Shown: positions 1-39,142 of the stretch, piece after piece
Position numbering within the stretch: the stretch's first letter is position 1
Layout: each line of letters starts with the position of its first letter
DNA from: an uncultured Bacteroidota bacterium
Lineage (GTDB): Bacteria > Bacteroidota > Bacteroidia > Chitinophagales > Chitinophagaceae
Assembly: GCA_903905065.1 (NCBI GenBank)
Contig: CAIVEW010000093.1
Coordinates: 1-39,142, forward strand
DNA: 39,142 bases
Direction of reading: 5' to 3'
The notes under the pieces: model-generated
Seen by the model: only the letters and a program-made list of their open reading frames with translations
Databases searched by the model: none
What the model was told of the DNA's origin: nothing
Position numbers and translations under genes: made by a program

Positions 1-119
1 AGGTAGATCACAATCCGGCAATCACCGGCGATTTTCCCGTATATGCTTCATTCGGGGCCGTGTTTCATTTTGCGCCGTCATTTCTTCACGATGAAAAGAA
101 GAAGCGACATCATCTATGA
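1..119. other. Left-edge stretch without a supportable gene
   Basis: No convincing coding frame is confined to these bases. A plus-strand frame running from here into the next gene lies antisense to a well-supported minus-strand gene and has no recognisable domain, so I treat it as a shadow. The stretch may be 3' untranslated sequence of the minus-strand gene or the edge of a neighbour cut by the window. Confidence 0.4.
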
Positions 120-1865
120 TCAGGCTTTGTTCTTTTTTTTGCCGAACAACCGTGTGAAAAATCCCTTTTTAGGTTTGTCTCCCTTATTGGTTTCGGGGCC
201 GTCGGTCAAGGTTACAATCGCCTTTTCCCTAACGGCGGTCTTCTTTGCAGCGCGGAACATATGCTGCCATATGCCGCCGATGAAGCCCTTGGTTGTATCA
301 CGAGCAAATGAGGTGGTTACTTTCCTGGCCTCCTTGTTTGGCATTGGGTTGCTGGGGTATAATAAAAGTGCGCTGCCTAGAAATGCAAGCGCGCCTTTTT
401 TACCCTCTCTCATCTTCGTATCGAACTTAAAAAGCGATATTTTCAGGTCCTTGTATAGGACAGTAAAATTACCTTTACCATAAGACTGATCTCCTTCTAT
501 ATGCATATCCATCCTATTCAGATGGAAGGAAGTTACTTTGACAATGGTGAAAACCTGCGCCTGGGGAGTCACTTCGTCGCCATCCAGGTTGGTTACATAA
601 CCATCCACCGTATAACGCCCGGTGGTATCGGTTAGTGGCAGAGTGAAAGTAACATTCATATCACTTTTGTTCATGAACTTGCCCGCCAGCTTCACTATAC
701 ATTCCTTCCGCTTTGCGATCGCCCTGGGAATATTGGTGATATTGTCGAAACTTCCATGTATGCCGGAAAACTCAATTGTTCCCTCATCTCCCTTGGGTGT
801 TACTTCCGTATACTTAAAATGCCCACTATTTATGTCCATTTCATGTATGCTGGTTTTTAATCCTACCTGGAGCAATAGTTGATTGGGGTAGCTGTCTTTG
901 CGCCCTTTAGCTTTATTGTTTTCCCGGATATACCTGATACTTATAGATGGCGCCATAGCAATGGCTTTGGGTATCCGCAATACGCCGTCGTAAATAAGTT
1001 TACTCCAGTTGAAATCATATAGTTCAATGCGCTGAAAATCAAGATCATACATTTCTTTAGTTTTGCCGGTTTGCGGATCATTGTCTGCCATTTCCTTAAT
1101 TTTCACTGACTTAAGCGTTACACTGTTTGCGGTCGTTTCAAAATCAAGGAGCGGTCTTTTTATAACGTAGCGCCCGGCAGGCTTACTAAAAACAAAATGC
1201 CCGAATCGTACCTTTCCAGAACGGGCGTATAAAAACAAGCTGGTATCTATTTCGTGATCATAATTATAGACGAAATTTTGCAGTGGGACAGTTCCTCCTT
1301 TCATGGTGCAATCAAAATTTTCCTTTGCCCCCTTATAGTGATAATCGACCTCTGGATTGATAAAGTCCACGAGCATCGAAGTTATCCGGCTGATCGTAGG
1401 TTTTTTCTTTTCATCACGAGTAAAAAGGGAGTCTTCAGGATGCGGAGAGCATTTCATTGTCCAGTTTAGATTGTGTACTACAACATGCTTAAAATCAATT
1501 GATTTTTTGTCAATAATATCACCCCATGAGATGCCGGTCGCCACCAGGTAAGGAATCGATACGGTGGACAAAGTAGCGGGAACAGACCGGTGCCGGGACC
1601 TAAGTTGTGCTGCCTGTTTCTCGTCCGGCCACAGTTTTACCCTGGTAAGCGTAACGTCGTGGTGCCTTAAGCTAACGCTGATGTCCTTGAAAGAAATATG
1701 GTAAATGCTATCGGAGGAACGGATAACCATTTCCGGCAACCGGGCCATTAATATTTGCTTGTAGTGATAGGAGAACCACCATGCGGTGCCCCCTGCTATG
1801 ATGAAAAGCCCCACAACCGAGCAAAGGATAATTTTTAATGCAGTGTGTCGTTTCGACTTACTCAT
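120..1865 (-). CDS. AsmA-like membrane-anchored protein of unknown function
   Basis: The 581-residue product has a basic N-terminus, one membrane segment at about residues 11-31, then a long domain rich in beta-prone alternating segments, and a very basic Lys-rich tail (last ~20 residues). This layout, a short cytosolic start with a large periplasmic beta domain, resembles the AsmA/DUF748 type of envelope protein, which is linked to lipid transport or outer-membrane homeostasis, but I see no diagnostic motif. It starts at ATG and lies 87 bp downstream of the NlpC/P60 lipoprotein gene on the same strand, so co-transcription is plausible. The protein is surely real: long, with no competing frame of comparable quality. 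Its function is not known to me. Confidence 0.75.
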   Translation of the reverse strand: MSKSKRHTALKIILCSVVGLFIIAGGTAWWFSYHYKQILMARLPEMVIRSSDSIYHISFKDISVSLRHHDVTLTRVKLWPDEKQAAQLRSRHRSVPATLSTVSIPYLVATGISWGDIIDKKSIDFKHVVVHNLNWTMKCSPHPEDSLFTRDEKKKPTISRITSMLVDFINPEVDYHYKGAKENFDCTMKGGTVPLQNFVYNYDHEIDTSLFLYARSGKVRFGHFVFSKPAGRYVIKRPLLDFETTANSVTLKSVKIKEMADNDPQTGKTKEMYDLDFQRIELYDFNWSKLIYDGVLRIPKAIAMAPSISIRYIRENNKAKGRKDSYPNQLLLQVGLKTSIHEMDINSGHFKYTEVTPKGDEGTIEFSGIHGSFDNITNIPRAIAKRKECIVKLAGKFMNKSDMNVTFTLPLTDTTGRYTVDGYVTNLDGDEVTPQAQVFTIVKVTSFHLNRMDMHIEGDQSYGKGNFTVLYKDLKISLFKFDTKMREGKKGALAFLGSALLLYPSNPMPNKEARKVTTSFARDTTKGFIGGIWQHMFRAAKKTAVREKAIVTLTDGPETNKGDKPKKGFFTRLFGKKKNKA

Positions 1866-1952
1866 GACTTACCACAAGGTAAAATCGTGCCGCCCGTCCG
1901 GACTGTGATCTCTGGATTTATCTTGTTAACGTCTTGGACGAAATAGTAGCGG

Positions 1953-2705
1953 CTAGTTTCCCTTGGGTACCCGGCCGGCCCCGGCAAAGTATTTGTGCCA
2001 GTAATCCTCATTGAGATTGCTGATCATAACGCCGCCAGATGTCGAGGCATGGATAAAGAAGTCATTGGCAAGATATATACCAACATGCGTGATATGGCGA
2101 CTGTGTATGTGGAAAAAAACCAGGTCACCTTCTTCCGCGTCTTTTGAGTGCTTTATGCGTTTACATTTTTTGTACTGTTCCATGGCAGTGCGCAGAAGAT
2201 CGACGCCATAAACCTCGCCATATAACTTCTGGGCAAAACCGGAGCAATCTATACCCGACTTGCTGCAGCCACCCAAGTGGTAATTGGCGCCATACCATTC
2301 ATCAATAAATTCGTATAAGGTATTGTTTGTTATTTCTTTTGGCTTTATGCCGATCATATCGGCATATTTCTTCTTTATTTCTTTTTCCTGTTTAGCCGTG
2401 AAAGACTCTTTTTTAAAGATTGGCTCGATAGCGCATTTTTCCATTGGTACCGACACCTCTGATTGGTCGGTCTCTTCTTTGTGGGCTGTCGGTTCGGAGG
2501 CTTTTGTCTTAGGTTTGGGCTTTGAGGGGTCTATCGCATTTGCTGTAGCATTGCTTTTATTGTGCCCGTTAATATACACATCATCAATGAATTTTGGCTG
2601 CCGGGAGGTTTTATGCGCAACAGCCTCATGGCTGGTGTGACAACCAGATAGGACCATACTCAAAAGAAAGCATATTACCGTAAAAAAAAGTATATGTATT
2701 CGCAT
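1953..2705 (-). CDS. NlpC/P60-family lipoprotein, cell-wall endopeptidase
   Basis: This is a predicted lipoprotein hydrolase that would cleave peptide cross-links or stem peptides of peptidoglycan in the periplasm. A lipobox, LSGC, places the lipidated Cys at residue 22. Residues ~25-110 are a charged, low-complexity linker rich in Lys, Pro and Glu. The C-terminal ~130 residues are an NlpC/P60 domain: catalytic Cys154 in the DCSGF motif, His207 in HVGIYL and His219 in FIHAS form the expected Cys-His-His triad. Length (250 aa) is normal for a single-domain member with a linker. It starts at ATG, and a 7-bp hairpin lies about 43 nt upstream. The family call is firm; the exact bond cut is not known. 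Confidence 0.9.
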   Translation of the reverse strand: MRIHILFFTVICFLLSMVLSGCHTSHEAVAHKTSRQPKFIDDVYINGHNKSNATANAIDPSKPKPKTKASEPTAHKEETDQSEVSVPMEKCAIEPIFKKESFTAKQEKEIKKKYADMIGIKPKEITNNTLYEFIDEWYGANYHLGGCSKSGIDCSGFAQKLYGEVYGVDLLRTAMEQYKKCKRIKHSKDAEEGDLVFFHIHSRHITHVGIYLANDFFIHASTSGGVMISNLNEDYWHKYFAGAGRVPKGN

Positions 2706-2747
2706 TGAGCATATTTAATGGCCTGCGAAGATAGCCTTTATCTCTTT

Positions 2748-2766
2748 AAGGGGCAAACGGCCCCTT
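2748..2766. repeat. 7-bp inverted repeat upstream of the NlpC/P60 gene
   Basis: AAGGGGC (2748-2754) and GCCCCTT (2760-2766) are perfect complements around a 5-nt loop. Neither side has a T-run, so it is a poor terminator on either strand. It would lie in the 5' leader of the minus-strand lipoprotein gene if transcription starts further upstream. Role unknown. Confidence 0.45.
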
Positions 2767-2893
2767 CACCCGATAAAATACATAACTAATTTAATAGTTA
2801 ATGTAAAACTCATAAAATACTGGTAATCAAATTTAAATTAGTTGTTAAATAAAATGTTAAAGCTAGATAACTAGGTTAGGAGCACACAGCAAC

Positions 2894-2926
2894 AAAAAAG
2901 ACCGGCAGCTAAAGTATTGCCGATCT
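2894..2926 (-). terminator. Rho-independent terminator of the Tet(X)-like gene
   Basis: Read on the minus strand, AGATCGGCA pairs with TGCCGGTCT (nine pairs including one U-G wobble) around a 10-nt loop and is followed at once by a T-run. It lies about 90 nt after the monooxygenase stop codon. The rest of the 312-bp gap 2706-3017 holds only AT-rich sequence and the hairpin at 2748-2766; I see no gene there. Confidence 0.75.
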
Positions 2927-3017
2927 CTTGATATGAACCTGGCGCATGCTGATACGCGTCATTCGATTGGGCCCGCAGTTCCTTCCTGGTGTTCAGCCAT
3001 CCTTATTACTTTTAAAC

Positions 3018-4193
3018 TTATGCACTTCCCTGATGTTTTTTTGCCTGGCTAAAGAAATCGACCATTATGGAGAGTGCCTCGGGGCTGTGCATCCACCGGG
3101 TATTTTCAAGGGTTTCTTTGCCTACTTCCGCAAAACGTTCGTGCATCTGCTTTTCATATGCCGCCAGGGCTGTCGGAATATCTTTAAATGCACCATTGAG
3201 CAGGCATTGGCTTAATTCCAGTGCGTCCAGCATGGCCATGTTTACTCCTTCCCCCGCATAGGGTGGCATTACGTGTGCGGCATCGCCTACGAGGGTAAGG
3301 TTTGGCAATGTTGGCCAGCTTTTATCCAGGGGCATGCAGTATTGAGGGCGGGGTATGAACGGCCCACTTGCATTTTCAAACAATTCCAGCCAGGTATCAC
3401 CCCAGCCCGCAAATTCTGTTTTGAACCAGGCAGTCACCTCTTCCTTGTCTGAAAAGTTGAGCCCCGACTCCCGCGGCCAGTTCTCAGGCAGGCTAGACCC
3501 GGTATAGAACACCAGGCTACCATCTCCTTTGGAACTTACGACCAGCGTTTTGGAATCGCCCAATGCAAATATTTTTCCGCCATTGAGTAATTCGTGCGTC
3601 TTCGGAATAATGTTTGCCGAATCATAGACCGTACCCTCCAACACCATATTGCCCGAATACACAGGTCTCAGATCCGTAATGTAAGGACGGACCTTTGAGT
3701 TTGCACCGTCAGCACCAATCACCAGGTCGGCATGAACTGCAGTACCATTCTTAAACATCAGCCTGATGCGGTTGCCCTCATGGGCAAGGGAGCTGAATTG
3801 CTGGTCCCACACAACAGTGCCGGGCGCAAGTGACTCGAGTAAAATGGTATTCAAGGGCCCGCGGTCTATTTCCGGGCGGTTGAATCCATCGTCGCCGTTT
3901 ATGTTTTCGTCAAATTGTATCTTGGCGGCCTTGTCAAGTATGCGCATATATCCCGCCTCCGGCCGGTAGTTGGCTTTGAAGGCATCCATCAGCCCAGCCG
4001 CCTGCAATGCAGCCAGGCCAGATTCATGGTGCAGGTCCAGAGTAGCGCCTTGTGACCGTGCATCCTTGTGCTCATCCCGTTCATACACGGTTACATCTGC
4101 GCCGTTCATTTGCAGGAGTTTTGCAAGGGTTAGGCCGCCGGGGCCACCGCCGATGATGGCTATTTTTTTATTAGCAGTGAGTTGAGGTGTCAT
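3018..4193 (-). CDS. Tet(X)-like FAD-dependent monooxygenase
   Basis: This is a class A flavoprotein monooxygenase that would use NAD(P)H and oxygen to hydroxylate an aromatic or polyketide-like substrate in the cytosol. Visible motifs are the GGGPGG dinucleotide-binding loop at residues 15-20, an acidic end of the second strand (VYERDE), the DG motif in the middle (IGADGANSKVR) and the GD motif near the C-terminus (LVGDAAHVMPP). From memory, the order, spacing and wording match the Tet(X) family closely (AKLLQ-NG, TLDLH, PEI-R, VR-Y/F-TD), and the 391-residue length also fits. It stands alone, divergent from the next gene, with its own terminator. Tetracycline degradation is possible but unproven; many environmental relatives act on other compounds. 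Confidence 0.85.
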   Translation of the reverse strand: MTPQLTANKKIAIIGGGPGGLTLAKLLQMNGADVTVYERDEHKDARSQGATLDLHHESGLAALQAAGLMDAFKANYRPEAGYMRILDKAAKIQFDENINGDDGFNRPEIDRGPLNTILLESLAPGTVVWDQQFSSLAHEGNRIRLMFKNGTAVHADLVIGADGANSKVRPYITDLRPVYSGNMVLEGTVYDSANIIPKTHELLNGGKIFALGDSKTLVVSSKGDGSLVFYTGSSLPENWPRESGLNFSDKEEVTAWFKTEFAGWGDTWLELFENASGPFIPRPQYCMPLDKSWPTLPNLTLVGDAAHVMPPYAGEGVNMAMLDALELSQCLLNGAFKDIPTALAAYEKQMHERFAEVGKETLENTRWMHSPEALSIMVDFFSQAKKHQGSA

Positions 4194-4386
4194 AATGAGG
4201 ATCTAATTTTTCGATAAAGGTCAGCAATCCGCTTTTTATGAGATAATTGTAATCGGTAAACTGTGGTTACCAGGCGGTGAGTGGCTATGAATTATCCAGA
4301 CAACTACCGGGATTAATTTTCTTTTATCTGGGTTATCGTGGTCCGGTATATGCAATAATATTCAGACACGGACGTTTTTTGAATAT

Positions 4387-5082
4387 ATGAAGTCGTTTCT
4401 TTTAGCGTTATTGATGCTGCCTCCATTTACAACATTGTTCGCCCAGGATGCAGTCGGCGAAAAACAATTACAGGGCGAAAGAAGAAATGAGGCAGGTGTG
4501 CTTGTAGAATTTTCTGCTGCTAGCATCGGGCAGAACTTTTTAACGGGTTTGCAGTATAAGCATTTTGGCAAAAAGAACATTGGATACAAAATATTTGCAG
4601 GGGTGGGAGGGGTAAGCACATCGGGTAATTCGGTTGATTATCTTCCTATTCGGTCGCCTGATACGAGCGTGCGTAAGTACACCAACCTGAATGTAACGAT
4701 GCCCATAATAGGCGTTGGCATAGAGGGTCAGCATCCTTTATACAGGTATGTGTATATGTTTGCCGCTATAGATGTGAGGGTAGGGTATGGCAGCAGTAAA
4801 ATAGACTCTACTATAGAGGTAACGATGCCCGACAATATGATCCCTCGTCCATACTACGGCAATATGACCATTATTACGGACAAGAGCGGCCCTATTGCTC
4901 ATATGCTGTATGCGGGTATAGCAACTTATCCGGGCATTAAAGTACAATTAAAAAGAATAGCCGCCGGCCTGGATTTTCCATTCCTTGTATTCTTCACTGA
5001 TTTACTGAAAACGAACAAGGCTGATTATGAAAACTCCGATTTCAGTTTCAGTATAGGTTTATTTGCAAGTTATCTCTTTTGA
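4387..5082 (+). CDS. Exported protein of unknown function, possibly a small beta-barrel
   Basis: The 231-residue product begins with a clear signal peptide (hydrophobic residues 3-18, cleavage likely after FAQ). The mature part alternates short polar turns with beta-prone segments, contains many Gly and aromatic residues, and ends in a hydrophobic aromatic stretch with a terminal Phe, as outer-membrane barrels often do. I recognise no family. It stands alone on the plus strand and converges on the murF-alr gene with a 43-bp gap. An outer-membrane protein is the best guess. Confidence 0.7.
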   Translation: MKSFLLALLMLPPFTTLFAQDAVGEKQLQGERRNEAGVLVEFSAASIGQNFLTGLQYKHFGKKNIGYKIFAGVGGVSTSGNSVDYLPIRSPDTSVRKYTNLNVTMPIIGVGIEGQHPLYRYVYMFAAIDVRVGYGSSKIDSTIEVTMPDNMIPRPYYGNMTIITDKSGPIAHMLYAGIATYPGIKVQLKRIAAGLDFPFLVFFTDLLKTNKADYENSDFSFSIGLFASYLF

Positions 5083-5125
5083 GGTTTTCGGCTTCTACCG
5101 GACCATTTGTTACTCTTTACGCCAT

Positions 5126-7633
5126 TTACTCCTCATTCACGTACACCCTTTTCACCCGTTGCGAAATGCTGGTCATGATCTCGTAGGATATGGTACCAGC
5201 CCATTGGGCCAATTCAATTACGGTCAGCCCCTTGCCGAATATAACCACATCGTCACCCTCCTTTGCCTCCGGTATATCGGTAATGTCCACCATGCACATA
5301 TCCATACAGATCGATCCGATCGTTTTTGCCGGTTTGCTATGTATCAGCACATAGGCGTGTCCGTTTCCTAAAGCCCTTGGATAGCCATCTGCATAGCCAA
5401 TGCAAATAGTAGCTATGCGCATGTCATGTGGCGCGATAGTATGGTGCCCGTAACCTATATTGTCACCTGCAGGTACATTCCGTACCTGGGCTATGCTGGT
5501 TTTTAAAGTGCTGGTTTGCCTGAGTTTATTTTGCAGCACATGGCTGGCGTCCACGCCATATAGCCCTAGCCCCAGTCTTACCATATCATGCTGAAGGTCT
5601 GGATGCCGCACAATACCTGCCGAATTGCAGAGGTGGCGCATGGGCTTGTTCGGTAACTTGCTCATCAGCGCACTACTCATTCGCTCAAAAAGCTGCCCCT
5701 GTCGGCGGGTAAATGCATCTTCTTTGGGATCGTCGCTGGCTGCAAGATGGCTGAAAATACTCATCACTTCTATTGCGGGATTTTCCGCTATTTTGTTGCC
5801 AAGCTCTTCGATGTCTTCCGGGTCAAAGCCCAGTCGGTGCATGCCCGTATCCAGTTTTATGTGAACCGGATACTTGCTTACTGCCAGGGTTTGGGCGATA
5901 CTTAGAAATGCAGATAGCGACTGAAAATTGAACAATTCCGGCTCCAGCTTCCACACGATCATCCGGTCAAACGAAGTAGCATCCGGGCTCATCACCATTA
6001 TAGGCATTTTTATGCCGGCTTTTCTCAGCCCGATACCTTCGTCCGTATACGCCACTGTCAGGTAGTCCACACCTGCGTATTGCAGCAGGTTGGCGATCTC
6101 ATAGCTGCCGCTGCCGTAAGCGAACGCCTTCACCATGGCCATGGTTTTCACACCTGGCCTTAGTTCTGCCCTGAAAACATTTAGATTATGTGTAAGCGCC
6201 GACAAGTCTATAGACATTACCGTCTGGTGCACTTGCTGTTCCAGCAACAGGCCGATTTTCTCAAATGCAAATACACGTGCGCCTTTCAGCAATATTGCTT
6301 CCTTGTCAAACGTGATGAGGTGAAAATTTTTCAGCAAGTCGTCCGTGGTCTTGAAAAATATGCTGCGCACCCTTTTGTATTTTCTGAAGGAAGCTTTGTG
6401 CTTATATAGCGCGGGCCCTATGCCTATGAATCGTTGTATATTTCGACGGCTAATAAGTGCAGCCACTTCATCGTAAAGGTCTATATCACGACGGCCTATC
6501 TGCAATATATCCGACATGATCACTGTATGATGACTGTGCTGCTTTTGCTGATCGAGGTAATTGAGCGCCAGTTGCAGCGATGTAAGATCAGAATTGTATG
6601 AATCGTTGATCACGGTACAATCGTTGATTCCGTGTTTTAGCTCCAGGCGCATGGATACCTGTTGCAATTGGGTCATTTGCGTGCGTATATCTTCCTGGCT
6701 CACATTCAGCAGTAGCATTATACACCAGCAGTGTATGGCATTCTCTATAGATGCATCGTCGGAAAAAGGAATGGTTATGCTGGCCTCTTTTGCTTTGTAT
6801 ATACCGGTAATAGTGCTCCTGGTACCTGATTTACCGATATTAGTGATCCTTAAGTCTGCATCTTGCTTTTGTGACCAGGTAAATAACTGAAGTGGTTCTT
6901 CTGATCTTCCGCCTTTCACCTGGTGCATATATTGCACCAGGCATTGGTTCAACTCCATATGATCGTGGCAATACACAAGTTGTTTCGCGTGACGGAACAA
7001 TATGAGCTTCTCATTTATTTTTTGCCGCTGGTTCATGAACCCTTCGCTATGGGCTTCGCCAATGTTGGTAAACAATCCAATGGTGGGATTGATAATGCGC
7101 TCCAGGTTTTCCATCTCACCCGGCTGCGAAATGCCCGCTTCAAAAATGGCAAGCTGTTGGCTTTCATTCATCAGCCATACCGACAGCGGCACACCGACCT
7201 GGGAATTATAGCTCTTGGGGCTGCGCACCGTATTATAAATGCCGCCAAGCAGCTGGTACAACCATTCCTTTACTACAGTTTTTCCGTTGCTGCCCGTAAT
7301 GCCTATCACGGGGATATCAAACTGTTTACGGTGTGCAGCGGCTATCTTTTGCAGTGCGGCAAGTGTGTCTTTTACCTGTATTACGTTGGAGCCAACTATG
7401 CTGGTTTCTTCCACAGGCTGCGACACCAGGAAGTTCCGTACACCTTTTTGCCAGGCGTCGGCAATAAAAGTGTGGCCATCCCGCAACGGCGTTTTCAAGG
7501 CTATGAATAAGGCATCGGCGGGCTGCGCTATACTACGGCTGTCTATTGCCAGTTCGCCTATCGTCACATCTGGTTGCTCTTTTGCAAGCCACGTGCCACT
7601 GCACCACTTCCTTAGCTGTTCAATATTATTCAT
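5126..7633 (-). CDS. Bifunctional MurF ligase / alanine racemase
   Basis: This fusion joins two steps that feed the same substrate into peptidoglycan. The N-terminal half (to about residue 455) is UDP-MurNAc-tripeptide:D-Ala-D-Ala ligase, with a Mur-ligase P-loop GITGSNGKT ending near residue 119. The C-terminal half is alanine racemase: the PLP lysine is Lys502 in the MVKAFAYGSG motif, and the C-terminal NIGYGH and GYADGYPR segments are typical. The fusion is known in Bacteroidota. The longest frame opens at a TTG at 7645, but ATG at 7633 (MNNIEQL) is the better start. A TATATTTG box at 7650-7643 matches the Bacteroidota -7 motif but would leave an almost leaderless transcript, and I find no -33 TTG for it. 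Confidence 0.95.
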   Translation of the reverse strand: MNNIEQLRKWCSGTWLAKEQPDVTIGELAIDSRSIAQPADALFIALKTPLRDGHTFIADAWQKGVRNFLVSQPVEETSIVGSNVIQVKDTLAALQKIAAAHRKQFDIPVIGITGSNGKTVVKEWLYQLLGGIYNTVRSPKSYNSQVGVPLSVWLMNESQQLAIFEAGISQPGEMENLERIINPTIGLFTNIGEAHSEGFMNQRQKINEKLILFRHAKQLVYCHDHMELNQCLVQYMHQVKGGRSEEPLQLFTWSQKQDADLRITNIGKSGTRSTITGIYKAKEASITIPFSDDASIENAIHCWCIMLLLNVSQEDIRTQMTQLQQVSMRLELKHGINDCTVINDSYNSDLTSLQLALNYLDQQKQHSHHTVIMSDILQIGRRDIDLYDEVAALISRRNIQRFIGIGPALYKHKASFRKYKRVRSIFFKTTDDLLKNFHLITFDKEAILLKGARVFAFEKIGLLLEQQVHQTVMSIDLSALTHNLNVFRAELRPGVKTMAMVKAFAYGSGSYEIANLLQYAGVDYLTVAYTDEGIGLRKAGIKMPIMVMSPDATSFDRMIVWKLEPELFNFQSLSAFLSIAQTLAVSKYPVHIKLDTGMHRLGFDPEDIEELGNKIAENPAIEVMSIFSHLAASDDPKEDAFTRRQGQLFERMSSALMSKLPNKPMRHLCNSAGIVRHPDLQHDMVRLGLGLYGVDASHVLQNKLRQTSTLKTSIAQVRNVPAGDNIGYGHHTIAPHDMRIATICIGYADGYPRALGNGHAYVLIHSKPAKTIGSICMDMCMVDITDIPEAKEGDDVVIFGKGLTVIELAQWAGTISYEIMTSISQRVKRVYVNEE

Positions 7634-7725
7634 AGCGGAAAGCAAATATAGAGAAAGAAATAATGGAGTAATGGAATGGTGCGCAAGAAAAATGGATTAG
7701 GAAAACCGACTACACTCTTTAATAG

Positions 7726-8550
7726 CTATTTCTTCAGCGGTTGTTTCAATGGCGCGTTCCAGCCTACATAAATGGAGTTATATTTCTTCAGTTCGGCCTT
7801 TATCGCTCCTGTCATATCATTAATAGCATCCATGCTCACACGGGCATGTTTTGTAAGCACGAGCTCAAAGGGGACATTAGCACTCTGTGAGACCTGAGTA
7901 GTATCTGTTCGATATCCTTTCTGGTTCGCAAAGCCAATGAAGGACCGGCGGCCGGTGTCTGTCTTAAAATAAAGCTCAAAGTTTATATCCCTTGACGCTG
8001 TAAGGCTGTCTCCCTGTTGCAACATTTTAGCGATGGTCTTATCATTTTCCATCCAGTTCAGCGTCTCTTCATTGGGATACAAAAATGCGCGATACGCACT
8101 CCATTCCCGGTCGGCCTTCATGTTTATCGCATATTCGTAGTTGGTGTAGTTCCGGTTATACATCCGCATAATGGCATACCGCACGCCCATGGTATCTTTT
8201 ACATAATAGTAGTTTAACCGTTCGCAGTTATAGGTGAAAGTGCCGACGAGCACTTTTGCCGTCACGCCGGTAATAAAGTTGGTAGTGGCGTCCAGTATCT
8301 CTTCCATTCGGTCTATTTCTTCGCTGTTCGGTAATTTTTGTTTGTTGCAGTCCTGCGCTTTTGGGCCGGTCACTACAAGGAAAGGATATCTGCTGTCGGG
8401 TGCCATATCTTTATATCCCATGTCCACCAGCACAGAGCCAGGCTTATCGCCAAATTTTGCCATATAGGTATCCCAGCGCTCTGTCTGTGCACCGGCTTTG
8501 AACACCAGGAAAGTGCCAATAAGGACTTGTGTAAAATGGAAATATTTCAC
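7726..8550 (-). CDS. Exported DUF695-like protein with RraB-like C-terminus
   Basis: The function is unknown. Residues ~23-140 resemble DUF695: a W-x-T/F-Y start, a DKPGSVLVDMG segment and a YYVKD segment. The C-terminal half (FELYFKTDTGRRSF onward) resembles the RraB-like domain that often follows DUF695. The frame opens at TTG 8577 and has no ATG before the domain, but a GTG at 8550 gives a textbook signal peptide (KYF, hydrophobic run, AGAQ cleavage). I therefore chose GTG 8550, about 275 residues. DUF695 proteins I know of are mostly cytosolic, so the signal peptide is unusual. The family call is moderate. Confidence 0.75.
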   Translation of the reverse strand: MKYFHFTQVLIGTFLVFKAGAQTERWDTYMAKFGDKPGSVLVDMGYKDMAPDSRYPFLVVTGPKAQDCNKQKLPNSEEIDRMEEILDATTNFITGVTAKVLVGTFTYNCERLNYYYVKDTMGVRYAIMRMYNRNYTNYEYAINMKADREWSAYRAFLYPNEETLNWMENDKTIAKMLQQGDSLTASRDINFELYFKTDTGRRSFIGFANQKGYRTDTTQVSQSANVPFELVLTKHARVSMDAINDMTGAIKAELKKYNSIYVGWNAPLKQPLKK

Positions 8551-8652
8551 GGGGTAAAGTAAATGATTCTGCCTCAACTATCCAGCCACTTTAGGAAATC
8601 TTTGGGGAAATTTCACGGAGAATGGGTATGGGGCATTATTGTAACACCTCTC

Positions 8653-8689
8653 AAAAACAAGCAGCAACGCCATCCATGACGTCGCTGCT
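8653..8689 (-). terminator. Rho-independent terminator of the giant Ig-repeat gene
   Basis: On the minus strand, AGCAGCGACG pairs with CGTTGCTGCT (ten pairs, one G-U) around a 10-nt loop, followed by TTGTTTTTG. It lies about 25 nt after the stop codon of the repeat-protein gene and before the DUF695-like gene, so those two genes are probably separate transcripts. Confidence 0.8.
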
Positions 8690-8713
8690 CAATCACAATT
8701 TTGCCTACTGCAA

Positions 8714-11700
8714 TTAGTTTTTTACAAACATTTTTGAAGCGATACGCGCACCATTTCTTGTAACGACCACCGTATACACACCTGACGGCAATGTGGAAAC
8801 ATCTACACTTCCCTTGCCGTGAATAATATCAGCTTGCTGGATATCCTTTCCAAGCATGTCCGTCAATTTCATAACTACTTCGTCCGACCAGTTCACGCCA
8901 TCCACTTCAATGTTAACCGTCGATTCTGCCGGGTTTGGGAATAACAGTACGTTGTAATTTTGGTTCACGGCACCCACAGAAGTAACAGTATTGAAAGAGT
9001 AATAAGATTTTTGCGAGCAGCCATTTTTAGTAGTGATCACCCAATAATTTCTTCCCAATGTATCAGGTGTTGGATTGTAATAGTCCTGGCTGTTTGCGCC
9101 ATGAATGATCGTAGAGTCCAACGTAGTAATATTATCATAGCCCCATTGATATGCATCTGCGGTATTATCTGTACATACAAATTCAGAGAGATAATACTGT
9201 ACATGAGGGCTGAGCGAAACGCCCGAGCCTATAGTGGTAACAAAACTATCGGAGATAGAACAGCCCGAGCTCAGTATCTCAGCAGACAATCTTACTACAG
9301 CCAGCCCGGGGGTATGAAAACTAACCAGTGCATATTGCCCATTAAGTGATGTATCAAATATCTGTGCGTTAGTGGCGCTCCAATGATAATATATACCGGA
9401 AGGGGCAGCGGCCATTGCGCCGAAATTCTGGAACAAAGTATTGGAACACATAGGCGTATCCGGGAACGTGATTATGCGTCCGAATGCAAACGCCTCGTTG
9501 ACGGTAATCGAGTCAACTGCATAGGCTGATCCACATGAATTGGTAACAGTATATGTAATGAATGCCTCACCTCCTGTTACTCCATTCACAATACCGGTGA
9601 AAGAATCAATAGTAGCAATGGCTGGGTTGCCACTTGTCCAGATGCCACCGGCTATTGAATCAGATAACGCTGCTGAGTAATTAGCACATACTTGTGTAAA
9701 GCCATGTATGGGGCCGGCGTATGGCAGCGGGTTCACCGTTACTACTACAGTCGTTGAATCAAGCCCGCACTGCTGGGTTACTTTATACATAATTGTGGTT
9801 GTTCCTCCTCCTAAGCCGGCCACGATTCCGCCGGACGCACTAACACTTCCGATGGCTGCATCAGAACTGCTCCATATACCACCCGACACAGAATCGGTTA
9901 GCGCGATGGTAGAACCAACACAAACGGCAGAGGGTCCGTGAACAAGTCCGATGTATGGGACCGGATCTACCGAGAATACCATGGTGGCCGCACAGCCAGT
10001 TGTAATAAAAGCGTAAGAAATAACCGTTGTGCCACCAGACAGTATCGCCGTCACTGTACCGCTCATATCTATTGTTGCGACCGCGGTGTTGCTGCTGCCC
10101 CATGTGCCGCCACCTGTTGCATCAAACAAATTGGTTGAAGTGCCCGCGCACAGATGATTAAGACCGAGAATGGGGCTGGGTATCGCATTGATCGTCACTT
10201 CCAATGTTGCATTACATCCCGCCAATGTTGTGTAGGTGATAGTAGCTAAACCCGGCGTTTGTCCTGTAACAACACCGGTGAAAGAGTCAACTGTAGCGAT
10301 TACGGAATTACTGCTGGTCCATACGCCACCTAATGGAGTTGACGTAAAGGTGTCTGTATACAAAACGCATATTATGCCATTTCCAACTACCGGAGTCGGA
10401 TCAGCATTCACGGTTATTAACTGACTCAGGAAGCAACCAGTAGAAAGCATGTACGTGACGGAAGTAATACCGGCAGATACCCCGGTCACGTCGCCTATGG
10501 GTCCCGAAACCGTAGCTACTGAGGGATCACTACTGCTCCAGTTGCCACCAGGTGTGGCATCGCTCATAAAAATAGTAGAGCCGATACATAAGTATGAAGG
10601 ACCGATTATCGGTGCTGGTAATGCATTGATGGTGATCTGGAATGTTGCATTACAGCCTGTGCCAAGCTGATAGGTTATTGTCGCAGTTCCACCAGATACC
10701 CCGGTAACATCTCCGGAAACAGAATTGACAGCGGCAATTGCAGGATCACTGCTACTCCAAGTGCCGAATGGTGTTATGTCGCTTAAAGTAGTAATAGTAC
10801 CGGCGCATATGGCAGCTGCCCCGGTGATCAAGGTGGGCGTATTGTCCACCCGGAATAATGTAGTGGTGTAACAGCCGGTAGACAATGTATAAGTGATGGT
10901 TGTAATTCCCGTATCCACGCCACTGGCAACTCCTGTAGCTGCGCCGATCGTAGCAATAGAAATATCATTGCTGCTCCACGAACCGAGCGGAATCGCGTCA
11001 GAAAGTGTCGCGGTAGCACCCAAGCACGTATTCGTAACACCAATAATAGCGGTTGGGTTTTGATTAATGGTCACAATAGCGGTTGCGAAACAACCTGTGG
11101 CCAGTATTTTGTAAGTGATCATTGCCGTGTCCGGTAATATGCCTGACAGTACGCCCGTGGTTAAGCCTATAGCTGCTACTGCCGGGTGGCTGCTGGTCCA
11201 AACACCGCCCGCAGTAGAGTCGGTTAATGTTGTCGTTACACCCTGGCACATGGCCAGTACGCCACTTACGGGACCTGGTGCAGGGTTTACATTGATTGTA
11301 GTAGTCACGGTACATCCAATGCCAAGAGAATAAGTGATGGCGACACTACCGGCGGACTCCCCGGTAACAACACCTGTACCGGACGTAACGCTGGCAATCG
11401 TGGGGTCGCCACTGATCCAGGTACCGGTTGGCACCGCGTCGCTCAAGGTGATAGAAGCATTAGGGCAAACGTTGCTTGGTCCCATTATTACACCTGGATT
11501 GGAGTTTATGGTGATGGTAACATTCGTAGTACAGCCGGAACCCAGCGTATAAGAAATAATAGCAGTTCCCGGTGTTATGCCGTTAACGAGCCCGGTGCTG
11601 AGACCTGCTGTGGCAACAGATGAATTGCTGCTGCTCCACGTGCCTCCACCGACTGTATCAGCGAGAATAGTGGATGTACCGGAGCATAAAACAAGGGAGC

Positions 11701-14700
11701 CCGGAGTTAAGCTGTTGTAAATAAGAGAAGGCCGCTGATTGACCATCACCACCGTCGTTGTGGTGCACAGCCCCACGGTATAACTGATAGTTACACTGCC
11801 AGTATCGACACCGGTAACGTGCCCGGTACCAATTCCTGCAGTGGCAATGGAATTGTCTGCGCTGTTCCAGGTACCACCTGTATTGATATCAGTTAGGAAT
11901 ATTGTAGAGCTGACACAAACGTTTGCGAGGCCGACAATTGCCGCAGGCGTCTGGTTAATCGTAATGGTAGCTGTTGAGTTGCAACCTGTGCCCATCGTAT
12001 ATGTGATCGTAGCGGTGCCCGCGCTGACACCGGTTACGATGCCCGTAAGGAGACCGACAGTAGCTTTCGTAAGATTGCTGCTGGTCCATTCACCGCCGGT
12101 TACCACATTACTTAAAGTAACAGATGTACCGGTACAGGCCGTCAGCGTTCCGAGGATCGCGGTAGGGAAGGGGTTAACGGTTACCGTAGTTGTTGACGCA
12201 CAGCCGGCGGCAGAAGTGTAAGAAATAGTTGCCGTTCCAATATTTATCCCCGTTACCACGCCAGCGCTGGTAATTGAAGCATAAGAGGGACTACCACTAC
12301 TCCAAACTCCTGCGCCAGCATCATGCAAAGTTGTCGTTAAACCCTGGCACAAGAATGGAGTCCCGGTTATGGGCGGTGGCGGAGCATTGACAGTAAAGGC
12401 GAAAGTTTGCCGGCAACCTGTGGGCAGCGTATATGTGATCGTGGTTGCACCGCTTGCAACGCCAGTCACAATGCCGGTAAGCGAATCGACAGAGGCGATG
12501 GAAGCATTGTTAGTGGTCCATGTTCCACCGCCTGTAAGATCACTTAATGTCGTGGTGTCAGCTATACAAACGTTATTATTACCCAATATTGTCGTCGGTA
12601 TCGGGTTTACCGTCACGGTAGTGGTGAGATAACAGCTTGTTGTCAAGGTATAACTCATCGTGGTTGTGCCTGCCGCGATACCAGTTACAAGTCCTGTGCC
12701 TGCAATTGTAGCGACGCCGGTATTGCTGCTGCTCCAGGTACCCAATGGAGTGCCATCACCCAATACAGAAGTTGATCCGGCACAAACATACCGGCTGCCG
12801 GTAATCGGAGATGGCAGCGGATGTACCGTGATAGTAATTGTTTTGAAGCAGCCGAAACTTGACGTATAGCTAATTATAGCGGTGCCCGCAGCTACTCCTG
12901 TGACCACGCCGCTGGCATCGATTGTGGCAACCAGCAGATTAGCACTGCTCCATGTGCCGACAAACAAGCCATCGCTCAAAGTAGTGGTAAGCCCGGGGCA
13001 AACGTACGGGACACCGGTAATGAAAGGCGGTGCAGGATTAACAACCATATTGCTCGTTGTATAACAGCCTGTGCTCAATGTATAAGTAATGTTCACAGTT
13101 CCCGGATTTACGCCGGTTATGACTCCTGTACCGGCACCGGCGGTAGCAATACTCGTGCTTCCGCTTGTCCACGTACCACCGAGGTCTATATCAGACAAAG
13201 TAACGGTAGTTCCCTGGCAAACATTGCCTGCCCCAAGGACAGTAGAGGGTACTGGGTTGACGAGTATGTTGATGGTACGTATACAACTCGATGCTAATGT
13301 ATAAGTCATGGTAGCCACGCCACTTGAAACGCCCACTACGATGCCAGAGCCTGGCGCTATTGTCGCAATTGTAGGATCGCTGCTAGTCCATGTGCCTCCA
13401 GTGGTTGTATTTCCCAAAGTAATCGAAAATCCTATGCAGACCTGGGTTGGCCCGGTGATGGCATTCGGTAAAGCATCCACGGTCACTGTAGACCAGATTT
13501 TGCAATTCGTCCCGAGCGTATAGGTAATGTTTGTCGTACCCGCCGCTATGCCGGTAACAAGCCCCGTGCTCAGACCTATTGTCGCCGCAAGTGTATTGCT
13601 GCTTGTCCAAAGCCCACCAGCTGTCGCGTCTGATAAAGTTGTGGTTAGCCCCGCGCACACCGTTTCCGTGCCTGTAATCACTGCCGGCAATGGGTTCACT
13701 GTTACGACAGTAGATGTGGCGCAGGTTGTAGACAACGCATAGCTGATCGTAGTAGTTCCTGCTGACACCCCTGTTACCACACCTAAACCGGAGGGAACAA
13801 TTGTAGCAACAGAGGTATTGCTGCTTGTCCACCCACCTCCGCCAGCCGCGTCATTGAGGCTGGTCGTAGAACCGGCACATACGAAAGTAGTGCCGCTTAT
13901 GGCTGCAGGCGCAGGGTTCACAGTTACAATAATAGTTTTTAAACAGCCAGTGCCCAAAGCGTAAGTGATCGTTACGGTGCCAGCTCCCACTCCGGTTACC
14001 AGGCCAGTTCCATCAACTGTTGCTTTCGGTGTGCTGCTGCTTGTCCATAACCCGCCCCCGGTGACATCGCTCAGTTGCGTTGTCAATCCAACGCACACAC
14101 TTGTGGTGCCCGTTATTGACGAGGGCAAGGGGTTTACAGTGATCGTCTTATACCCGGTGCACCCGGTTGTCAAAGTATAAACGATCGTGTCTGTGCCGGC
14201 TGTAAGGCCTCCCGTTATGAAACCAGAACCGGAAATTGTTGCTATGGTAGTATTCGTGCTGCTCCAACTGCCTCCGGAGGTTGCATCGCTCACACTGATA
14301 ACTAAGCCCGAACACACACTCGACAGACCGGAAATAGCAGCTGGCAGAGGATTCACTGTTACTAAGTCGGTTGTGTGGCATCCAGTCGGCAAAATATAGC
14401 TGATCACTGATGTGCCAGCGCCTACACCGGATACATTCCCGGTTGCATCTATAGTAGCCACTCCCAGGGTAGTGCTGCTCCAGGTACCATCAACAGTCGC
14501 GTCTGTTAACGATGTGCCCTGTCCCAGGCACATACGCGGAATTCCTGTAATGGTAAGCGGATTGGGGTTTACAGTGACGGAATAAGTAGCATAACATCCC
14601 GTAGAGCTAATTTTATAGCTGATTGTCGTGGTCCCAGGCGTAAGGCCGGTGACTACTCCTGTGCCGAGGATACTGGCTACAGCAGGTGTGTTACTGGACC

Positions 14701-16525
14701 ATGTGCCGCCTGAAGTTGGGTCGCTTAATGTGATGCTTGCTGCTACACATACGTTCGTGGGGCCAGTAATACCAACCGGCGTAGCGTATACCGTAATCAA
14801 AAAAGTTTTAATGCAGCCCGTAGCGATTGTGTAAGTTATCTGAGCTGTTCCCGGGCTTATCCCGGTTACATCGCCTGAGCCAGACACCGTAGCTACAAGC
14901 GGATTGCCGCTAGCCCAGGTTCCTCCGGTGCTGGCATCAGTAAGGGTTGCGGTTGACCCTACACAGACTGAAGCCGCTCCCGTGATGGTTGCGGGAAGCG
15001 GATTTACCGTCAAAATTGCCGAAACTGCACAGGTTGTGGGCAATTTGTAACTGATTACACTGGTACCTGCAGCGACGCCGGTAGCAATACCAGTTGACGG
15101 AACGATGACTGCAACGCTTCCTGTACTGCTCGACCACGCTCCTCCGGCCGCACTGTCGGTAAGCGCCGTTGTTAACCCAACACAAACCAAAAGGTTGCCG
15201 CTTATAATTGCAGGCAATGGGTTTACGGTGACCACTCTGCTTTGTGAACATCCCGTTACGCTCAACCGATATACAATGGTATCATATCCGTATGTGGTGC
15301 CAGAGGCAGCAAAAGCTGAACCCGTACCTATGTTCACCACCGCACTATTGCTAGAGCTCCAGAACCCTCCTGATGTCGCATCAGTTAAAATAGTGAGCCC
15401 GTTCACACAGACCGTGGCCACGCCCGATATAGGAGCCGGCAACGGGTTTACGGTAACGACAGCAGACGTGTTGCAGCCTGAGCTAAGCGTGTAAGTAATA
15501 CTTGCTGTGCCAGCCGCATTGGCCGTAACCATGCCAGAGCTAAATATCACACTGGCTATGGCAGGAGAACCACTTGTCCAGTCTCCACCACCTAAAGTAT
15601 CGGTTAAAGTGGTTTGGTCACCAAGGCAAATAGACCTGGTGCCTGTTATGATGGAAGGCGCCTGGTTCACAGTGACTGTAATTGTGGATTGACAACCAGT
15701 GATCAGCGTATAGCTAATTGTTGTGACCCCAGGTGTAAAATCACTCATGGTGCCCGTAGTGGAGCCAATCGCAGCTACCGTGACGTCGCTACTCGTCCAT
15801 ACGCCAGCCGGCGTAACATCATGCATGTTATTGATCGTATTCGTACAGAGATTTATCAAACCCGTAATGCCAGCCGGTGTCTGGTTGACGGTAAGCACCA
15901 ACGTAGAGGCGCATCCGGAGCCAAGTGTATAGCTAATAACTGCCGTACCTGCGGTATTGCCGGTGGCAACGCCGGTGATGGATGCTATACCTGCCACACT
16001 TGCGTTGTTACTGGTCCATACGCCAGATGCAGGCGTGGCGTTTAAAGTTGTTGCCTGCCCGGTACAGACAGCCGGCGCGCCGGTAATAGCTGTGGGTGAT
16101 GGGTCTACATTTACGGTAGTTGCAATGCTTTGCACTGTGGTGATAGCCCCACATGGCGAAGCGCCTACCCAGTCCAGTTCGCAGTAAAGGCCGGCGGCCC
16201 CGGAAAAAGTTCCCGATGTTGTATAAGTGAAAGCGCCGGCAGGCAATACTATCGTTCCGCCAGATGCCGAAATAGTAACTGGTGCGCCGGTGTAAACAAT
16301 AGCTCCATTAAAATACCAATTGGGGGTTATAGTCAGTGGGGCTCCTGCTGTTGATGTACCACAAACCGAGTAAAAAACTGACGTACCTATGTTCGGCTTA
16401 TTCTGACAAATAGTCTGGGTCGTCCCCCCATAAGGAGTGGAAATACTAATAGGGTATATCGTTACAACCGCAGATGCAGCCATACTCATGAAACAGCAAA
16501 CAAGCAGCAGATAAATTTTATTCAT
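8714..16525 (-). CDS. Giant T9SS-secreted protein with 30 Ig-like repeats
   Basis: A surface or secreted protein of about 2603 residues, probably an adhesin or matrix protein. From ATG 16525 (MNKIYLLL) it has a signal peptide ending near AASA; the longer frame opening at TTG 16567 would bury that signal. Then come ~125 residues unlike the rest, thirty repeats of 71-78 residues, ~170 residues including a PKD-like segment, and a ~75-residue T9SS type A sorting domain (LLFPNPAESTVNIEV, MLGKDI, LPSGVYTVVV, KMFVKN). The repeats fit the Big_2 pattern (VATI-TG-VTGV-AGT-TISYTL). Each keeps one Cys near its start, one Trp about 14-15 residues later and a second Cys near its end. It is transcribed alone from a candidate promoter at 16671-16701. 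Ligand unknown. Confidence 0.93.
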   Translation of the reverse strand: MNKIYLLLVCCFMSMAASAVVTIYPISISTPYGGTTQTICQNKPNIGTSVFYSVCGTSTAGAPLTITPNWYFNGAIVYTGAPVTISASGGTIVLPAGAFTYTTSGTFSGAAGLYCELDWVGASPCGAITTVQSIATTVNVDPSPTAITGAPAVCTGQATTLNATPASGVWTSNNASVAGIASITGVATGNTAGTAVISYTLGSGCASTLVLTVNQTPAGITGLINLCTNTINNMHDVTPAGVWTSSDVTVAAIGSTTGTMSDFTPGVTTISYTLITGCQSTITVTVNQAPSIITGTRSICLGDQTTLTDTLGGGDWTSGSPAIASVIFSSGMVTANAAGTASITYTLSSGCNTSAVVTVNPLPAPISGVATVCVNGLTILTDATSGGFWSSSNSAVVNIGTGSAFAASGTTYGYDTIVYRLSVTGCSQSRVVTVNPLPAIISGNLLVCVGLTTALTDSAAGGAWSSSTGSVAVIVPSTGIATGVAAGTSVISYKLPTTCAVSAILTVNPLPATITGAASVCVGSTATLTDASTGGTWASGNPLVATVSGSGDVTGISPGTAQITYTIATGCIKTFLITVYATPVGITGPTNVCVAASITLSDPTSGGTWSSNTPAVASILGTGVVTGLTPGTTTISYKISSTGCYATYSVTVNPNPLTITGIPRMCLGQGTSLTDATVDGTWSSTTLGVATIDATGNVSGVGAGTSVISYILPTGCHTTDLVTVNPLPAAISGLSSVCSGLVISVSDATSGGSWSSTNTTIATISGSGFITGGLTAGTDTIVYTLTTGCTGYKTITVNPLPSSITGTTSVCVGLTTQLSDVTGGGLWTSSSTPKATVDGTGLVTGVGAGTVTITYALGTGCLKTIIVTVNPAPAAISGTTFVCAGSTTSLNDAAGGGGWTSSNTSVATIVPSGLGVVTGVSAGTTTISYALSTTCATSTVVTVNPLPAVITGTETVCAGLTTTLSDATAGGLWTSSNTLAATIGLSTGLVTGIAAGTTNITYTLGTNCKIWSTVTVDALPNAITGPTQVCIGFSITLGNTTTGGTWTSSDPTIATIAPGSGIVVGVSSGVATMTYTLASSCIRTINILVNPVPSTVLGAGNVCQGTTVTLSDIDLGGTWTSGSTSIATAGAGTGVITGVNPGTVNITYTLSTGCYTTSNMVVNPAPPFITGVPYVCPGLTTTLSDGLFVGTWSSANLLVATIDASGVVTGVAAGTAIISYTSSFGCFKTITITVHPLPSPITGSRYVCAGSTSVLGDGTPLGTWSSSNTGVATIAGTGLVTGIAAGTTTMSYTLTTSCYLTTTVTVNPIPTTILGNNNVCIADTTTLSDLTGGGTWTTNNASIASVDSLTGIVTGVASGATTITYTLPTGCRQTFAFTVNAPPPPITGTPFLCQGLTTTLHDAGAGVWSSGSPSYASITSAGVVTGINIGTATISYTSAAGCASTTTVTVNPFPTAILGTLTACTGTSVTLSNVVTGGEWTSSNLTKATVGLLTGIVTGVSAGTATITYTMGTGCNSTATITINQTPAAIVGLANVCVSSTIFLTDINTGGTWNSADNSIATAGIGTGHVTGVDTGSVTISYTVGLCTTTTVVMVNQRPSLIYNSLTPGSLVLCSGTSTILADTVGGGTWSSSNSSVATAGLSTGLVNGITPGTAIISYTLGSGCTTNVTITINSNPGVIMGPSNVCPNASITLSDAVPTGTWISGDPTIASVTSGTGVVTGESAGSVAITYSLGIGCTVTTTINVNPAPGPVSGVLAMCQGVTTTLTDSTAGGVWTSSHPAVAAIGLTTGVLSGILPDTAMITYKILATGCFATAIVTINQNPTAIIGVTNTCLGATATLSDAIPLGSWSSNDISIATIGAATGVASGVDTGITTITYTLSTGCYTTTLFRVDNTPTLITGAAAICAGTITTLSDITPFGTWSSSDPAIAAVNSVSGDVTGVSGGTATITYQLGTGCNATFQITINALPAPIIGPSYLCIGSTIFMSDATPGGNWSSSDPSVATVSGPIGDVTGVSAGITSVTYMLSTGCFLSQLITVNADPTPVVGNGIICVLYTDTFTSTPLGGVWTSSNSVIATVDSFTGVVTGQTPGLATITYTTLAGCNATLEVTINAIPSPILGLNHLCAGTSTNLFDATGGGTWGSSNTAVATIDMSGTVTAILSGGTTVISYAFITTGCAATMVFSVDPVPYIGLVHGPSAVCVGSTIALTDSVSGGIWSSSDAAIGSVSASGGIVAGLGGGTTTIMYKVTQQCGLDSTTVVVTVNPLPYAGPIHGFTQVCANYSAALSDSIAGGIWTSGNPAIATIDSFTGIVNGVTGGEAFITYTVTNSCGSAYAVDSITVNEAFAFGRIITFPDTPMCSNTLFQNFGAMAAAPSGIYYHWSATNAQIFDTSLNGQYALVSFHTPGLAVVRLSAEILSSGCSISDSFVTTIGSGVSLSPHVQYYLSEFVCTDNTADAYQWGYDNITTLDSTIIHGANSQDYYNPTPDTLGRNYWVITTKNGCSQKSYYSFNTVTSVGAVNQNYNVLLFPNPAESTVNIEVDGVNWSDEVVMKLTDMLGKDIQQADIIHGKGSVDVSTLPSGVYTVVVTRNGARIASKMFVKN
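9479..16087 (-). repeat. Array of 30 coding repeats, about 220 bp each
   Basis: The repeats run head to tail with no spacer. Period is mostly 72-73 codons; units 4, 21, 29 and 30 are slightly longer. Each opens with I-[TSL]-G-x3-5-C and closes with TVNP/TINP-x-P. Protein conservation is strong at Cys, Trp, the second Cys, Gly and Thr positions, while DNA sequences of neighbouring units differ at many third positions, so the array is old and not freshly amplified. Units 29 and 30 differ most, opening G-x-[VI]-H-G and carrying an insertion near the second Cys. Confidence 0.9.
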
Positions 16526-16670
16526 AACCCGGTTTTTCAAAAAAAATAAATTAATAAGACCTTCCAAAAAATATTCTCATCTCCCACTTTCCTGCCGCCG
16601 AAGAAAAACACATTATTTCAGCAATAGCCGGCAGTTCCAGCTATGCTTTATAATAAGCACACTTTGGTAG

Positions 16671-16701
16671 CAAATTTAATGAAAAATATAGTTACCCGCA
16701 A
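16671..16701 (-). promoter_or_regulatory. Candidate Bacteroidota promoter of the giant repeat gene
   Basis: Read on the minus strand, TTG (16701-16699) is followed after 20 nt by TAAATTTG (16678-16671), an exact match to TTG-N19-23-TAnnTTTG. Transcription would start near 16664, leaving a ~140-nt leader. The 357-bp gap 16568-16924 shows nothing else that I can support. Confidence 0.45.
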
Positions 16702-16924
16702 AAGACAAATCAAATAATAGTAATGTTTTCATCCACATGAAATCCACCAGATTTATTGCATGTCATCCACTGCCGCACTGATATGTAAATTACTTTACAA
16801 ACCAGATTTGGACACCTCCTCAATAGACACCTAAAATCATGCCGGGTTTTATGAACCAAAATCAACTCGTTTGTTTGAAAATGTAATTGTTACTGGCTAT
16901 ATTGCATTAGCAAAAAGTTGCCAA

Positions 16925-17233
16925 ATGGAATTAAGAGAATTTAAGATTGAAGTACCGGGTAAAGGAACAGTCGAGGTGAGTTTTATGCTCCATTTTAATG
17001 ATCACGACAACTCTGCATCGGCGAGCGAAATAAAAATACATGCTGACTTCGAAAGCGATTTGCCGCACCGTCCGCACCTGATGCTGGATGATGGTACCTG
17101 GAAATTCCGTGTTCAACACCCGGTCATGAAAAATAATGACGTAGTCGTGGAGGACGAATTTCTATGCGATGGTATGAATAAAGAGATCATTGATCGGATC
17201 CTCGCGATCATGGATGAAGCAAAGGTGAAATAA
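16925..17233 (+). CDS. Small protein of unknown function
   Basis: About 102 residues from ATG 16925 (MELREFKIEV); the longer frame opening at TTG 16871 adds an unlikely N-terminus. It has no signal peptide or membrane segment and looks like a compact cytosolic alpha/beta domain: several beta-prone stretches rich in charged residues (His, Asp, Glu), then a C-terminal amphipathic helix (KEIIDRILAIMDEAK). I recognise no family. It is divergent from the giant repeat gene and 279 bp upstream of the exopolysaccharide operon. Reality is supported by codon quality and an uninterrupted frame only. Confidence 0.6.
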   Translation: MELREFKIEVPGKGTVEVSFMLHFNDHDNSASASEIKIHADFESDLPHRPHLMLDDGTWKFRVQHPVMKNNDVVVEDEFLCDGMNKEIIDRILAIMDEAKVK

Positions 17234-17341
17234 AAGTATTATTACATAATAATTTACGTTGTGTAAAGAAAGTGTATAATAAAAGTAACATTTTATATTC
17301 AATAAAATTTTAATGTATGTATTTTAATTTTAATAAAAATC

Positions 17342-17360
17342 CCCCATATTCTAAATGGGG
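17342..17360. repeat. 6-bp hairpin in the leader region of the exopolysaccharide operon
   Basis: CCCCAT (17342-17347) and ATGGGG (17355-17360) pair around a 7-nt loop. On the minus strand it is followed by ATTTTTATT, which is terminator-like, but no minus-strand gene ends here. On the plus strand it is followed by AAAACATG, so it could be a leader structure. The rest of gap 17234-17512 is very AT-rich and holds no gene I can support. Confidence 0.4.
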
Positions 17361-17436
17361 AAAACATGTTATTAAAAAAATATTGGTCCTTCTGTAAAAG
17401 CGCCCTTTACCTGTTAAATGTCTTAATTTTACTGCA

Positions 17437-17444
17437 TATTTTTG
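17437..17444 (+). promoter_or_regulatory. Candidate -7 box of the exopolysaccharide operon
   Basis: TATTTTTG matches the Bacteroidota TAnnTTTG element exactly and lies 69 nt before the first ATG of the operon. I find no TTG at the expected -33 distance, so this is a weak call. Confidence 0.3.
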
Positions 17445-17512
17445 CCGTACTTGGAATCTCTAATAATTTTTTAGGGCATTTTGCGCTTTTTCTATACAGA
17501 TAAATTATTTTA

Positions 17513-18214
17513 ATGAATTCAAGGTATATTATTTTTATACTGTTTCTGTTTGTAGTACATATCTCCAGGGCACAGGAATCGACACAAGAGTCAATTCTGC
17601 CAAATATCTCCGACACCTTTATCGAAAAACTTATCTCCTCGGCAAAATTGCATTACCCAAAAGCCAAAACTTTTGAAGACCGGGTAAATATTGCACAGTT
17701 GAACATTCAGAAAGCAAAGGAGGACTGGTACAATATATTCTCGCTTAATTACCTCTATAGCCCCGCCCAGGCTGGCGGGGGCTCGCTGGTTGTTACGGGA
17801 GGCGGCCAATCCTTTCTGGGTGGTTATTCCGTTGGTTTTAGCACCAGTGTAGGTAACATACTTCAAAAACCGGCACAGGTGAAGATAGCGAGACAAGAAT
17901 ATGATATCGCAAAACTAAATGAGGAAGAATATTTTCTGAACATAGCTGCTATCGTAAAACAGCGATACTACATCTACGTGCAGCAGCTGGCACTCGTTAA
18001 CTGGACCACGAGAAATGTAGAAAGTGCTGACCGCATTTACCAGGAATCAAAACACAAATTCGAAAAAGGGGAGGTACCTTTCGATGTGTATAACGGCACC
18101 TTCCAGAGCTATGGAACAAGTGTGCAGGCAAAAATTCAATCTGAAACACAATTGTTGATAGCGAAAAGTAATCTTGAAGAAATAATCGGGACAAAACTTG
18201 AGGACATAAAGTAA
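17513..18214 (+). CDS. Half-length TolC-like outer-membrane protein
   Basis: A 233-residue exported protein with a signal peptide (MNSRYIIFILFLFVV, cleavage near SRAQ). The rest reads like one repeat of the outer-membrane efflux protein fold: long amphipathic helices (VNIAQLNIQKAKEDW; IARQEYDIAKLNEEEYFLNIAAIVKQRYY; SADRIYQESKHKFEKGEV) around a Gly-rich strand region. Full TolC proteins are about twice as long with two such repeats, so this is a half-size member and would need to form larger oligomers. It opens the exopolysaccharide operon and its stop overlaps the next start (TAATG), so it may form the outer-membrane exit for the polymer, since no Wza-type protein is in the window. Confidence 0.8.
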   Translation: MNSRYIIFILFLFVVHISRAQESTQESILPNISDTFIEKLISSAKLHYPKAKTFEDRVNIAQLNIQKAKEDWYNIFSLNYLYSPAQAGGGSLVVTGGGQSFLGGYSVGFSTSVGNILQKPAQVKIARQEYDIAKLNEEEYFLNIAAIVKQRYYIYVQQLALVNWTTRNVESADRIYQESKHKFEKGEVPFDVYNGTFQSYGTSVQAKIQSETQLLIAKSNLEEIIGTKLEDIK

Positions 18215-20442
18215 TGGAGGTAATTAAGTATTTCAACATTGTAAAGAAGCATAAGTTTGGGATCATCATCATCCCCATTCTTATGATGATACTTACCTAC
18301 TTCCTGGTGCGTAAGCTACCAGACACCTATGCGTCGAAAGCGAGATTATCGTCAGGCATTACCGAAAAATCACAACAGTTGCTGCAAAACACGCAGGATC
18401 TTGGAGAGCTAAAGATAAACCAGAACTTCAGCAACCTTATCCAGACGATGCAACTCAAAGCTGTGTCGGACGAGGTGTCTTATCAGCTTATCATCCACGA
18501 CCTCACTTCAGCGACGCCTTTCCGGCAACCCAGCAAGCTCCTCAGTTATCTAAACCCAGACGCAAGAAAACATGCCATAGAGGTCTATACGCGGCTTTAC
18601 AAAGAACGTCTGCCGCTTTCTCTTTTCGACAAAGATCAGAACGGCCTGTACCAGGTGCTTGTATCCATGGGCTATGACTATGACGCGTTGAAAAAGAAAA
18701 TACATATCTACCGTGTTGAGAACAGTGACTTTATTGATGTAGATTATGACTCCGAGAATCCGCTGCTTTCAGCGTTCGTGGTCAATGCGATGTGCTCGGA
18801 GTTCATCAGCTACTACGGCTACTTCACGCAAGACAATGAGCGCAAAAACATAGAATACCTTGGCCAGGTGATGCGGCAAAAGAAGGATTCGCTGGATGCG
18901 CGGAATGAGCGGCTCAAAGAATACAAAATACAAAACAAGGTACTCAACATCAGCGACCAGGCCAAAGTGCTCTATGGTGAAATAGCCGACTTTGAAACAC
19001 AATTGGGGATCGCCCATAAACAAGTGGCGGCAAACATGGGTGCAATTGAAACCATTGACTCGAAGTTTACCGAAAATGAAAAACAGCTCAGCGAGGTAAA
19101 AGAAAATCTCGTGAACCGGGATATTGTTGCCGACCAGGAATTGCTGAAATCGTATAACGACAAGTACATCAGGAGCAACTACGACGAAAATATTAAACAG
19201 AAGATCACCGCTCTTAGAAACCAGATAAATCAAAAGATCAATCAGGCGGTCGACAAAAATTCTTCCAACCCAAATTCTGCCAAAGCCGAACTGATAAGCG
19301 AAAAACTTCGTCTTGAAGTAGAATTAGGTCTGGCAAAGAGCAGTATTACCTCCTTGGAAGATGTAATATCCGGCCTAAACAAACGGCTCAATGGTATGGT
19401 GCCCAACGAGGCTGTGATACAGGCATCTGAAAACGAGATAAGTGTTGACGCACAGGAGTACATTGAGATGTTGAAAAAATATAACCAGTCGAACATTGAT
19501 TATAATACTAACGTTCACATAAAGGTAATTGAGCCGGGGGTGCCAGGCAAAAAGCAGGGCTCAATGAAGCTCGTGCTGGTGGTTGCGGGCGGTATGGTTT
19601 CTGCGGTACTGTACTTTTTCATCCTCTTTATACTATATTATTTGGATAACACGATAAAGAACTCAAATGACCTGGTAACCCGTACGGACGTTCCGGTGCT
19701 GGGGTATTTGCCCATTGTAAAAAGCTCGTTCCTGGACATTCAGAAACTATGGAATATAGATCCAATGAACAGCGAGTTCAGAAAACTGCTGCGCTCAACC
19801 AAAATGGATATTCAGAAAATAACCCGTAAAAAATCAATAAGCCTCTCCAATATTGCATTCAAGAAATTGCTGCGCTCCACCCGCTTTGAAGTAAACATGG
19901 CAATGGCCGGAGCCCGAAGCCTCGTTATTACCAGCATGACGCGCGGGGAAGGCAAGACATTACTGGCACTAAGCCTGGTAAGTGCATACCAGATGATGAA
20001 TAAAAAGGTATTGCTGATTGATGGCAATTTCCTAAATCCCGGTATCACATCTATTACGCAACCACAGTTTTTTATCGAGGATTACCTTACTGGTAACACA
20101 ACTGTTGATGACATCATAGATGCGGGCAACATTAGCGTGCTTGGTAACAGAGGTAACGACATTTCACTGTTTGAGATCAATAACCTGTATAACATTGAAC
20201 AAAAGCTGCTGGAGCTGAAAGATATTTTCGAAATGATCATTATAGAAGCATCCGCACTGAATACGCTAAACCAGTCAAAGGAATGGGTAGTTGTGGCAGA
20301 CCGAATGCTGTGTGTGTTTGAAGCCAACACCAACATCACTTACGAAAAAAGTGACCAGGTGGAATATCTGAAATCGGTGAACGGGAAATTCATAGGATGG
20401 GTGTTGAACAAAGTGGATGAGAACGATAACCCGAAAAAATAG
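18214..20442 (+). CDS. Wzz/BY-kinase-like polysaccharide copolymerase with degenerate kinase domain
   Basis: An inner-membrane chain-length and export regulator, 742 residues. TM1 is at ~16-34, a long periplasmic coiled-coil region at ~205-445, a Pro-rich Wzz-like motif just before TM2 at ~451-475, then a cytosolic P-loop domain. The Walker A is intact (TRGEGKT, Lys581). Walker A' reads DGNFLNP at 603-609 where active kinases have D-x-D-x-R, and Walker B reads MIIIEAS with Glu678 in place of Asp. No C-terminal Tyr cluster is visible. The helix before Walker A, normally one EX2RX2R oligomer motif, is present twice (residues 521-527 and 548-554). Probably structural rather than an active tyrosine kinase. 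Confidence 0.88.
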   Translation: MEVIKYFNIVKKHKFGIIIIPILMMILTYFLVRKLPDTYASKARLSSGITEKSQQLLQNTQDLGELKINQNFSNLIQTMQLKAVSDEVSYQLIIHDLTSATPFRQPSKLLSYLNPDARKHAIEVYTRLYKERLPLSLFDKDQNGLYQVLVSMGYDYDALKKKIHIYRVENSDFIDVDYDSENPLLSAFVVNAMCSEFISYYGYFTQDNERKNIEYLGQVMRQKKDSLDARNERLKEYKIQNKVLNISDQAKVLYGEIADFETQLGIAHKQVAANMGAIETIDSKFTENEKQLSEVKENLVNRDIVADQELLKSYNDKYIRSNYDENIKQKITALRNQINQKINQAVDKNSSNPNSAKAELISEKLRLEVELGLAKSSITSLEDVISGLNKRLNGMVPNEAVIQASENEISVDAQEYIEMLKKYNQSNIDYNTNVHIKVIEPGVPGKKQGSMKLVLVVAGGMVSAVLYFFILFILYYLDNTIKNSNDLVTRTDVPVLGYLPIVKSSFLDIQKLWNIDPMNSEFRKLLRSTKMDIQKITRKKSISLSNIAFKKLLRSTRFEVNMAMAGARSLVITSMTRGEGKTLLALSLVSAYQMMNKKVLLIDGNFLNPGITSITQPQFFIEDYLTGNTTVDDIIDAGNISVLGNRGNDISLFEINNLYNIEQKLLELKDIFEMIIIEASALNTLNQSKEWVVVADRMLCVFEANTNITYEKSDQVEYLKSVNGKFIGWVLNKVDENDNPKK

Positions 20443-20448
20443 CCTGCT

Positions 20449-21636
20449 ATGTCCGCAAAAATTCTTTATGGGATATGGATAGTGCTCCAGTTTATTATAG
20501 GGTATAATTTGGTTGTACCCTTTATCCTTTTCCTGGTGTGGGCCGTAAAAAGAAAGAGACAACCCGTCGATGATAAATCCGGCAAATATGATTACGCAAT
20601 CATCGTTACCGCTTATGAACAAACCGGCTCACTTCATGCAGTTGTTGATTCATTGCTGAAACTGAATTATAGTAACTTCGTTATCTATGTTGTAGCGGAT
20701 AAATGCGATATTTCCGGCCTGAAGTTTGAAGATAGCCGCGTTATCGTTTTACGACCGCCTGAAACACTCGCCAGCAATACCCGCTCGCATTTTTATGCTA
20801 TCCGCAATTTTATTAGGCACCATGATGTACTTACTATTATTGACTCCGATAACCTGGCTGAGCCTTCATACCTGGATGAGCTGAACCGTTATTTCGATGC
20901 AGGTTTTTCCGCGGTACAGGGGCAGAGAATGGCAAAGAACCTGGATACCACCTTTGCCTGCCTCGATGCATCGCGCGACATTTATTACCACTTTTATGAC
21001 GGTGAGGTCTTGTTCAATATTGGTTCGTCAGCTACACTGGCCGGCTCTGGGATGGCCTTCAAAACCAGCCTTTACCGCGAATGCCTGGAGCACCAGGACA
21101 TAACTGGCGCAGGCTTTGACAAAGTGCTGCAGATGGAGATCGTGAGGCGGGGCTATCGCATTTCGTTTAACGCAAATGCTATTGTGTACGATGAAAAGAC
21201 GACTAAGTCAGACCAACTGGTAAAGCAGCGTGCCCGCTGGATAAACACATGGTTTCGCTATTTTAAGTTTGGTTTTTCATTAGTCGCGGCCGGTGTTAAA
21301 AAGTTCGACTTCAACCGTTTTCTGTTTGGGATCATTTTGCTACGTCCACCACTTTTTATTTTCCTTATTTTATCCATGTTCTTTACGATCATCAGTATTT
21401 GGGTAAGCAAACTTGCCTTCGTTTTGTGGCTGTGTGGGTTTGCTTGTTTTATTGGCGGCTTCCTGATAGCCATGATTCATGCAAAGCCCGATAAACGTAT
21501 AGTACGCTCCCTGGTTAGCATCCCGGTGTTTGTATTTTACCAGGTACTTTCGTTGCTGCGCAGCAGGAATGCAAATAAACTATCAGTTGCCACCAATCAT
21601 TTTAGTGACAAAACCATTAATGAAATTAAAAAATGA
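20449..21636 (+). CDS. Membrane-bound family 2 glycosyltransferase
   Basis: This would add sugars to a growing polysaccharide at the inner membrane. It has one N-terminal TM (~6-30), a GT2 domain with the nucleotide-sugar/metal motif DSDN at residues 132-135, a GAGFDK segment in the acceptor region, and the QRARW motif at 260-264, the QxxRW signature of processive beta-glycan synthases such as cellulose or hyaluronan synthase. Three or four TMs follow (~285-375). Length 395 is normal for the compact hyaluronan-synthase-like type. It starts 6 nt after the copolymerase stop, and its stop overlaps the next ATG by four bases. The sugar is unknown. Confidence 0.9.
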   Translation: MSAKILYGIWIVLQFIIGYNLVVPFILFLVWAVKRKRQPVDDKSGKYDYAIIVTAYEQTGSLHAVVDSLLKLNYSNFVIYVVADKCDISGLKFEDSRVIVLRPPETLASNTRSHFYAIRNFIRHHDVLTIIDSDNLAEPSYLDELNRYFDAGFSAVQGQRMAKNLDTTFACLDASRDIYYHFYDGEVLFNIGSSATLAGSGMAFKTSLYRECLEHQDITGAGFDKVLQMEIVRRGYRISFNANAIVYDEKTTKSDQLVKQRARWINTWFRYFKFGFSLVAAGVKKFDFNRFLFGIILLRPPLFIFLILSMFFTIISIWVSKLAFVLWLCGFACFIGGFLIAMIHAKPDKRIVRSLVSIPVFVFYQVLSLLRSRNANKLSVATNHFSDKTINEIKK

Positions 21637-21785
21637 GTTATAGCTATCCTTATAGAAAACGGGAACAGGCTGCTGAAAAACTACGGTTGAAGCAACAGAA
21701 GACAGATAAGGTCACACGCATAATTGCGTTGATAGTGGCATTTGTGGGCGTATTTTTTTTCTTTATTAAGTTGCTGTTTTTATAA
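21633..21785 (+). CDS. 50-residue single-pass membrane protein
   Basis: A short gene squeezed between the GT2 and the polymerase, coupled on both sides: its ATG overlaps the upstream stop (ATGA), and its stop overlaps the next start (TAATG). The product begins MSYSYPYRKREQAAEKLRLK, a very basic cytosolic helix of ~29 residues, followed by one membrane segment (~30-50) ending at the C-terminus. The double coupling and the clean charged-then-hydrophobic design argue that it is translated. It could be a scaffold or regulator of the adjacent glycosyltransferase or polymerase; no family recognised. Confidence 0.7.
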   Translation: MSYSYPYRKREQAAEKLRLKQQKTDKVTRIIALIVAFVGVFFFFIKLLFL

Positions 21786-23296
21786 TGAGTAAAACTCAGC
21801 TAGTCCCGGTTGTAATAATTGAAACGGTGAAGCCTTCGCTTCGCAGCCGGGTACGTGATTTTTTCTTGATAAAGAAAATGAATACCCCGCTCGGTTATTT
21901 TCTAATACTGGCGGTCTCCATGCTCATTGCTGTGGCTACAGCCAAGGCAGGCATCATTGTAAGCGCATTGGTTTTAGCGCTGATCATCGCAATACCGATC
22001 CTGTATTGCCTGGTCGTATACCCGAAAGTGGGGATGACCATAATACTCACTATGGCCTACCTGATCATGTGGATACTGCGTATGAACGTTGTAAATTTTC
22101 CGCTAGGCACGCTCATGGACGGTATGGAAGTATTGCTGGTACTCAATTTATTTATTCAGCAAAAAAAGAAAAGGGACTGGACGATTTTTAAAGGTCCCGT
22201 TACGGCCATTATCATCATCTGGATCCTTTATAACCTATTGGAGATGGTAAATCCCAGCGCTGCATCTGTAACTGCCTGGGCATATACTGTGCGTACGGTA
22301 GCGCTCGTAATGGTGATGTATTTTGTCTTCCTGTATAATATCCGCACCAAAGAATTTATCCGCTTTATACTTAAGCTGTGGCTGGCGCTGGCATTGTTTG
22401 GCGCTATCTATGCCACGAAACAACAATACTTTGGTTTTTTCCCGTTCGAAGAAGCTTATCTTCATTCGGATCCCAACATTCAATTGCTCCTGTTCATTGG
22501 CGGCGTGTGGCGTAAGTTCTCGATCTTCTCAGACCCGGTGGTGTTTGCATATACGATGGCCGTTACGAGCCTGCTCTGCATCGGGTTAATGACCGGTCCA
22601 CTGCCCCGGAACAAAAAAAGAATACTCTTCTTCCTTATGTGTTTTTATCTCAGCGCTATGTTGTACTCCGGCACACGTGGCGCTTTCGTGCTGGTGCCCG
22701 CAGCTATGTTGCTATATGGCATCTTGAAATTCTCCAAAAAGATCCTTGTTGTCGGCCTGGTTGCCGCAGCATTGATGACCGTGCTTATTGTCATACCCAC
22801 CAGCAACGGCACTCTCTACCGTTTCCAGAGCGCCTTTAAGCCGTCTGAAGATGCATCTTACAAAGTGAGGAAAATAAACCAGAAGCGGATCCAGCCTTTT
22901 ATACTGTCGCACCCAATGGGCGGCGGGCTTGGCTCTACCGGCGTTTGGGGGCAGAAGTTCTCGCCAGGCACCATGCTCGCTAATTTCCCGCCCGATAGCG
23001 GTTATGTACGTGTGGCCGTGGAAATGGGCTGGATAGGTCTGCTGTTACTATGTACGCTGATGTTTATAGTACTCAAAACCGGTATTAATAATTATTATAC
23101 AATTAAAGACCCAGAGCTTCGCTCCTGGTGCTTTGCAATGATCCTTATTGTATTTGCCTTTCATATCGCGAACTTCCCGCAAGAAGCCCTGGTGCAGTAC
23201 CCGTCGAATGTTTATTTTTACCTCGTGCTCGCATTAATTGGCATTACGAAGCGCCTTGATAACCAGCAAAATGGACTTCCTGACAATGCAAAATGA
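21785..23296 (+). CDS. Wzy-like polymerase / O-antigen ligase family protein
   Basis: A polytopic inner-membrane protein (503 residues, about 10-12 TMs) of the O-antigen ligase/Wzy type, which would join repeat units or transfer the chain. Family signs are the SGTRGAF segment at a TM end, a long periplasmic loop with a HPMGGGLGSTG motif, and DSGYVRVAVEMGWIGLLLL in the next TM, where Wzy/WaaL proteins keep their conserved residues. It starts at TAATG from the small membrane protein and overlaps the next gene. Polymerase and ligase cannot be told apart by sequence; the operon context favours a polymerase. Confidence 0.85.
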   Translation: MSKTQLVPVVIIETVKPSLRSRVRDFFLIKKMNTPLGYFLILAVSMLIAVATAKAGIIVSALVLALIIAIPILYCLVVYPKVGMTIILTMAYLIMWILRMNVVNFPLGTLMDGMEVLLVLNLFIQQKKKRDWTIFKGPVTAIIIIWILYNLLEMVNPSAASVTAWAYTVRTVALVMVMYFVFLYNIRTKEFIRFILKLWLALALFGAIYATKQQYFGFFPFEEAYLHSDPNIQLLLFIGGVWRKFSIFSDPVVFAYTMAVTSLLCIGLMTGPLPRNKKRILFFLMCFYLSAMLYSGTRGAFVLVPAAMLLYGILKFSKKILVVGLVAAALMTVLIVIPTSNGTLYRFQSAFKPSEDASYKVRKINQKRIQPFILSHPMGGGLGSTGVWGQKFSPGTMLANFPPDSGYVRVAVEMGWIGLLLLCTLMFIVLKTGINNYYTIKDPELRSWCFAMILIVFAFHIANFPQEALVQYPSNVYFYLVLALIGITKRLDNQQNGLPDNAK

Positions 23297-24497
23297 GATC
23301 ATTCAGGGGCGGGATATTGTGATCGTGGGCCAGCAGCCCTGGGATACTGAAATCGGCAGCAATTGTAAAAACATTGCCATAGAATTCAGTAAACATAATC
23401 GTGTGCTGTACGTTAACGCTCCGCTTGACCGCATTACTCTGATGAGAAACAAAGCAGATCAAAAAGTTCAAAAGCGGGCCTTGGTCATTAAAGGAAAAAT
23501 CAATGGCCTGGAATTGGTAAGCAACAACCTCTGGAACCTGTATCCAGACCGTCTCATTGAATCAATAACCTGGATAAAAAGCCGACCGCTCTTCAATGCG
23601 TTCAACAAGATAAATAACCAGCGTTTTGCCACTTCGATAAAAAAGGCGTTAGACACGCTGGGTTTCAAGGATATTATCCTATTCAATGATAACGACATGT
23701 TCCGGTCATTTTTCCTTAAGGAACTGCTGCAACCCACCGTCAGCATTTATTACTCACGCGATTATATGTTGGCAGTGGACTACTGGAAATATCACGGTGA
23801 AATTCTGGAGCCCAAGCTCATTGCTAAAAGCGATTTGTGTGTTGCCAATTCTACTTATCTGGCCAACTACTGCAGAAAGTACAACCCAAACTCATGGGAT
23901 GTGGGCCAGGGTTGTGAGCTGGATGTATTCACCAATGTTATAGGAAGTGCGGTTCCCAGGGATATTACCGGACTGGCAAAACCAGTTATTGGCTATGTCG
24001 GCGCACTACAGAGCATCAGGCTGGACATTGAGCTAATTGAATACGTTGCAGCGCAACGGCCTGAATGGAGTATCGTGCTTGTTGGCCCTGAAGATGAAGC
24101 ATTTAAAATAAGCAGCCTGCATGGTTTTAAGAATATTCATTTCACGGGTCCAAAACACCCATCTGAGCTGCCGAGCTATATAAATGCATTTGATCTGTGT
24201 TTAAACCCTCAAATAGTGAACCAGGTGACCATAGGCAACTACCCCAGGAAAATAGATGAGTACCTGGCAATGGGCAAGCCGGTTGTAGCCACGACAACAG
24301 AGGCAATGAGTATTTTTGCGGATCACACTTACCTTGCTGCCAAAAAAGAGCAATATCCTGGACTTATCGAAAAAGCCCTTGCAGAAGATTCAGCGGCGCT
24401 GCGGGAAAAGAGAAAGATCTTTGCATCCTCGCACACCTGGGAAAACAGTGTAGCGGAGATATACGAAGCCATTAGGACGGTGCGGCCTTCTCTTTGA
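23271..24497 (+). CDS. GT4-like glycosyltransferase
   Basis: A cytosolic GT-B glycosyltransferase, last gene of the operon. The C-terminal half holds a GYVGAL segment, a VLVGPED strand, a FTGPKHPSELPSYI segment and a KIDEYLAMGKPVVATTTEAM motif, the usual donor-binding region of family 4-type enzymes. The longest frame opens at 23238 (MALRSAL), but MDFLTMQNE at 23271 or MQNEI at 23286 is a better start; both overlap the upstream gene. The last ~108 nt are antisense to the C-terminal extension of the DoxX-like gene. Sugar specificity unknown. Confidence 0.87.
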   Translation: MDFLTMQNEIIQGRDIVIVGQQPWDTEIGSNCKNIAIEFSKHNRVLYVNAPLDRITLMRNKADQKVQKRALVIKGKINGLELVSNNLWNLYPDRLIESITWIKSRPLFNAFNKINNQRFATSIKKALDTLGFKDIILFNDNDMFRSFFLKELLQPTVSIYYSRDYMLAVDYWKYHGEILEPKLIAKSDLCVANSTYLANYCRKYNPNSWDVGQGCELDVFTNVIGSAVPRDITGLAKPVIGYVGALQSIRLDIELIEYVAAQRPEWSIVLVGPEDEAFKISSLHGFKNIHFTGPKHPSELPSYINAFDLCLNPQIVNQVTIGNYPRKIDEYLAMGKPVVATTTEAMSIFADHTYLAAKKEQYPGLIEKALAEDSAALREKRKIFASSHTWENSVAEIYEAIRTVRPSL

Positions 24498-24872
24498 TCG
24501 TGAATGCAGTGTGCCTCGCCAAATAGTATATAGCCACGCCCAGCAGATCAAAAGTGGTTGCAACGCAAGTCGGGCTATTGCAAGCCACAGATATTTATTT
24601 CGTTTTCGCCTGAAGTTGAGAGCCATTTGAATGTTTGCTGGGAAAACGGCGATAAGCAGCAGGATTATCAGCCATGCGGCAACGTGAATTGTAGCCCCAG
24701 GGAGCAGTAGCAGTGCAAACATAATCTCGAGTACACCGCTGAAATACACAATAAATATGGGCTGCGGCAACCAGCGTGGTATTATTTTCCTGTAAGCTCG
24801 CGGGTATACAAAGTAGGTCATACCCGATATGGAGTAGCCTGCTATCATAAAATAAAGCCCCGCATCACTCAT
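24390..24872 (-). CDS. DoxX-like membrane protein with an antisense-overlapping tail
   Basis: A four-TM DoxX-family protein (~160 residues), likely an envelope protein of unclear role. The typical motifs are present: YFSGVLEIMFALLLLP, AAWLIILLLIAVFPANIQMA and a ARLALQPLLICWAWLYT end. Family members usually stop right there, but this frame runs about 44 residues further with a basic, non-hydrophobic tail, crossing the stop of the convergent glycosyltransferase. A shift of frame near 24525 would instead end at a stop at 24474-24472, with a short polar tail. I chose ATG 24872 (MSDAGLYF) because it overlaps the upstream stop (ATGAGTGA), over ATG 24896. Confidence 0.75.
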   Translation of the reverse strand: MSDAGLYFMIAGYSISGMTYFVYPRAYRKIIPRWLPQPIFIVYFSGVLEIMFALLLLPGATIHVAAWLIILLLIAVFPANIQMALNFRRKRNKYLWLAIARLALQPLLICWAWLYTIWRGTLHSRSKRRPHRPNGFVYLRYTVFPGVRGCKDLSLFPQRR

Positions 24873-25275
24873 GGCTAAGTCTGGTACCCGGATCATTTAA
24901 TGCGCTGCGGGCGGGCAGCGGTACTACTCTCATAAAGAAATAAATGATAAACGCTATCGTACCGACAAATATGAACAACAATATCCACATTACTTTTTCA
25001 CCTTCGGATTTTACGTTGTACGCAACGACGTGAACAATGTAAAAGATCATGAGTCCGACATGTGTAACAAACGATAGTATGGTAAACAAGACCAACGGGC
25101 CGGAAAAAATGTGGGAAATATAGGACTGAGCAAAACGCCGCGAATTATCAGGGCTTACCGGCAATAACATGATCATATCCCGTATCGCTAATAAATAATA
25201 GACGAGGCAGCAGATGCTGAAGACCAACGGCAGAAATGAAATTATACCAAGTAGTATTTTCGCAGATTTTGTCAT
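24865..25275 (-). CDS. Four-TM membrane protein of unknown function
   Basis: The product is ~136 residues from ATG 25275 (MTKSAKILL); the longer frame opens at a TTG 42 nt upstream. Four hydrophobic segments are visible, the first near residues 6-28, the last (VMWILLFIFVGTIAFIIYF) followed by a short charged tail. The W-x-LLF-x-G-x-IIYF pattern recalls the PLDc_N type of small membrane protein, but I would not assign it. The stop overlaps the DoxX-like gene start, so the two are translationally coupled. Confidence 0.7.
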   Translation of the reverse strand: MTKSAKILLGIISFLPLVFSICCLVYYLLAIRDMIMLLPVSPDNSRRFAQSYISHIFSGPLVLFTILSFVTHVGLMIFYIVHVVAYNVKSEGEKVMWILLFIFVGTIAFIIYFFMRVVPLPARSALNDPGTRLSHE

Positions 25276-25366
25276 GGCTAATACCTTAATATAAAGCTGG
25301 TAAAAACGTGCGAGCAAAATATGAATTGGAGCAGTGCCAGATGCCAGACAAGCAGAGACTTTACCG

Positions 25367-25786
25367 CTAAGCTGTGTTTTTCTTTTTCCGCTTTTTGATA
25401 AGATGTCGTAATCCTTTGTAGGAAAGTTCTATTGCCTTCCATTTCAGATACCCGCCAATAAATTCAATAGCAATAGATTTTATTGGATTTTTGCCTTGCT
25501 TCTTTTGTTCGGCCTGCGGAGTGTAGGTGGCCTTTGGATTATTACCTCCTTTTGCTAGTTTTTGCTGCACGAACTTTACCAACAAGCTCACCAAGGGATT
25601 TGAAACAGGCAAAAAATCGAGCAGGGAACTGTCGCCATTTGTTTCTTTACCCTTCTTCTTTTTACCCAGGATGCCGTCGAATGAAAGCACGGTGTCAATA
25701 TCCAAATTACTACTCTCCTTTCGCAGGAGTTTTTTCTCCTGTTCCAGGTCTTCGATGTTGCGCAATTTTTTAGGATAAAGCCTCAT
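25367..25786 (-). CDS. Basic protein of unknown function in the YtxH cassette
   Basis: A 139-residue, strongly basic protein: an N-terminal charged helix (EDLEQEKKLLRKESSN), a middle with DFLPVSNPLVSLLVKFVQQKLA, a Lys/Gln-rich linker and a C-terminal membrane-proximal stretch (SIAIEFIGGYLKWKAIELSYKG) ending in poly-Lys. It lies 61 bp after the holin-like gene on the same strand. I know proteins of this shape next to YtxH and YqjE-like genes in Bacteroidota but no function. Confidence 0.65.
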   Translation of the reverse strand: MRLYPKKLRNIEDLEQEKKLLRKESSNLDIDTVLSFDGILGKKKKGKETNGDSSLLDFLPVSNPLVSLLVKFVQQKLAKGGNNPKATYTPQAEQKKQGKNPIKSIAIEFIGGYLKWKAIELSYKGLRHLIKKRKKKNTA

Positions 25787-25847
25787 TGCAATATTTGAAT
25801 GGAGTCGTGCGTGCGAATAATAAACGACAATTTAGTACTGTGTCTGA

Positions 25848-26210
25848 TTATTTCTGTTTTTCTTCTTCATCTTCATTGTCGCCTTCGGTCAAGACACGGA
25901 TAAATCCGCTGGCAAAAAAGCGCGTGATTTTTTTGCGAAGCCCCAGAACAATGAGCAGTAATAGAAAATAAATACCGATTACTACGAAAAAAGAAGCCAT
26001 TTTAGAAAGTCCGGCACTAATAAACACTTCGGTAAGCCCGAACCCGATGAACAGGATCACACAGAAAAAAATGAAAAGGCATATCAGCGAAAACAGGAAA
26101 TAACTAAATAGGTTTGCACTACGCCCGATAAGATTGATCTTGAACAATCTTACGTGCACGTCAACATACTGTGTTACTTTCTCCTTTAAATCGCTGAATA
26201 TGCTCATCAT
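25848..26210 (-). CDS. Holin-like (YqjE-type) two-TM envelope protein
   Basis: A 120-residue protein with an N-terminal amphipathic helix (SDLKEKVTQYVDVHVRLFKINL), two long TM segments (~35-60 and ~70-92) and an acidic tail (EGDNEDEEEKQK). This is the phage-holin-family/YqjE layout common in envelope-stress cassettes and here not in a phage context. Two in-frame ATGs (26210 and 26207) are possible. Thirteen nucleotides separate it from the YtxH gene upstream. Confidence 0.75.
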   Translation of the reverse strand: MMSIFSDLKEKVTQYVDVHVRLFKINLIGRSANLFSYFLFSLICLFIFFCVILFIGFGLTEVFISAGLSKMASFFVVIGIYFLLLLIVLGLRKKITRFFASGFIRVLTEGDNEDEEEKQK

Positions 26211-26223
26211 TTATATCGGGAGA

Positions 26224-26418
26224 TTAAGAATGGTAAATTTCTTCTTCCATGTCCATCCCCTTTTTCGCGAGTTTACCTTTTAGGTTGTTCAGGCCTTTTT
26301 TGAGCTTTTCCATGTCTTGCTCGCGGGTCTCTTTATCGGTTGCCAATAAGTAACCTACAGCCACGCCTGCTGCTGCACCAATCAATAATGTTGCAATGGT
26401 GTTTCCAATCTTTGCCAT
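26224..26418 (-). CDS. YtxH-domain protein
   Basis: A 64-residue protein with a glycine-rich TM (TLLIGAAAGVAVGYLLAT) followed by a charged helix (KETREQDMEKLKKGLNNLK), the typical YtxH form. Such proteins are stress-associated, with unknown biochemistry. It is the first gene of the minus-strand cassette 26418-24390; a TACCTTTG box (26472-26465) about 46 nt upstream is a possible -7 element, without a clear -33 TTG. Confidence 0.85.
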   Translation of the reverse strand: MAKIGNTIATLLIGAAAGVAVGYLLATDKETREQDMEKLKKGLNNLKGKLAKKGMDMEEEIYHS

Positions 26419-26464
26419 GTGATCTAGATTTTAAAGTTTGTAACTAAGTAGTTAAAAATCATGC

Positions 26465-26472
26465 CAAAGGTA
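26465..26472 (-). promoter_or_regulatory. Candidate -7 box upstream of the YtxH cassette
   Basis: Minus-strand TACCTTTG matches TAnnTTTG; start of transcription would fall near 26458. No TTG at the normal distance, so weak. Confidence 0.3.
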
Positions 26473-26545
26473 ATAAATCCGGCTGCAGTGAAATATGATT
26501 TTCGTCAATTTTAGCTGGTTTTAACGAAACAGCCTGTCAAAAATA

Positions 26546-27127
26546 TTATTTCTTCAGCTCAGCATAGTACCTGTGCGCCTCAATGTACTTTTCCACGGCG
26601 TCAGGAACAATGTACTTTATCGATTTTTTTTCCTTGATTTGCCTGCGGATATAAGTTGAGGATATATGCAGCAAAGGTGCGTCAAGCATAGTGATATCGG
26701 CGCCATAAGTATCTTCAATTTCAAATCCAGGCCTATTATAAACGACGAAAGAATAGCGGGCAACCAATTGCTCAAAATTTTTCCAGCGGTGTATGTTCTG
26801 AAAGCTATCGGCGCCCATAATTACGGAGAAACGTTCCAAAGGAAATTTTTCGGTAAGGTAGGTCAGCGTGTCAATGGTGTAAGAAGGCTTTGGCAGGCTG
26901 AACTCCACATTGCTGGCCCTGAACTTAGGATTATCTTCAATAGCGAGGTTCACAAGGTGCATTCGGTCGTATTCATTCAACAAGGAATGTGAGTCTTTAA
27001 GCGGATTGTGCGGGGAAACCACAAACCATATTTTGTCTATCTCTGTATGTGCCACAACATGATTTGCCACTATAAGATGGCCGGTATGGATGGGATTAAA
27101 GCTGCCGAAATACAACCCGATGTGCAT
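26546..27127 (-). CDS. nadD: Nicotinate-nucleotide adenylyltransferase
   Basis: Makes deamido-NAD from nicotinate mononucleotide and ATP in NAD synthesis. The nucleotidyltransferase signature GSFNPIHTGH is at residues 8-17 with the HxGH histidines 14 and 17; a MGADSF segment lies mid-protein and the ISSTYIRRQI motif near the C-terminus, all as in NadD. Length 193 is normal. It is divergent from rlmB across a 181-bp gap. Confidence 0.95.
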   Translation of the reverse strand: MHIGLYFGSFNPIHTGHLIVANHVVAHTEIDKIWFVVSPHNPLKDSHSLLNEYDRMHLVNLAIEDNPKFRASNVEFSLPKPSYTIDTLTYLTEKFPLERFSVIMGADSFQNIHRWKNFEQLVARYSFVVYNRPGFEIEDTYGADITMLDAPLLHISSTYIRRQIKEKKSIKYIVPDAVEKYIEAHRYYAELKK

Positions 27128-27308
27128 TGCGCAAAACTAAGGAAAGATAGCTACTACTGAAAATCAATTTGGCGTTAGGATTATTTCGGTCTGTACTTAA
27201 CCATTCTTCATAACAGTAGTGTGTAATTTATATTTAGCCCGTTTCCAATTATCAGACAGGAAGTTTCCATTATCGCAACCGTATCCATTTTTATCGTACG
27301 TTTAACCC

Positions 27309-28067
27309 ATGAAATCCGCACGATCATCATTGCCGCTGCTGGTGGGGCGTAAGCCCATGCTGGAAGCACTGGAGCAGGGTGTAACTATTGAAAAGATTTT
27401 TTTGTTGCGCACTGCTACCGGCGAGGACATCAGCAAGATAAAGCTGAAGGCCAAAGAATACAATATTCCCGTGAGCCAGGTGCCCGTAGAGAAACTGGAC
27501 TATCTCACCAAGGTGCAACACCAGGGCATTGTAGCCTGGACATCGCTGCTGCAATATGTGGACCTGCAGGCGGGAATATCATATGTGGTGGAAAAGGGGG
27601 AGACTCCATTGTTTTTGCTGCTTGATGGCATCACGGATGTGCGGAATGTGGGTGCCATAGCACGAAGTGCTTTATGCTGTGGTGCGCAGGGGATAATTCT
27701 CCCCACTTCTCATGCTGCGTCATTGACGGAAGATGCGATCAAAACCTCGGCAGGTGCGTTGCGCAAGATATTATTGTGCCGCACGCCATCTGTTCAGCAG
27801 GCTATAGATGTGCTACGGCTGAACGGTATACAGATACTTGGAACCCAAATGAAGGGTAGTGTACCCGTGTATGAAAGTGACCTGACCATACCATCGGTGA
27901 TAGTAATGGGTGCTGAAGACACAGGCATCAGCAAAGACGTGCTAAAGCGCGCAGATCAGTTGATACGCATACCAATGGTAAATAATTTTGATTCCCTTAA
28001 CGTATCGGTTGCAGCGGGGATGATACTGTATGAGGCCTTGAGGCAACGCATAGCGGGTCGGAATTAG
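27309..28067 (+). CDS. rlmB: 23S rRNA (guanosine-2'-O)-methyltransferase, RlmB-like
   Basis: A SpoU-family (SPOUT) methyltransferase that would 2'-O-methylate 23S rRNA (RlmB acts on G2251). The N-terminal ~75 residues are the substrate-binding domain (GRKPMLEAL). The C-terminal part has the three SPOUT motifs: DGITDVRNVGAIARSA, VMGAEDTGIS and IPMVNNFDSLNVSVAAGMILYE. Length 252 fits. The stop codon lies inside the left arm of an 11-bp inverted repeat. TrmH-type relatives differ little, so the exact target is probable, not certain. Confidence 0.92.
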   Translation: MKSARSSLPLLVGRKPMLEALEQGVTIEKIFLLRTATGEDISKIKLKAKEYNIPVSQVPVEKLDYLTKVQHQGIVAWTSLLQYVDLQAGISYVVEKGETPLFLLLDGITDVRNVGAIARSALCCGAQGIILPTSHAASLTEDAIKTSAGALRKILLCRTPSVQQAIDVLRLNGIQILGTQMKGSVPVYESDLTIPSVIVMGAEDTGISKDVLKRADQLIRIPMVNNFDSLNVSVAAGMILYEALRQRIAGRN

Positions 28068-28158
28068 GAACTTGTTTAAAAAGGGAATTTGGATTGCCAC
28101 CTAATCTGCATTGCTGTGTTGCAATTGTAATAATGGTAATTACCCGATTCCTAATTCC
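28060..28158. repeat. 99-bp segment bounded by perfect 11-bp inverted repeats
   Basis: GGAATTAGGAA (28060-28070) and TTCCTAATTCC (28148-28158) are exact complements, 77 nt apart. The left arm covers the rlmB stop codon. A second small palindrome, GGTAATTACC, lies inside at about 28134-28143. No target-site duplication is visible. It could be a long hairpin in the rlmB 3' end or a small decayed inverted-repeat element. Confidence 0.45.
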
Positions 28159-28203
28159 ATAAAAACGAACTAAAGTATTGTTAAACAGGCGGTAATGGCA
28201 GGG

Positions 28204-28233
28204 TTATTATGCTATTATTATGCTGTTATTATG
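28204..28233. repeat. Three TTATTATG direct repeats at exact 11-bp period
   Basis: TTATTATG occurs at 28204, 28215 and 28226, each exactly 11 bp apart, so all face the same side of the helix. They lie just upstream of the peptidase start at 28259. This arrangement suits a cooperatively bound operator, but slippage of an AT-rich unit could also produce it. Confidence 0.45.
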
Positions 28234-28258
28234 TGTGTTTGAAAAGGAGGGAAAGGAT

Positions 28259-28735
28259 ATGTTTGACGGAAAGGATAATATTAAGATACCCGCTGCATTT
28301 TCGGGGAGTGCGCAGTTGGTTTTGTACACCCGTTACGACGATCCGCGTAAGCCAGGGTGGGAAAATAAGTGGCTTACAAATTGGCATGTACAACAATTGC
28401 ACCCGTGGTTCCCCGTGGAAGAATTAAGAATACACAAGCATTTCTGGCCGCTGCTGCGGGATGCTTTCCTGGAACTGGAAAAATTAGGCGTACATAACGA
28501 AATAAAGACCTTTCATTGCTGTTATAAACTGATGCACCTGCAGGATAGCCCTGTTCTTTCCGTGCATAGCTGGGGGGCTGCAATTGACTTGAACGCAGAA
28601 GACAATCACAGAGGGACAGCAGGCGCATGGAGTGATGAACTAATAAGCGTCATGCAAAAACATGGCATATACAGCGGCCAAAAATGGATAGGCAATACTG
28701 AGCCGATGCACTTTGGCATGGTAGACGGGGAGTGA
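28259..28735 (+). CDS. M15-family peptidase without signal peptide
   Basis: A putative D,D- or L,D-peptidase (158 residues) with the M15 zinc site: His103 and Asp110 in SVHSWGAAIDLN and His151 in EPMHFG. No signal peptide is seen, as in phage-type endolysins and recycling enzymes. ATG 28259 is preferred to ATG 28220 because a strong Shine-Dalgarno-like AAGGAGGGAAAGG precedes it at normal spacing, which is rare in this window. It stands alone: an 11-bp-phased repeat upstream, a strong terminator at 28756-28798. Phage origin is possible. Confidence 0.82.
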   Translation: MFDGKDNIKIPAAFSGSAQLVLYTRYDDPRKPGWENKWLTNWHVQQLHPWFPVEELRIHKHFWPLLRDAFLELEKLGVHNEIKTFHCCYKLMHLQDSPVLSVHSWGAAIDLNAEDNHRGTAGAWSDELISVMQKHGIYSGQKWIGNTEPMHFGMVDGE

Positions 28736-28755
28736 TCCTGAGAATTCCAAAGATG

Positions 28756-28798
28756 AAAATCCAAAATCCAAGCTTGCGATTTTGGATTTTGTTTTTTT
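28756..28798 (+). terminator. Strong rho-independent terminator after the M15 peptidase
   Basis: AAAATCCAAAATC (28756-28768) pairs perfectly with GATTTTGGATTTT (28778-28790) around a 9-nt loop, followed by a run of seven T. It lies 20 nt after the stop codon. Confidence 0.85.
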
Positions 28799-28855
28799 GA
28801 TTTTCGGTTTTTATAATTTGGTTTTGCCTATCTTGTATTGCTAATAAAATCTGCT

Positions 28856-29677
28856 ATGTCATTCAAAGGGAAAACAGTGTTCATTACCGGTGCGAGCCGG
28901 GGAATAGGTGAGGCTATTGCATTGCGGCTGGCCAGTGAGGGCGCCAATATTGTTGTGGCGGCGAAGTCTGTGAAAGAGGATCCGCGCCTGGGAGGCACTA
29001 TTTACGCTACTGTGGAAAAGGTAAATGCTGCCGGCGGCAAAGGGCTTGCCGTGCAGTGCGACATACGTGACGAGGACCAGGTGATAGCGGCTGTGCAGCA
29101 GGCGGTAACCATTTTTGGCGGTATAGATATACTGATAAATAATGCTTCGGCTATTACACTTAGCAATACCGAAGAGACGGAGATGAAACGGTTCGACCTG
29201 ATACATGATATTAATGTCCGGGGCACGTATGTTGTTACCAAGCACTGTGTACCATTTTTAAAAAAGAGCGATAACCCGCATATCCTCACGCTTTCCCCGC
29301 CAATAGACCTGAACCCGCAGTGGATGGAGCCTTATGTGGCCTATACCATCAGTAAGTACAACATGAGCATGATGACGCTGGGCTGGTCGCTGGAGTTTAA
29401 GAAATATGGCATCGCGGCGAATTCCTTGTGGCCAGTAACTACGATCGCTACGGCGGCGGTAAAGAACTTATTGGGCGGCGACTGGCTGATGAACCGGAGC
29501 CGTACGCCGGAGATCCTCGCCGACTGTGCCGCGCTAATATTGAAGCAGTCTTCCAAAGAATGCACGGGGCACTTATTCCTTGACGAGGACGTGCTGAAAA
29601 CGGCTGGAATCACTGACCTTGACCACTACGCGGTAAAGCCGGGAGAGCCCTTGCAGAAGGATCTGTATGTTTCCTAG
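28856..29677 (+). CDS. HSDL2-like short-chain dehydrogenase
   Basis: An NAD(P)-dependent short-chain dehydrogenase resembling the catalytic part of HSDL2. Visible are TGASRGIG (cofactor loop), NNASAI, a YTISKYNMSM active-site segment with YxxxK, and the HSDL2-like wording GTIYATVEKV, LTLSPPIDLNP, SLWPVTTIATAA and HYAVKPGEPLQ. It lacks the SCP2 lipid-transfer tail of eukaryotic HSDL2. ATG 28856 (MSFKGKT) is preferred over a TTG six codons upstream. It converges with the AlkZ-like gene: both stop within the palindrome CTAG, a 4-nt overlap. Confidence 0.9.
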   Translation: MSFKGKTVFITGASRGIGEAIALRLASEGANIVVAAKSVKEDPRLGGTIYATVEKVNAAGGKGLAVQCDIRDEDQVIAAVQQAVTIFGGIDILINNASAITLSNTEETEMKRFDLIHDINVRGTYVVTKHCVPFLKKSDNPHILTLSPPIDLNPQWMEPYVAYTISKYNMSMMTLGWSLEFKKYGIAANSLWPVTTIATAAVKNLLGGDWLMNRSRTPEILADCAALILKQSSKECTGHLFLDEDVLKTAGITDLDHYAVKPGEPLQKDLYVS

Positions 29678-30744
29678 ACGAGTGTATTATCGATGAACCT
29701 GCCGTATTCTTCTATGGCGCCAGCAAGAGCAAGTTCCTGTTTCTTGTTCAATTTCATGAATGGAGTTGTTGTTACCGGAACCGTGCCCTTTTTTATCACG
29801 CGCTTCCAGGTACCCGCGATCTGACCGTCTACCAGAATTGTGTGATTAAATATAATGCTGCCCCGCGCGTCAAGAATGGCGGTGCCGTTAGGATGCATCA
29901 GGTTGCCGCGGTCTTTATAACTGATAATGTATTCGTCGTAGTTTGGCAATAGACGTACGAGGCCGGGAGCTAGTTTTGGCGCTGCTGCTGTGGGTGAAAA
30001 CCAATAAGACTGACCGTTTATACTTTCGGAAACAAAATCTTTGCTTACCACCGCCATACCCGCCTTAGCATCCGCTACTGTGAGGCCCGACCACCAGGCA
30101 AAATCGTTCAGGGTAGCTGGTCCATGGCTGGTAAAATATCGTTTTATCAGCCCAGCCAGCGCTTCGTCTCGTTTCAAGGGTTTGATCTGTGGTGCCCGCT
30201 CATCAAGTAACGCATAGGTGAGTTGTTTTCCCTGCACAGGGCCGCTACATACAATGCCGTCAAGTTCCGCCCGCATCATGAGGTGGATGAAGCGATTGTC
30301 ATCGGCGGCGATTCCCGCTTTGTTTAGTACCGCTGCAAGCTCTGTCCTTGTAAGATGCTTGCCTGCAAGGAGCGCCTTTTCCATTGCCTTTTGGCTTTTT
30401 TTTATAACCGCATCGGTGACGGAATAATAACGGTACGCAGAAGCACACTGCGCCTTGACCCTGGGTGCAGTTAATGCGAGCAGCCAGCGGATATCCTCCG
30501 CCGTAACAAAATGCCATGTTGGCCTCATAAGATGGGTGCGTAGAATAGTACCCTTATTATAAGCGGCTTCGATAAGATGATCTGAGGAGTGTTTGAGGCG
30601 AAGGCCAAGTGCCCACTTGGCGGCAGCAAAATCCTGTGCCTGCACGGCCCCCATCAACCTAACGACATCTGCGGGGTCAGTAAATTCCGGTTTGATGAGT
30701 TGCTGGTTGTTGAGCCGATATTTGAGGATATCCTTATCGTTCAT
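29674..30744 (-). CDS. Winged-helix DNA-binding protein, AlkZ/HTH_42-like
   Basis: A 356-residue protein of the HTH_42 (DUF1006) family, which includes AlkZ, a glycosylase that unhooks interstrand DNA crosslinks. From ATG 30744 (MNDKDILKYR; the longer frame opens at GTG 30777) residues 34-38 read VQAQD, giving the Q-x-Q motif (Gln35, Gln37) that lies in the same place in AlkZ. The wording RPTWHFV, a TRTEL helix, a SHGPATLNDFAWW segment and a YDEYIISYKDR end also fit the family. It may act in DNA repair or as a toxin-resistance protein; activity is untested. Confidence 0.85.
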   Translation of the reverse strand: MNDKDILKYRLNNQQLIKPEFTDPADVVRLMGAVQAQDFAAAKWALGLRLKHSSDHLIEAAYNKGTILRTHLMRPTWHFVTAEDIRWLLALTAPRVKAQCASAYRYYSVTDAVIKKSQKAMEKALLAGKHLTRTELAAVLNKAGIAADDNRFIHLMMRAELDGIVCSGPVQGKQLTYALLDERAPQIKPLKRDEALAGLIKRYFTSHGPATLNDFAWWSGLTVADAKAGMAVVSKDFVSESINGQSYWFSPTAAAPKLAPGLVRLLPNYDEYIISYKDRGNLMHPNGTAILDARGSIIFNHTILVDGQIAGTWKRVIKKGTVPVTTTPFMKLNKKQELALAGAIEEYGRFIDNTLV

Positions 30745-30823
30745 GTTTGGCCCAAAGTTAAATTTGAAAAATGGCACGAACTATTACGCTGACCAACTAA
30801 TTAATACCAGAAAATTGATTTGT

Positions 30824-31675
30824 TCAAATAAAAATCCTCCCTGCCATTTCCCATGCTTCGGAGAAGGCCGCTTTGTTTAGATTTAGCGGGACGTTATTGC
30901 GCTCGCACCAGTCTATGATGTTCTCGGTGGCAATGTTGCCTACAAGTTCATCTTCGGCCATCGGGCAACCACCTATGCCTTTGATTGCACTATCGTAGCG
31001 CAGGCAGCCGGCATTGTAAGCAGCCTGTATCTTCTCCTCCCATTTATCAGGGGCAGAGTGGAAATGTGCACCTATGTTTATGTCTTTAAATTCAGGAATG
31101 AGATGGTTGTATATGTAGCTGATGTTCACAGGATCGGCTACACCTACCGTATCTGCCATGGCAATGGTTTTTACACCAAGCGTTGTGAGTTTTCTAACCC
31201 AGTTAATTGCCACTTCCGCATTATAATCGTCGCCATACGGATTGCCAAAACCCATAGAAATATAGATGACCAGCTCTTTATTGCGCTGCACACATAACTT
31301 TTGCATTTCTTCTACCTGGGTCAACGACTGTGCTATCGTCTTGTTGGTATTGCGCAGTTGGAATGTTTCGGAAATCGAAAAAGGAAAGCCAAGGTAGGTG
31401 ATCTCGTCATATTGCACCGCTTCTTCGGCACCTCGGGTGTTCGCAATTATCGCGAGCAGTTTTGTGGTGGTGCTGCTCATATCCAGCCTGGGTATGACGT
31501 CTTTTGTATCGGCAAGCTGAGGAATAGCTTTTGCAGATACAAAAGAACCGAAATCCAACACATCGAAACCTACCTTCAATAGTTTGTTCAGGTATGCTAT
31601 TTTATCCGCAGTAGGAATGAAATGAGCCCAGCCCTGCATGGCATCGCGTGGACACTCTATTAGTTCAAAAGCCAA
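30824..31675 (-). CDS. Hydroxymethylglutaryl-CoA lyase
   Basis: Cleaves HMG-CoA to acetyl-CoA and acetoacetate, in leucine breakdown. The N-terminus has IECPRDAMQG, the Bacteroidota form of the EVGPRDGLQ metal/substrate motif, then GFDVLDFGSFVS, and the C-terminal GIGGCPMAEDELVGN loop with the catalytic Cys. Length 283 is normal. The frame opens at TTG 31675; a stop lies two codons upstream, and the next ATG (residue 13) would remove the essential RD motif, so TTG is probably the real start. Known relatives are annotated as MvaB-like. Confidence 0.92.
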   Translation of the reverse strand: MAFELIECPRDAMQGWAHFIPTADKIAYLNKLLKVGFDVLDFGSFVSAKAIPQLADTKDVIPRLDMSSTTTKLLAIIANTRGAEEAVQYDEITYLGFPFSISETFQLRNTNKTIAQSLTQVEEMQKLCVQRNKELVIYISMGFGNPYGDDYNAEVAINWVRKLTTLGVKTIAMADTVGVADPVNISYIYNHLIPEFKDINIGAHFHSAPDKWEEKIQAAYNAGCLRYDSAIKGIGGCPMAEDELVGNIATENIIDWCERNNVPLNLNKAAFSEAWEMAGRIFI

Positions 31676-31687
31676 AATTCAAAATTC
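31674..31687. repeat. Two tandem AAAATTC units at the HMG-CoA lyase start
   Basis: AAAATTC at 31674-31680 and 31681-31687 are direct repeats, the first overlapping the first two bases of the TTG start codon. Probably AT-rich slippage; possible spread of leader structure. Confidence 0.4.
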
Positions 31688-31716
31688 AAAAAGCTATAAT
31701 AATAACTCGAGGTCAA

Positions 31717-31744
31717 TCCAAACACCAAATTCCAAACACCAAAT
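31717..31744. repeat. Perfect 14-bp tandem duplication
   Basis: TCCAAACACCAAAT occurs twice head to tail in the gap between the HMG-CoA lyase gene and the end of the signalling operon. With the AAAATTC units nearby and the AAAATCCAAAATC arm of the terminator at 28756, it shares a CCAAA/AATTC vocabulary that I take to be a dispersed AT-rich filler of this genome. Confidence 0.6.
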
Positions 31745-31767
31745 TCGTGATAACTCCAGTAAGGCTG

Positions 31768-32163
31768 CTATGCCAACAATACTGCGAGGTTATTGCTTGT
31801 GAGGGGTTTATTCAGGAACTGCTTTACAGTAGCGTAGGTGTGCACCCTCACCAGGTCATTTTCGTTGATCGACGATGAAATGATGTAAATGGTGTAGTTA
31901 TCAGTGACTTCCTTAGGAAGTTTCTCAAAAGCCTCCACAAACTCAAAACCATTCATCACCGGCATCTGGATATCCACCAGCATTATGGTGCGCTGGTGCT
32001 CCCCGGCGGGAATAGCTTTAATGTATTCCAGGGCCTCCGTGGCCTGCAGAAACGACTTTATCGACTCGCTGATCCCGGTATTCCGGATGATCTTTTCCGC
32101 GATAAAGCAGTCCAGCTTACTGTCGTCAACTACTATAAAATTCAGCTTCTTAGTTTGTACCAT
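31768..32163 (-). CDS. Single-domain response regulator
   Basis: A lone CheY-like receiver of 131 residues. The acidic pocket is Asp13-Asp14, the phosphorylation site Asp64 in LVDIQMP, with the Ser of ISSS and the Lys of NKPL completing the active site. It has no output domain, so it would act by protein-protein contact or as a phosphate relay. Its ATG overlaps the end of the hybrid kinase gene by 14 nt. It is the last gene of the five-gene operon. Confidence 0.9.
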   Translation of the reverse strand: MVQTKKLNFIVVDDSKLDCFIAEKIIRNTGISESIKSFLQATEALEYIKAIPAGEHQRTIMLVDIQMPVMNGFEFVEAFEKLPKEVTDNYTIYIISSSINENDLVRVHTYATVKQFLNKPLTSNNLAVLLA

Positions 32164-33256
32164 GTGCCTTGCCCGGAATAATTACTTTAAAAGTTGTTCC
32201 TTCATTTACTACTGATGCCACTTCTATTGTTCCATTTAATTTTGTAAGCGCATCCTTTACATTATAAAGTCCTAATCCAGATCCTGTTTCCTCGGACGTC
32301 GCCCGGTAGAACATGGTGAAGATATTATTTATATGGCTGTCATGTATGCCTATGCCGTTATCTTTTACGGTAATGGTGGCAACATTGTCTGCAACAACAA
32401 TACTTACATCCACATATTTGTCCGGTGCATCTTTTCTCTGGTAATTGAACGCATTAGATAATAAGTTGTTCATTACCATCTTTATCGATATTTCATCCGA
32501 CAGGAATTCATCATTTTGAACTACATTCGAAATGAACCGGATGTTATCCATCCTTCCGGCTATCCTGAAGAGTGCTGCTATATCCTTTACCAGGTTATTA
32601 AAGTCGATCACTTCAAACTGCAACAACCCTCTCTTCAACTTATAGTACTCGTGTGTATTCTTGATATACTCATCCAGTTTGTGAATTGCATCTTCCATCA
32701 TTTCCAGGATGTCCCTGAGTTCTGCAGGGTCTTCCATGTTTTTTGCCAGATCGAGCGCGCCAAGAATGCTCAGCAACGGGCCTCTTACATCATGGGTAAC
32801 ACTATAAGCGAATTTTCCCAACTCATCATATGCAGATTGCAATTCTTTATTTTTAGCAACCAGCATAGTGTTAGTCAGATAGAATTTGCTAGCCTCTTCG
32901 ATCGCCGACCGGATATCTGAGTCGGTCCAGGGTTTCTTAATGTACCTGAAGATATGGCCTCTGTTGACCGCATCTATCACTGACTCAATATCGGTATAGC
33001 CAGTAATGAGCATGCGCACCGGATTCTCATAGGTATCACGCATTTCTTCAAAAAACTGTACTCCTGTCTTGTCTGGCATACGTTGGTCACACAATATCAC
33101 ACTGATATCCGGGTGACCTTCCAAATGCGCATAAGCCTGTGGTATATTTGACGCGATCAATACAGTGTAGTCGAACCTGAACGTGGCTTTAAATCCGTTC
33201 AGATTGTTCTGTTCGTCGTCAATGTATAGAACTTTTATTTTTTTAGGTGTGTCCAA
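32150..33256 (-). CDS. Receiver-histidine kinase hybrid
   Basis: A 368-residue cytosolic protein with an N-terminal receiver (Asp57 in CDQRMP, Asp13-Asp14, ITGYTD, KKPW), then HisKA with His155 in SVTHDVRGPLLSI, and an HATPase domain (NNLLSNAFNY, DNGIGI, GSGLGLYNV). The receiver lies before the kinase, which suggests that phosphorylation of Asp57 tunes the kinase. The frame opens at TTG 33256; no in-frame ATG is near, so TTG is the probable start. It sits 8 nt after the 7TM-DISM kinase gene. The receiver is clearly paralogous to the divergent lone receiver at 38545. Confidence 0.88.
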   Translation of the reverse strand: MDTPKKIKVLYIDDEQNNLNGFKATFRFDYTVLIASNIPQAYAHLEGHPDISVILCDQRMPDKTGVQFFEEMRDTYENPVRMLITGYTDIESVIDAVNRGHIFRYIKKPWTDSDIRSAIEEASKFYLTNTMLVAKNKELQSAYDELGKFAYSVTHDVRGPLLSILGALDLAKNMEDPAELRDILEMMEDAIHKLDEYIKNTHEYYKLKRGLLQFEVIDFNNLVKDIAALFRIAGRMDNIRFISNVVQNDEFLSDEISIKMVMNNLLSNAFNYQRKDAPDKYVDVSIVVADNVATITVKDNGIGIHDSHINNIFTMFYRATSEETGSGLGLYNVKDALTKLNGTIEVASVVNEGTTFKVIIPGKAHGTN

Positions 33257-33264
33257 TTCTGTTT

Positions 33265-35403
33265 CTATTTCTGAATTAATGGCAAAATAAGTACAAATTC
33301 TGTTCCTTTTCCAATTTCTGAATTAACTTGTATCTGTCCGTTATGCTTATTTATGGTATTATAGGCGATTGAGAGTCCTAAGCCAGTACCCTCGCCCACG
33401 TCTTTCGTTGTGAAGAATGGCTCAAAAAGTTTCTTTTTCGTGTTTTCATCCATTCCTGTGCCATTGTCAGCAATTTTAATAAAAACACTGGTGTCATCAA
33501 AACTAGTGGAGATGGTAAGCAATCCTCCATCTGCATCCCCAAATTTTTTTCTCACGGCATATATCCCGTTTGAAATGATATTTAAAAATACCTGGTTCAG
33601 CTTGCCAGGATAACACTCTATAAGCGGAAGATCGGCATAATGTTTTTCGATCTTAATAATGTTGTTCAAAAGATTATTGGTAATGACCAATGTAGACTCC
33701 AGTCCTTCATTGATGTTTGCCTTTTTCAGGTCATCCTCGTCCAGGCGGGAGAATATGCGCAGCCCTTTCACTATTTCCGCTGTTCTTGATGCACCTTCGC
33801 CTATCCCGCTTAGCAGCTGATCAATTTCCTCCTTAAGGTATTCATAGTCTATCTCTTCCTTGTACGCGTTTATCTTTTTCTGCTTTTCTGCTACGGAAGA
33901 ATCAACATTGGCTATTTGTTCAATGGCGTCTACAGCATCCAGTAGTATGCGAACGTCCCTGTTTAGCGGCTTCACGTTGGAAGTCACAAAGTTGATCGGG
34001 TTGTTGATCTCATGGGCGATACCGGCGGTAAGCTGACCGAGAGATGCCATTTTCTCAGACTCTACAAGTTGTGTTTCCGCATCTTTCAGTTCTTTCATGG
34101 CCTTGTTCAGTCCATCGTTTGAGACTTGCAGTTCGTGTGTGCGTTCGTCAACTTTAGCCTCCAGAATTACGTTCTGTTCGCGCACGATTCGTTCATTCTC
34201 CTGCAGGGCGTCCATTGCCTGCGCCTGCGATTGTTCTTTTTCTTTCTTATAAGTGTTGATCTTATCCGCAAGTGCGAACGACAGTGTTACGGCCTCGAAC
34301 GCTGAACCAAACAGCAGGGCAGAACTGGTCAGGTTGTTATAAGGAAGAACCCCAAAATCTTTCAATACATAGACAACGACACAAACAATAAATACTGACC
34401 ACGCAATGAGAAAGAACCGGGCGGAACGCGAGCCCTTCATCAATATACGTATCGCCATGACCAGTACGTATACGGAACTAACCATTGCCGCGCCAAGAAT
34501 GATCTGGTAGCTTTGGTTATAATGTCGCGTAAGGGCTAGTACGCAGGCCGCAGCATATATTACCCAGAAGGCGTAGGATATTTTGTGTAAGCCCGGAGTA
34601 TTTGTTCTGGATGACAGGAAGTTCTTAGAAAACTCGATCGCTGCCAGTCCTATCGCGGCGCTCGATAGATAAATGCACATATCCACCACGTCGGGGTTGT
34701 GCGGGAAAAGCATCCGGAATGTGTATCCTTCAAGGGTGGTTTGCGTGATCAGGTTAACGGCAAGGTAAAGTACATAATAAATGTAGCTTCTATCTTTTAC
34801 CGTGGTATAGATAAACAAGTTGTAAAAGATCATAACGAAAATGATCCCCAGGTAGATGCCAAATAAAATGTCTTTTGTTAGGGCATTTTCAAAGGTCTGT
34901 ATTTCACTGCCCACATAAATCGGCACCATTAGCTGCTTACCACTTTTTAAATACAAATAAAGGGTGAGGGAATCGTTCTGCTTAATGCTTATCGGATAGA
35001 TAAACGTCTGGTTCTTTACTACCCTGTCATTAAAAGGCCTTCTGTCGCCACTATGGTTCTCAACGACAAGCGAGTCGTGGTGGAATTCATAAAAGTCAAC
35101 ATAATCGATGATAGGCTGCGCCAATTGCATGGCCAGATTTTCATCAGGTGTTTTATTTACTACAGTTATCCTTACCCAAAATGAGTTCGGCGTTATGGAT
35201 AGATTGGGTACCTGGCTGGTGGATAGCTTAAAATCAGGTGATTTCATTGCTGCCTTCAACGAAATATTCGAATTGCTGTCAGTGAGAATTTCCACTTTGT
35301 TCCCAACGGTGCCGAATAATCCCGAGTATGTGACGATTTGCTGCGAAAAAGCAAGTTGTTGAAAAGATAACAGGAGTAAAAGTGTGAGTACCTTCCGAAT
35401 CAT
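33265..35403 (-). CDS. 7TM-DISM sensor histidine kinase
   Basis: A 712-residue membrane sensor: signal peptide 1-20, an extracellular 7TMR-DISMED2-like domain (~25-170), seven TM segments (~178-385), a coiled coil (~390-450), HisKA with His464 in GQLTAGIAHEINNPINF, and an HATPase domain (NIISNGIYA, DNGTGM, FEPFFTTK, GTGLGLSI). DISMED2 domains are thought to bind carbohydrate-like or other small ligands (established for the family only in outline). It lies 15 nt after the GNAT-like gene, which suggests that what that enzyme makes may be what this protein senses. Confidence 0.92.
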   Translation of the reverse strand: MIRKVLTLLLLLSFQQLAFSQQIVTYSGLFGTVGNKVEILTDSNSNISLKAAMKSPDFKLSTSQVPNLSITPNSFWVRITVVNKTPDENLAMQLAQPIIDYVDFYEFHHDSLVVENHSGDRRPFNDRVVKNQTFIYPISIKQNDSLTLYLYLKSGKQLMVPIYVGSEIQTFENALTKDILFGIYLGIIFVMIFYNLFIYTTVKDRSYIYYVLYLAVNLITQTTLEGYTFRMLFPHNPDVVDMCIYLSSAAIGLAAIEFSKNFLSSRTNTPGLHKISYAFWVIYAAACVLALTRHYNQSYQIILGAAMVSSVYVLVMAIRILMKGSRSARFFLIAWSVFIVCVVVYVLKDFGVLPYNNLTSSALLFGSAFEAVTLSFALADKINTYKKEKEQSQAQAMDALQENERIVREQNVILEAKVDERTHELQVSNDGLNKAMKELKDAETQLVESEKMASLGQLTAGIAHEINNPINFVTSNVKPLNRDVRILLDAVDAIEQIANVDSSVAEKQKKINAYKEEIDYEYLKEEIDQLLSGIGEGASRTAEIVKGLRIFSRLDEDDLKKANINEGLESTLVITNNLLNNIIKIEKHYADLPLIECYPGKLNQVFLNIISNGIYAVRKKFGDADGGLLTISTSFDDTSVFIKIADNGTGMDENTKKKLFEPFFTTKDVGEGTGLGLSIAYNTINKHNGQIQVNSEIGKGTEFVLILPLIQK

Positions 35404-35418
35404 TTTTTTTCTGTGATC

Positions 35419-36102
35419 TTAAAAATTAAGGTTATACGATATTTCAATACTTCCTTTAGGGCCATGCTCCATCCTGGTAATATTCGGGTTGTCGCGCAAT
35501 TCAAAAACAAGGTCTCGCTCTGACGGCAAAGCACCGGGCAAATTCCTGGTGTCTTTAATGATAATACTGGTGGCCACAAGATCCAGTTTTGGATAAATAA
35601 AAGTGCCCTCGTTGCCAATGGAAGTTTCCTTTTCAAAGCCCTTCTCCACGCTGATCTGCAGCGTATGAGGGGCGCATAATGCAAATAGGGTAGGCAGGTT
35701 CAGTTGATTGGTAACACTGATACCCACTCTCATCAGAAAGTAGCTTCCCAAACCATAACCTGCCACTGACTTGGCGTTCCAAAGGCCGCAGAGTTCGCCG
35801 GTACCTATAGGAATATATTTTTTGATCAGGTCATAGACTTTCGTGTCCACAATAGATATCGCATCTTCCATGGGAAGATGGGTAATGCCATCGGCAATGT
35901 GTATCCTGATCCCGCCCACCGTTTCTCCCGTCTCCTTATTTTCTGCGATCATTACATAAGCCGCCGGATTATAAAACCAGTCTGTGCTGGAAGATGTGAC
36001 TTTACTCACGCCATAATCACGCAAAACATTAGCATGACCTTCGGCGAAGGATTTGCACGATTCCGGATCTTCAACAGCCCTGAAAGCCCTGATTCTTATC
36101 AT
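35419..36102 (-). CDS. GNAT-fold acyltransferase-like protein, LuxI-reminiscent
   Basis: A 227-residue cytosolic protein. An early strand ends in YVMIAENKETGETVGGIRIH, the R/Q-like GNAT core, followed by THLPMEDAI; a second core strand reads GELCGLWNAKS, then a long helix (GLGSYFLMRVGISVTNQL), PTLFALCAPHTLQI and GFEKETSIGNEGTF. The layout, with a xGGxRL-type turn, an E-L-x-x-L strand and a Gly-Phe step, recalls N-acyltransferases related to LuxI autoinducer synthases, but the typical LuxI charged residues are not clearly there. ATG start; 7 nt after the E1-nitroreductase gene. Role unknown; acyl transfer is the best guess. Confidence 0.7.
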   Translation of the reverse strand: MIRIRAFRAVEDPESCKSFAEGHANVLRDYGVSKVTSSSTDWFYNPAAYVMIAENKETGETVGGIRIHIADGITHLPMEDAISIVDTKVYDLIKKYIPIGTGELCGLWNAKSVAGYGLGSYFLMRVGISVTNQLNLPTLFALCAPHTLQISVEKGFEKETSIGNEGTFIYPKLDLVATSIIIKDTRNLPGALPSERDLVFELRDNPNITRMEHGPKGSIEISYNLNF

Positions 36103-36109
36103 TTATCTC

Positions 36110-38410
36110 CTAATAAAATACTTCTTCTTTTGGTTTTCTTAACGATCTAACTCCAATATCATCGGCAATGGCGAGTTTCATCAAAAATACCTCGGAATAA
36201 CCGGGCATTTTATCCAAATCCTGTTTAAAAATACTAATGAATTTCTCCCGGAGGGTTTTTAATTTATCCACAACGTGTGGAGGAATATCAACTCCGTTGC
36301 CATGTATCAGCCTGTTAAAAAAGAAAGCGGATGAAAGAACCGGGTGCACCGATATCCCATTGGCGTTTGCATATATCCATGCGCGTTCCACCGCCCTGCC
36401 AGCCGCCAGGAGTTCTTTACTGTTAAACTCCGGTACAGCAAAGATCAGTATAGAAGACGCGGCTTCCACGGCCTTCGTAGATAATTTCATAAACCCATCG
36501 CCTTTATCCCACCTGGATAATAACTCTACTGCACTCCAGTCACGGGCTACCTGGAACCCGGCCAGTTCACTTTGTGTGAGATCGACCGCGGCCAGTTCAA
36601 TGCCATCGTGGTGTTCCATTGCATGTTCCTTATTCCACCTTATTTCACTGTAAAACTCTTCATGCCCTTGCTCATGCAGCAATCTCACTTTATCACATGC
36701 AGCTATTATTTTCCCTAATTCGTTTAGCTTCTGATCGTCATCTGTATAGAATATTTTTATCCCCCGTTCTTCGCCTATTGCTGCCTTCATTCCTGAATAA
36801 AAACTGTCTGCCAATTTTTGCCTGGCCCCCAATTTCCTGTTCGTATAACGTGTATACATGTTTTGGGCTAGCGACATGGCCAGGGCATCTGACGTCTGAG
36901 CTGCCGGCCGGAAACGGATGGCAGCAACTATTTTGGAGCTTTCACCGGCTGGAAACAAGGTTACAGTATCCTCCAGTCCTATCGCCGCTGCCTGCAGGTG
37001 TACATTTTCGATGCCTGTGCCTAAGCCCATAAAAGAACCCATAGATGCATAATCGCCCCATGACCAGGATCTGTATTGGTCGTGAAACAGGAACAGCACG
37101 CCATTTCGGTACATCCATTTCCATGGCTGGTTATTGCCTGCGGACGGCGCGGCTACGGCTGCTTTGCTGATGTCAGATAGTTGCGCGTCAGTAAGCGGAT
37201 AGTCACCTGGTTTTCCTGCCTGGAAAAATTGTTCCACAGCCTGCTCCATGTATGCCTTATCAAGCGGTGTGTATGGGTTTACATAATTGGGCGCTTTTTT
37301 CTCTTTTGTATTTTTATCGGCAACGAGCTGATCGAGGTCAACGTAGTACCTGCCCGACTCGTGATACTGATCGAGCAATATTCTGCGGCAAACGTCGGTA
37401 GTTAGCGCGCCACCCAGTGTAACAGAGGATGCGAGCTGTGGCCATGTGTTTATTGACTGCTCCACTTCCATCATCGATGCTTTCAGCCGCGTGGAAATAG
37501 TTTCTGCACCAATCATTTTCAGAATGTATGGCACTTTCTCCTCGTTGGTCAGTCCCTTTATCTTGTCGGGGTCCAGGTCTCCGGCAAGCCCGTGAAATAT
37601 AGGCCGGTTTGGTTCCAGGTCAAAGCGCTCCACGTCGAGCATACCACGGTCATTGGTATCCATTACCACCGGTACTCCAAACTCACGGGCCTTGAAGCGG
37701 CTGACTATTTTTATGTCCAACCCATCGCAAACCTCAACCAATATGTCCAGTTTGCCATCCTTTATGAAGAAGTCATTGATATTCTGATCCGTCAGGCCAT
37801 CATTAAATATTTTTACATCAAGGAATGGGTCTATTTCAGCAATCTCGCGGGCAGCTATTATGGTTTTTAGCAAACCGAGGTTGTGAACACCGGTACGCAA
37901 ACGATTCAGGTTGCTTAATTCTGCGGTGTCAAAATCGGCCAGCCTTATCTGCCCGCAGGTGCGCTCCATCGCCAGGGTAAGCGCTATCGATTGCCCAACG
38001 GAGAGCCCAATAATACCTATCTTTTTTTTAGCCAGCAGCGCCTGCTCTTCAACGGTTATTTTATACTTGTTCCTATTAGTCCTGATGTCCACAAACTCCT
38101 GCTCATCCAGAACGTGTACCAATCGCTGGGACCACGGATAATAAACCCATACGCCATACTCTTCCATTGGGCAGTCGCCAACGTGCTGCGGTATTAATAC
38201 CTTGTAATCAGCGTCTTTGAGTTTTACACTTGGATGCCTGCTTTTTACCAGTTCTTTGAGTTGGTCGTATATTTCATCATAAAGAAATATGTTAGTTGAT
38301 TGAAGCAGGTCGTCAAAAGATTTCTTGTCTTCGGTATTAGAGAGCCGATAGAAAGCAGGTTTGTAACTTTCATTTAGTTTTTTAGTAGCATGCACCTTTT
38401 CGTTTAACAT
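36110..38410 (-). CDS. E1/ThiF-nitroreductase fusion (Rv1355c/MoeY-like)
   Basis: A 766-residue two-enzyme fusion of unknown product. After ~120 residues unlike anything I know, an E1-like adenylation domain (~125-370) shows the nucleotide loop IGIIGLSVG (131-139), Asp159/Asp161 and NLNR (167-170), a downstream Lys and a CDGLD segment. No CxxC zinc site is seen. A flavin nitroreductase domain (~405-735) begins with APSAGNNQPWKW (421-432), and has YTNRK and a GRAVERAWIYANANGISVHP helix. The pairing resembles the E1 and dehydrogenase partners of thiazole/oxazole peptide synthesis, but without a YcaO. ATG 38410 is preferred to the TTG at 38446. Confidence 0.85.
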   Translation of the reverse strand: MLNEKVHATKKLNESYKPAFYRLSNTEDKKSFDDLLQSTNIFLYDEIYDQLKELVKSRHPSVKLKDADYKVLIPQHVGDCPMEEYGVWVYYPWSQRLVHVLDEQEFVDIRTNRNKYKITVEEQALLAKKKIGIIGLSVGQSIALTLAMERTCGQIRLADFDTAELSNLNRLRTGVHNLGLLKTIIAAREIAEIDPFLDVKIFNDGLTDQNINDFFIKDGKLDILVEVCDGLDIKIVSRFKAREFGVPVVMDTNDRGMLDVERFDLEPNRPIFHGLAGDLDPDKIKGLTNEEKVPYILKMIGAETISTRLKASMMEVEQSINTWPQLASSVTLGGALTTDVCRRILLDQYHESGRYYVDLDQLVADKNTKEKKAPNYVNPYTPLDKAYMEQAVEQFFQAGKPGDYPLTDAQLSDISKAAVAAPSAGNNQPWKWMYRNGVLFLFHDQYRSWSWGDYASMGSFMGLGTGIENVHLQAAAIGLEDTVTLFPAGESSKIVAAIRFRPAAQTSDALAMSLAQNMYTRYTNRKLGARQKLADSFYSGMKAAIGEERGIKIFYTDDDQKLNELGKIIAACDKVRLLHEQGHEEFYSEIRWNKEHAMEHHDGIELAAVDLTQSELAGFQVARDWSAVELLSRWDKGDGFMKLSTKAVEAASSILIFAVPEFNSKELLAAGRAVERAWIYANANGISVHPVLSSAFFFNRLIHGNGVDIPPHVVDKLKTLREKFISIFKQDLDKMPGYSEVFLMKLAIADDIGVRSLRKPKEEVFY

Positions 38411-38435
38411 AGCATTAAAATTTTTTTGCGCCGAA

Positions 38436-38448
38436 GATTGGGCCAATC
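38436..38448. promoter_or_regulatory. 13-bp palindrome upstream of the E1-nitroreductase operon
   Basis: GATTGGGCCAATC has two 6-bp arms around one base. It lies between the candidate promoter box (38469-38462) and the preferred ATG at 38410, a fitting place for an operator. The alternative TTG start falls inside it, a further reason to doubt that start. Confidence 0.45.
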
Positions 38449-38461
38449 GTAAACAGGTGGT

Positions 38462-38494
38462 TAAATATACTGCAATTACTATTTATTTTCTCAA
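38462..38494 (-). promoter_or_regulatory. Candidate promoter of the signalling operon
   Basis: Minus-strand TTG (38494-38492) is followed after 22 nt by TATATTTA (38469-38462), one base short of TAnnTTTG. The divergent gap to the receiver at 38545 is very AT-rich; on the plus strand I see only a near-match, TATCTTG. Confidence 0.3.
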
Positions 38495-38544
38495 TATTTT
38501 GTTATCTTGCGAATAATATTAATCGGCATAATATTATAACAAAC

Positions 38545-39012
38545 ATGGCAAAACAGGATGGGATCAATATATTATATGTTGATGATGAGTTAAATAATCT
38601 TGTTTCTTTTAAGGCAGTATTTCGGATAAAGTATAATGTAATTACTGCCCTCAGTGGAGAAGAGGCCGTTCAGATACTTAGGAAGAACAACATCAATATT
38701 ATTATCACCGACCAGCGGATGCCGCAGATGACGGGAGTGGAATTCCTCGAATCCATACTGGACGAATTTCCAGACCCCATAAGGATATTGCTTACCGGCT
38801 ATGCCGATATGAATGCGGTAATAGACGCTGTAAATAAAGGCAAGATATTTCATTACCTGAGCAAACCCTGGAATGAGGAAGAACTGGACCTGACGATCAA
38901 CAGGGCATTTGACGTTTATAAACAGAAAATGGACGAAAAAGAGATGACCTACAAGCTCAGCCTCTCCAACGACCAGCTTGAATTTCTTTTGCGCCAAAAA
39001 CTGCTCTCATAA
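38545..39012 (+). CDS. Single-domain response regulator, divergent from the operon
   Basis: A 155-residue receiver with Asp13-Asp14, phospho-acceptor Asp56 in TDQRMP, LTGYAD and SKPW, followed by a ~35-residue charged helix (KQKMDEKEMTYKLSLSNDQ) that may dimerise. No output domain. It aligns along its whole receiver with that of the hybrid kinase (shared VDDE/IDDE-NNL, DQRMP, TGV-F-E, VIDAVN-G-IF-Y, KPW). It is divergent from the E1-nitroreductase operon with a 134-bp gap to that operon's preferred start, suggesting shared regulation. Confidence 0.9.
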   Translation: MAKQDGINILYVDDELNNLVSFKAVFRIKYNVITALSGEEAVQILRKNNINIIITDQRMPQMTGVEFLESILDEFPDPIRILLTGYADMNAVIDAVNKGKIFHYLSKPWNEEELDLTINRAFDVYKQKMDEKEMTYKLSLSNDQLEFLLRQKLLS

Positions 39013-39055
39013 ATAAATCATAAATTCTCTTCCGCGGTACTTGCAAGCCTATTCA

Positions 39056-39089
39056 TTGTGGCATTTCCTGTGATTACTGCTTACTTTTG
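39056..39089 (+). promoter_or_regulatory. Candidate promoter of a gene at the right edge
   Basis: TTG (39056-39058), 23 nt, then TACTTTTG (39082-39089), an exact match to the Bacteroidota promoter pattern. An ATG follows at 39117. Confidence 0.4.
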
Positions 39090-39116
39090 AACACTCTGGC
39101 TACACTAACTGCATCA

Positions 39117-39142
39117 ATGATCCGCATCAGTATCGTAATTAT
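39117..39142 (+). CDS. Start of a gene cut by the window edge (partial)
   Basis: The frame reads MIRISIVI up to the window end. Such starts are common both in response regulators and in other Rossmann-like proteins. The candidate promoter 28 nt upstream makes it more than chance. Nothing more can be said from eight codons. Confidence 0.35.

What the first reader, a model, noticed from the sequence alone, without database searches (positions are those of the whole stretch)
31768..39012. E1-nitroreductase fusion and GNAT enzyme wired into a private phosphorelay
Five minus-strand genes (38410 to 31768) are packed with gaps of 7, 15 and 8 nt and a 14-nt overlap, so they form one operon: E1/ThiF-nitroreductase, GNAT-like protein, 7TM-DISM kinase, receiver-kinase hybrid, lone receiver. 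A sixth gene, a lone receiver paralogous to the hybrid's receiver, is divergent. Two putative biosynthetic enzymes followed by a membrane sensor and three receivers suggests a system that makes a small molecule and senses it, or makes it on command. The fused enzyme resembles Rv1355c (MoeY) of M. tuberculosis, whose neighbourhood, as I recall it, also contains c-di-GMP turnover genes. I know of no described function for this set.
Basis: partly seen in the sequence, partly recalled or inferred. Interest (0 to 1): 0.8.

Follow-up and report, generated by a model that had tools for sequence, protein, structure and literature searches.

The report
Bacteroidota lipid-signal maker with own receptor
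This operon encodes enzymes predicted to make a fatty-acyl amino-acid signal, side by side with a membrane sensor kinase that likely detects it; between close relatives the finishing-enzyme domain and the sensor domain differ together while most of the operon stays the same, as would be expected of a private signal-receptor pair.

Summary
The operon is real and the coordinates are right. The E1-nitroreductase fusion is a full-length Rv1355c-family protein. That family was characterised in 2025 as TrzS: a ThiF cyclase fused to a flavin oxidase that makes N-acyl oxazolones. The "GNAT-like" gene has the fold of FeeM and acyl-homoserine-lactone synthases: the predicted N-acyl amino-acid synthase (NAT). 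The chemistry is known; the context is new. In 96 of 101 intact loci (16 of 17 taxonomic families sampled) NAT and TrzS sit with a 7TM-DISM histidine kinase; 85 of 101 also have a receiver-kinase and a lone receiver. The fusion is the replaceable part: some cassettes have the ThiF half only, an FAD oxidase, a methyltransferase or no finishing enzyme I could name, and 7 of 7 examined without TrzS keep NAT plus kinase. Best evidence: against two genus-mates, two DNA islands differ almost beyond alignment, the oxidase half of TrzS and the sensor half of the kinase; NAT between them, the kinase half and the receivers stay 79-97% identical. Within the genus, sensor identity follows the enzymes, not the attached kinase half. 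I read this as a synthase-receptor signalling cassette with agr-like specificity groups (likely, untested). Against: class-wide, oxidase presence does not track the sensor, and no ligand has been measured.

The parts
38545..39012 (+). Divergent lone receiver (REC1), with a conserved C-terminal tail N-x-Q-L-E-F-x-L-R-Q-x-L-L-S
   Evidence: Response_reg 70.5 bits; receiver residues D13, D14, D56, T84, K107 at 96% or more in 106 rows, window included; tail F147 and R150 in all 106 rows, Q151 99%; present in 89 of 101 intact loci: divergent upstream in 82, opposite strand downstream in 5, same strand in 2
38411..38544 (.). 134-bp divergent intergenic region
   Evidence: sigma-70-type scan of the whole operon no better than shuffles
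36110..38410 (-). TrzS-type fusion: ThiF/E1 cyclase + flavin-dependent oxidase (ORF extends to a TTG at 38446)
   Evidence: NF005901 794.7 bits over cut-off 476; Acg 2ymv E 7.7e-10 over residues 418-704; adenylation residues D171, D173, N181, R182, K194, D241 kept at 95% or more in fusions and in short ThiF forms and in four actinobacterial homologues
36110..37390 (-). Variable island 1: oxidase (FDO) half of TrzS
   Evidence: 37-51% DNA identity to L126/L128 against about 63-89% over most of the rest; protein 30-32%
35419..36102 (-). NAT: predicted N-acyl amino-acid synthase (FeeM / acyl-homoserine-lactone synthase fold)
33265..35403 (-). 7TM-DISM sensor histidine kinase
   Evidence: 7TMR-DISM_7TM 171.8 bits, DISMED2 96.7, HATPase_c 75.9; all three families in 45 of 45 cassette kinases, one per genus
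34300..35420 (-). Variable island 2: sensor half (periplasmic DISMED2 + 7TM) of the kinase gene
   Evidence: 38-55% DNA identity to L126/L128 with the kinase half at about 63-87%; protein 23-24% periplasmic, 39-40% 7TM
32150..33256 (-). Receiver-histidine kinase hybrid (REC-HK)
   Evidence: Response_reg + HisKA + HATPase_c; in 92 of 101 intact loci; distances follow the DISM kinase half and REC1
31768..32163 (-). Second lone receiver (REC2), optional member
   Evidence: Response_reg 47.1 bits; found in 55 of 101 intact loci

Best explanation
The operon is most likely a self-contained signalling cassette: its enzymes are predicted to make an N-acyl amino-acid signal, finished here as an N-acyl oxazolone, and the neighbouring 7TM-DISM histidine kinase likely senses that product and would pass phosphate to the receiver-kinase and the divergent receiver. 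Predicted steps: NAT acylates an amino acid (substrate unknown); the ThiF half of TrzS adenylates and cyclises it; the FDO half desaturates it; the product reaches the periplasm or membrane; the DISMED2/7TM half binds it; the kinase half starts a relay through REC-HK to REC1 and, where present, REC2; REC1 acts on an unknown partner, perhaps through its conserved C-terminal tail. Shown here: gene content, wide conservation of the cassette, interchange of the finishing enzyme around a constant NAT + kinase core, and paired divergence of finishing domain and sensor domain. Inferred: every reaction, ligand binding, phosphotransfer and cell-cell signalling.
For: TrzS homology to an enzyme shown to make tryptazolones (PMC12856293). 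NAT has the FeeM/AHL-synthase fold, as published for TyzA. NAT + DISM kinase in 96 of 101 intact loci, 16 of 17 families; all four partners in 85 of 101. All 30 TrzS-positive genomes of the family sample also have NAT; 15 more have NAT without a TrzS hit; 6 of these 15 plus G890 were examined and 7 of 7 keep the DISM kinase. Window against L126/L128: FDO 30-32% and sensor 23-40% identical, but NAT 87-89%, ThiF 75-83%, kinase half 79-93%, REC-HK 92-93%, REC1 92-97%; two separate DNA islands with NAT between them unreplaced. Own genus, 20 fusion loci: sensor identity against FDO rho 0.56, NAT 0.47, ThiF 0.41, own kinase half -0.09; partial Mantel p 0.0002 for each enzyme. Tailoring state changes 6 times on the sensor tree, 9 on NAT, 11 on kinase (43 loci of the family, own genus thinned; quick trees). 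Sensors of the two FAD-oxidase cassettes are sisters (SH-aLRT 99) although their kinase halves are 50% alike and one has its own genus's kind of kinase half.
Against: No ligand, product or phosphotransfer was measured. Over 91 loci, presence or absence of FDO changes as often on the sensor tree as on the kinase tree (14 and 14). With an rpoB control in 21 genera, ThiF-sensor is not significant (0.17, p 0.17) while ThiF follows the kinase half (0.46, p 0.002); NAT-sensor is 0.31, p 0.012 before correction for 15 pairs. Outside the own genus (51 loci) the sensor also correlates with its own kinase half (0.44), and FDO adds little once NAT and ThiF are allowed for (0.14). L147 has no FDO but its sensor sits among sensors of fusion loci. 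TrzS copies also exist without NAT or kinase (4 of 101 intact loci), and none of 5 plasmid loci outside Bacteroidota (of 31 matching records) has a gene named as a histidine kinase within 6 kb. Published tryptazolones are enriched in the cell pellet, awkward for a secreted signal, though their acyl-tryptophan precursors are mainly in the supernatant. No output regulator was seen in the window's cassette.
Confidence: 0.6

Rival explanations
1. Made on command: the kinase senses an outside cue (a sugar, ion or stress) and the relay controls synthesis of an oxazolone lipid used for defence or stress; the product is not the ligand.
For: Sub-inhibitory antibiotics induce oxazolones in some proteobacteria, and a link to stress is proposed (PMC12856293). 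Tryptazolones are enriched in cells. FDO presence does not track the sensor class-wide.
Against: Does not predict that the sensor half differs together with FDO or NAT while the kinase half and receivers stay. The relay is kept with cassettes that have only NAT or a different finishing enzyme. No DNA-binding regulator lies in the window's cassette.
Confidence: 0.26
2. Paired divergence is only recombination: the FDO-NAT-sensor stretch is a contiguous exchange hotspot, and the correlation reflects physical linkage, not ligand matching.
For: FDO, NAT and the sensor half are neighbours in most listed loci, so one exchange could carry all three.
Against: In window against L126/L128 the NAT gene between the two islands is not replaced (70-80% DNA identity over most of the gene; 87-89% protein). 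The sensor is fused to the kinase half yet is not correlated with it in the genus (-0.09). The FAD-oxidase sensors pair up across genera while their NATs do not.
Confidence: 0.11
3. The finishing enzymes modify or inactivate an incoming signal, so the cassette detects and degrades neighbours' acyl amino acids.
For: ThiF and FDO act on a ready-made N-acyl amino acid; in either case enzyme and sensor would share a ligand.
Against: NAT has a synthase fold and is the constant partner, including cassettes with no finishing enzyme.
Confidence: 0.03

Closest known systems
TrzAS of M. tuberculosis, M. smegmatis and R. jostii (Rv1356c-Rv1355c)
   Same: Full-length ThiF-FDO fusion of the same NCBIfam family, beside an acyltransferase
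   Different: No kinase or receiver is mentioned in the paper's main text ('histidine kinase' 0, 'two-component' 0); Mtb has c-di-GMP genes next door. The authors do note the likeness of oxazolones to cell-cell signals
OxzAB (Pseudoalteromonas rubra) and TyzACB (M. tuberculosis)
   Same: Acyltransferase + ThiF + FDO making acyl-oxazolones; TyzA's model also resembles FeeM and BjaI
   Different: Tyrosine/phenylalanine products; no receptor kinase described in the passages read
FeeM and acyl-homoserine-lactone synthases (BjaI, LasI)
   Different: About 10-16% identity; substrate untested; FeeM is not among the PDB sequence matches
agr of Staphylococcus aureus (specificity groups; recalled)
   Same: Signal-making part and sensor half vary together while kinase half and regulator stay constant
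   Different: Peptide signal there, predicted acyl amino acid here; unrelated proteins
LuxM/LuxN, CqsA/CqsS, RpfF/RpfC (recalled)
   Same: Small-molecule synthase gene beside its multi-pass receptor kinase
   Different: Different synthase and sensor families
LadS/RetS-type 7TM-DISM kinases of Pseudomonas (recalled; search listing only)
   Same: DISMED2 + 7TM + histidine kinase layout
   Different: Not linked to a synthase gene, as far as I recall

Membership tests
Rv1355c/TrzS family (ThiF-FDO oxazolone synthase) | Scores over the curated family cut-off along the whole length | tested here: met
   794.7 bits against 476, residues 21-776
Rv1355c/TrzS family (ThiF-FDO oxazolone synthase) | ThiF adenylation residues, including the aspartate mutated as D217 in TrzS of M. 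smegmatis | tested here: met
   D241 lies in the same C-D motif in four actinobacterial homologues and is kept at 95% or more in 89 fusion and 31 short-ThiF rows; that it equals D217 is inferred, as that sequence was not fetched
Rv1355c/TrzS family (ThiF-FDO oxazolone synthase) | FDO residues R540 and Q651 | tested here: inconclusive
   Numbering could not be fixed without the M. smegmatis sequence
Rv1355c/TrzS family (ThiF-FDO oxazolone synthase) | Makes an N-acyl oxazolone | not testable with these tools
   Needs LC-MS
N-acyl amino-acid synthases (FeeM-like) | FeeM/AHL-synthase fold | tested here: met
N-acyl amino-acid synthases (FeeM-like) | Sequence family match | tested here: not met
   No Pfam or NCBIfam hit; FeeM not among PDB sequence matches. 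'Works like', not 'is', FeeM
7TM-DISM histidine kinases | DISMED2, 7TM and kinase domains | tested here: met
   DISMED2, 7TM and HATPase_c in 45 of 45 cassette kinases, HisKA in 44
Synthase-receptor autoinducer systems (LuxM/LuxN, agr type) | Synthase and receptor genes linked and conserved as a unit | tested here: met
   96 of 101 intact loci; 7 of 7 examined NAT loci without TrzS
Synthase-receptor autoinducer systems (LuxM/LuxN, agr type) | Product-determining and sensing parts vary together | tested here: met
   Met at genus and family level; class-wide FDO-presence test negative and rpoB-controlled test mixed
Synthase-receptor autoinducer systems (LuxM/LuxN, agr type) | Product released, sensed and density-dependent | not testable with these tools
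   Bench work needed

The most novel reading that the evidence does not exclude
A previously undescribed cell-cell signalling family of Bacteroidota: an acyl-homoserine-lactone-synthase-fold enzyme makes N-acyl amino acids, exchangeable finishing enzymes (ThiF-oxidase, ThiF, FAD oxidase, methyltransferase or none) turn them into private dialects such as oxazolones, and a 7TM-DISM kinase whose sensor half is exchanged in step with the enzymes reads them, giving agr-like specificity groups and a physiological role for oxazolone lipids.
Probability: 0.48. Interest if true: 0.92.

Novelty: new variant of a known kind. Interest (0 to 1): 0.8.

Why it matters
The authors of the TrzAS paper call the physiological role of oxazolones a major unresolved question and note their likeness to cell-cell signals (PMC12856293). 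A receptor kinase kept beside the synthase in dozens of genera, with a sensor half that varies with the product-determining enzyme parts between close relatives, makes that question directly testable. I know of few signal-receptor pairs described for Bacteroidota (recalled); this one would be a self-contained, genome-searchable family with natural sensor-enzyme swaps for working out which product fits which receptor.

Tried and rejected
Rejected: (1) fusion as molybdopterin enzyme 'MoeY': NF005901 and the TrzS paper explain it. (2) PorX as a conserved extra partner: a loose cluster suggested 11 genera, but a strict search found it in 5 loci, 3 genera. (3) HMG-CoA-lyase-like neighbour as a pathway member: 22 of 23 loci that have it are of the own genus. 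(4) Any other conserved neighbour in 52 loci, one per genus: the next best cluster spans 7 genera of one family. (5) FDO supplied elsewhere in ThiF-only genomes: 27 of 28 tested have no NF047509 match at E 1e-3 and the other has two of about 22 bits; 14 of 14 fusion genomes match. (6) Sigma-70 promoter scan: as shuffles. (7) First co-variation tests on patristic distances were mixed; the mosaic analysis was done after them, so it is partly a second look. Both are reported.

Limits: genomes come from overlapping samples of one phylum, class, family and genus with NF005901 or NAT as bait; 120 of 121 listed regions were fetched (G773 left out) and 19 of 120 loci were dropped from the 101-locus counts because contig ends lay too near. 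The 31 short-ThiF loci include L148, a fusion split over two frames, and L197 at a contig end. One search pairs are not independent: 6 of the 7 low-low pairs are one event. Trees are quick ones without bootstrap; one search warns of long rows (L133 on the NAT tree; L108 and L256 on the sensor tree).

Papers: PMC12856293, parts 1-4 of 7 plus a term search; PMC10404671, part 1 of 6 plus passages; PMC12479983, passages. Others: search listings only. De Rond et al. on OxzAB: not seen, cited through these. In the listings of the 10 paper searches I saw no title on this cassette; four listings were cut (20 of 27, 15 of 87, 10 of 75, 10 of 221), and the library holds only openly licensed papers.
Full report
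WHAT IS THERE. The observation checks out to the base: five minus-strand genes with gaps of 7, 15 and 8 nt and a 14-nt overlap, and a divergent lone receiver. The window is a whole contig (39,142 bases) of a 4.68-Mb, 113-contig genome. Named relatives of the NAT protein are Chitinophagaceae, Pedobacter and Algoriphagus and the nearest named loci of the fusion are uncultured Bacteroidetes assemblies, so this is a Bacteroidota genome, probably of an uncultured bacterium (inferred).

THE ENZYMES ARE OF A KNOWN KIND. The fusion scores 794.7 bits against the curated NCBIfam model NF005901 'Rv1355c family' (cut-off 476) over residues 21-776. Its oxidase half matches the flavoprotein Acg (2ymv, E 7.7e-10, residues 418-704). 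Rv1355c was characterised in December 2025 as TrzS (PMC12856293): the ThiF part cyclises N-acyl-tryptophan with ATP and the flavin-dependent oxidase (FDO) then desaturates it with O2, giving N-acyl tryptazolones; TrzA supplies the N-acyl amino acid. The adenylation residues are kept (D171, D173, N181, R182, K194, D241). Which amino acid and acyl chain are used here cannot be told from sequence. The authors themselves point out that oxazolones resemble cell-cell signals; they name no receptor in the parts I read.

THE CASSETTE IS CONSERVED. NF005901 at E 1e-50 was found in 30 of 147 genomes of the family, 70 of 395 of the class, 10 of 395 of the phylum and 25 of 35 of the genus sample; the samples overlap. 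I fetched 120 of 121 listed regions (G773 left out) and searched them with the window's own proteins. Of 101 loci with enough flank (17 families, 54 genera), 97 have NAT, 96 the DISM kinase, 92 a receiver-kinase, 89 the lone receiver, 55 the second receiver; 96 have NAT + DISM kinase (16 families, 51 genera) and 85 all four. Outside the own family 44 of 54 have all four. The lone receiver is divergent upstream in 82, on the opposite strand downstream in 5 and on the same strand in 2. Pfam confirms DISMED2, 7TM-DISM and HATPase in 45 of 45 kinases, one per genus. The own genome has 2 PF07695 matches. Exceptions: four loci with TrzS but neither NAT nor kinase (L138, L148, L176, L187; neighbours) and one with NAT but no kinase (L203). 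Within the genus, 19 of 19 near-complete TrzS-positive genomes have the kinase; of 6 near-complete TrzS-negative ones, 4 lack it, one has a fragment at a contig end and one (G890) has it in a variant cassette.

THE FUSION IS THE REPLACEABLE PART. 31 of 120 loci encode only the ThiF part (about 375 aa; includes L148, split over two frames, and L197 at a contig end), and 27 of 28 such genomes tested have no FDO-type match at E 1e-3, against 14 of 14 fusion genomes with one. A NAT profile finds 45 of 144 family genomes: all 30 TrzS-positive ones and 15 more. Of the 15 I read 6, plus G890 from the genus. All 7 have the DISM kinase; 6 of 7 have the lone receiver (G890's NAT starts 379 bases from a contig end); 5 of 7 have a receiver-kinase, L258 has a receiver cut off by the end of the stretch, and L256 shows none. 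In place of TrzS there is an FAD_binding_4 oxidase (L253, L258), a methyltransferase (L256) or no finishing enzyme I could name (L257, L259, L260, L261; L260 has a 221-aa ORF between NAT and kinase that was not scanned). So the constant core is NAT + DISM kinase, nearly always with receiver-kinase and receiver.

THE KEY RESULT: FINISHING DOMAIN AND SENSOR DOMAIN DIFFER TOGETHER. Against genus-mates L126 and L128 the window is 92-97% identical in REC1, 75-83% in ThiF, 87-89% in NAT, 79-93% in the kinase half, 92-93% in REC-HK, 88-95% in REC2 and 90% in the next gene, but only 30-32% in FDO and 23-24% (periplasmic) and 39-40% (7TM) in the sensor half. Against L130 and L131 all segments are 83-100%. 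On DNA these are two islands, about 36110-37390 and 34300-35420, with the NAT gene between them at 70-80% over most of its length. One contiguous exchange does not explain this. Among 15 pairs of fusion loci with kinase halves at least 85% identical, 7 have FDO and sensor both under 60%, 7 both over 60%, 1 is mixed (L177/L179: 65 and 56); 6 of the first 7 are this one event and the seventh is another genus (L099/L102: FDO 31, sensor 32, NAT 63, kinase 86). In the own genus (20 fusion loci) sensor identity correlates with FDO 0.56, NAT 0.47 and ThiF 0.41 but with its own kinase half -0.09, REC-HK -0.13, REC1 -0.03; partial Mantel p is 0.0002 for each enzyme; removing four near-duplicates (16 loci) leaves 0.49-0.61, p 0.0006 or less. 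Outside the genus (51 loci) the partial values are 0.25-0.47 (p 0.001-0.002), but there the sensor also correlates with its own kinase half (0.44), and FDO adds 0.14 once NAT and ThiF are allowed for. In the family (43 loci: 27 fusion, 9 ThiF-only, 4 without, 2 FAD, 1 methyltransferase; own genus thinned) the kind of finishing enzyme changes 6 times on the sensor tree, 9 on NAT and 11 on the kinase tree; the four cassettes without a finishing enzyme have sensors in one clade (SH-aLRT 99), and the two FAD-oxidase cassettes have sister sensors (99) although G890's kinase half is 75% like its own genus and 50% like L258. L261, without TrzS, has a kinase half 81% like that of its genus-mate L111 with TrzS, but its nearest sensor is L260's.

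RESULTS AGAINST. Class-wide (91 loci) mere presence of FDO changes 14 times on the sensor tree and 14 on the kinase tree (13 and 15 on fuller FastTree sets). L147 of the own genus has no FDO yet its sensor groups with sensors of fusion loci. In 21 genera with an rpoB control, ThiF-sensor is 0.17 (p 0.17), ThiF-kinase half 0.46 (p 0.002) and NAT-sensor 0.31 (p 0.012, one of 15 pairs); that control covers only genomes whose full rpoB was cut out. In 45 genera without that control ThiF-sensor given kinase is 0.39 (0.21-0.55) and ThiF-kinase given sensor 0.14 (-0.02-0.30). The relay parts vary together in both tests (kinase half, REC-HK, REC1: 0.55-0.69; 0.74-0.83 given rpoB), which fits one phosphorelay. 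Tryptazolones are enriched in the cell pellet where measured, their acyl-tryptophan precursors in the supernatant.

READING. The pattern (synthase beside receptor kinase, exchangeable finishing enzyme, sensor half varying with the product-determining parts, constant kinase and receivers) is what agr specificity groups look like (recalled), and the synthase-beside-receptor layout is that of LuxM/LuxN or RpfF/RpfC (recalled). The REC1 tail (F147 and R150 in all 106 rows) is a candidate output contact.

OUTSIDE BACTEROIDOTA. Of 31 plasmid records with a match I looked at 5: Mycolicibacterium, Mycobacterium dioxanotrophicus, Rhodococcus (with a GGDEF gene nearby), Streptomyces (ThiF-only gene overlapping a GNAT gene; a 'sensor domain-containing protein' 5.4 kb away) and Nitratidesulfovibrio. 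None has a gene named as a histidine kinase within 6 kb, but these gene tables are incomplete. The receptor link was thus seen only in the Bacteroidota genomes sampled here.

Noticed in passing
G000:C4:63433-65473 (L254): A second 7TM-DISM kinase gene is split by a stop into two frames in the window's genome; intact paralogues 46-49% identical to the cassette kinase occur in several genus-mates. No NAT or TrzS beside it in L254 or in G889's copy, L255.
   Followed up: partly
window 30824-31675: An HMG-CoA-lyase-like gene follows the operon in many loci of the own genus (22 of the 23 loci that have it); it may only be a stable neighbour.
   Followed up: partly
L244:5929-7727: A Streptomyces plasmid carries a ThiF-only gene (47% identical to the window's ThiF half) overlapping a GNAT gene, with a MerR-type regulator upstream. 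That GNAT shows no BLAST similarity to NAT.
   Followed up: partly
L243:3916-8064: A Rhodococcus plasmid has a GGDEF gene near its Rv1355c-family gene, like the c-di-GMP genes beside trzAS in M. tuberculosis.
   Followed up: no
L175, L177, L179, L211 (family f8) and L097: A PorX-like gene (named by eye from its receiver and length; not scanned) lies about 2.3 kb upstream of TrzS in four loci of one family and 4.8 kb downstream in L097.
   Followed up: partly
G879 (L138, L143, L148): One genome holds three TrzS-type loci: one in a full cassette, one without NAT or kinase, one split over two frames near MauG- and MbnP-type genes.
   Followed up: partly
L256:6013-6594: Near the methyltransferase cassette lies an ORF with a LytTR DNA-binding domain, a possible output regulator in that one locus.
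   Followed up: no
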